A DNA stretch of 64,000 nt from NCBI RefSeq assembly GCF_000169455.1, contig NZ_AAYC01000010.1, forward strand, positions 1 through 64,000, given 5' to 3'. A model generated the notes under the pieces. That model was not told where the DNA came from. It saw nothing but the letters and a program-made list of their open reading frames with translations, and did no database searches. Shown here one piece after another: positions 1 through 64,000 of the stretch (positions within the stretch are counted from its first letter, which is position 1; each line of letters starts with the position of its first letter). Source of the DNA: Roseobacter sp. SK209-2-6 (lineage in GTDB: Bacteria; Pseudomonadota; Alphaproteobacteria; Rhodobacterales; Rhodobacteraceae). A program made the translations under genes and the position numbers.

Positions 1-97
1 TGCCAGGAGGCTGAGCAAATGCGAAGCTTCCGCAGGCGCGGGAGCTCCACCCTCGCTGCTCTTAGCCCACACTCATTTTGGCATGGTTTGTTAGGGG

Positions 98-979
98 TCA
101 GTCGGCTTCTTCTGTGGCTTCGATCTTGTCCTGGGTCCGGGTCTCAAAATCGCTTGCTGCGTGGCGTTCGCGAAGCTGCGTGTGCAACTCGCCAAAGGCG
201 CGGTTCACCATACGGCCGCGGCTAACGGCTGGGCGAGCGTCGATTTCTTTGGCCCAACGCATCACATTTTTGTAGCTCTCCACATCCAAGAACTCAGCCG
301 CATCATAGAGACGTCCTAGCACCAGCTGACCATACCAGGGCCAGATGGCGATATCGGCAATGCTGTAGTCTTCACCGGCGATGAACCGGTTCTCTGCCAA
401 TTGTCTGTCCAACACATCGAGCTGACGCTTGGCCTCCATCGCAAAGCGGTCGATGGGATATTGCCATTTCTCGGGTGCATAGGCGTAGAAGTGGCCAAAA
501 CCGCCGCCCAGATAGGGGGCACTGCCCATCTGCCAGAAAAGCCAATTCATCACTTCGGTACGCGCGCTGCCTTCTTTGGGCAGAAAGGCGTCGAATCTCT
601 CTGCCAGGTGAACCAGAATAGAGCCCGATTCAAACACGCGCTGAGGCTCTGCGCCGCTGCGATCCATCAGGGCCGGGATCTTTGAATTCGGGTTGACCTC
701 AACAAAGCCTGAGCCGAATTGATCACCCTCACCGATATTCACCAGCCAGGCGTCATATTCAGCGCCGCTGTGGCCAAGGGCCAGCAGTTCTTCGAGCATA
801 ACGGTGACCTTCACGCCATTGGGTGTGGCCAGGGAGTAGAGCTGCAAGGGGTGTTCACCCACAGGCAATTCCTTGTCGTGTGTTGCTCCGGCGATGGGGC
901 GGTTGATCGACGCAAAGCGACCTCCGCTTTCTTGTTCCCAAACCCAAACCTTCGGAGGTGTATATGCTGTGTCGCTCAT
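98..979 (-). CDS. yghU: Glutathione S-transferase, YghU type
   Basis: The 293-residue protein has the long N-terminal extension and the N-G-V-K-V-T motif (about residues 54-59) of YghU/Nu-class GSTs, followed by a thioredoxin fold with N-S-K-I-P-A-L and a C-terminal all-alpha domain rich in Trp (W-L-F-W-Q, I-A-I-W-P-W-Y-G). Family members bind two glutathiones and act as disulfide-bond reductases or organic peroxide reductases in the cytoplasm. Length matches the family. The start is the ATG whose complement ends at 979. The gene stands alone and is divergent from the YHS gene across a 301-base gap. Family assignment is firm; the substrate is unknown. Confidence 0.9.
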   Translation of the reverse strand: MSDTAYTPPKVWVWEQESGGRFASINRPIAGATHDKELPVGEHPLQLYSLATPNGVKVTVMLEELLALGHSGAEYDAWLVNIGEGDQFGSGFVEVNPNSKIPALMDRSGAEPQRVFESGSILVHLAERFDAFLPKEGSARTEVMNWLFWQMGSAPYLGGGFGHFYAYAPEKWQYPIDRFAMEAKRQLDVLDRQLAENRFIAGEDYSIADIAIWPWYGQLVLGRLYDAAEFLDVESYKNVMRWAKEIDARPAVSRGRMVNRAFGELHTQLRERHAASDFETRTQDKIEATEEAD

Positions 980-1280
980 CTCTCTGCCTTGTCTAAAAGA
1001 TCTGATTTCGTTTTCCAGTGCGCCAAATTGCGCAGTAGTCCCTGAAATAGGAACCTTCCTGAAAATTCCAATGACTGGAAGGTCCGATCAGATCTTTTTT
1101 GCAGCAGATCACAAAAACTCTACCGGGAACACAGTGGCGTGACCCCGGTTTCAACGGTCGATTTTCCTGCATATTGTCTCTTCAGCAGACCCCAAGCGGA
1201 CACAGATCCCAATAGGGCGACGAATTTTCTTTTGTGCCGCTGGGAAGGCGGCGCCGACAAAAAAATAGGAGAAACACGAG
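980..1280. other. Divergent intergenic region with inverted repeat
   Basis: No gene is seen in this 301-base gap between the divergent GST and YHS genes. It holds an inverted repeat, ACCTTCC at 1053-1059 and GGAAGGT at 1077-1083, separated by 17 bases, followed by a short T run at 1094-1100. The YHS gene has a purine-rich ribosome site (AGGAGAA, about 1268-1274). Promoters for both genes should lie here, but no clear -35/-10 pair was chosen. Confidence 0.5.
1053..1083. repeat. Inverted repeat ACCTTCC-N17-GGAAGGT
   Basis: Two perfect 7-base arms lie 17 bases apart, with further G/C pairing outside the arms if one bulge is allowed. This may be an operator for the GST or YHS gene, or a hairpin. 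The arms match the half-sites of CueR-type metal regulators, but the 17-base gap is too wide for a standard CueR site, so no regulator is assigned. Confidence 0.35.
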
Positions 1281-1799
1281 ATGAAGCGCTTTGCATTTGC
1301 TGCCCTGGCGGCCATCAGCTTTGGCTTCCCGGCCCTGGCGGGAGAGCAGTTTGTTGATGAAACGGGCTATGCTGTATCTGGGTTTGATGTTGTGGCTTAC
1401 CGGAGCTTGGAACAGTCTTCTGTTGGGGCGGCGCAGCCAGCTGCGGTTCCTGGCCTGGCCAGTATCACGGCAGAGTACAATGGCGCGACTTTTGCCTTTG
1501 CCAGCGAAGAAAACCGGGCCAAGTTCCAGGAAAACCCTGCCTATTATGCTCCGCAATATGATGGCCACTGTGCCTATGGCGTGTCCCGCGGCGGTAAGGT
1601 GCCAGGAAATCCGAATCTGTGGCGGATTGTCGACGACAGGCTCTATCTGAACATCACACCTGTGGTTGTCGGGTTCTGGGAAGAGGATATTCCTGGGAAC
1701 ATCGAAACAGCAGAAGGCAACTGGCCCAGCATCGATCCCAAGCCAGCTTCGACCAACACAATCCCGAATTTCTCCTCTGCGGCGCCTGAAACAAACTGA
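1281..1799 (+). CDS. YHS domain-containing exported protein
   Basis: This 172-residue protein begins with a signal peptide (K-R-F, hydrophobic stretch, A-L-A-G cleavage region near residue 20). A YHS-type domain follows: A-V-S-G-F-D-V-V-A-Y near residues 30-39, Y-N-G-A-T-F-A-F-A-S-E-E-N-R and P-A-Y-Y-A-P-Q-Y-D-G-H-C-A-Y-G, with the H-C pair near residue 97. YHS domains are linked to metal or heme-associated roles; the exact function of this exported form is unknown. The ATG at 1281 has an AGGAGAAACACGAG ribosome site. A bidirectional terminator follows, shared with convergent gcrA. Confidence 0.8.
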   Translation: MKRFAFAALAAISFGFPALAGEQFVDETGYAVSGFDVVAYRSLEQSSVGAAQPAAVPGLASITAEYNGATFAFASEENRAKFQENPAYYAPQYDGHCAYGVSRGGKVPGNPNLWRIVDDRLYLNITPVVVGFWEEDIPGNIETAEGNWPSIDPKPASTNTIPNFSSAAPETN

Positions 1800-1833
1800 G
1801 GCCGCAGCCAGTCAGACTGATCATGACAAAATG

Positions 1834-1866
1834 AAAAGCCCGCTTCTTCAATAGAAGCGGGCTTTT
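1834..1866. terminator. Bidirectional terminator (YHS gene / gcrA)
   Basis: Perfect 14-base inverted arms (AAAAGCCCGCTTCT at 1834-1847 and its complement at 1853-1866) with a 5-base loop give A and T tracts on both sides. It can therefore stop transcription from both convergent neighbours. Confidence 0.85.
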
Positions 1867-1891
1867 CATTTCAAATTCTGCGCTGCGGCGA

Positions 1892-2479
1892 CTAGCGTTT
1901 ACGGTCGCGACGCGCGCTCATGGGCTGGAACGCGACGCCAACATGGGCTTCGCAATAGGGCTTGCCCTGTTGAACCGGCAAGCCGCAGAACCAGAAATCC
2001 TCGGTTGCGGGGTCGCCAACCGGCCATTTGCAGGTTCGCTCTGTCAGTTCCATCAAGCTCAGCTTCTTGGCCTTCTTTTCGATCTCATTGACCTTGGCCA
2101 GCGCTTCGGGGCTGATCTCATTGGCAGAAGGCTGAGGTGGCAGGGGCTGTCCTGCGGGGATGATCTGCTTGCGCGCCGGCAGGCTGGGTTTTGCTTCGCT
2201 GTTGGCAGAAGCTGCAGGCTGCGCTGCCGCAGGCCGCGCGGGCTCAGTCTTGGGCTGCGGTTTGGGTTTGGGCGCGGCTTTGGGCGCCGGAGCCGGCTTT
2301 TCCTTGGCCTCTGCCGATTTGGCACTGCTGGTGGCGCGGTTGGAGAGGCCGAGGCGATGCACCTTGCCAATCACTGCATTGCGAGTCACCCCGCCCAGTT
2401 CTTTTGCGATCTGGCTGGCCGACTGGCCTTCGCCCCACATCTTTTTGAGCAATTCGACGCGCTCGTCAGTCCAGGACAT
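1892..2479 (-). CDS. gcrA: GcrA family cell cycle regulator
   Basis: The N-terminus (M-S-W-T-D-E-R-V-E-L-L) followed by a helix-turn-helix (A-S-Q-I-A-K-E-L-G-G-V-T-R-N-A-V-I-G-K) is the GcrA signature. A Pro/Ala/Lys-rich linker (about residues 50-125) leads to a conserved C-terminus with C-K-W-P-V-G-D-P and F-C-G-L-P. GcrA is the alphaproteobacterial factor that binds sigma70 and activates promoters carrying CcrM-methylated GANTC. The frame extends upstream to a TTG at 2494, but the ATG at 2479 is chosen because it gives the canonical N-terminus and has a GGAAAGG ribosome site. Product 195 residues, convergent with the YHS gene. Confidence 0.95.
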   Translation of the reverse strand: MSWTDERVELLKKMWGEGQSASQIAKELGGVTRNAVIGKVHRLGLSNRATSSAKSAEAKEKPAPAPKAAPKPKPQPKTEPARPAAAQPAASANSEAKPSLPARKQIIPAGQPLPPQPSANEISPEALAKVNEIEKKAKKLSLMELTERTCKWPVGDPATEDFWFCGLPVQQGKPYCEAHVGVAFQPMSARRDRKR

Positions 2480-2510
2480 CTGTTGCCTTTCCAAGCTAAT
2501 AGCGGCCCCA

Positions 2511-2515
2511 GAATC
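2511..2515. promoter_or_regulatory. GANTC (CcrM methylation) site upstream of gcrA
   Basis: GAATC lies 32 bases before the gcrA start codon. GANTC is the recognition sequence of the CcrM methyltransferase with which GcrA cooperates. A promoter-proximal site could allow methylation-dependent autoregulation, but one site of this short motif can occur by chance. Confidence 0.4.
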
Positions 2516-2639
2516 CTGCGGCCGCCATCGTGTTCCGTATTCAACTGCCTATACTAGCCACTGAGGGCAGAGTTACAAGGCATCTTGCACCTGCTCAGGC
2601 TTTGTCTATGCAGTCAAACCACACAAGAGTGGAAAAAAC

Positions 2640-3458
2640 ATGTCACAAAACGAAACAGGATTTCAGCTGGCCCTTGGTGAACGGCGCTTTGGGCGGGTGA
2701 ACTGGCTGGGGTTGCAGACATTGGCAGGTCGAGAAATCACCAGGTTTCTGGTCGTGTGGACCCAAACTTTGCTGGCGCCTTTGGTCACTGCGGCGCTGTT
2801 TTTGTTGATTTTCAACCTGGCCATAGGTCCGCGCCGGGGGGATGTCATGGGGGTTCCATTCCTGCAATTCCTTGCACCGGGCATCATGATGATGACGGTA
2901 ATCCAAAATGCTTTTGCCAATACCTCTTCTTCCCTTGTCATCTCCAAGGTGCAGGGCAACATCGTGGATACGTTGATGCCACCGCTTTCCGGGCTGGAGA
3001 TTCTGCTTGGCTATCTCGCGGGCGCAATGGTGCGTGGAGTGGTGATTGCTCTTGGTATTGCCTGCGGTTTGGCTGTGGTACTGGGGCTATTTCCCGCGCA
3101 CCCTGTGCTCGCCTTGCTTTTTGTCACGCTCGGAGCGGTTTTCCTGGGAGGGCTTGGTATCGTTGCCGGGGTCTTTGCAGAAAAATTTGACCAGATGGCG
3201 GCAATCACCAATTTCATTGTGACCCCTTTGGCCTTCCTTTCAGGGACTTTCTACTCTGTTGCGGCCCTGCCGCCGGTGCTGCGCAGCCTGTCGCAGGTCA
3301 ATCCGGTTTTCTATCTGATCGATGGGCTGCGATTTGCCATGATTGGAACTTCGGATGCACCAATTGGTCTGAGTATCGCGGTCTGCCTCCTGGCTTCCTG
3401 TTCGATCTGCGCATTGGCCTGGGCCATGCTGCAGCGGGGATATCGGTTGAAACCCTAA
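2640..3458 (+). CDS. ABC-2 type transporter permease
   Basis: This 272-residue protein has about six membrane segments and the ABC-2 permease pattern (F-L-Q-F-L-A-P-G-I-M-M near residues 78-88; P-L-A-F-L-S-G-T-F-Y-S near residue 200; P-V-F-Y-L-I-D-G-L-R). It resembles YadH/DrrB-type permeases that work with a separate ATPase to export a substrate or polymer. No ATPase gene lies beside it here, so the partner must be encoded elsewhere. The ATG at 2640 follows an A-rich stretch (GGAAAAAAC). Divergent from gcrA. Confidence 0.85.
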   Translation: MSQNETGFQLALGERRFGRVNWLGLQTLAGREITRFLVVWTQTLLAPLVTAALFLLIFNLAIGPRRGDVMGVPFLQFLAPGIMMMTVIQNAFANTSSSLVISKVQGNIVDTLMPPLSGLEILLGYLAGAMVRGVVIALGIACGLAVVLGLFPAHPVLALLFVTLGAVFLGGLGIVAGVFAEKFDQMAAITNFIVTPLAFLSGTFYSVAALPPVLRSLSQVNPVFYLIDGLRFAMIGTSDAPIGLSIAVCLLASCSICALAWAMLQRGYRLKP

Positions 3459-3505
3459 AGCTCCTTTGAATTCGGCGCTCTCTTGCTCAAGGCCGAGCAA
3501 ACCGC

Positions 3506-4777
3506 CTATTCAGCGGCCAGTTCGCGGGGGGAATTCGCTGGTGATTGGCCCACTTGCCGGACGGGGGCGGATTGAGGTTGCCGTGGCCGTCCAAGGCGAG
3601 GATGGAGTTTGCCTGCCAGTAGCCCTGCTCCGGCAAGCGCCACGCCCCCGGCAGCAAAAATCCCGGCAACCGGCAGCAATAGCAAAACCGCCCAGGCAAG
3701 CCCCGGTGTGAGAATGCCCGAAACATCGCGGTAGCTGGAATAGACCGCTGACATCTCGGTCCGCTCAGAGGGTTTGACCGCCATCAAGAATGGCAGGCCC
3801 GCGCAGATGTCCAGCTCGATCAGGGCAATGGACCCCATGACCAGAAGGATGACTGCGACCCAGGGCTGGCCAGAGTTGAGGTAGGCCAGGGTAAAGCAGA
3901 GGGCGACAATGAGAAACCCGAACTGCACTGCAAAGCGGATAGAGTGCCGTTGGATCCAGCGTTGCAGCAGGGGGGCGCCAAAGAGGGCAGCATTGGTGAA
4001 GGAGAGAAGAAACCCTCCGAGCTCCTCTCCGAGGTTGGATTCGATTGCGAAAATCGGCAGGTAAACCACATAGATCCACCACCCGCAGGAGCGGATGACC
4101 GCAAAGAGCCAGCCAGCAATCAGACGCGGCTGCGCTAAAAAGCGCGGCAGATAGGCGAGGGGATTTGCCGCTGGGCTGCGCGCTTTGGAAATCTGTTTCC
4201 CGTTGCCCATGCGCATGCGCCAAAAGGTTGCCAGCATCACCAAAGCGGCAAACCCTGAGAGCAGAAACGGGGCAGGTTCCCAGTGTTTCATCATGACCAC
4301 GCCGACCATGGGGCCGGCGGTCCAGCCGAGAGCTGAATAGAACATGCGAGAGGTCTCACAGCGGCCCAGTTCAACCCGTTCGATATAGTCTAGAACATAG
4401 GCGTTGAAACAAATGAAGGTCACCACCGCGGCAATGGTGTTGAGCGCCAAAGCCAGCAACATGCCAGTGGTTCCGCCCCAGCAGGCGCAGGCAGCTGAGG
4501 CAACAAACATCAGCGTTCCAATGGAATAGGCCCAACGACGCGGGATCAGCCGGATTAGTCCCGGCAAAAGCAGCCCAACAATCAGGGAGAGAATGCCAAC
4601 CGCGAAATAGCTGGCAGAGACCAAAGCTGCGTCTCCGAGGCTTCGGTACAGGGCCAAAGGGAAAACCGAAATCAGACTTCCACGCACCACGGCCTCAAGG
4701 CCTGCGAGAATTCCAAAATCACGAATGGATGGGGCCGGAGAATGGCGCAGCCACTCCGGAATACGTCTCTCGTGCAT
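3506..4777 (-). CDS. MFS transporter
   Basis: The 423-residue protein has about twelve hydrophobic segments with a central basic, Pro-rich loop (about residues 190-215), the layout of the major facilitator superfamily. The region R-L-I-P-R-R-W-A-Y is placed like the loop 2-3 motif. The C-terminal tail (R-P-R-Q-P-Q-S) is cytoplasmic and probably disordered. Roseobacters carry many such carriers; nothing shows the substrate. Convergent with the ABC-2 permease, with a 47-base gap between stop codons. Confidence 0.8.
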   Translation of the reverse strand: MHERRIPEWLRHSPAPSIRDFGILAGLEAVVRGSLISVFPLALYRSLGDAALVSASYFAVGILSLIVGLLLPGLIRLIPRRWAYSIGTLMFVASAACACWGGTTGMLLALALNTIAAVVTFICFNAYVLDYIERVELGRCETSRMFYSALGWTAGPMVGVVMMKHWEPAPFLLSGFAALVMLATFWRMRMGNGKQISKARSPAANPLAYLPRFLAQPRLIAGWLFAVIRSCGWWIYVVYLPIFAIESNLGEELGGFLLSFTNAALFGAPLLQRWIQRHSIRFAVQFGFLIVALCFTLAYLNSGQPWVAVILLVMGSIALIELDICAGLPFLMAVKPSERTEMSAVYSSYRDVSGILTPGLAWAVLLLLPVAGIFAAGGVALAGAGLLAGKLHPRLGRPRQPQSAPVRQVGQSPANSPRELAAE

Positions 4778-4900
4778 CGACGCGCTCCTGCTCTGTTTCC
4801 AAGTAGGTTGCGCCGCAAATTCTTTGGGAAATGCCGGTTTTCGACCTCTGTGTCGCGGCTGGGATTTCTCACGAAAATTTATTTGCTCGGAGGGGTGCGC

Positions 4901-5830
4901 CTAGTTCCCGCTCTTGGCCCGCAACCGCCCCTCTCGCCAGGCCAGCAATGCCGCACCAGATAGGATGGTGGCTGCCCCGGCGATCGTGATGAGGTCAGGC
5001 TTTTTTGCAAAGCCAATAAAATCATAAAGCGTTGCAAAGATTAACGTGGCATAGCTGAATGGCGCTGCAAAAGAGGCATCCGCCCGGGCCATGCCATTGA
5101 TGAAACAGGCCTGTGCGCAGGCCATCAGGATCCCTAGTCCCGCCAAGGCCAGCCATTGGGTCGGGGTAGGGGCCTGCCAAACAGTGCTGGCAGCGATGCT
5201 GGCGATGATCAGCCCCAGCGCATTGTTGAACCAAAGAACCTGCAAAGGGCTTTCCTGCCCCGCCAGTTTCTTTATCAGTATCAGCTCCATCCCCATGACA
5301 AGTGCTGCCGCCAGAGCCAAGAGAGCGGCGGGCTGGAAACTGGAAGGCCCGGGACGAAGCAGTATCAAAGCCCCCAGGAGCGCGACAAAGGCCGCAAGCC
5401 AGCGCCAGGGGCCAACCCGCTCTCCGAGGAGAGGGATCGCCAGCAGCATTGCAAAAACCGGATTGAGAAAGGTGATCGCGGTGGCATCCGCCAGGGGAAT
5501 ATAGGCCACGGAGGCAAACATCAGGGTCACACCCAGCCAGCCAAAACTGGTGCGCCCCAGATGCAGCCTCCACTGTGGTTTTTGCAGTTTGAAACGCAGG
5601 ACAATCACCGCGCTGGAGATCGCAAGAAAGGCGAAACAGAAGCGGCCAAAGCTGATCTGCATCGGATGCAGCGGCGTACCCAGAGCCTCTGTGCCCAGGG
5701 CTTTGGCAAAAAGGGTGGTGGCGGCGATGAATACCGAGGCGGTGGTGATCAGGATGGCTGCCAGCGCCGGGTTTTGTTTTGTTTCGATCTGCATCTGGCC
5801 AGCTGTGCGGTGCCAATCCTTCTTTTGCAA
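4901..5830 (-). CDS. DMT family (EamA) transporter
   Basis: The 309-residue protein holds two EamA repeats, each of about five membrane segments (first about residues 24-155, second 165-300), with typical P-L-A-D-A-T-A-I-T-F-L-N-P-V-F and A-P-F-S-Y-A-T-L-I-F motifs. The family exports amino acids, metabolites or drugs across the inner membrane. The start may be the first Met or the internal Met at residue 13; the frame supports either. Substrate unknown. It runs in the same direction as the MFS gene but 123 bases upstream of that gene's start. Confidence 0.85.
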   Translation of the reverse strand: MQKKDWHRTAGQMQIETKQNPALAAILITTASVFIAATTLFAKALGTEALGTPLHPMQISFGRFCFAFLAISSAVIVLRFKLQKPQWRLHLGRTSFGWLGVTLMFASVAYIPLADATAITFLNPVFAMLLAIPLLGERVGPWRWLAAFVALLGALILLRPGPSSFQPAALLALAAALVMGMELILIKKLAGQESPLQVLWFNNALGLIIASIAASTVWQAPTPTQWLALAGLGILMACAQACFINGMARADASFAAPFSYATLIFATLYDFIGFAKKPDLITIAGAATILSGAALLAWREGRLRAKSGN

Positions 5831-6137
5831 GTCCTATCGCCTCGCCTACGGTTCTGCGTGGTCAGGTGCCACGCCGCACCTTGCATGGCAGGGGTGGCAA
5901 AATGTTTGCGCAATGGCTCCGAAAGGGGTTTCTTTTTGGCATTCGCTCCGATATGGAGCCTGCCTATGATCAAAGATGCACATATCCCTTTGCTGCGACG
6001 CCGACGCCGTTTGGCGTAATTTGGCCGTTTTGATCTCTTGTGCCTGTCCTGTGGTGCAAAAACACTCTCCCATTATTGACCCTTTGGCCCGGCTCATGCA
6101 CTGCTTTGGCCTCAACCCGTGAAAAAGGATGATCCTG
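5831..6137 (+). promoter_or_regulatory. argD-argF leader region
   Basis: This 307-base region precedes argD. It holds a short arginine-rich frame with its own ribosome site (5966-6019), a small stem-loop (ACGCC at 6004-6008 with GGCGT at 6013-6017) overlapping the end of that frame, three copies of TTTGGCC (near 6020, 6083 and 6104) and a C-rich, G-poor stretch at about 6036-6075. A TTGACC at 6077-6082 could be a -35 box but lacks a good -10. No classical U-tract terminator was found, so if attenuation operates it may be Rho-dependent or translational. Confidence 0.55.
5966..6019 (+). CDS. Putative arginine leader peptide upstream of argD
   Basis: A 17-codon frame encodes MIKDAHIPLLRRRRRLA, with five consecutive Arg codons (CGA CGC CGA CGC CGT at 5996-6010) just before the stop. 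A GGAG ribosome site lies at 5955-5958, seven bases before the ATG. The frame sits 118 bases upstream of argD, the first of two arginine biosynthesis genes. A run of codons for the pathway end-product in a short translated leader is the hallmark of amino-acid attenuation as in his, leu and trp leaders. Ribosome stalling at scarce Arg-tRNA would be the sensing step. This is inference; translation and the termination mechanism are unproven. Confidence 0.6.
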   Translation: MIKDAHIPLLRRRRRLA

Positions 6138-7319
6138 ATGATCCCCTCCGTATTGCCCACCTATAATCGCGCTCCATTGGAGTTCGTGAAAGGCGAAGGT
6201 TCCTGGCTGATTGAGGCGGATGGGCGACGTTTTCTGGATCTTGGTTCCGGGATTGCGGTGAATGCGCTGGGCCATGCCCACCCAAAGCTGGTTGAGGTTC
6301 TCAGCACCCAGGCGCAAAACCTTTGGCATGTCTCCAACCTCTATAAGATCCCGCAGCAGGAAAAGCTGGCGGATCTGCTGGTGGAGCATACCTTTGCCGA
6401 TACGGTCTTTTTCACCAATTCCGGCACAGAAGCCTGCGAGCTGGCGGTGAAGATGGCGCGCAAGTTTTTCTACGAGAAAGACCAGCCGGAGCGGGTGGAG
6501 ATTATCACCTTCGATGGCTCCTTCCATGGCCGCTCCTCGGCGGGGATCGCTGCTGCAGGCAGCGAGAAAATGACCCAGGGATTCGGTCCGCTTCTACCCG
6601 GATTTGTGCATCTCACCTTTGGCGATCTGGATGGGGTGACCAATGCGATCACCGATCAGACTGCGGCCATTCTGATTGAACCGGTGCAGGGCGAAGGCGG
6701 TATTCGCCCGGTGCCAGACGCGGAACTGAAGGCGCTGCGCCAAATCTGTGATGAGGCGGGCATCCTGCTGATCCTGGACGAAGTGCAATGCGGTGTGGGC
6801 CGGACCGGCAAGCTCTTTGCCCATGAATGGGCGGGCATCGCGCCTGACATCATGATGGTGGCCAAGGGCATCGGCGGCGGCTTCCCGCTGGGCGCTGTGC
6901 TGGCCACGGAGGAGGCCGCCTCTGGCATGACAGCCGGCACCCATGGTTCCACCTATGGCGGCAACCCCCTGGGCTGCGCCGTGGGCTGCGCCGTGGTAGA
7001 GGAAGTGACCGCCGACGGATTCCTTGAAGAGGTGAACCGCAAGGCGGGCCTGCTGCGGCAAAAACTTGAGGGGATCGTTGCTGATTATCCCGATGTTTTT
7101 GAAGAGGTCCGTGGATCTGGGTTGATGCTTGGCCTCAAATGCAAAGTCTCCAACATTGATGTTGTAAACGAAGGCTATGAAAAAGAGCTTATCACGGTTC
7201 CTGCCGCCGATAACGTTATCCGTCTGTTGCCACCTTTGAATCTTTCGGATGAAGACGTCGCTGAAGCCGCTTTGCGAATTGAGGCGACCGCTGGCGGTGT
7301 GCGTATCGGCAACGGCTGA
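6138..7319 (+). CDS. argD: Acetylornithine aminotransferase family protein
   Basis: A class III PLP-dependent aminotransferase of 393 residues, with F-T-N-S-G-T-E-A near residue 92, the cofactor Asp region I-L-D-E-V-Q-C-G-V-G-R-T-G and the Schiff-base Lys in M-V-A-K-G-I-G-G-G-F-P. It transfers an amino group from glutamate to N-acetylglutamate semialdehyde in arginine synthesis; ArgD enzymes can also serve lysine synthesis. An ATG at 6129 is in frame, but 6138 is chosen because it sits about 9 bases after AAAAAGGA. argF follows after 77 bases, supporting the arginine role. Probably controlled by the leader region before it. Confidence 0.93.
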   Translation: MIPSVLPTYNRAPLEFVKGEGSWLIEADGRRFLDLGSGIAVNALGHAHPKLVEVLSTQAQNLWHVSNLYKIPQQEKLADLLVEHTFADTVFFTNSGTEACELAVKMARKFFYEKDQPERVEIITFDGSFHGRSSAGIAAAGSEKMTQGFGPLLPGFVHLTFGDLDGVTNAITDQTAAILIEPVQGEGGIRPVPDAELKALRQICDEAGILLILDEVQCGVGRTGKLFAHEWAGIAPDIMMVAKGIGGGFPLGAVLATEEAASGMTAGTHGSTYGGNPLGCAVGCAVVEEVTADGFLEEVNRKAGLLRQKLEGIVADYPDVFEEVRGSGLMLGLKCKVSNIDVVNEGYEKELITVPAADNVIRLLPPLNLSDEDVAEAALRIEATAGGVRIGNG

Positions 7320-7396
7320 CCCCAGAAAAGACCAAAATGTTGTTGAGCTGGGCAAAGCAGCCTGCAGCTCTGACCTAAAAGTAAAGCGATTCCACG

Positions 7397-8323
7397 ATGA
7401 AGCACTTCCTAGACATCCACAAAACCGACCCTGCTGATCTGCGGGCCATCATCGATCAGGCCAGCGCCACCAAACAGGCCCGTCTGGGCCGGCCCAAAGC
7501 TGCGTTGGACGATGAGCTGCCGCTCAAGGACCGTATGGTGGCGCTCATCTTTGAAAAACCCTCGACCCGGACCCGCGTCTCCTTTGACGTTGGCGTGCGC
7601 CAAATGGGAGGCCAGACCATGGTTCTCTCGGGCAAGGACATGCAACTGGGCCATGGCGAAACCATCGCCGACACCGCCCGCGTGCTTAGCCGCTATGTGG
7701 ACATGATCATGATCCGCACCTTCGATGAGACCGTGCTGACCGAGATGGCGGAATATGCCGATGTGCCGGTGATCAACGGGCTCACCGACCGCACCCATCC
7801 CTGCCAAATCATGGCGGATGTCCTGACCTATGAAGAGCACCGCGGCCCGATCAAGGGCAAAAAGGTGGTCTGGGCCGGGGACGGCAACAATGTCTGCGCC
7901 TCATTCCTGCATGCGGCGGGCCAATTCGGTTTTGACCTCACCTTTACCGGTCCCGCGCAGCTGGACCCAGAGGAGGAGTTCATCGGCCTGGCCCGCAAAG
8001 CGGGTTCGAAGATCTCAATCGAGCGTGATGCCTTCAAGGCCGTCGAGGGTGCTGATCTGATCGTCGCCGATACCTGGGTTTCGATGCATGACAGCCAGTC
8101 CTCGAAAGAGCGCCGCCACAACATGCTGCGCCCCTATCAGGTCAATGATGAGCTGATGTCCCACGCCAAGTCGGATGCGCTGTTCATGCATTGCCTGCCA
8201 GCCCACCGGGAAGAAGAAGTGACCTCTTCTGTCATGGACGGGGCACAGTCGGTGATCTTTGATGAGGCCGAGAACCGGCTCCATGCCCAGAAAGCCGTCA
8301 TGCGCTGGTGCCTGGAAGGCTAG
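7397..8323 (+). CDS. argF: Ornithine carbamoyltransferase
   Basis: The 308-residue enzyme joins carbamoyl phosphate to ornithine to make citrulline. The carbamoyl-phosphate loop (K-P-S-T-R-T-R near residues 50-57), H-P-C-Q (near 134), the ornithine loop (D-T-W-V-S-M) and the catalytic H-C-L-P-A-H-R near residue 270 are all present. It forms an operon with argD upstream. A strong terminator lies 57 bases after the stop codon. Confidence 0.97.
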
Positions 8324-8380
8324 GCCTTTTCTCACCACACGTCACATGGGTTGACCTCTGGTCATTCCTTGCAGCTTCTG

Positions 8381-8420
8381 AAACCCTCACCTCACTTCAA
8401 CATGAGGCGAGGGTTTTTCT
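8381..8420 (+). terminator. argF terminator overlapping next ribosome site
   Basis: AAACCCTC-A-CCTCA (8381-8394) pairs with TGAGG-C-GAGGGTTT (8403-8416), giving a long stem with one internal mismatch and a run of five Ts at 8414-8418. The 3' arm contains GAGG and GAGGG, which are also the only Shine-Dalgarno-like sequences for the ATG at 8421. The hairpin should therefore both end the arg transcript and hide the next gene's ribosome site in any read-through RNA. Confidence 0.8.
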
Positions 8421-8990
8421 ATGTCGAGCAATGTGGCGCTTTTGGTGGTGGATATGCAGGAGGAAATGGCCATTGTTACGGCCTCTGGCCGTCAACGGGC
8501 CATTCCGAATGCCGAAGAGAATATCGCGCAATTGGTCAGCGGGTTTCGCCGGGCTGGCCTGCCGGTGGTGCATGTCATGCATGATGATCCGCAACCCGAA
8601 AGCAAATTTCGCCGCGATCTGCCAAGTGGCCAGCCGATGGCGTGTTCCAAGCCCATCGAGGGAGAAGAGGTTTTCTGGAAGACCGGTTCCTCAGGATTTA
8701 CCGGAACAAGGCTGGCAGAGGGTTTGGCAAAACGGGGGATCACAAAGCTGGTAATTGTTGGCGGGGTTGCGGCCTTCTGTGTAAATTCCACCGCCCGCTT
8801 CGCCGCCAACCTCGGCTTTGAAACCGAAGTGGTGGAAGATGCGCTGATTGCCTTTGACATGCCCGCGCGCAAAGGCGGGATGCTGGATGCGGAAGTTGTC
8901 CTGGAGGTGACGCTCTCTGCGCTTCATGCGGGCTTTGGCAAAGTTCTGCCCGCAAGTGAGGTCATGGAGCAATTGGCTATGCCAGCTTGA
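8421..8990 (+). CDS. Isochorismatase family cysteine hydrolase
   Basis: This 189-residue protein has the isochorismatase fold with a likely Asp-Lys-Cys triad: D11 in L-L-V-V-D-M-Q, K87 in W-K-T-G-S-S-G-F, and C120 in G-G-V-A-A-F-C-V-N-S-T-A-R. Family members hydrolyse nicotinamide, ureidoacrylate, N-carbamoyl compounds or isochorismate; the sequence alone does not decide which. The start follows directly after the argF terminator, whose 3' arm provides the ribosome site GAGGCGAGGG. A separate promoter within or just before 8340-8400 would be needed for expression. Confidence 0.85.
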   Translation: MSSNVALLVVDMQEEMAIVTASGRQRAIPNAEENIAQLVSGFRRAGLPVVHVMHDDPQPESKFRRDLPSGQPMACSKPIEGEEVFWKTGSSGFTGTRLAEGLAKRGITKLVIVGGVAAFCVNSTARFAANLGFETEVVEDALIAFDMPARKGGMLDAEVVLEVTLSALHAGFGKVLPASEVMEQLAMPA

Positions 8991-9041
8991 TCTCGCGTTT
9001 CGTCGTGAAATCTGTTGGCATTATGGGTTGATGCTGGAACG

Positions 9042-9077
9042 AAAAAGGCCTGCTGCAGGAAATGCAGCAGGCCTTTT
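9042..9077. terminator. Bidirectional terminator (hydrolase / pit)
   Basis: AAAAGGCCTGCTGCA and TGCAGCAGGCCTTTT form a near-perfect 15-base stem around a short GGAAA loop region, with A and T tracts on opposite sides. It separates two convergent genes and can serve both. Confidence 0.85.
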
Positions 9078-9126
9078 GGTGTTTTGCTCCACAGGTCAGA
9101 AGGGCCTGAAGAGTGCGTCGCGGAAG

Positions 9127-10614
9127 TTACCCTGCGACGGCGTTCAGCAACAGATAGATCACGCCAGAAAGCAGTGCTGCCGCAGGCACAGTGATGACCC
9201 AGGCCGCAGCGATGGTCATGAAGTGGCTGCGACGAACCAGCTTGCGGCGGCGGCGCTCTTCTGGAGCGAGACGCAGTTCAGCCGGACGTGCCCCTGCGGA
9301 TTTCTTCAAGCGACGCTCATGGTGCCATTCGCGGAAGAACCCAACGCCAAAGACCGCACCAACCGCGATATGGGTGGAGGAAACGGGCAGGCCCAGCCAG
9401 CTCGCCACAATCACGGTGATGGCCGCCGACAGCGACACACAATAGGCGCGCATCGGGTTCAGCTTGGTGATCTGGCTGCCAACCATGCGGATCAGCTTGG
9501 GGCCAAAGAGGAAGAGACCAAAGGAAATCCCGAAGGCGCCGATCACCATGACCCAGGTCGGGATCGCCACTTTGGAGGCAAAATCGCCGAACTCGGAAGC
9601 ATGCACAATGGCGGCCAGCGGGCCTACGGCATTGGCCACGTCATTTGCACCATGCGCAAAGGAAAGAAGGGCGGCAGAGATCACCAGCGGGATGCGGAAG
9701 AGAACCTTCAGCGACTTGTTGCGGTTCTCCATGCCCTCGGACTGGCGCTTGATCAGCGGAGCGGTGATGACATAAGCGACCGCGCCTACCATGGCGCCGA
9801 TCAAGAGCGCGGTCTGCAGGTCGATCTTGATGATGCGCTTCAGGCCTTTGAGGGCCAGATAGGCGCCAAAAGCGCCGGCCATGATGCCGACCAGGACCGG
9901 CACCCAGCGGCGCGCGGCTTCGATCTTATCCTCTTGATAGATGATCTTGGCCTTAATCAGGGCCAGGAAGAGCGCCGCAATGACACCGCCCAGCACTGGG
10001 GAGATCACCCAGCTGGCGGCGATTTTGCTCATGGTGGCCCAATTCACCGCAGTGAAGCCAGCCGCGGCAATGCCTGCGCCCATGACGCCACCAACAACAG
10101 AGTGGGTGGTGGAGACCGGAGCGCCGATCCAAGTGGCCAAGTTGACCCAGAGCGCAGAGGAGATCAGCGCTGCCATCATCGCCCAGATGAAGACTTCGGA
10201 GGTGGCAACGACTTCGGGGTCGATAATGCCCTTTGAGATGGTGGAGACCACATCGCCGCCGGCAATCAGGGCGCCTGCGCTCTCGAAAATCGCGGCAATC
10301 ATGATGGCGCCGCCCATGGTCAGGGCATTTGCGCCCACCGATGGGCCCATATTGTTGGCGACATCATTGGCGCCGATATTGATCGCCATATAGGCACCAA
10401 AGACCGCAGCGGCGACAACAATCAGATTGGCCTGGCTACCGCCAAAGAAAATCGCAGCACCTAGGCCTGCCATCACGATAAAAACCAGGGCGATCCCTGG
10501 TGCGATCATGGGCCGGGCCACATATTGGGTGGCGGATTCAAGATGGGAGAAGCGATGTAGATCGCGATCCAGCGTTTCGCGGTGATCCGCGTCATTGGGT
10601 GATGGAGTGCTCAC
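9127..10614 (-). CDS. Inorganic phosphate transporter, PiT family
   Basis: The 495-residue membrane protein carries two copies of the PiT signature: G-A-N-D-V-A-N-N-M-G-P near residue 82 and H-G-A-N-D-V-A-N-A-V-G-P near residue 320. About ten or more membrane segments flank a central loop, and the N-terminal 35 residues are hydrophilic. PiT carriers take up phosphate with protons or as metal-phosphate. No PhoU-like (DUF47) partner is adjacent. Pho-box-like repeats lie 69-97 bases upstream of the start, which suggests PhoB control. Confidence 0.93.
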   Translation of the reverse strand: MSTPSPNDADHRETLDRDLHRFSHLESATQYVARPMIAPGIALVFIVMAGLGAAIFFGGSQANLIVVAAAVFGAYMAINIGANDVANNMGPSVGANALTMGGAIMIAAIFESAGALIAGGDVVSTISKGIIDPEVVATSEVFIWAMMAALISSALWVNLATWIGAPVSTTHSVVGGVMGAGIAAAGFTAVNWATMSKIAASWVISPVLGGVIAALFLALIKAKIIYQEDKIEAARRWVPVLVGIMAGAFGAYLALKGLKRIIKIDLQTALLIGAMVGAVAYVITAPLIKRQSEGMENRNKSLKVLFRIPLVISAALLSFAHGANDVANAVGPLAAIVHASEFGDFASKVAIPTWVMVIGAFGISFGLFLFGPKLIRMVGSQITKLNPMRAYCVSLSAAITVIVASWLGLPVSSTHIAVGAVFGVGFFREWHHERRLKKSAGARPAELRLAPEERRRRKLVRRSHFMTIAAAWVITVPAAALLSGVIYLLLNAVAG

Positions 10615-10682
10615 AGTAGTCGTCCCTCTGGAGGCAAAGATGAGGGTGCACTAAGTGAGCCTGCTGCATGTGGCAAGCCAAA

Positions 10683-10711
10683 CTGTCACAAAATTGACGC
10701 AGAAGTGTTAC
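10683..10711. promoter_or_regulatory. Pho-box-like array of three repeats
   Basis: Three 7-base units, CTGTCAC (10683-10689), TTGACGC (10694-10700) and GTGTTAC (10705-10711), are each separated by a 4-base A/T-rich spacer, giving an 11-base period. This is the architecture of PhoB boxes. The units read on the + strand, opposite to the pit gene, and the third overlaps the stop codon of the NUDIX gene. In rhizobia PhoB represses pit, so a reversed box near the pit promoter could be a repressor site. Assignment is by motif only. Confidence 0.45.
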
Positions 10712-11166
10712 AATTGGCGCAGGAGAGCCTGCAATTCGGGCTCCCGCACCCGATTTGCCGCCTCTTGCGGAGAGAACCATTGCCTTTTGCGCTGATGGGC
10801 CTCTGGGTAGTCATCGCAGAGTTCTACATTTGCGATGGAGTAGACAAAGGTCTCCACCGGTACCGGCAGCCCGGTCTTCAGCTCTTTTTCATAGCTGAAG
10901 GCGCCAATGGGCGCGCCCTCCACTTGGCCCTTTTGGACACCAGCCTCTTCCCAGGCTTCCTGCAGAGCGCTTTCTCCGCCGTCCTTTCCCTTGATGGGCC
11001 AGCCCTTGGGCAGGATCCAGCGCCCGGTGCCCCGGCTGGTGACCATCAGCACTTCTTTCTGGTCCTCTGTCGTGCGATAGCAAAGCGCTGCAACCTGAAC
11101 GCGCTTGGGGCGAAACAACATCGGCTTGATCACCGAGCTCCAGGCTTTGGAGAAAACATTGCTCAT
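10708..11166 (-). CDS. NUDIX hydrolase, DIPP-like
   Basis: This 152-residue protein has a NUDIX fold with W-I-L-P-K-G-W-P-I-K-G-K near residues 50-62 and a box that ends in Q-E-A-W-E-E-A-G-V. The core E-E-x-G metal ligands are kept, but the first Glu of the classical box (G-x5-E-x7-R-E) is Lys and the Arg is Gln. The L-P-K-G-W opening resembles diphosphoinositol/diadenosine polyphosphate hydrolases. Possible substrates are dinucleoside polyphosphates or similar pyrophosphates. It lies upstream of and codirectional with pit, 93 bases away. Confidence 0.85.
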   Translation of the reverse strand: MSNVFSKAWSSVIKPMLFRPKRVQVAALCYRTTEDQKEVLMVTSRGTGRWILPKGWPIKGKDGGESALQEAWEEAGVQKGQVEGAPIGAFSYEKELKTGLPVPVETFVYSIANVELCDDYPEAHQRKRQWFSPQEAANRVREPELQALLRQL

Positions 11167-11368
11167 TGGAACCGCCTTTTTGTCATTTTTTGCTTTGCCG
11201 GGAGAACAGATAAAGGAACATAGTGAGCCTGTGGATAAAGTGCAAGTTGGGTGCGGTTTTGCTGTCTCTCCTATGGGGTGTAGTTATGTTTTTCCTTTTC
11301 AGCTGAAAGGAAGGCACCTGCAAAAGCGCGTTCAATGGTGAAGTTTAGTAAACAAAGGCAAAGAGAAT

Positions 11369-12118
11369 ATGAAAACCGCATTGATAACAGGCGCTGCTCG
11401 CGGCATCGGGCTTGCAACAGCCAAGATCCTGAAGGCGGAGGGGTGGAAGGTTGTCCTATTGGATCGGGACAGTGAAGAGCTTTCCCGCGCGTCCGAGACG
11501 ATTGAGGATTGCCTGCCTATCGTGGCGGATGTCTCACAGCCCGAGGAGGTTGACCGCGCCTTGGCGACACTCACCGAGCAATGCGGCAGGTTGGATGGTT
11601 TGGTTAATAATGCAGGTGTTGCGGATTTTGGTCCTATCCGCGAGACCAACTTTGCGCGTTGGCGGCGGGTCATGGAAACCAATCTTGATGGGCCATTCCT
11701 AATGACCCAGGCCTTTACTGAGCTTCTAGCTGCGGATGGTGGCGGTGCAGTGGTCAACATTACCTCCATCTCTGGTCTGCGCGCCAGCACCCTGCGGGTG
11801 GCCTACGGCACCTCAAAGGCCGCACTGGCGCAGCTGACCTTACAACAAGCCGTGGAGCTGGGCGAACTGGGGGTCCGGGTGAATGCAGTGGCGCCGGGGC
11901 CGGTGGCGACCAAACTGGCCATGGCGGTGCATACGCAGGATATCATTGATGCCTATCACGACGCCCTGCCGCTGAACCGCTATGGCAAGGAGGAAGAAAT
12001 CGCAGCGGCTATCGTGTTTCTCTTGTCGGAGAAGGCCAGTTTTGTCACCGGGCAAATACTGGCAGCAGATGGGGGATTTGAGGCAACCGGGATAGGGCTG
12101 CCTTCCCTGCGAGGTTGA
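11369..12118 (+). CDS. SDR family oxidoreductase
   Basis: A 249-residue classical short-chain dehydrogenase: cofactor loop T-G-A-A-R-G-I-G near residues 7-14, N-N-A-G-V near 83, catalytic Ser in I-T-S-I-S-G and Y-G-T-S-K near residues 148-152, and the C-terminal G-Q-I-L-A-A-D-G-G. An acidic residue after the second beta strand (L-L-D-R-D) points to NAD(H) preference. The substrate is unknown. It is divergent from the NUDIX gene, with a 202-base gap. The ATG at 11369 follows AAAGAGAAT. Confidence 0.9.
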   Translation: MKTALITGAARGIGLATAKILKAEGWKVVLLDRDSEELSRASETIEDCLPIVADVSQPEEVDRALATLTEQCGRLDGLVNNAGVADFGPIRETNFARWRRVMETNLDGPFLMTQAFTELLAADGGGAVVNITSISGLRASTLRVAYGTSKAALAQLTLQQAVELGELGVRVNAVAPGPVATKLAMAVHTQDIIDAYHDALPLNRYGKEEEIAAAIVFLLSEKASFVTGQILAADGGFEATGIGLPSLRG

Positions 12119-12236
12119 TCCCAGAGTAGAGGTCCTAGTGATGAGGGCAAGGCGGGGCGCTCCCGCCTGCGAGTCTGGTGCATCAAAGATGCCCCAACCG
12201 CAGTTGGGCCGAGCAGCGCCCTGGGTGGCGCGCTGG

Positions 12237-14708
12237 TCACCGCTCCTTGCGCCGTTTCGCCCTGAGCGTCGGATCTTCCTGGGTGGGGTCCTCTGGCCAG
12301 GGGTGTTTGGGGTATTGCGCTCGCATGTCCTTGCGCACGTCCGAGTAAGAACCGGCCCAGAAGCCGGGCAGGTCCATGGTGATCTGGATTGGGCGCTGCG
12401 CGGGGGACAAGAGCGTCACCTTCAAGGGCGCGCCGCCAACACTTGGGTGCCGGGTGACGCCGAAAAGCTCTTGTAGCCTGACGGAGATTTCAGGACCTCC
12501 ACTGCCATAGGTGATTGGGATCTTGCGCCCCAGAGGTGTCACAAAACTGCCGGGCGCCTCCCGATCCAGGAGCTGGGTTTGCTCCCAACTGAGGGCGGCA
12601 CGCAGGGCAGGGAGAAGATCGAACTGTTTCCAGGCGGCAGCGGAGCGCACGCCTGAAAGCACCGGCAGCAGCCAGTCTTCCAGCCGCACCATGAGGCCCG
12701 CCTCGGAGAAATCAGGCAATTCATGTCCTTCTGCGCGCAGCAGCTCGACCCGGGCGCAGAGCCGGGCCGAGGCGCCTTCGATGCGAAGTCCAAGGTCGCG
12801 CACGCCGTCAAGCATGGCCAGGGCAATCTGATCTTCTGGCGCATCCTTCCAGATGCGGTCTTCCAGAACCAGTGCACCAAAACGCTCTTGCCTGCGCGCT
12901 TCGACGCGGCGCTCGCGTTTGGACCAGCTGCACTGGTCATGCCATGAGATTTGATCGGCAAAGAGCTCCCGAATCTCCGCTAGAGAGATCTGTGTAGCCA
13001 GCCGCAGACGGGCTTCGCGCGGGTTGCCGTCGGTGTCCAGAGCCACCAGAAATGGCGCTGCTGCCAAGCTGTCGCCCGCATCGAGGATCGCCCCTTTGCC
13101 CCCGGAGAGGACATACCGCGGCTGGTCTCCCTTGCGGCGCTGGCCGATCCGGTCGGGGTAGGCCAGAGCAGCCATGGCTGCCGGGGGCAGTTTGGGCTGG
13201 GCCCCCTTAAGCTGTCGGCGCAGCCGTGCGGCCTCGGAGCGGATCTGCTCCACCACCGCGCGGTTCAGCTGATAGGGGCGCTTTTGCTGAAATGCCTTGG
13301 GGTCCTTGATGGCCTCAAGCCGCAGCAAGAGGTCGCTGGGCGCCCCTTTCAGGGGATCGCGGTTGGCCAGAAGTGCTGCCAGTTCCGTGGCCTGCAGCCC
13401 GGCTTCGAGCAGCATATGGCCAAGGCGCGGATGCAGGGGCAGGGCGGCCAGGGCCTTGCCATGGGGGGTGATGCGGTTTTCCGCGTCTAAGGCACCCAGC
13501 ATCTGCAAGAGGCTGCGGGCCTCGGCAAGGCTGCCCTCTGGCGGCGGGGTCAGGAACGAGAGTTCCTCTGGCGCAGCACCCCAAAGGGCCAGCTCCAGTG
13601 CCAGTCCGGTCAGGTCTGCTGAGACGACTTCCGGGGGCGGGAATGCGGCGAGCGCGCCTTCTTCGCCCTTGCTCCAGAGCCGGTAGCAGGTGCCTGGAGC
13701 CACCCGGCCCGCGCGACCCTGGCGCTGGGTGGCTTCGGCGCGGGTGACGCGCTCGGTTATCAGCCGTGACATGCCGGAGCCTGGGTCAAAACGCGCGCGC
13801 CGGGCCTGGCCCATATCGACCACTACGCGAATATCCTGAATGGTCAGCGAGGTTTCTGCGATGGAGGTGGCCAGAACCACTTTCCGACCCGATTTGGCCG
13901 GGCGGATGGCGGCTTGCTGCTGGGCAAAGGGCAGGGCGCCAAAAAGGGGCTGGATCTGGCAATCTGCGGGCAGGCGCCGGGCGAGTGTTTGTTCGGCCCG
14001 GCGGATTTCACCTTCGCCGGGCAGGAAAACCAGAATGCCGCCGCCATTCTCACCCCTGTGCGCGGATTTGCGAGTTTCGCTCTCGGCCTGGACCACGAGA
14101 TCGCAAAGCGCATCCAGTCGACGGGCCTGCGCAGGCAGGGGACGGTCCAGCCAGCGGGTCTCTACTGGGAAACTGCGCCCTTCTGATGTGATCAGGGGCG
14201 CATCCATCAGTGCGGCGACCGGGGCGGCATCCAGGGTCGCGGACATCGCCAAGAGGATCAGATCCTCGCGCAGGGCGCTGGCGGCCTCCAGGCAGAAAGC
14301 GAGGCCCAGGTCCGCATTGAGGGAGCGTTCGTGAAACTCGTCGAAAATCACCGCACCCACGCCGGGCAGGTCCGGGTCTGACTGCAGCATGCGGGTCAGG
14401 ATGCCTTCGGTGACCACTTCGATGCGGGTGGATTTGCTGCACTTGGCCTCACCGCGGATGCGGTAGCCCACGGTTTGGCCGGCTTCCTCGCCCAGTGTTT
14501 CGGCCATGCGCTGGGCCGCAGCGCGGGCGGCGAGGCGACGGGGTTCCAGCATGATGATGCGACCGGGGCAGAGGCCAGCTTCGAGCATGGCCAGCGGCAC
14601 ACGCGTGGTTTTGCCAGCGCCGGGAGGGGCTTGCAGGACTGCGCGTCCGCTTTGCTTCAATGCGCTGAGCAATTCGGGCAGGGCTTCTTCGATCGGCAAC
14701 CGTATCAT
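12237..14708 (-). CDS. hrpB: ATP-dependent helicase HrpB
   Basis: A DEAH-family helicase of 823 residues: Walker A A-P-P-G-A-G-K-T-T near residues 25-33, a D-E-F-H box, the S-A-T motif (L-A-M-S-A-T-L-D), Q-R-x-G-R-x-G-R (T-Q-R-Q-G-R-A-G-R) and a long HrpB C-terminal domain. HrpB is a non-essential RNA helicase homologue whose cellular role is poorly defined. The frame runs on upstream to 14843, but the ATG at 14708 gives the usual M-I-R-L-P-I-E start and leaves room for the divergent meaB promoter. Confidence 0.93.
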   Translation of the reverse strand: MIRLPIEEALPELLSALKQSGRAVLQAPPGAGKTTRVPLAMLEAGLCPGRIIMLEPRRLAARAAAQRMAETLGEEAGQTVGYRIRGEAKCSKSTRIEVVTEGILTRMLQSDPDLPGVGAVIFDEFHERSLNADLGLAFCLEAASALREDLILLAMSATLDAAPVAALMDAPLITSEGRSFPVETRWLDRPLPAQARRLDALCDLVVQAESETRKSAHRGENGGGILVFLPGEGEIRRAEQTLARRLPADCQIQPLFGALPFAQQQAAIRPAKSGRKVVLATSIAETSLTIQDIRVVVDMGQARRARFDPGSGMSRLITERVTRAEATQRQGRAGRVAPGTCYRLWSKGEEGALAAFPPPEVVSADLTGLALELALWGAAPEELSFLTPPPEGSLAEARSLLQMLGALDAENRITPHGKALAALPLHPRLGHMLLEAGLQATELAALLANRDPLKGAPSDLLLRLEAIKDPKAFQQKRPYQLNRAVVEQIRSEAARLRRQLKGAQPKLPPAAMAALAYPDRIGQRRKGDQPRYVLSGGKGAILDAGDSLAAAPFLVALDTDGNPREARLRLATQISLAEIRELFADQISWHDQCSWSKRERRVEARRQERFGALVLEDRIWKDAPEDQIALAMLDGVRDLGLRIEGASARLCARVELLRAEGHELPDFSEAGLMVRLEDWLLPVLSGVRSAAAWKQFDLLPALRAALSWEQTQLLDREAPGSFVTPLGRKIPITYGSGGPEISVRLQELFGVTRHPSVGGAPLKVTLLSPAQRPIQITMDLPGFWAGSYSDVRKDMRAQYPKHPWPEDPTQEDPTLRAKRRKER

Positions 14709-14878
14709 GAGCCGCTTATCGCCAAAGCAAGGCGGCAGGTCTAGGGGTGGCCGACAGGCAATGCAGCTCTTGGGAAAGCTTTGACGTTTCCCGGCATGCC
14801 TGCGACGGAGAAGCACTGGACAAGGGGGATGCGCCTGCGTCAATTAAGCGGAACATTTGCAGATGCAGGGGGCGGGAC

Positions 14879-15859
14879 GTGGACATTGCCGAGCTGAGTG
14901 AAAAGATACTCAATGGAGACCGCCGTGCTTTGGCACGGGCCATCACCTTGGTTGAAAGCGGCCGGGAAGATCACCGGACACAGGCAACCGCTTTGCTGGA
15001 AACACTCGCCAAGTCCAAGCGTCAATCCCTGCGTATTGGGCTTTCGGGCACGCCCGGTGTTGGAAAATCCACCTTTATTGAGAGCTTTGGCATGATGCTG
15101 ACTGCCCAAGGGTTGCGGGTGGCCGTTCTGGCGGTGGATCCAAGCTCTGCCCGCTCAGGCGGGTCAATTCTGGGGGATAAAACCCGGATGGAGCGCCTAA
15201 GTCGCGAGCGCTCTGCCTTTATTCGCCCCTCTCCCAGTCAGACAACACTGGGGGGCGTTGCACGGCGCACCCGCGAGGCGGTGGCGCTATGCGAGGCGGC
15301 TGGGTTTGACGTGGTCCTGGTTGAGACAGTCGGGGTTGGCCAGTCCGAAACAGTGGTGGCACAGATGTCGGATCTATTCCTGCTCCTGCTGGCGCCTGCG
15401 GGCGGCGATGAGCTGCAGGGTGTCAAACGCGGCATCATGGAGATGGCCGATATCATCCTGGTGAACAAGGCTGACGGAGATCTGAAACGCACCGCGATCC
15501 GCACTTGTGCGGATTACACTGGCGCGCTGCGGCTTTTGCGCAAGCGGCCACAGGATCCTGTGGGGTTTCCGATGGCACGTACCGTTTCCGCCGTGGAAGA
15601 GTCAGGGCTTCAGGAGGCCTGGGAGGAGATGCAGAAGCTCTCTGACTGGCGCAAAGAGCAAGGCCATTGGCACCGCAGCCGTGCGGAGCAGGCGCGCTAT
15701 TGGTTTAGCGAAGATGTGCGCCAGGCCCTGCTGGCGCGGCTTGAAACCCCCTGGGCACAGGCGCGTATGTCTGAGTTGTCTGATTCTGTTGCAGGTGGCG
15801 AAATCTCTCCGGCTTTGGCGGCACAGGATATGCTGAAGGGCATTGGGGCCGCGGGGTAG
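14879..15859 (+). CDS. meaB: Methylmalonyl-CoA mutase-associated GTPase MeaB
   Basis: The 326-residue G3E GTPase has the P-loop G-T-P-G-V-G-K-S-T near residues 55-63, A-V-D-P-S-S, E-T-V-G-V-G-Q-S and the guanine motif N-K-A-D. MeaB protects and reloads methylmalonyl- or ethylmalonyl-CoA mutases that use adenosylcobalamin, and fits the ethylmalonyl-CoA pathway of Rhodobacteraceae. The frame is open upstream to 14747, but the GTG at 14879 is chosen: it gives the family N-terminus (D-I-A-E-L-S-E-K-I-L-N-G-D) and follows a G-rich ribosome site (AGGGGGCGGG). The mutase is not in this window. Confidence 0.92.
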   Translation: MDIAELSEKILNGDRRALARAITLVESGREDHRTQATALLETLAKSKRQSLRIGLSGTPGVGKSTFIESFGMMLTAQGLRVAVLAVDPSSARSGGSILGDKTRMERLSRERSAFIRPSPSQTTLGGVARRTREAVALCEAAGFDVVLVETVGVGQSETVVAQMSDLFLLLLAPAGGDELQGVKRGIMEMADIILVNKADGDLKRTAIRTCADYTGALRLLRKRPQDPVGFPMARTVSAVEESGLQEAWEEMQKLSDWRKEQGHWHRSRAEQARYWFSEDVRQALLARLETPWAQARMSELSDSVAGGEISPALAAQDMLKGIGAAG

Positions 15860-16018
15860 GATACCCTTAAATTGAGATCGGGACCTCCTGGGTTTTCAAT
15901 TTCCACGCGCTGGGCTGGTCAAGCCCCGCTGAACCCCCTATAGGACTTGTGAAATCACCGGTTGGGCGAGGGTCCGGCTGTTTCCGCAGGGCACATCCAT
16001 AAAACCCTGCCATATGGC

Positions 16019-16047
16019 TTGACCCCCGGGGCGATTCCTCCTAAATG
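16019..16047 (+). promoter_or_regulatory. Candidate rpmB promoter
   Basis: TTGACC (16019-16024) and TAAATG (16042-16047) are separated by 17 bases, a good sigma70 spacing, about 100 bases upstream of the rpmB start. No experiment supports it. Confidence 0.4.
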
Positions 16048-16148
16048 CATCCAACCAGTTTTCGGGCGCCGCCTATGGCCGCGCCCTTTGAGATATGGCG
16101 GATGATTCGAGTTTGTCGGGTGCCGCCCCAGATACGAAGGATGAACCA

Positions 16149-16439
16149 ATGTCGCGCCGTTGCGAACTGACCGGAAAAGGCCCGATGACTGGCAACAATG
16201 TCAGCCACGCCAACAACAAAACCAAGCGTCGCTTTCTGCCCAACCTGAACGACGTGACCCTGCAGTCCGAGACTCTGGGTCGTGGCATCAAGCTGCGCAT
16301 CTCTGCTGCTGCTCTGCGCTCGGTTGATCACCGTGGTGGCCTGGACGCCTTCCTGGCAAAAGCCAAAGACGATGAGCTGTCCACAGCCGCGCTGAAAGTG
16401 AAAAAAGAGATCGCAAAAGCACAAGCTGCTGAAGCCTGA
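16149..16439 (+). CDS. rpmB: 50S ribosomal protein L28
   Basis: A 96-residue basic protein starting [10 protein letters not shown], with the L28 motifs [14 protein letters not shown] and R-I-S-A-A-A-L-R. It is a structural part of the large ribosomal subunit. The ATG at 16149 is preferred over an in-frame upstream ATG at 16095 because it matches the L28 N-terminus and follows AAGGAT. A terminator follows 25 bases after the stop. Confidence 0.97.
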
Positions 16440-16463
16440 TCCTTTTCACATTTCGTGAATTCA

Positions 16464-16497
16464 AGGCGCCGTGCATCGCAAGATGCGCGGCGTTTTG
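16464..16497 (+). terminator. rpmB terminator
   Basis: GCGCCG-T-GCATC pairs with GATGC-GCGGCG around a GCAA tetraloop and is followed by TTTT at 16494-16497. One base is bulged. Confidence 0.8.
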
Positions 16498-16561
16498 CCA
16501 TTATTCCTATATCTGATTTACAACTTGCAGAGGCAGGAGTGGAGGGGCATACCCTAGGATA

Positions 16562-16915
16562 ATGCGATCAACCCTGCGGACATATCTGGCCCTTGTTTTG
16601 GCCCTTGTCATGACCCTCACCGGGCATGCGGCGGCCTCTATGCAAGTTGGAGGGCAAGCAGCAGTTGGTCAGATGGTGCTTTGCACCGGTTCCGGCCCCG
16701 TGGTGGTCTATACAGACAGCGATGGCCAGCCGACCCCCCCACCACATCACTGTCCTGACTGTGTTCTGAGTGTATTGGAGGTGACCCGCTCGGGTGATGT
16801 TGCCACCGTGCCGTTCTATGGTGGTGAAGAGCGTCAGAGCAGAACCGAAGCGGTTCTTTCTGTCAGTACAGTTCTTGTCTATGCGGTTGCGCGCTCGCCA
16901 CCCCTGACGCTGTGA
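16562..16915 (+). CDS. Small exported CPDC protein, DUF2946-like
   Basis: A 117-residue protein with a signal peptide (hydrophobic residues 7-25, A-A-A-S) and a motif M-V-L-C-T-G-S-G-P-V-V-V-Y followed by P-P-P-H-H-C-P-D-C. The H-H-C-P-D-C cluster and one earlier Cys could bind copper. It precedes the PCuAC chaperone gene by 54 bases in the same direction, so a copper-handling role in the periplasm is likely. It resembles small DUF2946-type proteins found in copper loci; the family call is from memory of the motif and is tentative. Confidence 0.65.
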   Translation: MRSTLRTYLALVLALVMTLTGHAAASMQVGGQAAVGQMVLCTGSGPVVVYTDSDGQPTPPPHHCPDCVLSVLEVTRSGDVATVPFYGGEERQSRTEAVLSVSTVLVYAVARSPPLTL

Positions 16916-16969
16916 CCCCACGCAAGATCCAAACCTCAGAAAATTGAATAGTCTAAGAAGGAGACTGAT

Positions 16970-17458
16970 ATGTCCCTGAAATCCGTTGTTGCTGCGGCTG
17001 TTGCTGCCGTTGTGTTTGCTGGCGCTGCCTATGCTGAAGGCGCCAAGATCATGGTGCATGACCAATATGCGCGCGTTTCTGCCAAAGCCTCCAAGAGTGG
17101 CGCTGCCTTCATGGAAATCATGAACATGGCATCTGAAGCGGATCAATTGATTGCCGCACGTTCTGATGTCGCCAAGCGGGTGGAATTGCACACCCATATG
17201 GAAAGTGGCGATGGCATCATGAAGATGATGCATGTGGAAGAGGGCTTTGCCATCCCTGCTGGCGGTATGCACAAGCTGCAGCGTGGTGGCGACCATGTGA
17301 TGTTCATGGGTCTCAACCAGTCGCTGGAACATGGGGATACGGTCAAAGTGACCCTGGTGTTCCAGAATGCTGGTGAAGTGGAGATCGAGATCCCGGTGGA
17401 TCTGGAACGCAAACCCGCCGAAGGTGGGCACATGGATCACTCGAGCCATTCGAACTGA
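16970..17458 (+). CDS. Periplasmic copper chaperone PCuAC
   Basis: The 162-residue protein begins with a signal peptide cleaved near A-Y-A-E (residue 22) and has the PCuAC cupredoxin-like domain: H74-T-H76-M77, Met residues 84-87, M100-H101 and H109-V-M111, matching the H-x-M copper(I) ligands. The C-terminus adds a His-rich tail (H-M-D-H-S-S-H-S-N). PCuAC proteins deliver Cu(I) to the CuA or CuB centre of cytochrome oxidase. An AAGGAGA ribosome site precedes the ATG. The gene is likely cotranscribed with the upstream CPDC protein. Confidence 0.9.
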   Translation: MSLKSVVAAAVAAVVFAGAAYAEGAKIMVHDQYARVSAKASKSGAAFMEIMNMASEADQLIAARSDVAKRVELHTHMESGDGIMKMMHVEEGFAIPAGGMHKLQRGGDHVMFMGLNQSLEHGDTVKVTLVFQNAGEVEIEIPVDLERKPAEGGHMDHSSHSN

Positions 17459-17484
17459 TTTGTTGCTTCAGTCGTGACTCATGG

Positions 17485-17514
17485 CCCGCTGCATCCTGAT
17501 GCAGCGGGTTTTTT
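17485..17514 (+). terminator. PCuAC terminator
   Basis: CCCGCTGCAT and ATGCAGCGGG enclose a CCTG loop and are followed by six Ts at 17509-17514. It lies against the stop codon of the convergent sirtuin gene. Confidence 0.9.
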
Positions 17515-18214
17515 ATGTGAGCAGAGCCGCTACCCATTCTGGGACGGTCTCTGTTGCAGGACCAAACCGATGGCTGTGAAAGCGATTGGCCAGATCGGAA
17601 GGCTCCAGGTTGATTTCCAGGGTTTCTGCCCCAAAGGATCGGGCCGCCTCGACAAAGCCGGCTGCCGGATAGACCTGGGCGGAGGTTCCAATGGCAACAA
17701 ACAGGCTGGCTTCGCTTAGATGTGCCTCGATCTCCTCCATCGCATAGGGGATTTCACCAAACCAAACGATGTCGGGTCGCGCCGACGGTGCGCTAGAGTG
17801 AGGGCAGGTGGTTTCAGGTTCCATCTCATCAGGGGCAGGCCAGCGGTGGTCACAGGTCGCGCAGAGTGCGCCTTCCAATACGCCATGCATATGGATCACG
17901 TTCCGCGCACCGCCCTTCTCATGCAGGCTGTCGACATTCTGCGTTACAATCACCACTTCGCCGGGAAAGTGCTCTTGCAGCTGTGCAAGGGCTTGATGGG
18001 CCTTATTTGCTTTGGCTTCAGCCGCTTGAATGCGGCGGGCGTTGTAAAAATCATGCACCAACCTTGGATTTCGGGCAAAGCCTTCAGGCGTTGCCACATC
18101 TTCGATTGCATGCTGCGCCCAAAGCCCGCCCTCATCACGAAACGTACCTAGTCCGCTTTCGGCTGATATGCCCGCGCCGGTCAGGATAACAATTTTCTCG
18201 CGCTTTGCTTGCAT
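17513..18214 (-). CDS. cobB: NAD-dependent protein deacylase, sirtuin
   Basis: A 233-residue class III-type sirtuin: G-A-G-I-S-A-E-S-G near residues 13-21, T-F-R-D, T-Q-N-V-D-S-L-H, and catalytic His110 in H-M-H-G. Tyr57 and Arg60 form the Y-x-x-R motif that lets CobB/SIRT5 types remove succinyl groups as well as acetyl groups. The zinc module is unusual: C118-A-T-C121 and C137-P-H-S140, so the fourth Cys is Ser, with a His beside it. The frame is open upstream, but the ATG at 18214 gives the family N-terminus. Divergent from the LMW-PTP gene across 47 bases. Confidence 0.92.
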   Translation of the reverse strand: MQAKREKIVILTGAGISAESGLGTFRDEGGLWAQHAIEDVATPEGFARNPRLVHDFYNARRIQAAEAKANKAHQALAQLQEHFPGEVVIVTQNVDSLHEKGGARNVIHMHGVLEGALCATCDHRWPAPDEMEPETTCPHSSAPSARPDIVWFGEIPYAMEEIEAHLSEASLFVAIGTSAQVYPAAGFVEAARSFGAETLEINLEPSDLANRFHSHRFGPATETVPEWVAALLT

Positions 18215-18261
18215 CGCTTGACTTCCCTGTCTTAACACAGCCCCAAGGAGGAATGGCCACC

Positions 18262-18711
18262 ATGACGCAAAAAGTGCTCTTTGTCTGCCTGGGAAATATC
18301 TGTCGCTCACCTGCGGCAGAGGGGGTCTTTCGCTCTCTTTGCCCCAACGTCGCGACCGATAGTGCTGGCACGGCAAGTTACCATGTCGGAGATCCCCCCT
18401 ATGGGGCAATGCAGCAAGCAATCAGGGGTAGGGGTTTTGACATCTCGGACCTGCGGGCGCGGCAGTTCCGGCCCGTGGATTTCCAGACCTTTGATCTGAT
18501 CGTCGCCATGGATGACAACAATCTGTCAAACATCGAGGCCCTACGACCTAAAGGCAATGAAACGCCCGTGCGGCTCTTTACCGACTATGCGCCGCAATCC
18601 GGCATGGATCACGTTCCTGATCCCTATTACACGCGGGATTTTGAGGGCTGTCTGGACCTTATTGAGGCCGCGGCAAAGGGGCTGAGAGACAGTCTTGGAG
18701 GAGACGGTTAG
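18262..18711 (+). CDS. Low molecular weight protein-tyrosine phosphatase
   Basis: A 149-residue phosphatase with the P-loop C9-L-G-N-I-C-R15-S and the general acid Asp120 in V-P-D-P-Y-Y. It dephosphorylates phosphotyrosine or related substrates in the cytoplasm. The ATG at 18262 is chosen because the AAGGAGG site at 18245-18251 is 10 bases upstream; an in-frame ATG at 18253 would be too close. Its stop codon overlaps the stop of the convergent LysR gene by four bases. Confidence 0.92.
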   Translation: MTQKVLFVCLGNICRSPAAEGVFRSLCPNVATDSAGTASYHVGDPPYGAMQQAIRGRGFDISDLRARQFRPVDFQTFDLIVAMDDNNLSNIEALRPKGNETPVRLFTDYAPQSGMDHVPDPYYTRDFEGCLDLIEAAAKGLRDSLGGDG

Positions 18712-19685
18712 AATTGACCTTCGACCAGTTTGAACTCTTCCGCGAGCCATGGGAGGCGATTGACCGCAGGTTCCACCATTTGCCGCCGCAGCAGATCTAG
18801 CGTGGTCTGGGCCACCGTACGGGGCAGCTGATCAGCCCAGTCCCTGCTGGTGAACAGAGAAATGGTGCGCGCGGAATTGCCAAAGGGCAGAGGGTAGGCT
18901 TCAATCTGGTCGTGGAAACGCACGGCCCGCATATAGCCCAGAGGAGTCGTGATCGCCCAGCCGATACGGCGGGCAACCATCGCCATAAGGGCAAGGTGAG
19001 ACCCGACTTCAAAGCGGTTTTCAAATTCGGCTTGAGCCCGCTGCAGCTGCGCCTCGATCTGTTGCGCGATCATCTGATCCCCCGCATAGCGCAGGAAAGG
19101 CAGGCTGCTCAGCTGATCTAGAACGCCGCTAGCATCGCTGAAGAACCCATTGGGGGCCACCAGAATGAAGGGATCGCGCACCAGCGGGTATTCGATAAGC
19201 CCCTCATGCAGCTCCCCTGTAGTGGCGGAGATTGCGATGTGAATGTCCTCTGCCTCGATTGCCCGCAGGATTTCGAGGCTGGAGGCGGTGATCATCTTGA
19301 ACCGGCACTGTGATAGGCGCTCCGCCAAGGCAGTGACCAGGCGCGGTGTTAGATCATTGTCGAAATCATCGATCAGTCCAATGGAGAGGGCCGGCAGATG
19401 GCTGAGATCTGTCATCGACAGCTCGCTCTGCGCTAGGCGCAGCTCCGACAGAACTGCTTCGGTGCGGGCCAGGAAATTGCGACCAGCAGAGGTGGGAACC
19501 ATAGGGCGACGGCTATGATCAACCAGATCTGTTCCCAGCGCTTTCTCAAGGTTTCGCAACTGCTGGCTGACAGCAGGCTGGCTGAGGCCGGTGACTTCAG
19601 CGGTTTGTGCAACAGAGCCCGTCTTGGCAAGGGTCTCAAAGACCTCCAGACCCCTAAGGGTAACGCCCTTTATCAACATGCACAT
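18708..19685 (-). CDS. LysR family transcriptional regulator
   Basis: The 325-residue protein has an N-terminal winged helix-turn-helix (L-E-V-F-E-T-L-A-K-T-G-S-V-A-Q-T-A near residues 13-29; S-Q-P-A-V-S-Q-Q-L-R-N-L-E) and a C-terminal periplasmic-binding-like effector domain. It may start at Met3 instead of Met1. There is no divergent target gene next to it; the closest upstream gene lies 249 bases away in the same direction, so its regulon is unknown. Confidence 0.9.
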   Translation of the reverse strand: MCMLIKGVTLRGLEVFETLAKTGSVAQTAEVTGLSQPAVSQQLRNLEKALGTDLVDHSRRPMVPTSAGRNFLARTEAVLSELRLAQSELSMTDLSHLPALSIGLIDDFDNDLTPRLVTALAERLSQCRFKMITASSLEILRAIEAEDIHIAISATTGELHEGLIEYPLVRDPFILVAPNGFFSDASGVLDQLSSLPFLRYAGDQMIAQQIEAQLQRAQAEFENRFEVGSHLALMAMVARRIGWAITTPLGYMRAVRFHDQIEAYPLPFGNSARTISLFTSRDWADQLPRTVAQTTLDLLRRQMVEPAVNRLPWLAEEFKLVEGQF

Positions 19686-19801
19686 ACTCCAAAAAAACTA
19701 ATCAAACTTTCCCGTTCACGGCAGGCCTAAACCGGTGCGGGGTATGTTTGCAACCGTTTTTCTCCCTAGAGTGGAAGAGGTTAGATCAGTTCCACAGATT
19801 C

Positions 19802-19823
19802 GCCACAGGTTGCCGGTTGTGGC
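19802..19823. repeat. Inverted repeat GCCACA-N10-TGTGGC
   Basis: Perfect 6-base arms, 7 if the flanking C and less regular A are considered, are separated by 10 bases, 117 bases upstream of the LysR gene start. It could be an operator or a small hairpin. The surrounding 19690-19930 region is AT-rich and shows no gene. Confidence 0.3.
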
Positions 19824-19934
19824 ATCCTATCTAATTTATGAAATATAATTGAAACGGAATGTAAAGCCAAAGTCGCAGTGAAACATCACTTCTTCCAAGA
19901 GTGCGTTATGCGGCTAAAATGGCAGGGATCAGTG

Positions 19935-20276
19935 CTAGCTGCAGGTTTTTGCGGCGCTGTCACCAAAGAGCTTATAGCGCTCCCAGAGCCGTGCGTCGCG
20001 ACTGCTGTCTGACTGACGGGTAACCTGCGCCTGATGCGGGTCGGCAAACCATTTTGAGACGGTCTTGCGCTCAGCGGTGGTGAGTTTCACATTGGCCACT
20101 TTTTGGATGCAGCGGCAGAGGGAGGGGTTTGCGGCGGAGCGATCCGATTGACGGCAGGCGCGCTCGATTGCGCCTGCTTCGGCAGCAGGTGCCAGAGCAA
20201 CGGTGACAGAAAGAGCCTGCAGAGCCACAACCAACCCAAGCCCCGCTGTGCGCAGAGAGATCATCCGAGCCTTCAT
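19935..20276 (-). CDS. Small exported protein, unknown function
   Basis: A 113-residue protein with a signal peptide (residues 1-35, ending A-E-A-G-A). The mature part has four Cys (A-C-R-Q, S-L-C-R-C, final T-C-S), probably in disulfides, with W-F-A-D-P and L-W-E-R-Y-K-L-F-G motifs. Similar small periplasmic proteins seem common in Rhodobacteraceae, but I do not know a function. Reading-frame quality, signal peptide and Cys pattern support a real gene. Confidence 0.7.
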   Translation of the reverse strand: MKARMISLRTAGLGLVVALQALSVTVALAPAAEAGAIERACRQSDRSAANPSLCRCIQKVANVKLTTAERKTVSKWFADPHQAQVTRQSDSSRDARLWERYKLFGDSAAKTCS

Positions 20277-20454
20277 CCTACTGTCCTTTTTGTCTGCCGG
20301 GTGGTCTTTGCCACCCCGGAATGGGCGGCACTATGGCCAAAGCTGCCTGAGTCGGCAATCGTGGTTAACACCGGTTCAAAATTGCGCAGGAATTTGCCTG
20401 ACCGTCTTTTCCTCGCATCGTCGATTGGCAACTCATTGGGACTGCAAGCTCACA

Positions 20455-20475
20455 TGACCGGCAGGAAGCCGGTCA
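20455..20475. repeat. Stem-loop, 8-base stem, AGGAA loop
   Basis: TGACCGGC and GCCGGTCA form a perfect stem around AGGAA. A purine loop resembling a Shine-Dalgarno core is presented on the + strand. No T tract follows. Confidence 0.45.
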
Positions 20476-20564
20476 GCGCTCAACCTAGGTCAGGCGCCGA
20501 TCTTCGGTGCAATCATTTTGCTAGTTGAAGGACAGCAAGCGTTCGCCCGGGTGGGTGCGGAACG

Positions 20565-20613
20565 CGCCCGCCGTGGGGCGGGCGGACGCGTGCCCGTCAC
20601 AGCCGTGACGGGC
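20565..20613. repeat. Two adjacent perfect GC-rich stem-loops
   Basis: CGCCCGCC/GGCGGGCG (20565-20572 with 20577-20584, loop GTGG) is followed after seven bases by GCCCGTCAC/GTGACGGGC (20592-20600 with 20605-20613, loop AGCC). The second stem ends 19 bases beyond the stop of the accessory gene at 20632. The lack of U tracts makes a simple terminator doubtful. Confidence 0.55.
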
Positions 20614-20631
20614 GAGTCTCAAACAGAGGGG

Positions 20632-21783
20632 CTAGTGCGCAAGTGAGGTGAGAAATTTACCTATTGCTTTGGCCACAGCGTCTATCGACCCAGGTTTTAC
20701 GATTTCGGTTGCGCCAACTGGCCCCATAGTAGCCCCAAAGGCTTTTGCCGCAGCCTTTACCGAGACATCCATTGTTGCACCGCAATAGGCCGCAATCCTC
20801 AGCGCTATTTCAGACAGGGATTGGGCAACGCGTTTCAGAACGCTGGGCGAGGGTTCTGGCTTAGCAAGTTCGGTTTCCAGTTCTTCAATGTCCGACCAGA
20901 TCAAGACAAGGTCTTTCTTGAAGGCCTTGGCGTTTGGACCATCCATCGGCGGGCCGCCGTTGTCGCCGATCTGCGGGTTTCTGGCTAGGGCCTGTTGCTG
21001 TGCGCTCAGTTGCTCTTTGAGGGTGGCAACCTCTTGCTCTAACTCAAACTTCGTACGAATACGCTCGATTTCTTTGGCGACGGCTTCGGGGCCTGCTTCC
21101 CAGACGGCGTCTTCAATCAGCGCCACCCGGCGTTGCAGCTCCCAGTCGAGCGGTTTGCCGTCGAGGAAGCCTTGAAACCAAGCGGTCCAAAATGCCCAAG
21201 TTGTAGAGCCCTCCATTGTGTGGCGAAAACTCGCCCAGGCCCCTAAGGTGGAGGCGCTAGCTATGTTTGCCGGCCACAGAGGCTTCTCAAGCACGTCATG
21301 TGAATCCAAATACTGCCCAGGTTCCGGATCTGTAAGAGCAGCTGAGAGCGCCCATTTGCCACCAGTTTTGTCCGATGCACTAAATGAAACTGTGTCTCCT
21401 GCGCTTCCAGCGTAGCCATCAAAGGAAATTGCGGTGGCTGAGCTAACTGCTGCAAGTTCGGGGTTTCTTGTTGCGTTGGAAAAGTCTTTCAGAGTTGCAG
21501 GATAAGCTAGCTCACGTGTCAAATTCTGAAAGGTCCACCGGCCCTCCACCGAAAGTTCCCTGGTGGCTAGCTGGGCTAGGCTCAACAGCGCGCGCAATGA
21601 ATGGAGCTCAGTTCTTGGGGACTGAAAGTAGTTCGGTCCGTCTGCGAGTATCAAAGGTACGCCCCTCAGGGCGGCCCGAACTCCGACAGCAATAGCCATT
21701 TCGGTTTCTTGTGCTTTAAGCCAATACTCTAGGGCCGCGACGCTGTCTATCTTAGAGAAATCGCCCAAATCAGTCTTCCACAT
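20632..21783 (-). CDS. Accessory protein with IGDNGGPPMD motif
   Basis: A 383-residue protein without a recognisable enzyme domain. Visible parts are an N-terminal region with A-L-E-Y-W-L and A-L-R-G-V-P (residues 17-45), a Trp-rich segment at 196-230 (W-A-F-W-T-A-W-F-Q-G-F-L-D-G-K-P-L-D-W), a coiled coil at about 235-266, the motif I-G-D-N-G-G-P-P-M-D at 272-281 and an alpha-helical C-terminus. The motif is a variant of I-G-H-N-G-G-P-P-L-D, seen in many uncharacterised alphaproteobacterial accessory proteins. No signal peptide. Base composition looks more AT-rich than neighbours. No clear ribosome site precedes the ATG. Function unknown. Confidence 0.75.
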   Translation of the reverse strand: MWKTDLGDFSKIDSVAALEYWLKAQETEMAIAVGVRAALRGVPLILADGPNYFQSPRTELHSLRALLSLAQLATRELSVEGRWTFQNLTRELAYPATLKDFSNATRNPELAAVSSATAISFDGYAGSAGDTVSFSASDKTGGKWALSAALTDPEPGQYLDSHDVLEKPLWPANIASASTLGAWASFRHTMEGSTTWAFWTAWFQGFLDGKPLDWELQRRVALIEDAVWEAGPEAVAKEIERIRTKFELEQEVATLKEQLSAQQQALARNPQIGDNGGPPMDGPNAKAFKKDLVLIWSDIEELETELAKPEPSPSVLKRVAQSLSEIALRIAAYCGATMDVSVKAAAKAFGATMGPVGATEIVKPGSIDAVAKAIGKFLTSLAH

Positions 21784-21851
21784 TCAAATAACTGCTTTGC
21801 AGCTTACACGCCCGCTTGACCACGGCCAGAATCCAAATCATATCCCCATCC

Positions 21852-23651
21852 ATGACTGATCTGGCCAAAATCCGCAATTTCTCCATCGTCGCCCATATCG
21901 ACCATGGCAAATCCACCCTCGCTGACCGGCTCATCCAAGAGACCGGAACAGTGGAGGACCGCGATATGAAGGCGCAGCTCCTCGACTCGATGGATATCGA
22001 GCGCGAGCGCGGCATCACCATCAAGGCCAACACGGTCCGGATCGAATACAACGCCGAAGACGGTGAGCACTATGTGCTGAACCTTATCGACACCCCCGGC
22101 CACGTCGATTTTGCCTATGAGGTCTCCCGCTCCATGCGTGCGGTTGAAGGTTCCTTGCTGGTGGTTGACAGTACCCAGGGTGTTGAAGCGCAGACATTGG
22201 CCAATGTCTATCACGCTATTGAGGCGGATCATGAGATCGTGCCGGTGCTGAACAAGATCGACCTGCCGGCCTCTGACTGCGACCGGGTGGCGGAGCAGAT
22301 CGAGGATGTGATCGGCATCGACGCGACCGAGGCCATTCAGGTCTCTGCCAAGACCGGTCAGGGTATCCGCGAAACGCTGGAAAGCATCGTGCACAAACTG
22401 CCCGCCCCAACCGGCGACCGCGATGCGCCGCTGAAGGCGATGCTGGTGGACAGCTGGTATGACGCCTATCTCGGCGTGATCGTTCTGGTGCGGATCATGG
22501 ACGGCGTCCTGAAGAAGGGCGACAAGGTCAAGATGCTCTCCAACGGGTCGGTGCATCATGTGGACCGCATTGGCGTCTTCCGCCCCGAGATGACCGTGAT
22601 TGACGAGCTGGGACCGGGCGAGATTGGCTTCCTCACCGCTTCGATCAAGCAGGTGCGCGACACCCGCGTGGGTGACACCATCACCCATGAGAAAAAGGGC
22701 ACAGAAGATGCGCTGCCCGGCTTTAAGCCCGCGCAGCCGGTGGTCTTCTGCGGGCTCTTCCCGGTGGACAGTGCCGAGTTCGAAGACCTGCGCGATGCGA
22801 TTGATAAACTGGCACTGAACGACGCCTCCTTCTCCTATGAAATGGAGACCTCGGCGGCGCTGGGCTTTGGCTTCCGCTGCGGTTTCCTGGGCCTCTTGCA
22901 CCTGGAGGTGATCCGCGACCGGATCGAGCGCGAGTATGATATCGAGCTGATCACCACCGCGCCGAGCGTGGTCTATCACGTCTATATGAAAGACGGGACC
23001 ATGATTGATCTGCACAACCCGGCTGATATGCCGGATCTGTCGGTGGTGGATCACTTGGAAGAGCCGCGCATCAAGGCGACCATCCTGGTGCCGGATGAAT
23101 ATCTGGGCGATGTGCTGAAGCTCTGCCAGGAGCGGCGCGGGGTGCAGATGGATCTGACCTACGCGGGCAGCCGTGCCATGGCGGTCTATGACCTGCCGCT
23201 GAATGAGGTGGTCTTTGATTTCTACGACCGGCTGAAATCGGTGACCAAGGGCTATGCCTCTTTTGACTATCAGATGACCGGCTATCAGACCGATAATCTG
23301 GTCAAGATGTCGGTGCTGGTGAACGATGAGCCGGTGGATGCGCTGTCGATGATGGTGCACCGGGACCGCGCCGAGCAGCGTGGTCGCGCCATGTGTGAAA
23401 AGCTGAAAGAGCTGATCCCGCGTCACATGTTCAAGATCCCGATCCAGGCGGCTATCGGCGGCAAGGTTATCGCGCGTGAGACATTGTCTGCGATGCGCAA
23501 GGACGTGACCGCAAAATGCTACGGCGGCGACGCAACCCGGAAGAAGAAACTGCTGGAAAAGCAGAAGAAGGGTAAGAAAAAAATGCGTCAGTTCGGCAAG
23601 GTCGACATCCCGCAAGAGGCCTTTATCAGCGCCCTGAAGATGGATAGCTGA
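21852..23651 (+). CDS. lepA: Elongation factor 4 (LepA)
   Basis: A 599-residue translational GTPase: G1 A-H-I-D-H-G-K-S-T near residues 14-22, [12 protein letters not shown] and the LepA-specific C-terminus ([13 protein letters not shown]). EF4 binds ribosomes and is linked to back-translocation or initiation quality control. The frame is open upstream to 21816, but the ATG at 21852 gives the family N-terminus ([10 protein letters not shown]). Divergent from the accessory gene, 68 bases apart. No strong ribosome site is visible. Confidence 0.96.
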
Positions 23652-23704
23652 GCCCCGGCGACTACCCGAGAGCAGGTTCTTTGCTCTGCGTTGAATACCA
23701 AAAG

Positions 23705-23727
23705 CGAGGCTTCGGCCTCGTTTTTTT
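23705..23727 (+). terminator. lepA terminator
   Basis: CGAGGC and GCCTCG enclose a TTCG tetraloop, followed by seven Ts (23721-23727). A classical intrinsic terminator 53 bases after the lepA stop. Confidence 0.93.
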
Positions 23728-23873
23728 GCCTCTACCTATCATTTAGGCGTTTCAGTTGTGGATGGGCGGCCAGCTATGGGTTCTCGCTAGAGGAGAGTGT
23801 TTTACGATGATTTTGGCAGGGGCGCCTCCTTACCATCAAATCTGCGAAACACTCCCCAGATCTCGCGAGTGGG

Positions 23874-23887
23874 TTGATCCGCGTCAA
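23874..23887. promoter_or_regulatory. FNR/CRP-type box upstream of DksA-like gene
   Basis: TTGATCCGCGTCAA matches the FNR consensus TTGAT-N4-ATCAA with a single changed base in the second half. A possible -10 (TTTGAT at 23915-23920) would place the box near -46, suited to activation. Rhodobacteraceae carry FnrL and Dnr-type regulators that use such sites under low oxygen. Inference from sequence only. Confidence 0.5.
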
Positions 23888-23946
23888 AGTGATACACTTG
23901 TTATTGGGGTTGGCTTTGATGGGTCAGCTGAATGGGAGGATCAGAA

Positions 23947-24261
23947 ATGGATCTTTTACAATACAAGCAGGTACTTTCGGCGCGGCGTAAGGCCTTGACT
24001 GGGCACCTGGTTGAGGTTGAGCATGATTTGGATGCGCCACAGCCAAGCGATTGGGAGGATCGCGCCTCGGAGCGGCAGGGCGATGAGGTGCTGGAGCGTC
24101 TTGGTCTCAAGGAACTGGAGGAGCTTCGCCAGATTGATGCCGCGCTCGCAAGACTGCGGGAGGGCTCTTATGGGTTTTGTCAGATTTGTGGAGATGGGAT
24201 AAACCCAGAGCGGTTGAGCACTCTTCCTGCGACACCCTTTTGTAGCAGCTGTGCGCAATAA
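23947..24261 (+). CDS. DksA/TraR family C4 zinc-finger protein
   Basis: A 104-residue protein: an N-terminal helical region (residues 1-70), then the zinc finger C-Q-I-C and C-S-S-C near residues 78-102, spaced as in TraR/DksA. It is shorter than DksA (about 150 residues), closer to TraR/YbiI types that bind the RNA polymerase secondary channel. The ATG at 23947 follows GGGAGGA. A preceding FNR-like box suggests oxygen control. The frame extends a few codons upstream to 23932, but that would overlap the ribosome site. Confidence 0.88.
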   Translation: MDLLQYKQVLSARRKALTGHLVEVEHDLDAPQPSDWEDRASERQGDEVLERLGLKELEELRQIDAALARLREGSYGFCQICGDGINPERLSTLPATPFCSSCAQ

Positions 24262-24480
24262 GCGCGAAGCCTGGCTGCGGGCGGATCTTTGCGAGAGGGC
24301 AAATTGTGGCGTATCTTTTGGTGGTCCTTGAGAGTTGTCGCCGAGAGGCCGTAGATGGAATTCGGCCACAAAATGTTGCGCAAAGTGCCTTGGCCCGCCA
24401 AAAGCGCAAAGGCCCCGTTGCCGCTCCGGCGGGGATGTGGCACAACCCTTGCTAACCGACTGAACAGATGAGTTTAGCAT

Positions 24481-25134
24481 ATGACCGATTTCGCCGAACG
24501 CCGCCGCATGATGGTTGACACGCAGGTCCGCCCTTCGGATGTGACCAAATACCCAATTATCGAGGCTCTGCTTTCTGTACCGCGCGAAGAATTTGTACCC
24601 GTTGCGCAGAAAGAAGGCGCCTATGCGGATCGCAACATGGAGCTGGGAGGCGGCCGGTCGCTGCTAGAAGCACGCACATTGGCGAAGGTTTTGGATGCGC
24701 TAGATATCCAACCAAATGAACTGGTGCTGGATGTTGCTTGCGGGCAGGGCTACTCCACCGCCGTAGCAGCGCAGATGGCAGAGATGGTCATTGGCGTGGA
24801 AGAAGACGAAACAATGGCCGCTGAAGCGCAGGAGCAGCTTTCGACAATTGGCGCGGACAATGCCATCGTGCATATGGGCCCTCTGACCGAAGGTGCTGCC
24901 GAACATGGCCCCTATGATGTCATCATGGTTCAGGGCGGGGTGGAAACTGTACCCGAAGGGCTCTTGAACCAGTTGAAAGATGGCGGGCGCATTGCTGTTC
25001 TCTTCATGACCGGATCACTTGGTGAAGTGAAGATCGGTTACAAAAACGCAGGTCGCATCTCTTGGCGATTTGAGTTCAATGCCGGTGCGGCGGTATTGCC
25101 TGGTTTTGAACAGCCAAGGTCCTTTGCCTTGTGA
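24481..25134 (+). CDS. PCMT-family protein methyltransferase
   Basis: A 217-residue protein of the protein-L-isoaspartate O-methyltransferase family. It has the M-M-V-D-T-Q-V-R-P-S-D-V and P-R-E-E-F-V-P N-terminal motifs and the SAM-binding loop V-L-D-V-A-C-G-Q-G-Y-S-T near residues 82-93. True PCMTs repair isoaspartate, but this branch is often found beside tolC in Rhodobacteraceae and its substrate is not certain. tolC follows after 131 bases in the same direction. A weak GATGAG site precedes the ATG. Confidence 0.85.
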   Translation: MTDFAERRRMMVDTQVRPSDVTKYPIIEALLSVPREEFVPVAQKEGAYADRNMELGGGRSLLEARTLAKVLDALDIQPNELVLDVACGQGYSTAVAAQMAEMVIGVEEDETMAAEAQEQLSTIGADNAIVHMGPLTEGAAEHGPYDVIMVQGGVETVPEGLLNQLKDGGRIAVLFMTGSLGEVKIGYKNAGRISWRFEFNAGAAVLPGFEQPRSFAL

Positions 25135-25191
25135 TTTTCAAAGGCCAATCCGGTTGTGGGGGTGCGCCTTTGCATAAAGGATTGAACATTT

Positions 25192-25213
25192 TGGCAGCCC
25201 AAAGGGGCTGCCA
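25192..25213 (+). repeat. Perfect stem-loop in tolC leader
   Basis: TGGCAGCCC and GGGCTGCCA form a 9-base stem around AAAG, 53 bases before the tolC ATG, without a T tract. It may shape the 5' end of the tolC mRNA or mark the end of the upstream transcript. Confidence 0.5.
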
Positions 25214-25265
25214 GTACCCATAAACCAACCGCGGCTGGCGGCGCGGCAAACGATAAGGCCACCGA

Positions 25266-26684
25266 ATGTATAAGAAACTCTCGGTAAACCTGGTGAAAAC
25301 GTTTGTACGGGCTGGCACCGTCGCATTTGCTTTGTCTCAGGCTGCCAGTGCGGATAACCTCTCGGACGCTATGATTGGCGCCTACAAAAGCAGCGGTCTC
25401 TTGGAGCAAAACAGAGCATTGCTGCGGGCCAGCGATGAGAGCGTGGCCGCTGCTGTGGCGGCACTTCGCCCGGTTATCAATTACACGCTCACGGCACAGA
25501 CCCGTCGCAACCGCTCGGCAACCCGTCGCTCGGTTTTGTTGTCGGAGTCTGAAACGAACGGGATTGTTCCGGCGTTGAACTTGACCTGGCTGCTTTATGA
25601 TGGCGGGGCAAGCAAGCTGAACCAGCTGGGCGCGCAGGAAACCGTGCTGGCCACGCGACAGACGCTATTGCAGATTGAGCAGCAAGTTTTGTTCTCTGCG
25701 GTGCAGGCCTATGTGGATGTGCTGCTGCAGCAGGATACTGTTCAGCTTCAGAGCAACAACCTGCGTTTGCTGCAGGAAGAGCTGAAAGCGTCGCAGGATC
25801 GTTTCGAAGTTGGCGAAGTGACACGGACGGATGTCGCACTGGCGCAGAGCCGGGTTGCTTCTGCACGGGCCAATCTGATTTCGAGCCGTGGCAACCTGCA
25901 AGAGGCGCAGGCGACCTATATCGAGGTTGTTGGGCACCCTATTGGGACCGTAGCCGGGCAGCCACCGCTGCCGCAGCGCGTCGCCTCGATCAATGCCGCT
26001 GAATCCATCGCGGTGCGTAACCATCCAAGTTTGCTGTCTCAGCAACACACGGTGAAGGCTGCGGATTACGCCGTTCAAAGTGCGAAAAAGGGCCTGGGGC
26101 CGCGTGTCACCTTTAGTGCGGACGCCAGCGTGACCCATGATTGGAACAATTCGCTGAACACCAATTCCTCTGGCGCGAGCTTGACCTACTCACAACCGCT
26201 CTATGCGGGGGGCTCTTTGGCCTCTTCGGTGCGGGCCAGGTTTGCTCAACTGGATGCGGCCAAGGGGGCCTTGGTCTCAGCACGCCGTGCGGTATCTCAG
26301 GATGTCGCGGCGGCCTATGTCTCTCTCGATGCCGCGACGGCCAGCCTTGTTTCCTCGAACGAAAGTGTTCGGGCGGCACGAGTTGCCTTTGATGGGATCC
26401 GCGAAGAGGCGACACTGGGCGCACGCACAACTCTGGATGTTTTGCAGGCAGAGCAGGACCTTTTGAATGCGCAGACTGCTCGGGTTCAAGCGCGTGCAAA
26501 TCAGGCTCTTGCAGCTTATTCGCTGCTTCAAGCTCAGGGATTGCTGACTGCAGAACACCTTGGTCTGGCAGTGGAAATCTACGATCCGACGCTTTATTAC
26601 AATCTGGTCAAGGACGCTCCGGCGCAGGTCAGCCGCCGCAGCAAAGACCTGGATCGTGTGCTTAGAGCTCTGGGAAAAAACTAA
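25266..26684 (+). CDS. tolC: TolC family outer membrane channel protein
   Basis: The 472-residue protein has a signal peptide (cleavage near A-A-S-A-D, residue 28) and two OEP repeats of long helices with conserved N-P motifs shifted to E-V-V-G-H-P, the first about residues 40-235 and the second 250-440. TolC trimers form the outer-membrane exit duct for type I secretion and RND pumps. No pump or ABC secretion genes lie beside it. It is preceded by the PCMT-family gene and followed 75 bases later by the PopZ-like gene. Confidence 0.92.
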   Translation: MYKKLSVNLVKTFVRAGTVAFALSQAASADNLSDAMIGAYKSSGLLEQNRALLRASDESVAAAVAALRPVINYTLTAQTRRNRSATRRSVLLSESETNGIVPALNLTWLLYDGGASKLNQLGAQETVLATRQTLLQIEQQVLFSAVQAYVDVLLQQDTVQLQSNNLRLLQEELKASQDRFEVGEVTRTDVALAQSRVASARANLISSRGNLQEAQATYIEVVGHPIGTVAGQPPLPQRVASINAAESIAVRNHPSLLSQQHTVKAADYAVQSAKKGLGPRVTFSADASVTHDWNNSLNTNSSGASLTYSQPLYAGGSLASSVRARFAQLDAAKGALVSARRAVSQDVAAAYVSLDAATASLVSSNESVRAARVAFDGIREEATLGARTTLDVLQAEQDLLNAQTARVQARANQALAAYSLLQAQGLLTAEHLGLAVEIYDPTLYYNLVKDAPAQVSRRSKDLDRVLRALGKN

Positions 26685-26759
26685 TTTTTCCTCTAAATGT
26701 TGTCTGAAGAGATGCGGGAAGTTACACTTGCCGCAAATCTAAAGAGTGGTTCACCAAAA

Positions 26760-27725
26760 ATGTCCGACCCCGTCTCGCAGGCTGAAATCGAAGATGTTCT
26801 TTCCTCCATCCGCCGTTTGGTCAGCGAAGATGGGCGAAAAGCACCTGAGGTGGAAGGCAAGGCCCCCCCTGTAAAGCGTGTCGATTCTCGTTTGGTTTTG
26901 ACCCCAGCACTTAGGGTTCATGAAGGCGGGGAAGCCCGAGTGGCTGAGATGCCACTGCGGGCGCGTGACCCACAACAAGAAGATACCGCCGCTGCTGCAA
27001 AGGGCGCAAGCGAACCGCATCAACTTGTCTCTGAGGTCGAAGCTGAGGCTGAAGTTAGAGTTGGTTCGGATGAGATCGTGGCCCATCCCAGTGCGGGGGA
27101 GCACGCCGCTGGCAACGAAGGCGAAGGCGTAGAGGAAGTAGCTGCGGTTCAACAGGTCGCGGACGAGCTGGAGGAAGCACCCTGGCGAGACCCTTCTGCA
27201 ACGCTGTATCAGGCGGCAGAACACGCCGGGAATGTTGAGGATCTCGAAGCGCTCATCGCGCCGAAAGAAGAAACTTCAGATGCAGACACCAATGTGTCCG
27301 CAGTCGTAAAGAAAATTGCCGAACTGGAAGCCAAGGTAGCGCAACGTGGGGATCATTGGGAACCGGACGGGATGTCCGGTGAGCCCTATTCCGGTAAGGG
27401 CAATGTGGAAACTCTGGAGTGGCAAGATCACCTGGAGGACGAGGCGCCCGAAGCTCACGAGAGCGCAGTTCACGAGAGCCAGGAAACCCCTTCGCTAGAG
27501 GCAGAGGCCTTGGCACAAGATGCGGTTTTGGAGGGCGCGCGGGATGCTCTCAATGATCTGGCGGCAGAGGAAAGCGTGATCGATGAGGAGAGCCTGCGCG
27601 AACTCGTGGCTGAGATTGTCCGTTCAGAGCTGCAGGGCCCATTGGGGGAGCGTATCACACGCAATGTGCGCAAGCTCGTCCGTCGTGAAATTCACCGCGC
27701 ATTGGCCGCTCAGGATCTGATCTAA
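26760..27725 (+). CDS. PopZ-like (DUF2497) protein
   Basis: A 321-residue acidic protein. The first 25 residues (S-Q-A-E-I-E-D-V-L-S-S-I-R-R-L-V-S-E-D) form a conserved helix, residues about 30-280 are Glu/Ala-rich and probably disordered, and the last 45 residues (L-R-E-L-V-A-E-I-V-R-S-E-L-Q-G-P-L-G, then N-V-R-K-L-V-R-R-E-I) match the DUF2497/PopZ C-terminus. PopZ self-assembles at cell poles and tethers the chromosome origin in Caulobacter. The frame is open from 26697, but the ATG at 26760 gives the family start. Polar function is inferred. Confidence 0.8.
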   Translation: MSDPVSQAEIEDVLSSIRRLVSEDGRKAPEVEGKAPPVKRVDSRLVLTPALRVHEGGEARVAEMPLRARDPQQEDTAAAAKGASEPHQLVSEVEAEAEVRVGSDEIVAHPSAGEHAAGNEGEGVEEVAAVQQVADELEEAPWRDPSATLYQAAEHAGNVEDLEALIAPKEETSDADTNVSAVVKKIAELEAKVAQRGDHWEPDGMSGEPYSGKGNVETLEWQDHLEDEAPEAHESAVHESQETPSLEAEALAQDAVLEGARDALNDLAAEESVIDEESLRELVAEIVRSELQGPLGERITRNVRKLVRREIHRALAAQDLI

Positions 27726-27827
27726 TCCAGTCCTTGAGCGTTCTTTGACGGGCGTCCTTTAGTGTGATGAGACGCCTGTAGTGTCGCTCGACCTAACCTT
27801 AGATCTAACATCCGTCATAAACTAAGG

Positions 27828-27848
27828 GCCTGTTTCAATGAAACAGGC
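27828..27848. terminator. Weak terminator-like hairpin
   Basis: GCCTGTTT pairs with AAACAGGC around CAATG, 103 bases after the PopZ-like gene; only a short CTTT follows. It lies between two convergent genes and may aid termination. Confidence 0.4.
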
Positions 27849-27936
27849 GCCTTTGCCGAGTGTGCCTTGAGAAGGGGCCAGACACGCTGACCATTCCTAC
27901 CATTGTTTTGATTTGGTTTCTGGCCTCGAAAATGGC

Positions 27937-29400
27937 CTAATTTCCCTGTGGAACAGGTTGGGCAAGCTCCAGTAGATGATCCAGATCCATATGGCGCTCC
28001 AGATGATCCGCCAGATGATCCAGGGTTTCCTCCACGCCATCCTCGTAGCCGACTGTGCTTTCGTACCCAAGACCAGAGAGGAAGCTGGCGCGAAAGGCGT
28101 CAGAGCTGAAAAGCCCGTGTAGATAAGAGCCGCGCACGCGACCGTCTCTGGAGGCTGCCCCCTCAAACCGGTCACCAACCCGAAGCCAGGCACGATCGCA
28201 ATCGGGGCCAGAGCTGCGGCCCATATGGATCTCATACCCGGAGACGGGCAGGTTTCCATCGCGACTGATCGCTTCGGTTAAGGAGACCCGCTTTTCACCG
28301 GACATGACCGTGTGAATATCCAGAAGACCCAGGCCCTCTACCTTGCCGGGACGACCATCTACACCATCTGGATCGTCTATGGTCTTACCCAGCATCTGAT
28401 AGCCTCCGCAAAGCCCCAATACGTGGCCTCCGCGCCGGTGATGGGCAAGGATATCGATATCCCAGCCTTGCGCGCGCAGATAGTTCAGATCGCCAATGGT
28501 GCTCTTGCTGCCGGGAATGAGAATGAGATCCGCATCGCCGGGCAGGGCTTTGCCCGGAGGCACGATTTCGATCGACACCTCGGGTTCTGCGGCCAGTGGG
28601 TCGAGATCGTCAAAATTCGCCATCCGCTCCAGCTGGGGCACGACGATCTTGCAGCCACCGCCCTGATGAGAGGCAATATCCATCATATCTTCAGCGGGCA
28701 GCTTCCAGGCCTCCCAGAACCAGGGGACAACGCCCAACGAAGGCCAGCCAGTGCGCCGAGCAATATCATCGCGTCCAGCATCAAACAGGCTGAGATCGCC
28801 ACGGAACCGGTTCACGGCAAAGCCAACAATCCGTTCCAGGTCCACTTGCTCCAGAACCGCCTGCGTGCCGACGATCTGCGCAATGACGCCACCGCGATGG
28901 ATGTCACCAACCAACATCACGGGCGCCTCTACCGCACAGGCGAACCCCATATTAGCAATGTCGCCTTTGCGCAGGTTTGTTTCTGCCGGGGAGCCCGCAC
29001 CTTCGATCAAGATCAAATCCGCCTGTTGGGCCAGTCGGAAATAGCTCTCTTTTGCGGCCTCCAGCAGTCCAGATTTGTCCCGCATAAAGGAACCTGCTGC
29101 CTGGGTGCCGCGTCGTTTCCCCTGAACGATGACTTGCGCACCGGTGTCAGTTTCCGGCTTTAACAGCACCGGGTTCATATCCGTATGAGGGGGCAGCCCC
29201 GCAGCGCGCGCCTGCAGGGCCTGAGCGCGCCCGATCTCACCCCCTTCGGGGGTAACCGCAGCATTGTTGGACATGTTCTGGGGTTTGAAAGGCGCAACTT
29301 TCAGACCGCGGCGCTTGTAGGCGCGTGCTAGCCCGGCCACCAACATGGATTTGCCAACATTGCTGCCGGTTCCCTGAATCATAAGTGCGCGTGCGGGCAT
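27937..29400 (-). CDS. cobQ: Cobyric acid synthase
   Basis: The 487-residue enzyme amidates four carboxyl groups of adenosylcobyrinic acid a,c-diamide in cobalamin synthesis. The N-terminal synthetase domain has G-T-G-S-N-V-G-K-S near residues 9-17, and the class I glutaminase domain has the nucleophile Cys in [10 protein letters not shown] and a C-terminal H-G-L-F region. The frame runs on upstream to 29730, but the ATG at 29400 gives the family start ([14 protein letters not shown]). No cobalamin riboswitch was recognised in the 244 bases upstream, and no other cob genes are nearby. Confidence 0.95.
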
Positions 29401-29591
29401 GTGGCTCTCTCGTTCTGCTGCAAGCTGTTGCCAGCTTTGATGCCGGATTCGCGGCAAAAGGAAAAGCACCGCTGGTAACGAGCCTAAGCAATCGCTGGCT
29501 GAAAACTCTGGGGAATGCGCCGCAAGCAGGCCCCGGCGCGACATCAAAAATCCATTTCGCAAGCGGTGCAGGCGAGGGGCTCCCCAAAAAG

Positions 29592-29619
29592 AAAAACGCG
29601 CCCCCCAGGACGCGTTTTT
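29592..29619 (-). terminator. Terminator of DUF6280 gene
   Basis: AAAAACGCG and CGCGTTTTT pair around a G/C loop; on the minus strand the stem is followed by a T run (complement of the A tract at 29586-29596). It follows the DUF6280 stop by about 25 bases. Confidence 0.75.
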
Positions 29620-29644
29620 CTTCTGGCAGTTTTTTGGCTGCAGC

Positions 29645-29962
29645 TCAGGCGGCTTCGGCCTGTGCTGCATTGCGGCGCTCGCTTTCCTCGCGCGACAGAG
29701 CGACAGAGGTACGCACACCCCGGCCAACAAATTCCATCAGGCCACCAACAACCCGCTCATTGGGGTCGATGCCGGCGCAGCTTAGTACTTCACGGCCATC
29801 ACGGGACCGTGCCCAACGTGCAATCTGCTCTGGCCCATTGCCATATTTTTTATCATCCGCAATGGCATCATCCAGCGCGGCCAGCACTACAGCGGCAAAG
29901 AGCTTACGTGCTCGATTGCCCTGTTCATTATTATAGGCAGTGCCGTCAACGAAATCTCGCAT
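29645..29962 (-). CDS. DUF6280 family protein
   Basis: A 105-residue soluble protein with the blocks [24 protein letters not shown] and [20 protein letters not shown], which I recognise as a family strongly conserved in Rhodobacterales and called DUF6280. Function is unknown. Its conservation and small size suggest a regulatory or nucleic-acid-associated role, but nothing in the sequence proves it. It is divergent from efp and carries its own terminator. Confidence 0.75.
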
Positions 29963-30049
29963 CTCGTTTCCTTTGTTGTTCTTGCTATTGCAATTCTCGG
30001 CGTGGCGTTCCTTATGACGGAACTATGACGATTCGGGTAGCCCGCAAAT

Positions 30050-30079
30050 GCATAGCTTTCATGCAATTAACGCATAGCT
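30050..30079. repeat. Direct repeat GCATAGCT, 22-base period
   Basis: Two identical 8-base units start at 30050 and 30072, about two helical turns apart, in the divergent region between the DUF6280 gene and efp. It could be a dimeric operator; no regulator is assigned. Confidence 0.3.
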
Positions 30080-30180
30080 AACGTGGTGCAACTACGAGAT
30101 ATCGTTGTCTTGCCAGCCGAGACCACGAAAGATATAGGATCGCTTAAGATATCATCAACCTTCCCAGATGGATTTTTCAG

Positions 30181-30744
30181 ATGCCCAAGATCAATGGTAA
30201 CGAAATCCGCCCCGGCAATGTTCTGGAGCACAACGACGGACTTTGGGCGGCGGTCAAGGTCGATCACGTAAAGCCCGGCAAGGGCGGTGCCTTTGCTCAG
30301 GTCGAGCTGCGCAACCTGCGCAACGGCTCCAAGCTGAACGAACGCTTCCGTTCGGCGGATAAGGTCGAGCGCGTGCGCCTGGAGCAGAAAGATCAGCAGT
30401 TCCTCTATGAGAGCGACGGCATGCTGGTCTTCATGGACGCCGAAACCTATGAGCAGATCGAACTGCCAGCGGAGCTTTTGGGCGATCGTCGCCCGTTTCT
30501 GCAGGACGGCATGACCATCGTAGTAGAATTCTACGACGAAGAGGCACTGAACGCGACCGTTCCGCAGAAAGTGATCTGCAAGATCGTCGAGACCGAGCCA
30601 GTCGTCAAAGGCCAGACTGCTGCCAATTCCTTTAAACCTGCGATCCTGGACAATGGTGTAAAAGTCATGGTTCCTCCTTTTGTTGGTCAGGACGAGATGA
30701 TCGTGGTCAATACCGAGACCATGGAGTATTCCGAACGCGCTTGA
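30181..30744 (+). CDS. efp: Elongation factor P
   Basis: The 187-residue protein has the three beta-barrel domains of EF-P. The N-terminal loop K31-P-G-K34-G-G carries Lys34, the position that is beta-lysylated in bacteria with EpmA/EpmB. EF-P rescues ribosomes stalled on polyproline. The EpmA/EpmB genes are not in this window, so modification here is unverified. A terminator follows 24 bases after the stop. Confidence 0.96.
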
Positions 30745-30767
30745 TCTCGAAGAAAACAACGCAAAAG

Positions 30768-30800
30768 AACCCCCGGTGCATGGCGCTGGGGGTTTTGTTT
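30768..30800 (+). terminator. efp terminator
   Basis: AACCCCC and GGGGGTT flank a loop containing GGTGCATGGCGCT, and the stem is followed by TTTTGTTTT. Confidence 0.8.
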
Positions 30801-30829
30801 TGGGTTTTGGGCCCCGGCGATGAGGGGCG

Positions 30830-31426
30830 CTAGTTATAGTCGATTTCGATCTGTTGCAGTTCCAGGCTGAACCCGCACTCATCCATCATCTTGCCATAGG
30901 CCGCAGTAAAGCCAGCAAGTGAGGCACGCATTAGGTGGATGCCTCCGTCATAGGGGCGCACCATATGGGCATCCAGATGCGTGCCCGATTGCATCCACTT
31001 GATCATCTCGAGCGCATTGTCCCAGCGTACTCTGACCGTAGTCTCCTGCAGGCCTTCTTCGTTGATATCGGTATGGGCGAGCCCATAGAAGACTACCTTC
31101 TGGTCCACGATGAAACCAACGGCCTGGCCATTGACCATCTGCGTAGAATGACCGCGTGGTGCCACCGAGTTGAGCTGAAGCTGGGGAAAGCTCTCCGGTG
31201 GGCCCACATCATCACGGGTGACTTTCATCCTGAGGGTGGGCATGCCGTCTCCACCAGTCCATGCGGAACAATCCAGCCAGTCGTGTTCTTCGGTAATCCG
31301 CTCTTCAACGGCGACGGACCAGTCCTTGTACTCCCAATACCCTGTGGCATGTGCGGGAGCTATCCCCAGTGACAGGCCCAAGCCGACTGCGGGCAAACTT
31401 GCTGCCCTTTTCAAAATACCCATCAT
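30830..31426 (-). CDS. Exported protein, unknown function
   Basis: A 198-residue protein with a signal peptide (M-M-G-I-L-K-R, hydrophobic core, A-H-A-T cleavage). The mature part begins G-Y-W-E-Y-K-D-W-S-V and has three Cys, including D-C-S-A-W and D-E-C-G-F near the C-terminus. The pattern resembles small periplasmic proteins related to invasion-associated locus B, but the match is too weak to name. The frame is open to 31459; the ATG at 31426 is chosen because AAAGGG lies just upstream and it starts the signal peptide cleanly. Confidence 0.7.
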   Translation of the reverse strand: MMGILKRAASLPAVGLGLSLGIAPAHATGYWEYKDWSVAVEERITEEHDWLDCSAWTGGDGMPTLRMKVTRDDVGPPESFPQLQLNSVAPRGHSTQMVNGQAVGFIVDQKVVFYGLAHTDINEEGLQETTVRVRWDNALEMIKWMQSGTHLDAHMVRPYDGGIHLMRASLAGFTAAYGKMMDECGFSLELQQIEIDYN

Positions 31427-31586
31427 TGGACCCTTTGCTGAATTGGCGGATTTGCGCAAACCTAATGCGCAGGGCCTTGCCAGCTGGTTACGGCGAGACC
31501 TTCAATTGCAGCAATTTGAATCAGTTCCGGATTACTTTTGATTGCTTGATTAAAGCCCAACAAATCGCAAGTCCTCCGCTGAGGGC

Positions 31587-32327
31587 TCACCCCTCCTTGG
31601 ACCATGAGATCTGGACGCCAGCGGCCTCCATATCTTCGCCCGCGCGATCATAGCGGAGGTAGGCGATGGCCTGCCCATCGGCGGACGTGAAGAGGGTGCC
31701 AACGGCTTTGTCCTGGCGCTTGATCTCGCTACCGCTGGGGGCCTCGCCTGTGACTTTGACCGTGACCAGGCCTTTGCGCAGCTCAGTCTTGTGCTTCATC
31801 CGCGCGGTCACTTCCTGTCCAACGTAGCAGCCCTTGCGAAAATCGACACCGTTCAGGCGTTCAAAGCCAGCCTCTAGGATGTAGCTGTCCGGGCCCAGCT
31901 CAATGCTGGTTTCCGGGATGCAATGGGCAACACGGATCGCATTCCAATTGCTCCCGTCATCGCCGCCCTCGTCGCCATAGAGGCGCCAGCCCATGGCTGA
32001 GTGGCGCGGGTCCGACAGGGCGCCCTCCGGGGCCTCACCTGTGCCGCGTTTGACTTGCAGGTCGGTCGTTTCGATCTCAACCGCTGCGCGTAGGCGATAC
32101 ATCGACAGGCGCTTGGCCAAACCCTCTGCCAGGCTCTCATCGACATCCAGCAGCACGGCCTCGCCAGCGGGTGCGAGAAAAAAGTCTGCGATGTATTTCC
32201 CCTGTGGGGTTAGCAAAGCGGCATAGACCAGCCCGTGATCCAACTTGTTCACATCATTTGTGATCAATCCCTGCAGAAAGCTGCGGGTATCTGGGCCGGA
32301 AAGGCGGAGGATTTTGCGCGCGGTCAT
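31587..32327 (-). CDS. ygfZ: Folate-binding protein YgfZ
   Basis: A 246-residue GcvT-like protein with the YgfZ signature K-G-C-Y-V-G-Q-E-V-T-A-R near residues 164-175. YgfZ/IBA57 uses folate to help assemble or repair certain iron-sulfur enzymes, including MiaB. The N-terminus (F-L-Q-G-L-I-T-N-D-V) is also typical. It is divergent from a glycosyltransferase gene, 89 bases apart. Confidence 0.92.
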   Translation of the reverse strand: MTARKILRLSGPDTRSFLQGLITNDVNKLDHGLVYAALLTPQGKYIADFFLAPAGEAVLLDVDESLAEGLAKRLSMYRLRAAVEIETTDLQVKRGTGEAPEGALSDPRHSAMGWRLYGDEGGDDGSNWNAIRVAHCIPETSIELGPDSYILEAGFERLNGVDFRKGCYVGQEVTARMKHKTELRKGLVTVKVTGEAPSGSEIKRQDKAVGTLFTSADGQAIAYLRYDRAGEDMEAAGVQISWSKEG

Positions 32328-32416
32328 GCCGGATGCTCCGTAATTTTGCTTGGCCCGATGGAAACGAGCTTTACCAGTGATATAGAAACCGGGACGGAGT
32401 TGAATAGGAAATCGTC

Positions 32417-33097
32417 ATGCCTGCCCCCATCAGTGTCATTGTTCCCAGTCTGAATGCAGCCGAGGAGTTGCCGGGCTGTCTGGCTGCCTTGATGGAGGGG
32501 CTCGAAGCCGGATTGATCCGAGAATTGGTGCTGAGTGACGGCGGCTCGCAAGATGCCACGGTTTCGCTTGCTGAAGAGGCCGGCGCCACAGTTGTCGTCG
32601 GACCAGCGTCCCGTGGTGGGCAGTTGCGCCGTGGCTGTGCCAGGGCAAAGGGAGACTGGTTGCTGATCCTTCATGCGGATACACAATTGCAAGAAGGTTG
32701 GAGCAGGGTGGTCGCAGAGCACCTGAGAGAGGGGCAGGGCAGCCCCGCATATTTTCAGCTTCGCTTTCGCGCCAAAGGGGTCATGCCAGGTTGGGTTGCT
32801 GGTTGGGCGAACCTGCGCGCGCGCCTCTTTGCGCTGCCCTATGGGGATCAAGGACTACTGATCCCTCGAGCGGTCTATGAGGCTGCCGGGGGTTATCCTG
32901 ATCAACCTTTGATGGAGGATGTCGCTTTGGTAAACCGCCTCAATGGTATTGTTGCCTTGAAAGCCGTCGCAGCGACCGGTGCAGAACGCTACCAGCGCAA
33001 TGGATGGCTTCGACGCGGTAGCAGAAACCTCTGGACTTTGGCGCGCTACCTCTTGGGGTGGGACCCGGTGGACCTGGCGCAACGCTATCAAAAATAG
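32417..33097 (+). CDS. TIGR04283-type family 2 glycosyltransferase
   Basis: A 226-residue GT-A glycosyltransferase: I-S-V-I-V-P-S-L-N-A-A near residues 5-15, D-G-G-S-Q-D-A-T near 40, the D-x-D-like H-A-D-T near 83 and L-P-Y-G-D-Q-G with M-E-D-V in the acceptor region. This matches the rSAM/selenodomain-associated transferase 2 family, members of which are proposed to act in arsenosugar synthesis. The usual partner genes (radical SAM, ArsM, second transferase) are not adjacent, so the product is uncertain. Confidence 0.85.
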   Translation: MPAPISVIVPSLNAAEELPGCLAALMEGLEAGLIRELVLSDGGSQDATVSLAEEAGATVVVGPASRGGQLRRGCARAKGDWLLILHADTQLQEGWSRVVAEHLREGQGSPAYFQLRFRAKGVMPGWVAGWANLRARLFALPYGDQGLLIPRAVYEAAGGYPDQPLMEDVALVNRLNGIVALKAVAATGAERYQRNGWLRRGSRNLWTLARYLLGWDPVDLAQRYQK

Positions 33098-33163
33098 CAA
33101 AGATCAGCGATTCGGGCCTTTGGCAGAAAGGCAGTAGTCTTGGGCCGAGGTGCAGAGAAGGCC

Positions 33164-35074
33164 TTAACTGATCAGACGACCAAAGATGCGGCTGAACCAG
33201 CCTGGTTGCGCTTGGGACCCGTTGTTTTCTGGCGTAGGGATCTGCGCGGCGACACCTGCTGGATCCATCAGGGTTTTGCCATCCTGGAACTGCAACCGGT
33301 AGAGATCCGCGTAGATGCCACCACGTGCCAAAAGTTCTTCATGAGTGCCTTGGTCGATGACTTGGCCGCGATCCATGACCACGATCTTGTCAGCGTTTCG
33401 AATGGTCGACAGACGGTGGGCAATCACCAGTGTTGTGCGCCCACCAGAAAGCTGATCCAGAGCCTGCTGAACCACCTTTTCGGATTGGGCGTCCAGGGCG
33501 GAAGTCGCCTCATCCAGCAAGAGGATAGGGGTGTTTCGCAGCAAGGCACGGGCGATCACAACCCGCTGGCGTTGCCCACCGGAGAGGGCCGAGCCACGCG
33601 GCCCAACTCGTGTGTCCAATCCCTCAGGCAGCTTTGGCAGGAAGTCTGCCACATGGGAGGCTTCCAAGGCCTTTTGCAGGGCATCTTCGCTGACGTCTTG
33701 TCCCAGCACGATATTCTCACGCAGGGTTTCATCAAACAGGAGTGCCTCTTGGGTCACAACCGAGAATAGCCCGCGCAGATCATCTGTCGCCAGATCGGCT
33801 ACAGGGGTGTCACCCACGGCTACGCGACCCTCTTGCGGATCAACCATCCGGGTCAGGAGGTTGAAGATTGTGGACTTTCCAGCCCCAGAGGCCCCAACCA
33901 AAGCAGTGGTCTTGCCAGCGGCCGCCTCCAATGTCAGTCCGCGCAGGATCTTCGCGTCGCCATAGTTCAGATCAACATTGCTGAGTGTAATGTCGGGCAG
34001 GCCTTCGGGGGCGGGTTTGGGGTCTTCGGGTGAGGTCAGAAGGATTGGCGCGTCCATCAGCGCCTTGATACGCTCCAGAGCTGCCGCCGCCGCCTGCCAA
34101 ACGCCTGAGATATTGGCGAGCCGACGCATGGGTTCAAAGGATAGGCCAATGGAGGTGAAAAAGCTCATGAACTGGCCGACGGTCTTATCGCCAGAGATGA
34201 TCTCTGACCCGCCATAGAGCAGTACGGCCATGAAGCCGACACCAGCCATGATGTCGGTCATGCCGGAAATGGAGGAGGTCCCAAAGGCGGCTTTGACCTC
34301 TGCCCCGACAAAGCGGTCGGTATGCTGGCCGAATTTCTGCAGCTGATACTCTTCCAGCTTGTTCAGCTTGATCGGGACGATGCCATGGAAAATCTCATCA
34401 AGGCGGGTAGCAAGGGCGGCCCCCAGATCCCGCGCTTCGGATGCCCGGCGGCGCACGTATTTCTGCAATAGTGAAATGGGCAGAAGCAGGCCGGGAACAC
34501 CAATCAGCAGGATTGCGGTCCAGCGCCAGTCAATGCTGATAGCCACGCCGAGCACCGCAACCAAAGCAACCGCATCGCGTCCGGCCCCGGTTATCATCGC
34601 CTGCCAGACCGAGTTGATTGCACTCACATCGCTCTGCACCCGTTGCAATAGCAATCCCGGTGCATGGGTCTGATGAAATGCAGGATCCTGACGGATCAGA
34701 CGAGCAAGCATATCCTTGCGTAAATGCGCCGCAGAGGTCTGCGAGACCTTACTTAGGAGGACCTTTTGGGTGACGCTGGAAATCCCACGCATGGAAAAAA
34801 TCGCCAGGAAGGCGAGACTGACCCAGACCAGCGCATTGGTATTGCCCGCAACAAAAACCAAATCAAACATCGGCTGCATCATGTAGCCCAGCGCGCCCAT
34901 GGTGGCGCCTTCGATCAGCATAAAAATCACAGCTATGCCCAGCAATCCCATGTAGTGGCGGAGATAGCCGCGCCATAGCCAGCCCAACAGCTCGCGGGAG
35001 GAAGTATGCTCTTGCTTCATGGATTGAGGTTCCGGCTGGGACAACGTTGTTGCTCTGGGGTCATTTTGCGCCAA
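33164..35074 (-). CDS. ABC exporter, MsbA-like permease/ATPase
   Basis: A 636-residue fused exporter: six membrane segments in residues 35-320, then the ATPase domain with Walker A G-A-S-G-A-G-K-S-T near 404, Q-loop V-T-Q-E, signature L-S-G-G-Q-R-Q-R, Walker B I-L-L-L-D-E-A and the switch His in A-H-R-L-S. The arrangement fits MsbA or related lipid/drug exporters. The start may instead be Met19 (35020), which begins M-K-Q-E-H. The last 40 residues are a low-complexity extension. The specific substrate is not shown. Confidence 0.9.
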   Translation of the reverse strand: MAQNDPRATTLSQPEPQSMKQEHTSSRELLGWLWRGYLRHYMGLLGIAVIFMLIEGATMGALGYMMQPMFDLVFVAGNTNALVWVSLAFLAIFSMRGISSVTQKVLLSKVSQTSAAHLRKDMLARLIRQDPAFHQTHAPGLLLQRVQSDVSAINSVWQAMITGAGRDAVALVAVLGVAISIDWRWTAILLIGVPGLLLPISLLQKYVRRRASEARDLGAALATRLDEIFHGIVPIKLNKLEEYQLQKFGQHTDRFVGAEVKAAFGTSSISGMTDIMAGVGFMAVLLYGGSEIISGDKTVGQFMSFFTSIGLSFEPMRRLANISGVWQAAAAALERIKALMDAPILLTSPEDPKPAPEGLPDITLSNVDLNYGDAKILRGLTLEAAAGKTTALVGASGAGKSTIFNLLTRMVDPQEGRVAVGDTPVADLATDDLRGLFSVVTQEALLFDETLRENIVLGQDVSEDALQKALEASHVADFLPKLPEGLDTRVGPRGSALSGGQRQRVVIARALLRNTPILLLDEATSALDAQSEKVVQQALDQLSGGRTTLVIAHRLSTIRNADKIVVMDRGQVIDQGTHEELLARGGIYADLYRLQFQDGKTLMDPAGVAAQIPTPENNGSQAQPGWFSRIFGRLIS

Positions 35075-35279
35075 GATCGGCGCGCCTGCGCCATTTAAGC
35101 AGCTCAGAGGTTTGGCGCAAGCGGTTGCCAGATATGTCTGCCTGAACGCGGGGTTTCAGCATCAAAAAAAGCGCTTTAGGCAATTGACCTTATACAGACG
35201 CAGGCTAGGGTTGCACCAATTGCGAATTGGTCCAGCCTGGCGGGCGCCGGATTGGACACCAACAGGCGGATCAGAACAG

Positions 35280-36515
35280 ATGCAGGAAAACTACACTCAT
35301 TCCGGTGGCCGCGGGTATCTTGCCATACCCGGACCATCAGTCATTCCTGACGAGGTGCTGCAAGCGATGCACCGTCCTTCCCCAAATATCTATGCGGGGG
35401 ATTTGCTGACCCTGACAGATAGCCTGATCCCAGATCTTAAGGCAGTTGCACGCACCAAACACAGCGTCGCGATTTATATCGCCAATGGGCATGGTGCCTG
35501 GGAAGCAGCACTGATGAACACATTGCAGCCAGGTGATAGGGTTCTGGTCCCTTCATCGGGGCGCTTTGCAATTGGCTGGGCCGAGATGGCCGAGGCCCTG
35601 GGGATCGAGGTTGAGATCCTCGATTTTGGCACTGAAGCTGCCTGGGATTTTGAAAGGATCGCCGAAGCCTTGAAGGCAGATATCGGCCATCAGTTCAAAG
35701 CGGTGCTTGGTGTTCATACAGACACTTCCAGCTCTATCCGCAATGATGTCGCCGCGTTGCGTCACCTGATGGATGAGCTGCAGCATCCTGCCCTGCTCAT
35801 GGCAGATTGCATCGCTTCTCTTGGTTGTGACCGCTTTGAGATGGACCTCTGGGGAGTCGATGTGATGGTTTCAGCCTGTCAAAAAGGTCTGATGACCCCG
35901 GCTGGGATCAGTTTTGTTTTCTTTAACGACAAAGCGGCAGCGGCGCGGGCGCGTCTTCCTCGGATCAGCCAATATTGGGATTGGAGCCCGCGCGCCAACC
36001 CGGAAGTGTTTTACCAGTACTTTGGGGGCACCGCTCCGACCCATCACCTTTATGGGTTGAGAGCGGCATTGGATTTGATCCACGCAGAAGGCATGGAACA
36101 GGTCTGGGCGCGGCATGCCCGACTTGCTCAGGCCATTTGGACTGCCTGCGAGGCTTGGGGAGACATTGAAGACCCCTCAAAGGGCCTGCGTTTCAATGCC
36201 CCAAGCCGAGCGCTGAGGTCCCATGCGGTAACGGCTTTGCATCTTCCCTCTCCCAAAGCCAGTGATCTTCGAGCCTGGCTGGAAAGCAATCTGGGCCTGA
36301 CACTTGGAATTGGATTGGGGCTTGCACCTTCTGACAGCCCCGCTTGGCACGGGCATTTTCGCTTGGGCCATATGGGGCACGTCAATGGCCATATGATTAT
36401 GGGGCTCTTGGGTGGCATTGAAACAGGGTTCAAAGCACTTTCTATTCCACATGGGGCCGGGGCACTTGAAGGCGCTGCCAAGGTCTTTTCGGCAAAGGCT
36501 ACTGACCTTTTGTGA
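35280..36515 (+). CDS. Class V aminotransferase (serine/alanine-glyoxylate)
   Basis: A 411-residue fold-type I aminotransferase starting with Y-L-A-I-P-G-P-S-V-I-P near residues 14-24, with A-N-G-H-G-A-W-E-A, an aspartate region L-M-A-D-C-I-A-S-L-G and the Schiff-base Lys in S-A-C-Q-K-G-L-M. These match serine-glyoxylate or alanine-glyoxylate aminotransferases of the serine cycle or photorespiratory type. The frame is open from 35112; the ATG at 35280 gives the family start. No serine-cycle partners are adjacent, so donor preference is uncertain. Confidence 0.88.
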   Translation: MQENYTHSGGRGYLAIPGPSVIPDEVLQAMHRPSPNIYAGDLLTLTDSLIPDLKAVARTKHSVAIYIANGHGAWEAALMNTLQPGDRVLVPSSGRFAIGWAEMAEALGIEVEILDFGTEAAWDFERIAEALKADIGHQFKAVLGVHTDTSSSIRNDVAALRHLMDELQHPALLMADCIASLGCDRFEMDLWGVDVMVSACQKGLMTPAGISFVFFNDKAAAARARLPRISQYWDWSPRANPEVFYQYFGGTAPTHHLYGLRAALDLIHAEGMEQVWARHARLAQAIWTACEAWGDIEDPSKGLRFNAPSRALRSHAVTALHLPSPKASDLRAWLESNLGLTLGIGLGLAPSDSPAWHGHFRLGHMGHVNGHMIMGLLGGIETGFKALSIPHGAGALEGAAKVFSAKATDLL

Positions 36516-36681
36516 CAGGCTTTGGTGGCGGCATCTCACTTCTAGCCTGCCAAGCAAGGCCAGGCTTCAAACCCGACCGTTCCAATCGGTGGTGGTGAGT
36601 TTGGGCAGTCCCGCTCAGAAAGAGCATAGGCGGGGACAGAAGGCCCCCGTCTGCCAAGAACTTTCAAGAGTGAGCCTTGGC

Positions 36682-36900
36682 TCAGCTCTCGCTTTCCAGC
36701 ATGCGTGCTTCGATGCGATCGATCATGTGGTTCAGGAACAAGGCCAGCAACAGAACGGGAACCATGCCGAATAGGACCCAAATTGCGAAGAAGATCCACA
36801 AAAGATTGATACCAAGGAAGGCAATGGCCGCTGAAAACAGGTCCGTTGCTTCTTCAGGCTGCTTGGTGGCCTGCCTGTGGTTATGATTGTGATAGTCCAT
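36682..36900 (-). CDS. Small membrane protein, His-rich N-terminus
   Basis: A 72-residue protein beginning M-D-Y-H-N-H-N-H-R. A hydrophilic stretch of about 20 residues is followed by two close hydrophobic helices (about residues 25-57) and a charged C-terminus (M-I-D-R-I-E-A-R-M-L-E-S-E-S). A strong AGGAGG ribosome site lies 6 bases upstream of the ATG, which decides this short version against a longer frame that would overlap hisC. The clustered His might bind metal. Function unknown. Confidence 0.7.
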   Translation of the reverse strand: MDYHNHNHRQATKQPEEATDLFSAAIAFLGINLLWIFFAIWVLFGMVPVLLLALFLNHMIDRIEARMLESES

Positions 36901-36988
36901 GAGTAGTCCTCCTGGATATTTACCAGGAAGAGGGTAGCCCAAGAAAGGTGAATGTCCGGTAAAACCCGCGAGAGCGATGCGAGAGGTG

Positions 36989-38107
36989 TTAATCCCGTTG
37001 CCTTTGACCCGCCCGCTCCAGCGCCATGGGCAGAGCAGCCTCAAGAAGTAGAAGGTCGCTTTCTGGGCCACAGCTGACCCGGATGCAGCGGTTTTGTGGC
37101 GGCGCAAATGGCATGCGTACAAAGAAACCATCTGCGACCAGTTCTTCCAATACGGCTTTTGCGAAATCACCATCGGAACCACAGTCGATAGTGACAAAGT
37201 TGGTTGCCGAGGGAAGCGGGACCAGTCCGTTGTTCCTGGCGATTTCTGCAATTCTATTGCGAGCCGCCTCCATCTGTTTGAGCACGTGGGCCAGCCAGTC
37301 CTGGTCTTGCAATGCTGCAAGTGCTCCCGCTTGGGCGGCGCGGTTCATGCCGAAGTGATTTCGAACCTTGTTGAAAGCGGTGATCAGCTCAGGATGGGCG
37401 AGGGCATAGCCAACCCTGGCACCGGCCATGCCATAGGCTTTTGAAAAAGTGCGCATACGGATCACGCGCGGATCATCGGCGTCAATTGCGGCCGCTGTGC
37501 CTTCGGGCGCGCATTCGACATAGGCCTCATCCAGCAGCAGCAGGCATCCTTCCGGCAGATCCTCAAGGGCATCGACAATCTTCTGGCCGCTGTGCCAGCT
37601 TCCCATCGGGTTATCCGGATTGGCCAGATAAACCAGTTTTGCACCGACCTCGGCCGCTTTTGCAAAGAGGGCTGCTGGGTCTTCATGGTCACCTTTGTAG
37701 GGCACGAAATGCAGCTCTCCGCCAAAACCCGCGACATGGTAGTTAAAGGTTGGATAGGCGCCAGAGGAGGTGACAACCGGATCACCAGGGCCAATGAGCA
37801 ACCGGACCAAATAGCCCAAGAGGCCGTCGATGCCTTCGCCGACCATGATATTGGCTGGTTCGACCCCATGGTGCGCAGCCAGGGCCTGGATCAGATCGAA
37901 GTTCTCTGGGTCTCCATATTTCCAGATCTCGGCTGAGGCTGCTCGCATGGCCTCAATCGCCTTGGGGGAAGGGCCAAAGATGTTTTCATTGGCGCCGAGC
38001 CGCGCTTTGAACACCGCACCACGGGTGCGCTCCTGTGTTTCCGGTCCCACAAAGGGCACAGTTGAGGGCAAAGATTGGGCGAGCGGCGTATAGCGAGGTT
38101 TTGTCAT
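36989..38107 (-). CDS. hisC: Histidinol-phosphate/aromatic aminotransferase
   Basis: A 372-residue class I/II aminotransferase with R-L-G-A-N-E-N-I-F-G-P-S-P near residue 35, N-P-D-N-P-M-G near 160, L-D-E-A-Y-V-E and the Schiff-base motif T-F-S-K-A-Y-G-M-A-G near 215-224. HisC converts imidazoleacetol phosphate to histidinol phosphate; relatives also act on aromatic acids. It is isolated from other his genes, so an aromatic role is possible. The frame is open to 38239, but the ATG at 38107 matches the family start and avoids overlap with the divergent gene. Confidence 0.88.
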   Translation of the reverse strand: MTKPRYTPLAQSLPSTVPFVGPETQERTRGAVFKARLGANENIFGPSPKAIEAMRAASAEIWKYGDPENFDLIQALAAHHGVEPANIMVGEGIDGLLGYLVRLLIGPGDPVVTSSGAYPTFNYHVAGFGGELHFVPYKGDHEDPAALFAKAAEVGAKLVYLANPDNPMGSWHSGQKIVDALEDLPEGCLLLLDEAYVECAPEGTAAAIDADDPRVIRMRTFSKAYGMAGARVGYALAHPELITAFNKVRNHFGMNRAAQAGALAALQDQDWLAHVLKQMEAARNRIAEIARNNGLVPLPSATNFVTIDCGSDGDFAKAVLEELVADGFFVRMPFAPPQNRCIRVSCGPESDLLLLEAALPMALERAGQRQRD

Positions 38108-38201
38108 GGGCGCAGATAACGCGATGGCAGGTTGAACAGCAAGTCTTGCGTAAGAGCAGGTCCCGACGCAGAGTATGGCCAGACAATCAGGACCTGTATT
38201 C

Positions 38202-39284
38202 ATGAAGAAAATTCTGCTGCTGATTTTGGCCCTTGGCATGGGCTATTTGCTGTTTTGGCCGGTGCCGGTTGAACCAGAAAAGTATGAGCCCCTGAAGGGC
38301 CCCGGCTTTACCGGAGAATTCTACGAGAATTCGGATATGGATGCCCTGGAATTGGTCCTGCTGCCGGATGATGCCATCGGGCCAGAGGATCTGGCGGTGA
38401 TGCCCGATGGCACGATCTATACCACTGATCTCTCGGGGAAGCTTTACCGTATTGATGGTTCTGCGCCTGAGCTGGTCGAGGATCTCGGCGGGCGGCCCCT
38501 GGGTTTGGATGCCGGACCTGATGGGGCGCTCTACATTGCGGATAGTTTCCGCGGGATTATGCGCTGGAGCGGGCCGGGCACGCTGGAGGTGCTGGTGGAT
38601 GAGGTCGAAGGCCAGCCGCTGATCTATGCCAACCAACTGGATGTGGCCAAGGACGGGACCATCTATTTCTCCAATTCCTCTGACCGCTTTGATCCCGAAA
38701 CCATGGGCGGCACAAAGCCCACCTCGGTTCTGACCATCTGGGAGCAATCGAAAACGGGCTATGTCGCACGCCGTAACCCTGATGGATCGGTTGAAAAACT
38801 CGCCAGTGGTTTTGTCTACACCAATGGGGTGGCGCTTTCGGAGGAGGAAGACTTCCTCCTGATCAATGAGACTGGGCGCGCACGGGTGCATCGCCTCTGG
38901 CTCACCGGGGAGAAGACTGGCGAATTGGAGCTGTTCCTGGGCAATCTGCCCGGTTACCCCGACAATCTGGAAGCCCAAGGGGATGGCTCTTTCTGGCTGG
39001 CCTTTGCCAGTCCGCGTGTGCCCGCTGAGGTGCTGATGCCCTATCCCTTTCTGCGTAAGGTGCTCTGGCGCCTGGGGCCAAAGGTTCGCCCTGCACCGAT
39101 CCACCGGGGTATGGTGATCCAGTTCAATAAGGATGGTGAGATCCTGCGCAACCTGCAGGATCCTACTGGGCGCTTTGGGGTGACCACCGGGGCTTTGATC
39201 GTCGAAGACCAATTCTATGTGATGTCATTGGAGGGGCGCGGCTTTGGACGTGCTGGGCTGTCTGACATCCCACCTATTCCATGA
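38202..39284 (+). CDS. Strictosidine synthase-like/SMP-30 family protein
   Basis: A 360-residue protein with an N-terminal membrane anchor (residues 4-20) and a six-bladed beta-propeller: G-P-E-D-L-A, repeated D-G-x-I-Y/L-Y motifs, R-P-L-G-L-D, A-N-Q-L-D and T-N-G-V-A-L. This resembles APMAP-type strictosidine synthase-like lactonases/arylesterases. The substrate is unknown. An upstream in-frame ATG lies at 38175, but 38202 begins the clean anchor (M-K-K-I-L-L-L-I) and follows AGGA. Divergent from hisC across 94 bases. Confidence 0.83.
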   Translation: MKKILLLILALGMGYLLFWPVPVEPEKYEPLKGPGFTGEFYENSDMDALELVLLPDDAIGPEDLAVMPDGTIYTTDLSGKLYRIDGSAPELVEDLGGRPLGLDAGPDGALYIADSFRGIMRWSGPGTLEVLVDEVEGQPLIYANQLDVAKDGTIYFSNSSDRFDPETMGGTKPTSVLTIWEQSKTGYVARRNPDGSVEKLASGFVYTNGVALSEEEDFLLINETGRARVHRLWLTGEKTGELELFLGNLPGYPDNLEAQGDGSFWLAFASPRVPAEVLMPYPFLRKVLWRLGPKVRPAPIHRGMVIQFNKDGEILRNLQDPTGRFGVTTGALIVEDQFYVMSLEGRGFGRAGLSDIPPIP

Positions 39285-39300
39285 GCCGTATTTTCGGCGG

Positions 39301-39336
39301 AAACGGTCAGCGCTTCGCTGGCCGTTTTCATTTTTG
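39301..39336 (+). terminator. Terminator after beta-propeller gene
   Basis: AAACGGTCAGCG pairs with CGCTGGCCGTTT (one G-T pair) around a short TT/CTTC loop, followed by a T-rich tail (TTTTCATTTTT). Confidence 0.85.
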
Positions 39337-39454
39337 AGCACAGGCCCTGCTGATTGGAGAAATGGAAATTCCTCAAAAGCTGCCCTGACGTTCCCGTGGT
39401 ATGGGAGGGCATTCCAAGGCAGACTTTTGGCAAAAGATAACAGGAGAATGAACC

Positions 39455-40240
39455 ATGGCGCGGGTTTCCGTTGAGATTACAGACCACATTGCCCATGTGA
39501 CCCTGACACGGGGCGACAAGATGAACGCGCTGGATGATGCCATGGTCAAGGGTATCCTGGGCGCGGCCGAGGAGGTGTCGGCCTCTGATGCGCGCGTGGT
39601 GGTCCTATCCGGGGAAGGAAAGAGCTTCTGTGCCGGCCTCGACCTGATGAGTTTCATGCAGATGGGCAAGGTCGACCCCAAGGCCTGGCTGATGGAGCGT
39701 AGTCATCACGATGCCAATGAGATGCAGGAGGTCTCTATGGCCTGGCGCCGGTTGGATATTCCGGTGATTGCCGCCCTGCAGGGAGCTGTCTACGGCGGAG
39801 GTCTGCAACTGGCGCTGGGCGCGGATATCCGCATCGCTGCACCGGATGCCAGATTGGCGGTGATGGAGATGAAATGGGGGATCATTCCGGATATGGGTGG
39901 CATGGTTCTGCTGCCCAAACTTGTGCGGTCCGATGTGTTGCGCCAGCTCACCTATACGGCCGCGCCCATTGAGGCTGAACAGGCAGAACGCTGGGGGCTG
40001 GTGACATCGCTATCAGAGGATCCGCTGGCGGCGGCGCAGGCCATGGCGGCTGAAATCGCTAGCAAGGGGCCCAATGCCATCAAAGCGGCCAAGCGGATGA
40101 TCGATTTTGCCGAATCCGGGGCCAGCCAGTCAGAGGTTCTGCTGCGCGAAAGTGCGGAGCAGGTCGAACTGATCGGCAAACCCGAGCAGATGGAAGTTAT
40201 CGCCGCTCAGATGCAAAAACGCGCGCCGGTCTTTAAATAG
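39455..40240 (+). CDS. Crotonase/enoyl-CoA hydratase family protein
   Basis: A 261-residue crotonase: oxyanion motifs G-K-S-F-C-A-G-L-D-L near residues 53-62 and Q-G-A-V-Y-G-G-G-L-Q near 107-116. The active-site region has M-E-M-K-W-G-I-I-P-D-M-G-G, keeping one Glu and an Asp where isomerases and hydratases differ. Family members hydrate or isomerise acyl-CoA thioesters in beta-oxidation or amino-acid breakdown. The usual acyl-CoA partner genes are absent. A good AGGAGAAT site lies upstream. Confidence 0.87.
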   Translation: MARVSVEITDHIAHVTLTRGDKMNALDDAMVKGILGAAEEVSASDARVVVLSGEGKSFCAGLDLMSFMQMGKVDPKAWLMERSHHDANEMQEVSMAWRRLDIPVIAALQGAVYGGGLQLALGADIRIAAPDARLAVMEMKWGIIPDMGGMVLLPKLVRSDVLRQLTYTAAPIEAEQAERWGLVTSLSEDPLAAAQAMAAEIASKGPNAIKAAKRMIDFAESGASQSEVLLRESAEQVELIGKPEQMEVIAAQMQKRAPVFK

Positions 40241-40333
40241 AAAATCCAATGCCTATATCGGGTTGGACAGTGTCCCCTCCCTAACTGTCCTAGGCTTCTT
40301 TCACCTGCGTCCCACGGGTGAAGAGACAGTAAA

Positions 40334-40371
40334 GGCGGCACCGGTTTGATCCGGCGCCGCCTGAAATTTTT
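40334..40371 (+). terminator. Crotonase gene terminator
   Basis: GGCGGC-A-CCGG pairs with CCGG-C-GCCGCC around TTTGAT (one A-C mismatch). TGAAA and six Ts follow at 40362-40371. Confidence 0.8.
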
Positions 40372-40398
40372 TCTCAATGGCTCAGAAATTGGCCGGGA

Positions 40399-41358
40399 TT
40401 ACTCCGCTGCGGTTTTCCCCTGCGGGATCACCTCATAGCCGGGCTCTTCAGGCTCATCATCTAGCATTTCCGGCGGAAAGCCCGGCGCGCGAATGTCGAG
40501 GCCGGTTGCGTCCTCAAGACGGCGGATGATGTTGGGCGATAGTTCGCGGTCACCATATTTGGCGATACCGTCGTCAAAGATCTTGACCATCAGCGGGCTG
40601 ACTTCCAGCGGCACATTGGCGCGATCAGCCACCTCCTGGAACAGGCCCACATCTTTTTTCACCAGATCCATGGTGAAGGAGATGTCGCGGCTGCCGTTCA
40701 GGATCACCTGGCTTTCGGTCACATGGCTGAAAGAGTTGCCAGAGCTGATCTTGATCGCTTCATAGGTGGTGTTGAGGTCCATGCCTGCAGCCGCTGCAGT
40801 GACCAGCGCCTCGGCATTGGCGACCAGATGCACAGTGGCCAGATAGTTGGTCACCACCTTCAGAACCGAAGCAGAGCCCAGATCGCCGGTATGCAGAATG
40901 CGGCGGCCCATGGTGGTCAGGAAGGGCAGGATACGGTCAAAGGTTTCACGGTCACATCCGGCAAAGATCGAGATATTGCCGGTATCGGCCCGGTGGCAGC
41001 CGCCCGAAACCGGGCAATCGACCGCTGCGCCGCCACGCTCAATGACCATGGCGCCCAGGCGCTTGGCCTCGGCCTCATCCGTAGTGGACATCTCCATCCA
41101 GATCTTACCGGGCTTCACCTCTGGCAGCATTTCCTGCATCACCGCATCAGAGGCGGATGGCGAGGGCAAGCAGGTGATCACAGCATCACAATCACGCATC
41201 ATCTGCGCTGGGCCTTCCCCCGCGGTTGCACCTTTTTCAACGAATTTCGCCATCAGGTCCGAATTGAGATCAAAGACCGTCAGGTCAACGCCGTTGCGCA
41301 AGAGCGACCCAGAGAGTTTGTGACCGACATTGCCGAGGCCGACAAATCCGACTTTCAT
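40399..41358 (-). CDS. Beta-hydroxyacid dehydrogenase, NAD-binding
   Basis: A 319-residue 3-hydroxyisobutyrate/tartronate-semialdehyde dehydrogenase-like enzyme. It starts M-K-V-G-F-V-G-L-G-N-V-G-H-K with the Rossmann glycines, has C-P-V-S-G-G near residue 120 and the catalytic Lys in S-V-L-K-V-V-T-N-Y near 170. The C-terminus has a 30-residue extension past the usual domain. The start at 41358 follows GGGAGGAAAG; the frame is open five codons further. It is divergent from a LysR gene that may regulate it. Confidence 0.88.
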   Translation of the reverse strand: MKVGFVGLGNVGHKLSGSLLRNGVDLTVFDLNSDLMAKFVEKGATAGEGPAQMMRDCDAVITCLPSPSASDAVMQEMLPEVKPGKIWMEMSTTDEAEAKRLGAMVIERGGAAVDCPVSGGCHRADTGNISIFAGCDRETFDRILPFLTTMGRRILHTGDLGSASVLKVVTNYLATVHLVANAEALVTAAAAGMDLNTTYEAIKISSGNSFSHVTESQVILNGSRDISFTMDLVKKDVGLFQEVADRANVPLEVSPLMVKIFDDGIAKYGDRELSPNIIRRLEDATGLDIRAPGFPPEMLDDEPEEPGYEVIPQGKTAAE

Positions 41359-41494
41359 GTGCTTTCCTCCCAAGCAGAAATGTCAAAATGGGGCCGTGTT
41401 CGACAGTCCCGTTCCTTGGTCAAGAAAAGGCGCGACGAGCTAAAAGTAAAATGATAAAAAATCGGCAAAATGGTCAAAAAATTTTGGTGATACT

Positions 41495-42406
41495 ATGGAT
41501 GACCGCCTGGCAAATTTGACCTGGCTGCGCACCTTCGAGACTGCGGCGAGGTTGCTCAATTTTACCGAGACAGGCCGCGAGCTGGGGCTGACGCAGACCG
41601 CTGTCAGCCTGCATATCCGCTCGCTGGAGGCGCGCCTGGGCAGTCAGCTGTTCTATCGCAACGCCAGACATCTGGAACTGACAGAGATCGGCCAGGCCTA
41701 TGCTTTGACGGTGCGCCAGGCGCTCGGGGATATTTCTCTCTCGACACGGCGACTATTTGGGGCCGAACAGGCGCAGACCCTCACGGTGAGGGTACCTGTC
41801 TCTACCTCAGCGCTGTGGCTGGCGCATCTTTTGCCGGAATTCTCAAAGGCCCATCCCGAAATAAATATCAGGTTGGTCTCCAATATCTGGGCGGAACCCG
41901 AGCCGCGGGATGAGGTGGACGCGGATGTGGAGATCCGCCTGGGACGGGGTGATTGGGAGGATGTGACCGCGGTTCAGCTCTCAGAGGAAACCATCGTTCC
42001 GGTTGGTTCTGCAGCAGCGGCGAAGCCGGGAGATATCGCGGCGCTGCTGCAGGGCCCGCATATCCATATTCTGGGCTATGAGGATCACTGGGCCCGCTAC
42101 TTTGCTGCGCATGATCTGACCTATATGGACCAGCACGCGCGATTTTCTGTAGATACCACGGTCGCGGCGCTGCAGCTAGTCGCGGGAGGCGGGGGATATG
42201 CGACGGTGCTAACACGGTTTGCCTGGCTGGCGATTTCGACAGGCATGCCCTTGGCGATAGCCGGGCCAGAGATGCCCTTTCAACAATCACACTATCTGAT
42301 CAGGCGGCATGGGCGAAAACCTCTGCGGCCAGAGGTGCAATTGTTCGAAGCATGGCTGGCAGAGTGTTTTACTGGCGCCCCTGATAGGTTTGGGGGCGAG
42401 GGGTAA
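41495..42406 (+). CDS. LysR family regulator, GcvA-like
   Basis: A 303-residue LysR protein: winged helix with L-R-T-F-E-T-A-A-R-L-L-N-F and L-T-Q-T-A-V-S-L-H-I-R-S-L-E in residues 9-50, then an effector-binding domain. The phrase L-T-W-L-R-T-F-E-T-A-A-R and the general layout resemble GcvA-type regulators. Transcribed away from the dehydrogenase gene across 136 bases, the classical arrangement for a LysR protein and its target. Confidence 0.9.
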   Translation: MDDRLANLTWLRTFETAARLLNFTETGRELGLTQTAVSLHIRSLEARLGSQLFYRNARHLELTEIGQAYALTVRQALGDISLSTRRLFGAEQAQTLTVRVPVSTSALWLAHLLPEFSKAHPEINIRLVSNIWAEPEPRDEVDADVEIRLGRGDWEDVTAVQLSEETIVPVGSAAAAKPGDIAALLQGPHIHILGYEDHWARYFAAHDLTYMDQHARFSVDTTVAALQLVAGGGGYATVLTRFAWLAISTGMPLAIAGPEMPFQQSHYLIRRHGRKPLRPEVQLFEAWLAECFTGAPDRFGGEG

Positions 42407-42523
42407 GCTATCTGGGGGCGTCGCGCATCAATGAGCTGCCACTTCCCCAGGTTCGAACCATTGCATTCGGTTTGGCCCAGGGATTTGCAGCTATCAACCA
42501 GCACCAAAGGCTCTAAAAGCAAA

Positions 42524-42551
42524 GGGCCGCTGCCAGGTTTGGCAACGGCCC
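42524..42551 (-). terminator. Aldolase gene terminator
   Basis: GGGCCG-C-TGCC and GGCA-A-CGGCCC pair around AGGTTT (single mismatch). On the minus strand the stem is followed by TTTGCTTTT (complement of 42515-42523). Confidence 0.85.
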
Positions 42552-42576
42552 AGAGCTGGTGTCAGGTCATCTGAGA

Positions 42577-43479
42577 TCAGAGCGAGGCCTGATAGATCTT
42601 TTCGATGTTGGAGCCCAGAGCTGCGTTATATTCTTCTTCTGTCATCGCGACGTTCAGACCTTCGGTCAGGGCGCGGCTGAAGGAGGCAATCATTTTGCCG
42701 TTCTGGGCCAGTTTCTCGCAGGCATCAGCGGTGCTGTAGCCACCGGAAAGCGCCACAACGCGAACAACGGAAGGGTGATCAGCCAGGGAATCATAAAGAC
42801 CCGCTTCTGTTGGGATGGTCAGTTTCAGCGAAACCTTGGTGCCTTCGGGCAGGGCGTCCAACTGATCTTTGATCTCAGCCTTCAGGAAGATCTCCGCTTC
42901 CGCTTTGGTGGGGGAGTTGATATCGACCTCGGGTTCGATGATCGGAACCAGACCAGCGGCTGCAATTTGCTGGCCGACTTCGAACTGCTGGGCCACGACA
43001 TTCTTGATGCCTTGTGGGTTGGCCTCTTTTACCACCGAACGCATCTTGGTGCCAAAGATGCCTTTTTCGTTCGCGCGGGCCAAAAGCGCGCCGAGTTCGG
43101 GCATGGGCTTCATCATCTGAACGCCGTCAGCTTCATCCGCCAGGCCTTTGTCGACTTTCAGGAAGGGGACTACGCCGCATTTTTCCCAGAGGTAGCTGGG
43201 AACGGGCGTGCCGTCGATCGCATTGTCCATGGTTTTTTCAAACAGGATCGCGCCGAGGATCTTGCCAGAGCTGAAATCCGGGGAGCAGATGATACGGGCG
43301 CGCATCTTCTGGATCTCGTCAAACATCTCATCATCATTGGAATAGGCGTCTTCGGTTACGCCATAAAGACCCAGAGCCTTTGGGGTGGAGCCGCCCGACT
43401 GATCCAAAGCCGCAATGAAACCGCCACCATTGGCGATACGGTCGAACTGTTCCTGATTGATCGAAGTCGCTTGCGTCAT
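42577..43479 (-). CDS. Fructose-bisphosphate aldolase class I
   Basis: A 300-residue class I aldolase of the bacterial type ([11 protein letters not shown] near residues 22-32, with I-I-E-P-E-V and the likely Schiff-base Lys in V-S-L-K-L-T-I-P). It cleaves fructose-1,6-bisphosphate to triose phosphates without a metal. The frame is open to 43497, but the ATG at 43479 (M-T-Q-A-T-S-I-N-Q) is the likelier start. It is flanked by its own terminator and by the DUF1992 gene upstream on the same strand. Confidence 0.93.
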
Positions 43480-43572
43480 GATCCGGACTCTCCACATAAT
43501 GTCGTTGCTATAACTGGCTCTTCCTATAACGCGGTTCTGTCAGGAAACAACTGGCGAGAAGCGACGCTATCG

Positions 43573-43902
43573 CTAACGGAGGAAGGATTTTCTTGCGTCA
43601 CGCGCCATCTGATAGCGCATTTCCAGATCCGCGATCCGGGCCATCGCAGTTTTTCGCGCGGTAGGGTCTTGGGTATCTCGATAGAGCTTGCGAGCTTCAT
43701 CCAGCTCAGCCTTTAGTCTGAGCTCCTCGGGCACCACCCCCGCCTGCGCCATGATCTTCATGCCTGCCGCGATGCCGGGATCGACCAGGGCTTCACCGCT
43801 GCGGTCAGGCAGCGGTTGGCCTTCGCCTTCCAGGCCCTCCAATTGCCCTTCGGATTTGGCTTTTAGGATCTGGCGTTCGATGAGGTTTCTAAAACCGCGC
43901 AA
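43573..43902 (-). CDS. DUF1992 (DnaJ homologue C28-like) protein
   Basis: A 109-residue protein matching DUF1992: I-E-R-Q-I-L-K-A-K, then G-Q-P-L-P-D and the helical E-L-R-L-K-A-E-L-D-E-A-R-K-L-Y-R. This domain occurs in eukaryotic DNAJC28 and in small bacterial proteins of unknown function. The start is a TTG with a GAGGGG ribosome site 6 bases upstream; no in-frame ATG fits. It is codirectional with the exported protein gene upstream. Confidence 0.85.
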   Translation of the reverse strand: MRGFRNLIERQILKAKSEGQLEGLEGEGQPLPDRSGEALVDPGIAAGMKIMAQAGVVPEELRLKAELDEARKLYRDTQDPTARKTAMARIADLEMRYQMARDARKSFLR

Positions 43903-43925
43903 GCGTCGCCCCTCTCAATTCCGAG

Positions 43926-44192
43926 TTAGCTACCCGAACAGGTTGCTGTTGTTAGCTTGATACCAGCAAAGCCCCTTATGTCCAGCATACCCTTCTCCTC
44001 CCAGGCCCTGATAATATCGCGGGTTTCGGATTTGGTGAAACCATTCTGCGGTAGGATGCCGCCGGCTTCGGCATTTGTCATTTGGCAGCCATTCTCGCGG
44101 ATCAGTTTGAGGAGCAGGTCAGATTTCTCCTGCGTTTGGGCGAGCGCAGAGCTGGAGAATAGGAGGCACAGGGCAAGTGAAAAGAGGCGCAT
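43926..44192 (-). CDS. Small exported protein, unknown function
   Basis: An 88-residue protein with a signal peptide (M-R-L-F-S-L-A-L, cleavage near A-L-A-Q at residue 18). The mature part has two Cys (N-G-C-Q-M, T-A-T-C-S) and reads like a small helical domain (T-K-S-E-T-R-D-I-I-R-A-W-E-E-K-G). Adjacent to the DUF1992 gene, 23 bases away, so probably in one transcript. No function can be assigned. Confidence 0.7.
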   Translation of the reverse strand: MRLFSLALCLLFSSSALAQTQEKSDLLLKLIRENGCQMTNAEAGGILPQNGFTKSETRDIIRAWEEKGMLDIRGFAGIKLTTATCSGS

Positions 44193-44321
44193 GGGGAAAG
44201 GTCCAAAGTAGTTGGGTTGAATGCGCTCAGTTGAACACCCCCGGCACTGTCCTGCAAGTTAGGGCTACGGGGAAATTCCCATGACCCTGCACCTATGGAA
44301 TTGGCTACGAGCGAATGGGAA

Positions 44322-44351
44322 ACGGGCGGAACCTGTCTAAGGCCCGCCCGT
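44322..44351 (-). terminator. pyrG terminator-like hairpin
   Basis: ACGGGCGG and CCGCCCGT form a perfect 8-base stem with a 14-base loop, 29 bases beyond the pyrG stop. Only TTTCCC follows on the minus strand, so it is a weak intrinsic terminator. Confidence 0.5.
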
Positions 44352-44379
44352 AAAATGTATTTACATAATGGGGTGCAGA

Positions 44380-46023
44380 TCAGACCAGACGCGAGGTCTC
44401 TTTTGCGGCGCGGACAAAATCTGCAAAGAGCGGATGCGGCGCGAAAGGCTTGGACTTCAACTCCGGATGGAACTGAACCCCGATGAACCAGGGGTGGTCC
44501 GCCCATTCCACGATCTCGGGTAGGCGTCCGTCGGGCGACATACCAGAGAACTTGAGGCCACATTCCTCCAGCTTTTCGCGGTATTTGATGTCGACCTCAT
44601 AGCGGTGACGGTGACGCTCTTCGATATGGCTGCTGCCATAGACCGACGAAACCAGCGACTCCTCGGCCAATGTGGCATCATAGGCGCCCAGGCGCATGGT
44701 GCCGCCCTTGTCGTCATCGGCCTTGCGGCTGACTTTATGGTTGCCCTGCACCCATTCTTTCAGGTGATAGACAACGGGCTCAAAGCGTTTCTTACCGGCC
44801 TCATGGTCGAATTCTTCCGAACCCGCCTCGCTGATGCCAGCCACGTTGCGGGCCGCTTCGATCACCGCCATCTGCATGCCAAGGCAAATGCCGAGGTAGG
44901 GGACGTTATTCTCGCGCGCATATTGCGCTGCCTTGATCTTACCCTCGGTGCCGCGCTCTCCAAAGCCGCCGGGAACCAGGATGGCATGGAAGCCCTGCAA
45001 ATGCGGAGTGGCATCTTCGCGGTCAAAGAGTTCGGCGTCGACCCATTCGATCTTGACCTTCACGCGATTGGCCATGCCGCCATGGGTCAGGGCCTCAGCG
45101 ATGGATTTATAAGCGTCTTCCAGCTGGGTGTATTTGCCAACGATAGCAACGCGCACTTCGCCTTCGGGGTTATAGATGCGGTCGGCCACATCTTCCCAGC
45201 GTGCCAGGTTCGGTTTGGGGGCAGGGGCAATGCCAAAGGCATCCAAGACAGCCTGATCCAGGCCTTCGCGGTGATAGGCCAACGGCGCTTCATAGATCGA
45301 TTTCAGATCCTGTGCGGCGATAACACTGTCAGGACGCACGTTGCAGAACAGCGCCAATTTCTCGCGCTCTTTACGCGGGATAGGCCCTTCGGAACGGCAA
45401 ACCAGCAGGTCCGGCGCCAGGCCGATGGAGCGCAGCTCTTTGACCGAGTGCTGGGTCGGTTTGGTCTTCAACTCACCAGAGGCCTTGATATAGGGCAGCA
45501 GCGTCAGATGCATGAAGATGCACTCGCCGCGCGGCTTGTCCTGGGCGAACTGGCGGATGGCTTCAAAGAAGGGCAGGCCTTCGATGTCGCCCACGGTGCC
45601 ACCGATCTCGCAGAGCATGAAATCGACCTCATCCTCACCGATCGAGATGAAGTCTTTGATCTCATTGGTGACATGCGGGATCACCTGAATGGTCTTGCCC
45701 AGGTAGTCGCCGCGACGCTCTTTTTCCAGAACGTTGGTATAGATCCGACCAGAAGAGACAGAATCGGTCTTGCGGGCTGGAACGCCGGTGAAGCGCTCGT
45801 AGTGCCCCAAGTCCAGATCGGTTTCGGCACCATCGTCGGTGACAAAGACCTCGCCGTGTTCAAAGGGGCTCATCGTGCCCGGATCGACGTTCAGGTAGGG
45901 GTCCAATTTGCGCAACCGGACGGAATAGCCGCGGGCCTGAAGCAGTGCGCCCAGTGCCGCCGAAGCCAGGCCTTTGCCCAGAGATGAGACCACACCGCCA
46001 GTGATGAAGATGAAACGCGCCAT
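44380..46023 (-). CDS. pyrG: CTP synthase
   Basis: The 547-residue enzyme aminates UTP to CTP. The N-terminal synthase domain begins [15 protein letters not shown] and has the [11 protein letters not shown] motif; the C-terminal glutaminase has Cys in G-I-C-L-G-M-Q and His/Glu in V-Q-F-H-P-E. Length is typical. It is downstream of secG and has its own strong promoter. Confidence 0.97.
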
Positions 46024-46112
46024 GAGTGTTCGGCTGCCCCCGTGAGATGTAAATATCGAGCTGCCCGGCAGAGTTCGAATCTACTCGAAAACCGCAGCAT
46101 CACGGGACTTTA

Positions 46113-46141
46113 TATATATAGGATTCGCACAAAGAGTGCAA
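46113..46141 (-). promoter_or_regulatory. Candidate pyrG promoter
   Basis: On the minus strand TTGCAC (46141-46136) and TATATA (46118-46113) are 17 bases apart, close to the sigma70 consensus, about 90 bases upstream of pyrG. The -35 sits within GCAC-AAAGA-GTGC, a short inverted repeat that could modulate it. Confidence 0.6.
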
Positions 46142-46146
46142 GGGAA

Positions 46147-46165
46147 CCGCAAGATGCTGTTGCGG
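46147..46165. repeat. Stem-loop after secG
   Basis: CCGCAA and TTGCGG enclose GATGCTG about 30 bases after the secG stop. No U tract follows on the minus strand; it may only slow transcription before the pyrG promoter. Confidence 0.4.
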
Positions 46166-46194
46166 CCCCAAAAACCCTCTCTAGGTGTAGTGGT

Positions 46195-46563
46195 TTAGTC
46201 TGCGGCAGGAACCAGAGGCGCATTGTCGCCTTCGGCTGGTGGCAGAAGATCGCTGCCCAGGGGCGCTGCCGGAGCGCTTGCGGCACCTTCATCAGCACCA
46301 TCAGTGGCTTCGATTCGGTCAGTTACCGAAGAGCCTGCAGATTTCTGTGCAGCCAGCACGGTCAGTGTTACCGAGGTGCAGATAAAGGCAATCGCCAAAG
46401 CCCAGGTCACTTTGCTTAGTGCGGTTGCAGCAGAACGGCCGGTCATGGCGCCACCGCCGCCGCCCCCCATACCCAGGCCGCCGCCTTCGGAGCGCTGCAG
46501 GAGCACAACGGCAATAAGGCCGAGAGCAAGAAGAAGATGGATGATGAGAACAACGTTTTCCAT
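46195..46563 (-). CDS. secG: Preprotein translocase subunit SecG
   Basis: A 122-residue membrane protein with M-E-N-V-V-L-I-I-H at the N-terminus, the conserved V-L-L-Q-R-S-E-G-G-G-L-G loop near residues 20-31, a Gly-rich cytoplasmic segment and a second membrane helix (residues 50-70). The Ala/Pro-rich acidic tail is typical of alphaproteobacteria. SecG assists SecYE in protein export. The frame is open to 46626; the ATG at 46563 matches the family start. Confidence 0.95.
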   Translation of the reverse strand: MENVVLIIHLLLALGLIAVVLLQRSEGGGLGMGGGGGGAMTGRSAATALSKVTWALAIAFICTSVTLTVLAAQKSAGSSVTDRIEATDGADEGAASAPAAPLGSDLLPPAEGDNAPLVPAAD

Positions 46564-46735
46564 AGGACCCTGCGGCTGTTGGCTGAGTATCGGGCGGTAA
46601 ATAGGCAAGAATGGACAAAGGGGCAAGGGCTCAGTTCACATTGTCTACAGCATTGCGATGACGTGGTGTCAAAGCCGCCTCCCTAGGTACAAATGTAACT
46701 GGACCTTTGGGCTTTCTTTAGGGCAGGCTCCGCCT

Positions 46736-47350
46736 ATGCCACATGATCATACCGACCACCCGCACGCGCTTTTGCCGCCAGAGCCCGCGCTCCGCGTCAA
46801 AGCGCTTGAAACGATTCTCACACGCAAGGGTCTGATCGATCCGGCGGCATTGGATGAGATTATCGATACCTATCAGAACAAAATCGGACCGCAGAATGGC
46901 GCTTCGGTCGTTGCCCGCGCCTGGAGTGACCCTGCCTTCAAGGCCGCTTTGCTGGAGAATGCGGACCCGGTTCTTGCCGATCTTGGTTTCTATGGCCGTC
47001 AGGGTGAACATATGGTGGTGGTCGAGAATACGCCGAACCAGCACAACATGGTCGTCTGCACCCTCTGCAGTTGCTATCCGTGGCCGCTTTTGGGAATTCC
47101 GCCCGGTTGGTATAAATCCGATGCCTATCGCGCCCGTGCCGTGCGGGAACCGCGCAAAGTCCTGGCGGATTTTGGCGTGACATTGCCAGAAGGAACCGCG
47201 GTGCGGGTTTGGGATTCCACCGCCGAAGTGCGCTATCTTGTCTTGCCTATGCGCCCTGAGGGCACAGAAGCGATGACTGAGGAAGAGCTGGCTGCCCTGG
47301 TCTCACGCGACAGCATGATTGGCACCGATCTGCCAAAGGTGCCCGCATGA
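46736..47350 (+). CDS. nthA: Nitrile hydratase alpha subunit, cobalt type
   Basis: A 204-residue subunit with the metal-binding motif [10 protein letters not shown] near residues 107-116. Thr in C-T-L-C marks the cobalt type (iron types have Ser). The Cys sulfurs are oxidised to sulfenic and sulfinic acids in the active enzyme, which hydrates nitriles to amides. The frame is open to 46658, but the ATG at 46736 (M-P-H-D-H-T) is the likely start. Its stop overlaps the beta-subunit start by four bases. Confidence 0.94.
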
Positions 47351-48048
47351 GCCGCCTTCATGACATGGGCGGTCGGTTCGGAGATGGTCCCGTTGTGCCC
47401 GAAGCAGCTGATGCTGCCGTCTTTGAACAGGATTGGCATGCGCGCGCCTTGGCCGTCACGCTGGCCTGTGGCGCTTTGGGGAAATGGAATATCGACATCT
47501 CTCGCCACGCAAGAGAGAGGCTCTCACCCAAGGATTATAGCCGCTTCAGCTACTACGAAAAGTGGATATCTGCCCTGGCGGATTTGCTGGTCGAGACAGG
47601 TGTTCTGACCAGTGAAGACTTGACGGGAGAGAGTGGGTCCAGCCCGCATGACCTGGCCAGCAAAGCACTAAAGGCCGATCAGGTCGCGGGTGTTCTAGCC
47701 AAGGGTGGGCCTGCGGATCGGCCAAGCGATGTCCCCGTGCTCTTTGCGCCCGGTACGAAGGTGATGACACGTGCAATCGCGGAAAACACCGCAGTGGACG
47801 GGGGGCATACTCGATTGCCCAGCTATGTTGCTGGGGCGCAAGGGGAAATCCTGCGGCTACATGGAACCCATGTCCTGCCGGACAGCAATGCCCATGGCCT
47901 GGGTGAGGCACCAGAACCGCTCTATGCAGTGGTTTTCAAGGCGTCAGAGCTATGGCAGCACCCGGAACACCCTGATGACGAAGTGGTTCTGGATCTTTGG
48001 CAAAGCTATCTTGCACCCGCTCCTGCGGGTAGGGAGCAGGGGGTATGA
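47347..48048 (+). CDS. nthB: Nitrile hydratase beta subunit
   Basis: A 233-residue subunit beginning [16 protein letters not shown], with the N-terminal helical domain and the C-terminal beta-barrel ([25 protein letters not shown]). It completes the active site with the alpha subunit. It overlaps both neighbours by four bases, indicating translational coupling. Confidence 0.94.
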
Positions 48049-48380
48049 CTGAGTGTCTCGACCATAGCGCGCCGGAACCGGTTTTTGCGGAGCCCTGGCA
48101 TGCTCAGATCTTTGCCCTCACGGTACATCTGAATGAAGCCGGAAGGTTTTCCTGGGCAGAATGGGTCGGGCGCTTCTCTGCGACCTTGAAACACCATGGG
48201 CTCGCACGGGACCTGGATGGGGGCAACGACTATTTCGTCGCTTGGCTGGAAACGCTGGAGGCGATTCTGGCGGAAGAGGGGACGGCACCGTCCAAAGAGG
48301 TGGAGCGCGTGCGGCAGAGCTGGGAAGACGCCTTTCTGGCGACCCCGCATGGGCAACCGGTGCGGATAGAGGCCCCGTAA
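48045..48380 (+). CDS. Nitrile hydratase accessory protein
   Basis: A 111-residue homologue of the beta-subunit N-terminal domain (E-P-W-H-A-Q-I-F-A-L-T-V-H-L-N-E-A-G-R-F-S-W-A-E-W), of the P14K/NthE activator type. Such proteins carry the alpha subunit, load cobalt and help oxidise the Cys ligands by subunit exchange. Third gene of the operon, overlapping nthB by four bases. No amidase follows. Confidence 0.92.
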   Translation: MTECLDHSAPEPVFAEPWHAQIFALTVHLNEAGRFSWAEWVGRFSATLKHHGLARDLDGGNDYFVAWLETLEAILAEEGTAPSKEVERVRQSWEDAFLATPHGQPVRIEAP

Positions 48381-48524
48381 AGTCCTATTTGCAGCTCAAA
48401 TCCGGTTTAGCTTGGCAATGGTAGCAGCCTGCGGCGAATTTACGGTTTCGCTGCAGCGCATGCATCGCTATACGGGGCTCTGGTTTTACCCAGCATAATT
48501 CAACCAGCATGCAAAGGACCTGAG

Positions 48525-49838
48525 ATGGCCAATGTCGTGGTAGTCGGTGCCCAGTGGGGCGATGAAGGAAAAGGCAAGATCGTTGACTGGCTCAGCGAAC
48601 GCGCCGATGTGATTGCGCGTTTTCAGGGCGGTCACAATGCCGGCCATACGCTGGTCATCGACAGCAAGGTTTACAAACTGCATGCGCTGCCCTCTGGTGT
48701 GGTGCGCGGTGGCAAACTTTCGGTGATCGGAAACGGCGTGGTGCTGGACCCCTGGCATCTGCTGAAAGAGATCGAAACCGTGCGCGCGCAGGGGGTCGAG
48801 ATCACCCCTGAAACCCTGATGATCGCCGAGAACACGCCGCTGATTCTGCCTCTGCATGGTGAGTTGGACCGGGCGCGCGAAGAGGCGGCCTCCAAAGGCA
48901 CCAAGATCGGTACCACTGGCCGTGGCATTGGCCCCGCCTATGAGGACAAAGTAGGCCGCCGCGCGATCCGCGTTGCCGACCTGGCGGATGAAGCCACATT
49001 GATCGCCCGTGTCGACCGCGCGCTGCAGCACCACGACCCGCTGCGCAAAGGCCTGGGCGTTGAAGCCATCGACCGTGATGCGCTGATCGAGCAGTTGAAA
49101 GAGATTGCTCCGAAGATCCTGCCCTATGCCGCACCGGTCTGGAAGGTTCTGAACGAAAAGCGCAAAGCAGGAAAACGGATCCTCTTCGAAGGTGCGCAGG
49201 GCGCGCTGCTGGACATCGATTTCGGTACCTATCCCTTTGTCACCTCTTCCAATGTGATTGCCGGGCAAGCTGCGACCGGTGTTGGCATCGGGCCGGGGTC
49301 AATCGACTACGTTCTGGGCATCGTGAAGGCCTATACCACCCGCGTGGGCGAGGGACCTTTCCCGACCGAACTTTTAAACGCAGAGGGTAATCCGGATGCG
49401 GATGGCCAACGTCTGGGGGAGCGCGGTCACGAGTTCGGCACCACCACAGGCCGTCAGCGCCGCTGTGGTTGGTTCGATGCGGCTTTGGTGCGTCAGACCT
49501 GCGCCACCTCTGGTATCAAAGGCATCTGCCTGACCAAACTGGATGTTCTGGACGGCTTTGAAACCCTGAAAATCTGCACCGGATATGACCTGGATGGTGA
49601 GCATCTGGACTATCTGCCAACCGCGGCGGATCAGCAGGCGCGTTGCAAACCCATCTACGAAGAAATGCCGGGCTGGAGCGAGTCGACCGAGGGTGCGCGC
49701 AGCTGGAATGAGCTGCCAGCCAATGCCATCAAATATGTCAAACGAGTTGAAGAGCTGATCGAATGCCCGGTGGCACTGCTTTCCACCAGCCCGGAGCGGG
49801 ACGACACCATTTTGGTGACCGATCCCTTTGCCGACTGA
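48525..49838 (+). CDS. purA: Adenylosuccinate synthetase
   Basis: The 437-residue enzyme makes adenylosuccinate from IMP, aspartate and GTP in AMP synthesis. It starts [18 protein letters not shown] with the GTP loop, and has G-G-H-N-A-G-H-T and [10 protein letters not shown]. Length is typical. Its TGA shares one base with the ATG of the DUF2842 gene, so the two are translationally linked. Confidence 0.97.
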
Positions 49839-50080
49839 TGGCCCTTAGCTATAAGGCGCGCAGACGTTGGTCATTGGTGCTGTTGCTGGTGGGCATGCCC
49901 CTCTACATCATCGCCGTGATCAATGTGCTGGCCTGGTTGGGGCGGCCTTCGATCTTGGTAGAGTTGCTTGTCTATATCGTTCTGGGCGTGGCCTGGGTTT
50001 TGCCTTTCAAATTCGTGTTCCGCGGCGTGGGCAAAGAAGATCCCAATGCTGCGGTAAGCGAGCAAGAAAAAGAGCGCTAG
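49838..50080 (+). CDS. DUF2842 family membrane protein
   Basis: An 80-residue protein with two membrane helices (about residues 11-33 and 38-60), starting [13 protein letters not shown], with the G-V-A-W-V-L-P-F-K-F-V-F motif of DUF2842. Function unknown; often next to purA in Rhodobacteraceae. The ATG overlaps the purA stop by one base and a perfect terminator follows. Confidence 0.85.
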   Translation: MALSYKARRRWSLVLLLVGMPLYIIAVINVLAWLGRPSILVELLVYIVLGVAWVLPFKFVFRGVGKEDPNAAVSEQEKER

Positions 50081-50108
50081 GCAAGCTTCTCTTGTGCTTA
50101 GAAATACG

Positions 50109-50140
50109 AAAGAAGGCCGGGCAATTGCCCGGCCTTCTTT
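50109..50140. terminator. Perfect bidirectional terminator
   Basis: AAAGAAGGCCGGGCAATTGCCCGGCCTTCTTT, positions 50109-50124 paired with 50125-50140, is a fully symmetric inverted repeat, with A and T tracts at its ends. It serves DUF2842 and the convergent acidic protein gene. Confidence 0.9.
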
Positions 50141-50169
50141 GTTTGGTGGAGGTCTAATAGCGTCCAGGC

Positions 50170-52437
50170 CTAGCCAGCGGCGCGTTTTCCAGGCTGAAAG
50201 CCGATCTCTTCGGTGGCTGCAAAGCGGCCATTGTCAGCCCGCTCAATCTTACCTTCGCGCAGGAGCTGGCCAAAAGAGCGTAGACCATCTTCGCGATTGA
50301 ATTGCATGCTACCTGCGCTGCGGACCTTGTTCATCAGCTGTGGACGCGAGAAATCATTCCGCCCTTCAACAAAGCTGAGATAGGAGGCTGCGGCTTCCAG
50401 CAACTCGCCCAGGTCAACCGCGCCGCAGTCGCTGGCATATTGCTTGAAGCCACCGTCTTCTTCGCGACCATTGGCCAGTTCCTCTTCCTGCATTGAAACA
50501 CGGCGCGGGCGGATCGGCTTAGCCTGGGTTTGCTGAGCCGCATCTACCCGTTGCTCTGCCACCAGTTTCAAAGGTGCAGGGCGGCTTACTTCGGAACGGG
50601 GGCGTGCCGCTCTGACGGCTTTGCCACCGGCGGGGCGGCGGGGCCTGACAACATTGGCAAGGTCTTCGCGATAGGGTTCAGACTCATCTGCAGCAGGTTT
50701 GTCGCCGGTGGCGGAACGATCTGCTGTTTCAGCTGCGACCGCAGCGCGCAGCTGCTTGTAGGTCTCGCGTTGCGACGCACCTTCCGGGTCCCCCAACTTG
50801 CTCTCAGCCGCTTCCATAAGGCGAGAGACATCGCTATCGGGGGAGGATTGAACTTGGACGGGGTGGTCAGTCTGAGCTTGATCTTGTGCAGGTTCCGGAT
50901 GGGCCGGGGCCTCTGTAGCTTCGGTATCCGCCATACCATCAAGCGAGGTCTCGCCTGCTTCAGTCTCTGTCGGCTTATTGGAGGCCAGAAGTTCTGCTTC
51001 AACCTCCGCCAGTTCGCGGAGAAGGTCCGCCTCGTCCTCATCATCCAGCGAGCTATTCGCAAAAATCGATTCGGATTCTGCTGCTGTGGCTTTGTTTTGG
51101 GGCGCCACTTGAGGTTCTTCGCGCACTGCTTGGCGTAGAGTTCCCTGCGCAACAGCCTTTTCAAGATCTGCGCGCTTCATCCTGATGATGCGCGCCCTTG
51201 GTTTTTCCTTGGGTTGCGCGCTGTCCTGTGCAGCAACGGGCCGAGGCGCTTGTGGCTCCTGAGGGGCAGCACTCTCTGGGGGAGTTTCACCGGTAGGGGC
51301 ATCGGTATCAACCGCGTTTGCAGCGGTTCCTGTGGGTGTTTCCGCCTGGCTGACTTTCAGATCCAAACGGTTAAGAGCCCGAGAGATCTCATCATCCTCG
51401 ACCAGCGCGTCTTCGGCGGCTTCCAATTCCTCATCGGCGAGTTCTGCGTCGTCGATGAGGGCGGCACCTGTACCACTGATGCTCTCTGCGTGTTGATCTT
51501 CAGAAAACTCGTTTTCCGCTGGGGCCTGGGCGACAACAGCGCGAATGCGCTGCAGCTTCGCGGCAATGCTATCAATGGCGGGAATGGTATCGGCGTCGCG
51601 AGAGGTTGCTTGCGGTTGCTCTTCAGTGATTTCCGCTACAGCTTCGCCAGCCTCTTCGACATCATCTTCGGCCTCTTCGAAGAATTCTGCCACATCGGCA
51701 GAAGGCTCCTCTTCCACATCGGCAGAGGGCTCCTCTTCGATTTCGACTGAATTCTCTGGGGAGGTTGCCGGTGCCTGGGCCACGGCAGCGGAAATTGCCG
51801 CGATCGTGTCCATGTCAACAGTTGGGCCACCGGCCTGTTCGGCTTTGGCATCGGCTTCCGAAATGCTGTTTTCAGAGAGGTCTGCTTCTTCGGCCACTTC
51901 AACTGAGAGTTCCTGGGATTCATCCTCCAGGTCGTGAGCAGCGATGTCACTTGCCGCCTGTTCGTCCACTTCAAAGAGCACGTCTTCGCTAGGGCTGTCT
52001 TCAGACCGCGGAACGTCTTCCACCGCCTCTGCTTCGATGGGGGCAGTTTCTTGATGTTCAACAGCCGCTTCCGCTGCTTCCTCTGTGGGGGCTTTTGGAT
52101 CTTGAGGTTCGCTTGTTGCTGGTTGGACTGGTGCAGGTTGAACCAACTGTTCAGCGGCAGCGCCACCCGGGCTTAGCTCCGGAGTAGCTGCGCGCAGGTG
52201 AATCCCCTCGCTGCTGGTACGTGCCTCAACTTGCCTTGCGACTTCGCGCTGAGCAATTCGCGCCAGCATTTCGGCATCGGGCTGCGGGGGTTCCGCTCCA
52301 AAATACCGATCGTCTGAGGCAAGATCACGGAAGTACTCAGCAATGGCCTTCATTGTGCCAAAGGAATCCTCGAAGCCCTCCAACGTGCATGAAAAGGTCC
52401 CGTAGGAAACGGTCAACACTTTGTTGTTCTGTACCAT
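50170..52437 (-). CDS. Large acidic protein with conserved ends
   Basis: A 755-residue protein. The first about 70 residues (V-L-T-V-S-Y-G-T-F-S-C-T-L-E-G-F-E-D-S-F, then A-I-A-E-Y-F-R-D-L-A) and the last about 90 (L-G-E-L-L-E-A-A-A-S-Y-L-S-F-V-E-G-R, F-S-R-P-Q-L-M) look like folded domains; the C-terminal one has a winged-helix-like pattern. About 550 residues between are Glu/Ala/Ser-rich and probably disordered, with a small tandem repeat. No CheA or kinase motifs. Similar proteins occur across roseobacters, sometimes with misleading chemotaxis labels. The ATG at 52437 (M-V-Q-N-N-K) is preferred to the first in-frame start at 52458. Function unknown. Confidence 0.8.
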   Translation of the reverse strand: MVQNNKVLTVSYGTFSCTLEGFEDSFGTMKAIAEYFRDLASDDRYFGAEPPQPDAEMLARIAQREVARQVEARTSSEGIHLRAATPELSPGGAAAEQLVQPAPVQPATSEPQDPKAPTEEAAEAAVEHQETAPIEAEAVEDVPRSEDSPSEDVLFEVDEQAASDIAAHDLEDESQELSVEVAEEADLSENSISEADAKAEQAGGPTVDMDTIAAISAAVAQAPATSPENSVEIEEEPSADVEEEPSADVAEFFEEAEDDVEEAGEAVAEITEEQPQATSRDADTIPAIDSIAAKLQRIRAVVAQAPAENEFSEDQHAESISGTGAALIDDAELADEELEAAEDALVEDDEISRALNRLDLKVSQAETPTGTAANAVDTDAPTGETPPESAAPQEPQAPRPVAAQDSAQPKEKPRARIIRMKRADLEKAVAQGTLRQAVREEPQVAPQNKATAAESESIFANSSLDDEDEADLLRELAEVEAELLASNKPTETEAGETSLDGMADTEATEAPAHPEPAQDQAQTDHPVQVQSSPDSDVSRLMEAAESKLGDPEGASQRETYKQLRAAVAAETADRSATGDKPAADESEPYREDLANVVRPRRPAGGKAVRAARPRSEVSRPAPLKLVAEQRVDAAQQTQAKPIRPRRVSMQEEELANGREEDGGFKQYASDCGAVDLGELLEAAASYLSFVEGRNDFSRPQLMNKVRSAGSMQFNREDGLRSFGQLLREGKIERADNGRFAATEEIGFQPGKRAAG
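51691..51738. repeat. 24-base tandem repeat within coding sequence
   Basis: Two adjacent copies of a 24-base unit (51691-51714 and 51715-51738) differ at one base and encode the repeated E-E-E-P-S-A-D-V of the acidic protein. An in-frame duplication that can change length by slippage. Confidence 0.85.
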
Positions 52438-52576
52438 CGGTTCGCTCGTCCTCACCAAAGCAATTGGAGTTCACAATATGGGCTAGGTCGTCAATATCTG
52501 CTCAAATCCGTGCAATTGGTCGTATCATTTTGTGTTTAGATTGTGGCCGGTTTCCAGATCTGTCAGTAATCGACCC

Positions 52577-53236
52577 ATGAAGAAGCTGATTGTTGACGAA
52601 ACGCGCCCAGTAACGCTTTTGGGCGGTGGCAGGCCGGGACCACAGGATCTGGAGGAATCACTGTCTCTGGCACCAGTATTGGTGGCTGCGGACGGTGGCG
52701 CAACCCTTGCGCTTTCTTTTGGCAAGATGCCAGAGGCGGTAATTGGCGATTTTGATTCAATTTCTGCGCAGTCTCTGGCGCAGATCCCGCAATCACATCA
52801 GTTTTTGATTTCTGAGCAGGAAACCACGGATTTCGACAAGGCGCTTCGCGCAATCAAGGCGCCTATTGTGCTGGGTGTTGGCTTCCTGGGGGGAAGGCTG
52901 GATCATCAACTCGCGGCTCTGAATGTTCTGGTACGCCACGCGGAACAGCCCTGTATCCTGCTCAGTGAGCATGAAATCACGTTCCATGTCTCTCGTCCGC
53001 TAGAGCTGGATTTGAAACAAGGAGATACCGTCTCCCTGTTCCCACTGTCAGCTATCAGGGCAAAATCAGAAGGGTTGGAATGGCCTCTGGAGGGGTTATT
53101 GCTGGAACCAGATGGCTTCATCGGCACCTCAAACAGAGCGACGGGTCCAGTCCGACTGGAGGTCGAGGGGCCGGGACTTTTGGCGATGATCCCGCGCCAC
53201 TACCTGCAGGAACTCATGCGGGCTCTGATAGCTTAG
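52577..53236 (+). CDS. thiN: Thiamine diphosphokinase
   Basis: A 219-residue kinase that converts thiamine to thiamine diphosphate with ATP. It has V-A-A-D-G-G-A near residues 35-41, the I-G-D-F-D-S-I-S motif near 55-62, E-T-T-D-F-D-K-A-L near 80 and G-F-L-G-G-R-L-D-H near 100. The frame is open from 52532, but the ATG at 52577 starts the conserved core. No TPP riboswitch was seen upstream. Its 3' end overlaps the convergent EamA gene by 23 bases. Confidence 0.92.
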   Translation: MKKLIVDETRPVTLLGGGRPGPQDLEESLSLAPVLVAADGGATLALSFGKMPEAVIGDFDSISAQSLAQIPQSHQFLISEQETTDFDKALRAIKAPIVLGVGFLGGRLDHQLAALNVLVRHAEQPCILLSEHEITFHVSRPLELDLKQGDTVSLFPLSAIRAKSEGLEWPLEGLLLEPDGFIGTSNRATGPVRLEVEGPGLLAMIPRHYLQELMRALIA

Positions 53237-54152
53237 ATTTGAGTGTCGCTTCGCGCGCGGAGGTACGTTCACGCATGATGGCGTAGAGCCCAGCGGCCAT
53301 GGTCAGAGCGATGCCAAAGCTGGCGAGCGTATTGGGCAATTCGTTGAAAATGGCCCAGCCAGCCAGGGTGGCAAAGGGAATTTCCAAATATTGCATGCTG
53401 GCAAGCGTGGAGGCGGGCGCAAAACGCAGGCTCCATGTCATCAATAGATGTGCAAAAGTCCCAAGCGCCCCGGCCGCCGCGAGCAGAAACCAGGTATCGG
53501 AAGGCGGGAGATCCGTGCTGAGCACGGCAATGTCAAAACCCTGACCAAAGGCAAACAGCGGTAACATCAACACAGAGGCGATAATGCCGGAGAGTGCTTG
53601 CAGCGGGATCGGGGAGGTCTCTTTGGAGATCTTGCGAGTGACCAGCATGAAGACTGCAAAGATGACCGCAACGGCAAGGGGCCAAAGCGCATGTAACCCG
53701 ACAACGGCAAAACTGGGCTGAATGACCAGAAGCGTGCCGACAAATCCCACAATACAGGCGGCTAGACGTCGCCAGCCGACATCCTCATTCAAATAGTACT
53801 TCCCAAGCAAAAGCATGATGAAGGGCATGACAAAGGCAATTGCCACCGCATCCGCCAATGGCAGATAGCGCAGGGCAGTGAACATCGCGCTGATGCCGGC
53901 CATCTGCAGTAGGGTGCGCAACAGGACCATAGGCAACAGCGCTCTGGGGAGTTTTAGGCTTTGCCCCATGAAATAGGAGATTGGAACAAGTAAAATCGCC
54001 TGCGCTGCAAAGCGCACAAAGACAACCTGCCCAACCGGAACGCTTTCTGCCAGCAGTTTGGCAATGGCATCCCCGAGCGGGATCAAAATGCAAAAGCCTA
54101 GCATCAAGGCTATGCCCAGAAGTGGGCGATCATGTGTCAGATCAGGTTTCAT
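53214..54152 (-). CDS. DMT family (EamA) transporter
   Basis: A 312-residue protein with ten hydrophobic segments in two EamA halves (about residues 10-150 and 160-300) and the motifs L-P-L-A-D-A-V-A-I-A-F-V-M-P-F and A-S-T-L-A-S-M-Q-Y-L-E-I-P. Substrate unknown. The stop codon lies within the 3' end of convergent thiN, an unusual tail-to-tail overlap. It is distinct in sequence from the EamA protein at 4901-5830. Confidence 0.88.
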   Translation of the reverse strand: MKPDLTHDRPLLGIALMLGFCILIPLGDAIAKLLAESVPVGQVVFVRFAAQAILLVPISYFMGQSLKLPRALLPMVLLRTLLQMAGISAMFTALRYLPLADAVAIAFVMPFIMLLLGKYYLNEDVGWRRLAACIVGFVGTLLVIQPSFAVVGLHALWPLAVAVIFAVFMLVTRKISKETSPIPLQALSGIIASVLMLPLFAFGQGFDIAVLSTDLPPSDTWFLLAAAGALGTFAHLLMTWSLRFAPASTLASMQYLEIPFATLAGWAIFNELPNTLASFGIALTMAAGLYAIMRERTSAREATLKSKLSEPA

Positions 54153-54243
54153 GGCGCCACGCTAGGGGGGGCTCGCGACAGGTGCAAGACGCAGTTGCTC
54201 TATGCCGTGACGTCGGAAGATCAGAGCTGATGGCAAAGCTGGT

Positions 54244-54657
54244 CTAATCAGGAAGCGGTTGAACCTTTGTGTAGTCAGGGCCAAAGCAGCTTGGCAGCCC
54301 GTCGTTCAACTGTACCCAGGGCAGTTTTTCCTCATAGGCCACATGCAGAGTGGGCTGCAGCTCTTCCGGGTTTTCCAGCACCGAGACATAGAGATGCATC
54401 ACATCTGACATCGCTTGAGAGCGAAAGGACATCGGGGTGCCGCAATGGGGGCAAAAACTGCGCTCAACCCCTGGTGAGGAAGCGAAGAGTTTTGGCGCTT
54501 CTCCGGTCCAGCGCCAATTGCCATCGCGAATGCCAAAATAGGTTGTCATAGGTGCAGCGCATTGACGCCGACAGCTTTCGCAGTGACAGGACACACAAGA
54601 CAGGACTGGTGTGTCGACTTCAAATGAGCATTTGCCGCAAAGACAGTGACCGCGCAT
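54244..54657 (-). CDS. GFA family glutathione-dependent protein
   Basis: A 137-residue protein of the glutathione-dependent formaldehyde-activating family: C-L-C-G-K-C near residues 5-10, C-V-S-C-H-C-E-S-C-R-R near 21-31 and C-P-H-C-G-T-P near 71-77, giving two zinc sites. Only some family members act on formaldehyde adducts, so the substrate is unclear. It is codirectional with and upstream of the EamA gene. Confidence 0.87.
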   Translation of the reverse strand: MRGHCLCGKCSFEVDTPVLSCVSCHCESCRRQCAAPMTTYFGIRDGNWRWTGEAPKLFASSPGVERSFCPHCGTPMSFRSQAMSDVMHLYVSVLENPEELQPTLHVAYEEKLPWVQLNDGLPSCFGPDYTKVQPLPD

Positions 54658-54762
54658 CCTTCACCTCCCAAGTATTCCTGCCCAGTTTGCAACAGCAAAC
54701 GGGGCAGGCCAAGAAGAGGGACGCCACAAAGGGGTCAGACAGCGACCCTGCAGGCGGGGCGA

Positions 54763-56136
54763 TCAGCAGTTTGGCACGTTGACGGCCAATCCACCTAGTG
54801 AGGTTTCCTTATATTTCTCATGCATGTCGGCGCCGGTCTGACGCATGGTCTCGATGGCCGCATCCAGCGGCACAAAATGCTCACCATCGCCGCGCAGCGC
54901 CAGAGAGGCAGCGGAGACCGCTTTGATCGCAGCCAGGCCATTGCGCTCGATGCAGGGCACCTGAACCAGACCTTTGACCGGATCACAGGTCATGCCCAGG
55001 TGATGTTCCAATGCGATCTCGGCGGCGTTTTCCACCTGTTCGGGTGTGCCGCCCATAACCGCGCAAAGGCCAGCCGCCGCCATGGCAGAGGCAGAACCCA
55101 CTTCAGCCTGGCAGCCGGCCTCAGCCCCGGAGATGGAAGCATTGTATTTGACCAAACCGCCGATGGCAGCAGCGGTGAGCAGGAAGTCTTCAACATGGCT
55201 CTCGGATGCGCCAGGAACATGGTCAAGATAGTAGCGCAGCACGGCGGGCATGGTGCCGGCGGCACCATTGGTGGGCGCGGTCACGACCTGACCACCAGCG
55301 GCGTTCTCTTCGTTGACGGCCATGGCATAGACGCTCATCCAGTCGTTGATGGTATGCGGTGCCTGCAGGTTCATGCCGCGTTCTGCCATCAAGGCATCAT
55401 AGATGCCCTTGGCGCGGCGGCGCACGTTCAGCCCACCGGGCAGGATGCCATCGCGCTCCAGCCCGCGATTGATGCAGTCGTTCATCACCTGCCACAGACG
55501 GGCTGTGCCCTTGGCAAAGCTGTCGGGGCAGCCGCGTGCAATTTCGTTCTCACGCTTCATCTGGGCGATGCTTTTACCGCTGGATTTGGCCATCTCCAGC
55601 ATCATTGCCGCACTGGTGAAGGGGAAAGGGACAGGGGGGCCATCATTGGTGTCCTTGCCCTCGGCCAGTTCTTCCTCCGTCAGGACAAAGCCGCCGCCAA
55701 CGGAATAAAAGACCTGACGCAGGATCACGTCGCCCTGGGCGTCGGTTGCCATCAGAATCATGCCGTTGGCATGGCCTTCGAGCGCATGATCATAATCAAA
55801 GATCATGTCCGCCTTGGGATCGAAATGCAGCTCCGGCAATCCCTCGGGCTGCATCTTGTGGGTCTTGTTCAGCTCGGCCAGAAAAGCCTCTGCCTTATCA
55901 TCGTCATAGGTGTCGGGGATAAATCCGCCCAGGCCCAGAACGGTCGCGCGATCGGTGGCATGACCAACACCGGTAAAGGCCAGGGAGCCATGCAATGAGG
56001 CGCGCAACCCGTGGAATTCAAAGGGCGAAGCGCGCATCATATCCAGAAAGCGTGCCGCCGCCACCATGGGACCCATGGTGTGCGAAGAGGAAGGGCCGAT
56101 GCCCACTTTGAACATGTCGAAGACGGAGAGGAACAT
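54763..56136 (-). CDS. sdaA: L-serine ammonia-lyase
   Basis: A 457-residue single-chain L-serine dehydratase. The beta-type domain comes first (S-V-F-D-M-F-K-V-G-I-G-P-S-S-S-H-T near residues 3-19) and the alpha-type domain holds the [4Fe-4S] Cys (residues in A-E-A-G-C-Q-A-E-V-G and D-P-V-K-G-L-V-Q-V-P-C). The protein ends N-V-P-N-C; a C-terminal Cys caps the cluster in known family members. It deaminates serine to pyruvate. The start overlaps the upstream GST stop by one base. Confidence 0.95.
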   Translation of the reverse strand: MFLSVFDMFKVGIGPSSSHTMGPMVAAARFLDMMRASPFEFHGLRASLHGSLAFTGVGHATDRATVLGLGGFIPDTYDDDKAEAFLAELNKTHKMQPEGLPELHFDPKADMIFDYDHALEGHANGMILMATDAQGDVILRQVFYSVGGGFVLTEEELAEGKDTNDGPPVPFPFTSAAMMLEMAKSSGKSIAQMKRENEIARGCPDSFAKGTARLWQVMNDCINRGLERDGILPGGLNVRRRAKGIYDALMAERGMNLQAPHTINDWMSVYAMAVNEENAAGGQVVTAPTNGAAGTMPAVLRYYLDHVPGASESHVEDFLLTAAAIGGLVKYNASISGAEAGCQAEVGSASAMAAAGLCAVMGGTPEQVENAAEIALEHHLGMTCDPVKGLVQVPCIERNGLAAIKAVSAASLALRGDGEHFVPLDAAIETMRQTGADMHEKYKETSLGGLAVNVPNC

Positions 56137-56843
56137 CAGGTGGCTGATCCTTCTGGCGGATTGGCAGGGAGTGGCTTTGTGAACGGGGTCTCGCCCAGGC
56201 CTTCGGCTTTGATGGCCGCATGGACAGCAGGACGGGATTCGAGCTTGCTCAGCAGAGCGTGCAGGTGCGGATAGGTGCTCAGATCATACCAGGAACGATC
56301 ACCCTGTTCCGGATAGAGTGCCATCCAGCGCAGCATCGGAGCAATATAGTAGTCCAGTGCCGAGGGGGTCTCGGCGCCGAACCAGCTCAGGTCTTGGCTG
56401 GCGAGATCATCTAAATGCCCGAGATGGGCCTTGAGGCGCTCTCTGAGGCCCGCGCGCAATGCAGCGTGATGGCTTGGGTCCGATCCGATGTATTTCTCCG
56501 GATAGAAGGACATCCTTAGGTCTGCGTGCAGCGTATTGGAGGCAAAGAACAGCCATTTCAGGAAAGCGGCGCGCTCTGGGCTGATTGCCTCCGGGGCGAG
56601 AGCGCCGTGTCGATCTGCCAGCCAAAGCAATATGGCGGCAGTCTCAAACATGGGTCCGTCTGGTGTTTCCAATACTGGAATTAGCCCATTTGGGTTGAGG
56701 CGCCGATAGGCCGCCCCATCCTGCGCGCGGCTGCGCCGATCCACCAGACTGGTCTCATAGGAGAGGCCAAGCTCCTCCAGCGCCAGGCGAATGATCAGCG
56801 AGGCGTTGTCTGGAGCATAGTGGAGGCGGTAGGTTTGCGTCAT
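56136..56843 (-). CDS. Glutathione S-transferase family protein
   Basis: A 235-residue GST: thioredoxin fold with N-A-S-L-I-I-R-L near residues 13-20, N-P-N-G-L-I-P-V-L-E-T-P-D-G near 50-63 and the F-E-T-A-A-I motif, then an all-helical C-terminal domain. Most likely uses glutathione for detoxification or a reductive step. Its stop codon overlaps the first base of sdaA, so the two genes are cotranscribed, an uncommon pairing. Confidence 0.85.
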   Translation of the reverse strand: MTQTYRLHYAPDNASLIIRLALEELGLSYETSLVDRRSRAQDGAAYRRLNPNGLIPVLETPDGPMFETAAILLWLADRHGALAPEAISPERAAFLKWLFFASNTLHADLRMSFYPEKYIGSDPSHHAALRAGLRERLKAHLGHLDDLASQDLSWFGAETPSALDYYIAPMLRWMALYPEQGDRSWYDLSTYPHLHALLSKLESRPAVHAAIKAEGLGETPFTKPLPANPPEGSAT

Positions 56844-57053
56844 GGAAGTATTCTAAAAGGGTGGTAGTGCCAAGAAGTGCCCGTTTCCGGCGTTTCCAAT
56901 AGGAAACCCGCCTTTTACCTATATCTTTGACACCTGTTTTCTAAAACCTCTGTTTTGGCCAATGCAGCGACCCAGATCGAGAATGGGTTTTGCTACTCGC
57001 GCTTGGCGCGACCATTCCTTATAAGACTGACAGACCTATTAGGAGCGGATGCC

Positions 57054-57842
57054 ATGAGCGGAGAACTCTCACCGATTGACAAAGCCAAATTCGTTGCTGC
57101 CAAGCAGGCGGCGGGGCTGGTTGAGAGTGGCATGCGGGTTGGGCTGGGAACTGGCTCCACCGCAGCATGGCTGGTGCGCTGCCTGGGGGAGATGGTGCGC
57201 GAGGAAGGGCTGCGCTTCACGGCAATCCCCACCTCCACCCGAACCGCTGAACTGGCCCGTGAGTTGGGTATCAAAGTGACCTCTCTGGATGAGGCCAAAT
57301 GGCTGGATCTGACCATCGATGGGGCGGATGAGTTTGATAAGGATCTAAACCTCATCAAGGGGGGTGGCGGCGCGCTTTTGCAGGAAAAAATTGTCGCGAC
57401 CGCCTCTGACCAAATGGTAGTGATTGCGGATGCTGGCAAAGAGGTCGAGTGCCTCGGAGCCTTTCCACTGCCCTTGGAAGTCATTCCCTTTGGCTGGCAA
57501 ACCTCGCAGGCGCTTTTGGAAGAAAGCCTTATTTCCATGGATGTTTTGGGTCGCAACGCCACATTGCGGATGAACGGAGATGCGCCCTTTGTGACGGATG
57601 AGGGCAACTATATTCTTGATCTGCACCTTAAACGGATCGGCAATGCGCGCCAGCTCTCTTTGGTGGTCAATCAGATCCCGGGTGTGGTTGAGAACGGGTT
57701 GTTCATCGATATCTGTGACACAGTGATCATCGGTTACGGCGATGGCAATGTCGAAACACGGGACATCAACGAAGGCACGATAGAGCGGGAAAAACTCGAT
57801 TTTGTCGAAAGCGACAATCTGTTTACCGATCTTTCTGACTAA
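57054..57842 (+). CDS. rpiA: Ribose-5-phosphate isomerase A
   Basis: A 262-residue isomerase with G-L-G-T-G-S-T-A near residues 27-34, the D-G-A-D-E-F-D motif near 87-93 and K-G-G-G-G-A near 100-105. It links ribose-5-phosphate and ribulose-5-phosphate in the pentose phosphate pathway. The frame extends to 56955, but the ATG at 57054 has an AGGAGCGG ribosome site and gives the family N-terminus. Confidence 0.95.
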   Translation: MSGELSPIDKAKFVAAKQAAGLVESGMRVGLGTGSTAAWLVRCLGEMVREEGLRFTAIPTSTRTAELARELGIKVTSLDEAKWLDLTIDGADEFDKDLNLIKGGGGALLQEKIVATASDQMVVIADAGKEVECLGAFPLPLEVIPFGWQTSQALLEESLISMDVLGRNATLRMNGDAPFVTDEGNYILDLHLKRIGNARQLSLVVNQIPGVVENGLFIDICDTVIIGYGDGNVETRDINEGTIEREKLDFVESDNLFTDLSD

Positions 57843-57934
57843 GCGACTGAGACCATTCAGTCCCGGCGCTTGTGTGATTGAGTGAATGCCTGTTAGGGTT
57901 GAGTTGTTTGTAGCAATCTCACGATATTAGCCCA

Positions 57935-58453
57935 ATGACAGTTTCCTCCCAGGACTTTGCAACCGAAGCACAGCTCTCACGGCCTCCATTCAACCTCATA
58001 CTTCATATAGTTAGTTCAGGGTTTTTCACTGCAATCTGGTTGACTGCCTGTTATAGTTCCATCTCCTATGCCACTGATGACAGCAACGCCGCCCTCGCGC
58101 GGATTGGATCCGTTGCACTTGCCTTGCTTTGGCTCTGGCTGGCCTATGTATGTCTGAAAAACCTGGTCACTCGAATGCCATTGGCAAAGGTCAATGCTGT
58201 TGGGATTGAACTGCGCCACATAGGGGGCAGGCCCTGGCACATTCCTTGGGCACGCCTGCAAAATGTTTCTGGCTGGAGTGAGAACCTGGAAGTGCCCGAG
58301 GATCAGATCTCTGTCCACTTCACAGAGCTTGGCCACGAAAAGAGTGTTCGGTTGCGGTTAGATCCTCGAAAGAAGGCAGAGGCACAGGCTTTTGGGGCAG
58401 CATTGCGCCATTACCGACCGGATTTTCAGCAGCCAGGTTCTGGAAAAGTTTAA
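57935..58453 (+). CDS. Membrane protein with PH-like domain
   Basis: A 172-residue protein with two membrane helices (about residues 20-43 and 56-78) and a C-terminal region (V-N-A-V-G-I-E-L-R-H-I-G-G-R-P-W-H-I-P-W-A-R-L-Q-N-V) that resembles a bacterial PH-like (bPH2/YcxB) domain. It may be cotranscribed with rpiA (gap 92 bases). Function unknown; the fold suggestion is inferred from the pattern of a strand-loop-Trp-Pro-Trp motif. Confidence 0.7.
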   Translation: MTVSSQDFATEAQLSRPPFNLILHIVSSGFFTAIWLTACYSSISYATDDSNAALARIGSVALALLWLWLAYVCLKNLVTRMPLAKVNAVGIELRHIGGRPWHIPWARLQNVSGWSENLEVPEDQISVHFTELGHEKSVRLRLDPRKKAEAQAFGAALRHYRPDFQQPGSGKV

Positions 58454-58659
58454 CCATCGATGCAGTTTGCGCTGGCTCGCGTCCTGAAGACGCCGAGATT
58501 GTTCTGCCTTGCGGAAAAATTAAGTTTTCCACCTGACAACGCTGTGTGCGTGGTTAGGGCGAGGTTGAAAGCGGTGCAACTACTCCCATTTGTGCATATG
58601 GCATTTGGTGATCTCTTGTGGGATACACCTGATCAAAGACTTGCAAAGGGCGGCTTCAC

Positions 58660-60015
58660 ATGAGCTTTGACTATGATCTTTTTGTAATTGGTGGCGGTTC
58701 CGGCGGCGTGCGCGCGGCACGGGTGGCGGCACAAGAGGGCGTTAAGGTCGCCCTGGCCGAGGAAGACCGCTATGGAGGTACCTGCGTCATTCGTGGCTGC
58801 GTGCCAAAGAAACTGATGGTCTTTGCCTCGGAGTATTCCGGTATGGTCGAAGATGCCCAGGCCTATGGCTGGGACATCCAGCCCGGCAGCTTTGACTGGG
58901 ATGCCTTCAAGGGCAAGCTGCATGCAGAGTTGGACCGTCTGGAAGGTATCTATCGTGGTATTCTTAAAAACAACGGGGTTGAGAGCTTTGACGCTCGTGC
59001 CAAGCTGGTGGATGCCCATACGGTGGAGCTTTCCGACGGCACCCGCAAAAGCGCCAAGCATATCCTGATCGCAACCGGTGGCTGGCCCAGCGTGCCAGAG
59101 TTCCCAGGCTCGGAATTGGCGATTACTTCGAATGAGATGTTTCATCTGGAGAAACTGCCAGAGAGCATTCTGATCGTGGGCGGCGGCTATATCGCCTCTG
59201 AATTTGCCGGGATCATGAATGGGCTGCGGGTGAAAACCACTCAGTTCTATCGCGGCACCCAGATCCTGCGCGGCTTTGACGAAGAAGCTCGTGATGTGGT
59301 TGCGGCCGGTATGATCGAAGCAGGCGTGGACCTGCAACTGGAAACCAATGTGGTTTCGATGGTGAAGGAGGGCGACAAGATCCGCGTCACTGACACCAAA
59401 GGAAATGAGACCCTGTTTGATCAGGTGATGTATGCCACTGGCCGTCACCCCAATGCGGACAACTTGGGTCTGGAAGAGCAGGGTGTGAAGCGCGGCAAAA
59501 AGGGTGAGATCCTGGTGGATCAATACAGCCAGACCGCGGTTCCTTCGATCTATGCGGTTGGCGACGTGACGGATCGGGCTAATCTGACACCCGTGGCGAT
59601 CCGTGAAGGCATGGCCTTTGTGGAGACTGTCATCAAAGGCAACCCAACCAGCCCGGATCATGAGTTGATCCCAACGGCAATCTTTACTCAGCCGGAAATG
59701 GGTACGGTCGGGCTGAGCGAAGAAGAAGCGGCAAGCCAGGAAGCGATCGAGGTCTATGCGGCTTCGTTTAAGCCGATGCAGCAGAGTTTCGCCGGGCGCG
59801 CACAGAAAGTACTGATGAAACTCATCGTGAGTAAGGCAAGCCGAAAGGTGCTGGGATGCCACATTGTGGCACCTGGTGCAGGTGAGATGATCCAATTGGC
59901 AGGAATTGCTGTAAAAATGGGCGCAACCAAAGAAGATTTCGACCGGACGGTTGCGGTTCACCCCACCATGTCGGAAGAATTGGTGACAATGAAAGTGCCG
60001 ACGCGGGAAACTTGA
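58660..60015 (+). CDS. gor: Glutathione-disulfide reductase
   Basis: The 451-residue flavoenzyme reduces glutathione disulfide with NADPH. It starts with the FAD loop (V-I-G-G-G-S-G-G-V-R-A-A-R), has the redox pair in G-T-C-V-I-R-G-C-V-P-K-K, the NADPH loop (V-G-G-G-Y-I-A-S-E-F) and the C-terminal H-P-T-M-S-E-E active-site His. The ATG at 58660 begins M-S-F-D-Y-D-L-F-V-I-G-G. Upstream of the hflK operon by 72 bases. Confidence 0.96.
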   Translation: MSFDYDLFVIGGGSGGVRAARVAAQEGVKVALAEEDRYGGTCVIRGCVPKKLMVFASEYSGMVEDAQAYGWDIQPGSFDWDAFKGKLHAELDRLEGIYRGILKNNGVESFDARAKLVDAHTVELSDGTRKSAKHILIATGGWPSVPEFPGSELAITSNEMFHLEKLPESILIVGGGYIASEFAGIMNGLRVKTTQFYRGTQILRGFDEEARDVVAAGMIEAGVDLQLETNVVSMVKEGDKIRVTDTKGNETLFDQVMYATGRHPNADNLGLEEQGVKRGKKGEILVDQYSQTAVPSIYAVGDVTDRANLTPVAIREGMAFVETVIKGNPTSPDHELIPTAIFTQPEMGTVGLSEEEAASQEAIEVYAASFKPMQQSFAGRAQKVLMKLIVSKASRKVLGCHIVAPGAGEMIQLAGIAVKMGATKEDFDRTVAVHPTMSEELVTMKVPTRET

Positions 60016-60087
60016 ACCGGTCGCAACGAGCACAGAGATTTAGACAAACGTTACGCATCACTGCGGTAATAACGGGATAGGAGACAA

Positions 60088-61248
60088 ATGGCGGGCAATA
60101 GCGGTGGCCCCTGGGGGGGCGGAGGCTCTTCTGGTGGCGGAGGCAACCGGGGCAATAATGGTGGCGGCAACAATGGCGGCGGCGATGGTCGACGTCCAGA
60201 GGATCCGCAGATCCCCGAAATCGACGAGCTGATGAAAAAGGGCCAGGAGCAGCTGCGCGTTCTGATGGGCGGTCGCGGTGGCGGCAATCAGGGCGGCGGT
60301 GGCCGGGGTGGTCGCAGCGGCGGCGGTGGTGCGCCTTTGTTTACCAAAGGGACCGTTGGTATCGGTGTGATTATTGCCGCTGTCCTTTGGGGGATGAGCA
60401 GCTTTTACACTGTGAAACCGGAAGAACAGTCAGTTGAGCTGTTTCTGGGTGAATATTCATCAACCGGGCAGCCGGGTCTGAACTTTGCACCCTGGCCATT
60501 GGTCACCAAAGAAATTCTGCCGGTGACTCGCGAACAGACCGAAGATATCGGTGTGGGCGGCGGTCGCAGCTCTGACGCGGGTCTGATGCTGACCGGGGAT
60601 GAGAACATCGTTGATATTGATTTCCAGGTGGTCTGGAACATCAATGATCCGGCGAAGTTTCTGTTCAACTTGCGTGATGCACGCACCACCATCCGTGCGG
60701 TGTCTGAATCGGCGATGCGTGAGATTATCGCCCAGTCGGAACTGGCACCAATCCTGAACCGGGATCGTGGTGCTATTGCTTCGCGCTTGCAGGAGCTGAT
60801 CCAGTTCACGTTGGATGACTACGACAGCGGCATCAACATTATCCGGGTGAACTTTGATAAAGCTGACCCGCCGGCTTCCGTGATCGCGGCATTCCGGGAT
60901 GTTCAGGCTGCTGAACAGGAGCGCGACCAGCGTCAGAACGAAGCTGATGCCTATGCCAACAACGCGCTGGCTGAAGCCCGTGGTCAGGCGGCAGAGCTCT
61001 TGGAAAAGGCCGAAGGTTATCGTGCCCAGGTGGTGAACGAAGCCCAGGGTGAAGCAAGCCGCTTCTCTGCCGTTCTGGAGGAATACTCCAAAGCGCCTGA
61101 AGTGACCCGCAAGCGCCTCTATCTGGAAACCATGGAAGAGGTTCTGGGGCGTGTTGATAAGATCATTCTGGATGATCAATCCGGCGAAGGGCAGGGGGTT
61201 GTTCCCTATCTGCCGCTCAATGAACTGCGCCGCGGAGGAAGCAACTGA
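60088..61248 (+). CDS. hflK: FtsH protease activity modulator HflK
   Basis: A 386-residue SPFH protein: a cytoplasmic N-terminus of about 85 residues rich in Gly (G-G-G-S-S-G-G-G-G-N), a membrane helix near 92-110, then the prohibitin-like SPFH domain on the periplasmic side (E-E-Q-S-V-E-L-F-L-G, then N-I-V-D-I-D-F-Q-V-V-W) and a long coiled coil. HflK with HflC forms a cage around FtsH that restrains membrane-protein degradation. Its stop overlaps the hflC start by one base. Confidence 0.95.
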   Translation: MAGNSGGPWGGGGSSGGGGNRGNNGGGNNGGGDGRRPEDPQIPEIDELMKKGQEQLRVLMGGRGGGNQGGGGRGGRSGGGGAPLFTKGTVGIGVIIAAVLWGMSSFYTVKPEEQSVELFLGEYSSTGQPGLNFAPWPLVTKEILPVTREQTEDIGVGGGRSSDAGLMLTGDENIVDIDFQVVWNINDPAKFLFNLRDARTTIRAVSESAMREIIAQSELAPILNRDRGAIASRLQELIQFTLDDYDSGINIIRVNFDKADPPASVIAAFRDVQAAEQERDQRQNEADAYANNALAEARGQAAELLEKAEGYRAQVVNEAQGEASRFSAVLEEYSKAPEVTRKRLYLETMEEVLGRVDKIILDDQSGEGQGVVPYLPLNELRRGGSN

Positions 61249-62129
61249 TGCGTAAGACAACTCTTTTGCTGCCAGTGCTGGTGATCGCGACGATTGCAGC
61301 GCTATCATCGGTGTTTATCGTGGACGAGCGTGAAAAGGCGCTGGTGCTGCAGTTTGGCCGGGTTGTTTCGGTCAAGGAAGATCCAGGTCTGGCGTTCAAG
61401 ATTCCGCTGATCCAGGAAGTGGTGCGCTATGACGACCGCATTCTGAGCCGCGATATTGACCCCTTGGAAATCACCCCGTCGGATGATCGTCGTCTGGTGG
61501 TTGACGCCTTTGCCCGCTACCGCATCGCTGATGTGGAGCGCTTCCGCCAGGCGGTTGGTGCCGGTGGTATTGCCACCGCTGAAAACCGTCTGGATTCGAT
61601 CCTTCGTGCGCAAACCCGTGAGATCCTCGGCTCGGTGAGCTCGAATGACATCCTGTCTTCGGACCGGGCAGCACTGATGCTGCGCATTCGCAACGGAGCG
61701 ATTGCCGACGCGCTGGCGCTGGGCATTTCCATCATTGACGTGCGCCTTAAACGCACCGATCTGCCAGCCGAAAACCTGGATGCAACCTTCCAGCGGATGC
61801 GGGCCGAGCGTGTGCGTGAAGCTACTGACGAACGTGCCCGTGGTAATGAGGCCGCGCAGCGCATTCGCGCCCAGGCTGACCGTACCGTGGTCGAGCTGGT
61901 CTCGGAAGCGCAGCGTGAAGCGGAGATCATTCGCGGTGAGGCCGATGCCGAACGCAACGCGATCTTTGCCAAAGCCTATGGTGCGGATCCGGAGTTCTTT
62001 GAATTCTACCGCTCGCTTAACGCCTATGGGAATTCGCTTCTGGCTGGGAATTCTTCGTTGGTGCTGTCGCCAAACAACGAATTCTTCAACTACCTGAAGT
62101 CTTCGGACGGCAAGGCAGCCGGACAGTAA
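61248..62129 (+). CDS. hflC: Protease modulator HflC
   Basis: A 293-residue SPFH protein with an N-terminal membrane anchor (residues 5-24, ending V-D-E-R-E-K-A-L-V) and the HflC core with D-R-R-L-V-V-D-A-F-A-R-Y near residues 80-91 and a Glu/Ala/Arg coiled coil (A-E-R-V-R-E-A-T-D-E-R-A-R-G-N). Partner of HflK. The stop overlaps the first base of the next gene. Confidence 0.96.
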   Translation: MRKTTLLLPVLVIATIAALSSVFIVDEREKALVLQFGRVVSVKEDPGLAFKIPLIQEVVRYDDRILSRDIDPLEITPSDDRRLVVDAFARYRIADVERFRQAVGAGGIATAENRLDSILRAQTREILGSVSSNDILSSDRAALMLRIRNGAIADALALGISIIDVRLKRTDLPAENLDATFQRMRAERVREATDERARGNEAAQRIRAQADRTVVELVSEAQREAEIIRGEADAERNAIFAKAYGADPEFFEFYRSLNAYGNSLLAGNSSLVLSPNNEFFNYLKSSDGKAAGQ

Positions 62130-62329
62130 TGGGCTTTGTCCTCTTGGCCCTTGGGCTGGTATTGATTGTGGAGGGGCTGGTCTATGCACTGGCCCCTTCG
62201 CTTGTTGAGAGGTTGCTGATCGTACTGCGCAGCATGAGCCTTCCTGAAAGGCGGAATGCGGGAATGGCAGCACTTGTTCTGGGGCTCCTGCTCCTTTGGC
62301 TTGCCAGCCTGACGGATCTCTCCCTCTAG
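62129..62329 (+). CDS. DUF2065 family membrane protein
   Basis: A 66-residue protein with two membrane helices (about residues 1-20 and 44-62) and the motif R-R-N-A-G-M-A-A-L-V-L-G-L-L. DUF2065 genes recur after hflC in proteobacteria, which suggests a role in the HflKC-FtsH complex; none has been shown. Its ATG overlaps the hflC stop. Confidence 0.85.
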   Translation: MGFVLLALGLVLIVEGLVYALAPSLVERLLIVLRSMSLPERRNAGMAALVLGLLLLWLASLTDLSL

Positions 62330-62456
62330 GCGCGGGTTTTCGTGTGTCCTGCCCGGGCAAGGCCAACCGGGGGGAGCAGATACGCGGAAAAGCGCCGGAT
62401 CTGGCAACAGCTCCCATCAACTTGCCTCACTTCGGTTTGATAAAGCTCACGATGTG

Positions 62457-62484
62457 TTGCGATGTGCTATTCTCCCCCTAGATT
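62457..62484 (+). promoter_or_regulatory. Candidate promoter of the Do protease gene
   Basis: TTGCGA (62457-62462) and TAGATT (62479-62484) are 16 bases apart in the 255-base gap before the protease gene. Moderate match to sigma70; no RpoE-type site was recognised. Confidence 0.3.
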
Positions 62485-62602
62485 GAAACCGTGATTTCGT
62501 GATTTCATGGGAGCGCCCGCTTTGGTCAGAATTCGTAGGAGCCAAAGCTGAAAACAAGAACCGTAAAACAGGACAGGACTGGCGATGAATAGGAGAGGCT
62601 CT

Positions 62603-64000
62603 GTGCCGCAGCAGGCAAGTACAGTTTCAAAGGTGTTAGACGGGCAGGCCGTCATGTGGCGCATGCTCTGGCTTGCGATGCTGAGTTTTGTCCTGATTGT
62701 CGCGCAAGCGATGATCGCACAGGCCCGCCCCGAGAGCCTGGCCCCCTTGGCGGACAAGGTGAGCCCGGCGGTTGTGAATATTACTACATCAACAGTGATC
62801 GAAGGGCGGACCGGCCCGCAGGGGATCGTACCCGAGGGCTCCCCCTTCGAAGAGTTCTTCCGCGAGTTTCAGGATCGCAACCGTGGTGAGGGGCGCCCGC
62901 AACGCTCTTCCGCGCTGGGGTCTGGTTTTGTCATCTCGGAAGATGGCTACATCGTTACCAACAACCATGTGATCGATAAGGCGGATGAGATCCAGATTGA
63001 GTTCTTTCCGGGAGAAGGTCAGCCGGGAGAGCTGCTGCCAGCCAAGGTGATCGGAACAGATCCCAATACGGATATTGCGCTTTTGAAAGTTGAAGCGCCG
63101 ATGCCGCTGAAATTTGTCAATTTTGGCGATAGCGACGTGATGCGTGTCGGCGACTGGGTCATGGCCGTGGGCAATCCCCTGGGGCAGGGTTTTTCTGTCT
63201 CCGCCGGTATTGTGTCCCAGCGCAACCGAGAACTTCAGGGCGCTTATGACGACTACATCCAGACCGACGCAGCCATCAACAGGGGCAATTCTGGCGGGCC
63301 GCTTTTCAATATGGATGGTGACGTGATTGGGGTGAACACTGCTATTCTGTCCCCCAACGGCGGGTCGATTGGCATCGGTTTTTCCATGGCTTCCAATGTG
63401 GTGACCAAGGTGGTCAACCAACTCAAGGAGTTTGGTGAAACCCGTCGGGGCTGGCTGGGTGTGCGTATCCAGGATGTGGACGAAGATGTGGCGGAGGCGA
63501 TTGGCCTGGAGGGCACCGAAGGTGTTCTGGTCAACGATGTTCCTGATGGTCCTGCCAAGGATGCTGGAATGCAGGCCGGTGATGTAATCCTGAGCTTCGA
63601 CGGCAAGGATGTGCCGGATACCCGCAGCCTTGTTCGCACCGTCGGCAATACCGAAGTTGGCAAAACCGTGCGTGTTGTTGTCTATCGTGAAGGCAAGACC
63701 GAAACGCTGAAGGTGACTCTTGGTCGCCGGGAAGAGGCAGAGCGTCAGGCCTCTGACGAACCCGAGAAATCAGAGACAGAGCCAACTGTGACCGAGAAGG
63801 AGATCCTGGGTCTCACCGTTGGTGTCCTCACAGATTCCGTTCGCACAGAGCTGAACCTTACCGACAAGATTGAGGGTCTGATCATTCTCTCGGTGGATGA
63901 AACCACTGAAGCCTGGGAGAAGGGCCTTAGGGCTGGTGATGTCATCACCGAAGCGGACCAGCAGAAGGTGAGCACCATCAGTGCATTGGAAACCCGTGTC
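62603..64000 (+). CDS. Do/DegP-like periplasmic serine protease (partial)
   Basis: An HtrA/Do family protease cut by the window edge (466 codons seen). It has a signal/anchor segment (M-W-R-M-L-W-L-A-M-L-S-F-V-L), the catalytic triad His in V-T-N-N-H-V-I, Asp in N-T-D-I-A-L-L-K-V and Ser in G-N-S-G-G-P-L-F, then PDZ1 (R-R-G-W-L-G-V-R-I) and the start of PDZ2. It degrades misfolded envelope proteins. The start is uncertain: GTG 62603 has the best ribosome site (AGGAGAGG), with ATGs at 62585 and 62654 as alternatives. It follows the hflKC genes. Confidence 0.93.
   Translation, partial: MPQQASTVSKVLDGQAVMWRMLWLAMLSFVLIVAQAMIAQARPESLAPLADKVSPAVVNITTSTVIEGRTGPQGIVPEGSPFEEFFREFQDRNRGEGRPQRSSALGSGFVISEDGYIVTNNHVIDKADEIQIEFFPGEGQPGELLPAKVIGTDPNTDIALLKVEAPMPLKFVNFGDSDVMRVGDWVMAVGNPLGQGFSVSAGIVSQRNRELQGAYDDYIQTDAAINRGNSGGPLFNMDGDVIGVNTAILSPNGGSIGIGFSMASNVVTKVVNQLKEFGETRRGWLGVRIQDVDEDVAEAIGLEGTEGVLVNDVPDGPAKDAGMQAGDVILSFDGKDVPDTRSLVRTVGNTEVGKTVRVVVYREGKTETLKVTLGRREEAERQASDEPEKSETEPTVTEKEILGLTVGVLTDSVRTELNLTDKIEGLIILSVDETTEAWEKGLRAGDVITEADQQKVSTISALETRV

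Follow-up and report, generated by a model that had tools for sequence, protein, structure and literature searches.

The window analysed here, a stretch of 64,000 nucleotides from Roseobacter sp. SK209-2-6, carries on its plus strand argD (positions 6138–7319), encoding acetylornithine transaminase (NF002325, E = 1.5e-187, and TIGR00707, both above cut-off), followed by argF (7397–8323), encoding ornithine carbamoyltransferase (TIGR00658, E = 1.3e-112, above cut-off). The two genes adjoin each other in 80/80 close relatives, and these matches bear out a first-pass annotation of the DNA, which had placed an arginine-rich leader peptide upstream of argD–argF. With a divergent EamA-type transporter gene upstream (4901–5830, minus strand) and argD downstream, the leader is intergenic.

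The leader open reading frame (ORF; 5966–6019, plus strand) has 17 sense codons (ATG ATC AAA GAT GCA CAT ATC CCT TTG CTG CGA CGC CGA CGC CGT TTG GCG, then TAA) and translates as MIKDAHIPLLRRRRRLA*; we recognize it by its conserved frame and arginine run and by a profile match. The run itself, CGA CGC CGA CGC CGT (5996–6010), is conserved and biased in its codons, and we presume that these are the sensor codons. The argD start at 6138, which best fits the relatives, lies 118 nt past the leader stop; the frame, its five Arg codons and its distance from argD are all confirmed in the sequence as originally read. The Shine-Dalgarno sequence of argD, AAAAAGGA, occupies 6122–6129 (plus strand). There is a second in-frame argD ATG at 6129, nine bases upstream; the relatives favour 6138.

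Further upstream in the window, an ABC-2 permease (2640–3458) has the C-terminal tail QRGYRLKP, and an ORF with the tail RRGYRLK is found directly 5' of argD in several other alphaproteobacterial families (loci L184, L191, L193 and L217). To judge from these tails, the permease gene and argD may be former neighbours, the intervening genes having been inserted later.

Conservation of the leader frame

We located argD in 101 Rhodobacteraceae genomes, one per genus, and read 90 loci, taking the family in the GTDB sense, which includes the Roseobacteraceae of NCBI taxonomy. Two further sets served for comparison: 80 named close relatives, and a class-level draw of 60 loci, 59 of them from outside Rhodobacteraceae. 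A leader was called where an ATG-initiated ORF of 7–26 codons held an Arg-Arg pair with CGA first and had its stop 60–180 nt before argD. Such a leader is present in 74/90 genera, in 80/80 close relatives and in 2/59 other-family loci, against means in dinucleotide shuffles of 1.0 (maximum 4), 1.35 and 0.55, respectively. Under a stricter rule, asking for at least four Arg in five, the counts are 54/90 (0.9 in shuffles) for the genera and 60/80 (0.4) for the close relatives. In GC-rich DNA, short ORFs with Arg codons arise often, and this one might in principle be a functionless product of chance; 74/90 against an expectation of 1.0 refutes that reading, to which we attach practically no weight. 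The observation of a leader ORF before argD, at more than chance frequency, is real. By the same rule the leader is absent from 16/90 genera, and it is therefore not essential for regulation everywhere.

What is kept is a reading frame. In a frame-blind test, the string CGACG was traced back to the closest ATG on its upstream side and the frame between the two was scored; the Arg run is in frame in 68/76 genera (p ~3e-24), although the distance from ATG to Arg run ranges from 3 to 24 codons across genera. This bears directly on the idea that the element acts only as RNA or DNA, for example as a structured CGACGCCGACGC element, and goes untranslated. The nucleotide string CGACGCCGACGC is indeed conserved in itself and pairs around the stop codon, but the preservation of frame through such changes of distance, together with leaders that have CGA CGA CGC or split runs and so retain Arg while losing the string, makes an untranslated element very improbable.

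A profile of the whole leader matches its own genome with E = 2.5e-18 and finds a match in 12/12 same-genus genomes, with one copy per genome, upstream of argD; this single copy rules out a repeated element. Before argG, argJ and carA, no comparable leader was seen in eight genomes.

Within the peptide, the Arg run is the sole conserved part: N-termini vary between genera and lengths range from 10 to 23 amino acids, as expected if codons rather than a peptide signal were being sensed. The leader is a short ORF in which codons for the pathway's product abound, and it is kept as a reading frame: two of the marks of a ribosome-mediated attenuator. It had been anticipated that the ATG and the Arg run, rather than the DNA alone, would be conserved in relatives, and that the loss of the short frame among them would speak against the leader. 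The frame proved to be conserved, and the claim stands; of the features proposed for comparison across Rhodobacteraceae, the ATG and the Arg run are kept, whereas a ribosome site at the GGAG in front of them is not supported.

The string ACATAT(C), at 5979–5987 in the window, is common inside leaders, and in nine of them (L087, L133, L145, L146 and L156 among these) it lies out of the His-Ile frame, hinting at a constraint that may operate on the nucleotides.

Candidate promoters, predicted RNA structure and the spacer before argD

A logo over 61 leaders shows T77/T61 at −35/−34 and a C-rich stretch at −32/−31 relative to the leader ATG, then a (C)TA(T) box whose centre is about 11 nt upstream of that codon, with the −10-like box as a whole spanning 7–14 nt before it; C occupies position −1 in 82%. 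The trinucleotide CTA lies 13–15 nt before the ATG in 72/146 leaders; elsewhere within 40 nt it is nearly absent. On the strength of the logo and the CTA position, we predict a leader promoter in the window with TATGGA (5952–5957, plus strand) as its −10 box and a −35-like region at 5927–5936 on the same strand, which is weak in the window itself. The GGAG (5955–5958) that the first-pass annotation had taken for a ribosome site overlaps this box, and is thus likely to be untranscribed and to belong to a promoter rather than to a ribosome site. Shine-Dalgarno matches before the leader ATG show no excess over a spacer control, and we have given up the ribosome-site assignment on both counts. Because the −10-like box comes just before the ATG, the leader mRNA is probably leaderless, with its 5' end at that codon or no more than about 2 nt away, a form of mRNA that has been shown for trpL of S. 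meliloti (PMC10117765).

Closer to argD, a near-invariant TTGAC (6076–6080, plus strand) stands out by its conservation, either as the −35 of an argD-proximal promoter or as an RNA element. Of the 90 genera, 79 have it 48–70 nt before argD (1.75 expected from shuffles), with GGCAC or TGCAC at a constant distance behind it. In the window, this conserved TGCAC (6097–6101) sits in the loop of a hairpin, P4 (6086–6111, plus strand; GGCC..GGCC), the arms of which covary like an RNA hairpin in a register-free swap test (z −4.8); no fixed-register covariation around TTGAC beyond noise was detected. TTGAC is retained in 9/16 family loci without the leader, and in other alphaproteobacterial families (L183, L193, L212, L213 and L214) argD is preceded by a clear TTGAC-N17-GATACT/TATTCT promoter sequence, with no Arg leader. 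Together, these two observations suggest that TTGAC is an ancestral argD promoter, and the TTGAC/P4 element may be both promoter and RNA hairpin. If the promoter is active, part of argD transcription bypasses the leader, and transcripts could start downstream of 6019 as well as at the leader promoter.

A stronger version of this reading would have argD–argF driven mainly by a second promoter at TTGAC (6076–6101), leaving the leader transcript as a separate trans-acting RNA or peptide, as with peTrpL/rnTrpL in Sinorhizobium. Its merits are the promoter-like distance of TTGAC from argD, its spread across genera and across loci that lack the leader, and the promoter-like sequence at the same place in other families. 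Yet the −10 position reads GGCACC/TGCAC, the arms flanking the loop covary as those of an RNA hairpin, the TTGAC/P4 profile matches only at argD, and TTGAC-N16-GGCACC shows no enrichment over the reversed control in 101 genomes. As the presence of an Arg-codon leader would also go unexplained, we consider a dominant second promoter quite unlikely. The same absence of enrichment over the reversed pattern in the 101 genomes rules out TTGAC-N16-GGCACC as a generic promoter class. A sigma-54 site at GGCAC-N-GGGC was considered for its spacing and dropped, since the clade of the window itself has lost the GG.

Three further helices are predicted on the plus strand. P1 would join GATCAAA at the start of the leader ORF (5968–5974) to TTTGATC after its stop (6029–6035), and P3 is a hairpin, TTGTGCC..GGTGCAA (6038–6059). 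Both are present when 82 close relatives are folded together (RNAalifold), and both show compensatory changes: for P1, GATCAGT/ACTGATC in L150 and GATCGA/TCGATC in L160 are examples, and for P3 there are C-G/U-A exchanges in close relatives. Over 551 window pairs, the swap test gives P4 the strongest within-sequence complementarity, with P1 at −3.3 and P3 at about −3; for P1, the evidence is suggestive. In P2 (6000–6025), Arg codons at 6000–6008 pair with 6013–6017 and 6022–6025 around the stop codon; this helix belongs to the minimum-energy fold of the window and of most close relatives, and shows little covariation because its arm is nearly invariant. No family-wide consensus fold was found by the same kind of alignment folding, P1 being absent there, and P1–P3 should therefore be held as features of the clade.

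Directly before TTGAC lies a G-poor, C-rich tract (6060–6075, plus strand), which by its base composition is, with the spacer, a candidate region for Rho loading. The C-rich, G-poor stretch originally noted after the leader is both real and general: across 117 loci, the last 30 nt before TTGAC contain 38.5% C and 15.4% G, and C minus G, at −0.002 upstream, rises to 0.117 in the spacer (Wilcoxon p ~2e-20). Such a composition fits Rho, without being proof of it. A consensus scan of the window found no hairpin with U-tract between leader and argD, in agreement with the initial reading, the post-P4 logo has no U-tract after P4, and the swap test returned no conserved antiterminator or long-range alternative pairing. 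Terminator scan, swap test and family-wide fold between them revealed no classical terminator/antiterminator, a reading we set aside. Sequestration of the argD start under the control of a stalled ribosome was also dropped, as masking a ribosome in folding models, whether over the Arg codons or at the leader stop, left the pairing of the spacer and the argD start unchanged.

Codon choice and the proposed arginine sensor

The leaders used to count codons were selected on Arg and not on particular Arg codons, so that codon bias is not built into this count. Their runs comprise 265 CGA, 242 CGC, 18 CGT, 2 AGG and 1 CGG. CGA accounts for 50% of the leader run and for 7% of the Arg codons in argD of the same loci (p ~1e-110), whereas CGG falls from 22% in argD to 0.2% in the run; with AGR, which makes up 2.5% in argD, the comparison becomes 24% against 0.6%. 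CGA opens the run in 132/140 leaders, and CGA-CGC-CGA-CGC is present in 84/140. Runs span two to five codons, most often four; the two-codon version, seen in some genera, is usually CGA CGA.

Most bacteria decode CGU, CGC and CGA with a single tRNA(Arg)ICG and CGG with another tRNA (PMC3711424); CGA is decoded more slowly than CGU or CGC in the Salmonella his leader (PMC4046918). Nearly all codons of the run accordingly fall to one tRNA(Arg) species, with the slow one among them favoured, and the run looks adapted both to a single isoacceptor and to ready stalling. Since the Arg codons pair near the stop codon in P2, some of the nucleotide constraint may be structural, and part of the CGA-CGC pattern could come from this pairing rather than from decoding speed. 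The original argument, that the codons match the end product of the pathway encoded downstream, is supported.

Codon identity also weighs on a different kind of sensor, nascent-peptide arrest like that of SpeFL, in which the peptide, inside the ribosome tunnel, would sense ornithine or arginine, stall and tie argF to the supply of ornithine. SpeFL has a conserved HIRR core and acts through Rho (PMC6386406), ornithine is the substrate of ArgF, and HIRR occurs in a few leaders (L018, L029, L035, L154 and L170). Peptide arrest has no need, however, of the selection between CGA and CGG seen here; the non-Arg residues are unconserved, just 61/142 leaders having Ile, Leu or Thr after His; and lengths vary, with no counterpart of the conserved C-terminal region seen in these leaders. 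We rate such an arrest as distinctly improbable. As the residues next to HIRR vary, its occurrence in those five leaders is probably a coincidence.

Rhodobacteraceae are abundant in sea and soil and lack ArgR: a search with PF01316 gave 0/61 family genomes and was positive in 9/14 control genomes. A comparative study likewise reports that ArgR is kept in many groups of gammaproteobacteria, whereas other classes of Proteobacteria lack it (PMC5343134). To the question of how the family controls arginine synthesis, the Arg leader offers a direct, testable answer.

We propose that the leader is likely to be a ribosome-read arginine sensor for the argD–argF operon. Transcription from the promoter just upstream would begin at or near the leader ATG and yield a leaderless ORF of 10–18 codons, with two to five Arg codons, CGA first, read by the tRNA-Arg with anticodon ICG; CGA would be its slowest codon, as published for enteric bacteria. 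When charged Arg-tRNA is low, the ribosome would stall in the Arg run and keep the Arg codons and the surroundings of the stop codon unpaired, allowing argD–argF to be expressed; when arginine is ample, it would finish and be released, the leader would refold (P1/P2) and expression would fall. The sensor and its linkage to argD–argF are well supported; the output step we infer. It would most likely be premature termination in the C-rich, G-poor spacer by Rho, a route whose chances we put at a little under even. Control through mRNA stability or argD translation seems rather unlikely, if still worth taking seriously, and termination at the U-poor P4 hairpin more unlikely again. The first-pass interpretation as a whole is partly supported.

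The full scheme, in which a family without ArgR would control arginine synthesis through a leaderless leader tuned by the CGA codons of one tRNA(Arg) (CGA-CGA at minimum), with Rho as the output and no intrinsic terminator, is offered tentatively, as a possibility that falls short of probable. The sensor, for its part, would bring arginine biosynthesis into the set of proteobacterial operons that leader peptides control. Natural selection at this regulatory site strongly favours CGA over its synonyms for Arg, which opens codon-specific stalling to tests in vivo.

Relation to known leader peptides

No Rfam family matches the leader region of the window, and we met no earlier description of an Arg leader before argD in Rfam or in the literature searched, where a mention in a supplementary list is possible. 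Among published systems, ORF34/SpeFL, the speF leader of Enterobacteria, comes closest: it is also a short ORF with consecutive Arg codons before a gene of ornithine metabolism; in Salmonella, these codons sense arginine and translation counters Rho termination (PMC6386406). SpeFL, however, serves a catabolic gene and has a 34-aa ORF with a Shine-Dalgarno start, a peptide core (DUF2618), a long 5' UTR and an RNase G step, whereas the argD leader has 10–18 aa, is probably leaderless, conserves only its Arg run and precedes a biosynthetic operon in another bacterial class. The SpeFL/DUF2618 core HIRRT..HIM was not found in the argD leaders, in which HIRR is confined to a few and no other peptide conservation is seen.

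In the same order, Rhodobacterales, the cysS uORFC-8-2 likewise has tandem relevant codons in a short uORF and a proposed ribosome-mediated attenuation (PMC8632094). It carries Cys codons, precedes a tRNA synthetase gene and has an intrinsic terminator with a U-run; the argD leader differs in its arginine codons, its biosynthetic genes and its want of a U-tract terminator, and does not belong to that family. The classical his, trp, leu and thr attenuators share with it a run of end-product codons just before a biosynthetic operon, but operate through an intrinsic terminator and a competing antiterminator, neither of which was found at argD. Finally, trpL/rnTrpL of Sinorhizobium meliloti (PMC10117765), a tryptophan attenuator that also yields a trans-acting RNA and peptide, resembles the argD leader in being an alphaproteobacterial amino-acid leader peptide; its leaderless mRNA starts at the AUG, as is predicted for the argD leader.
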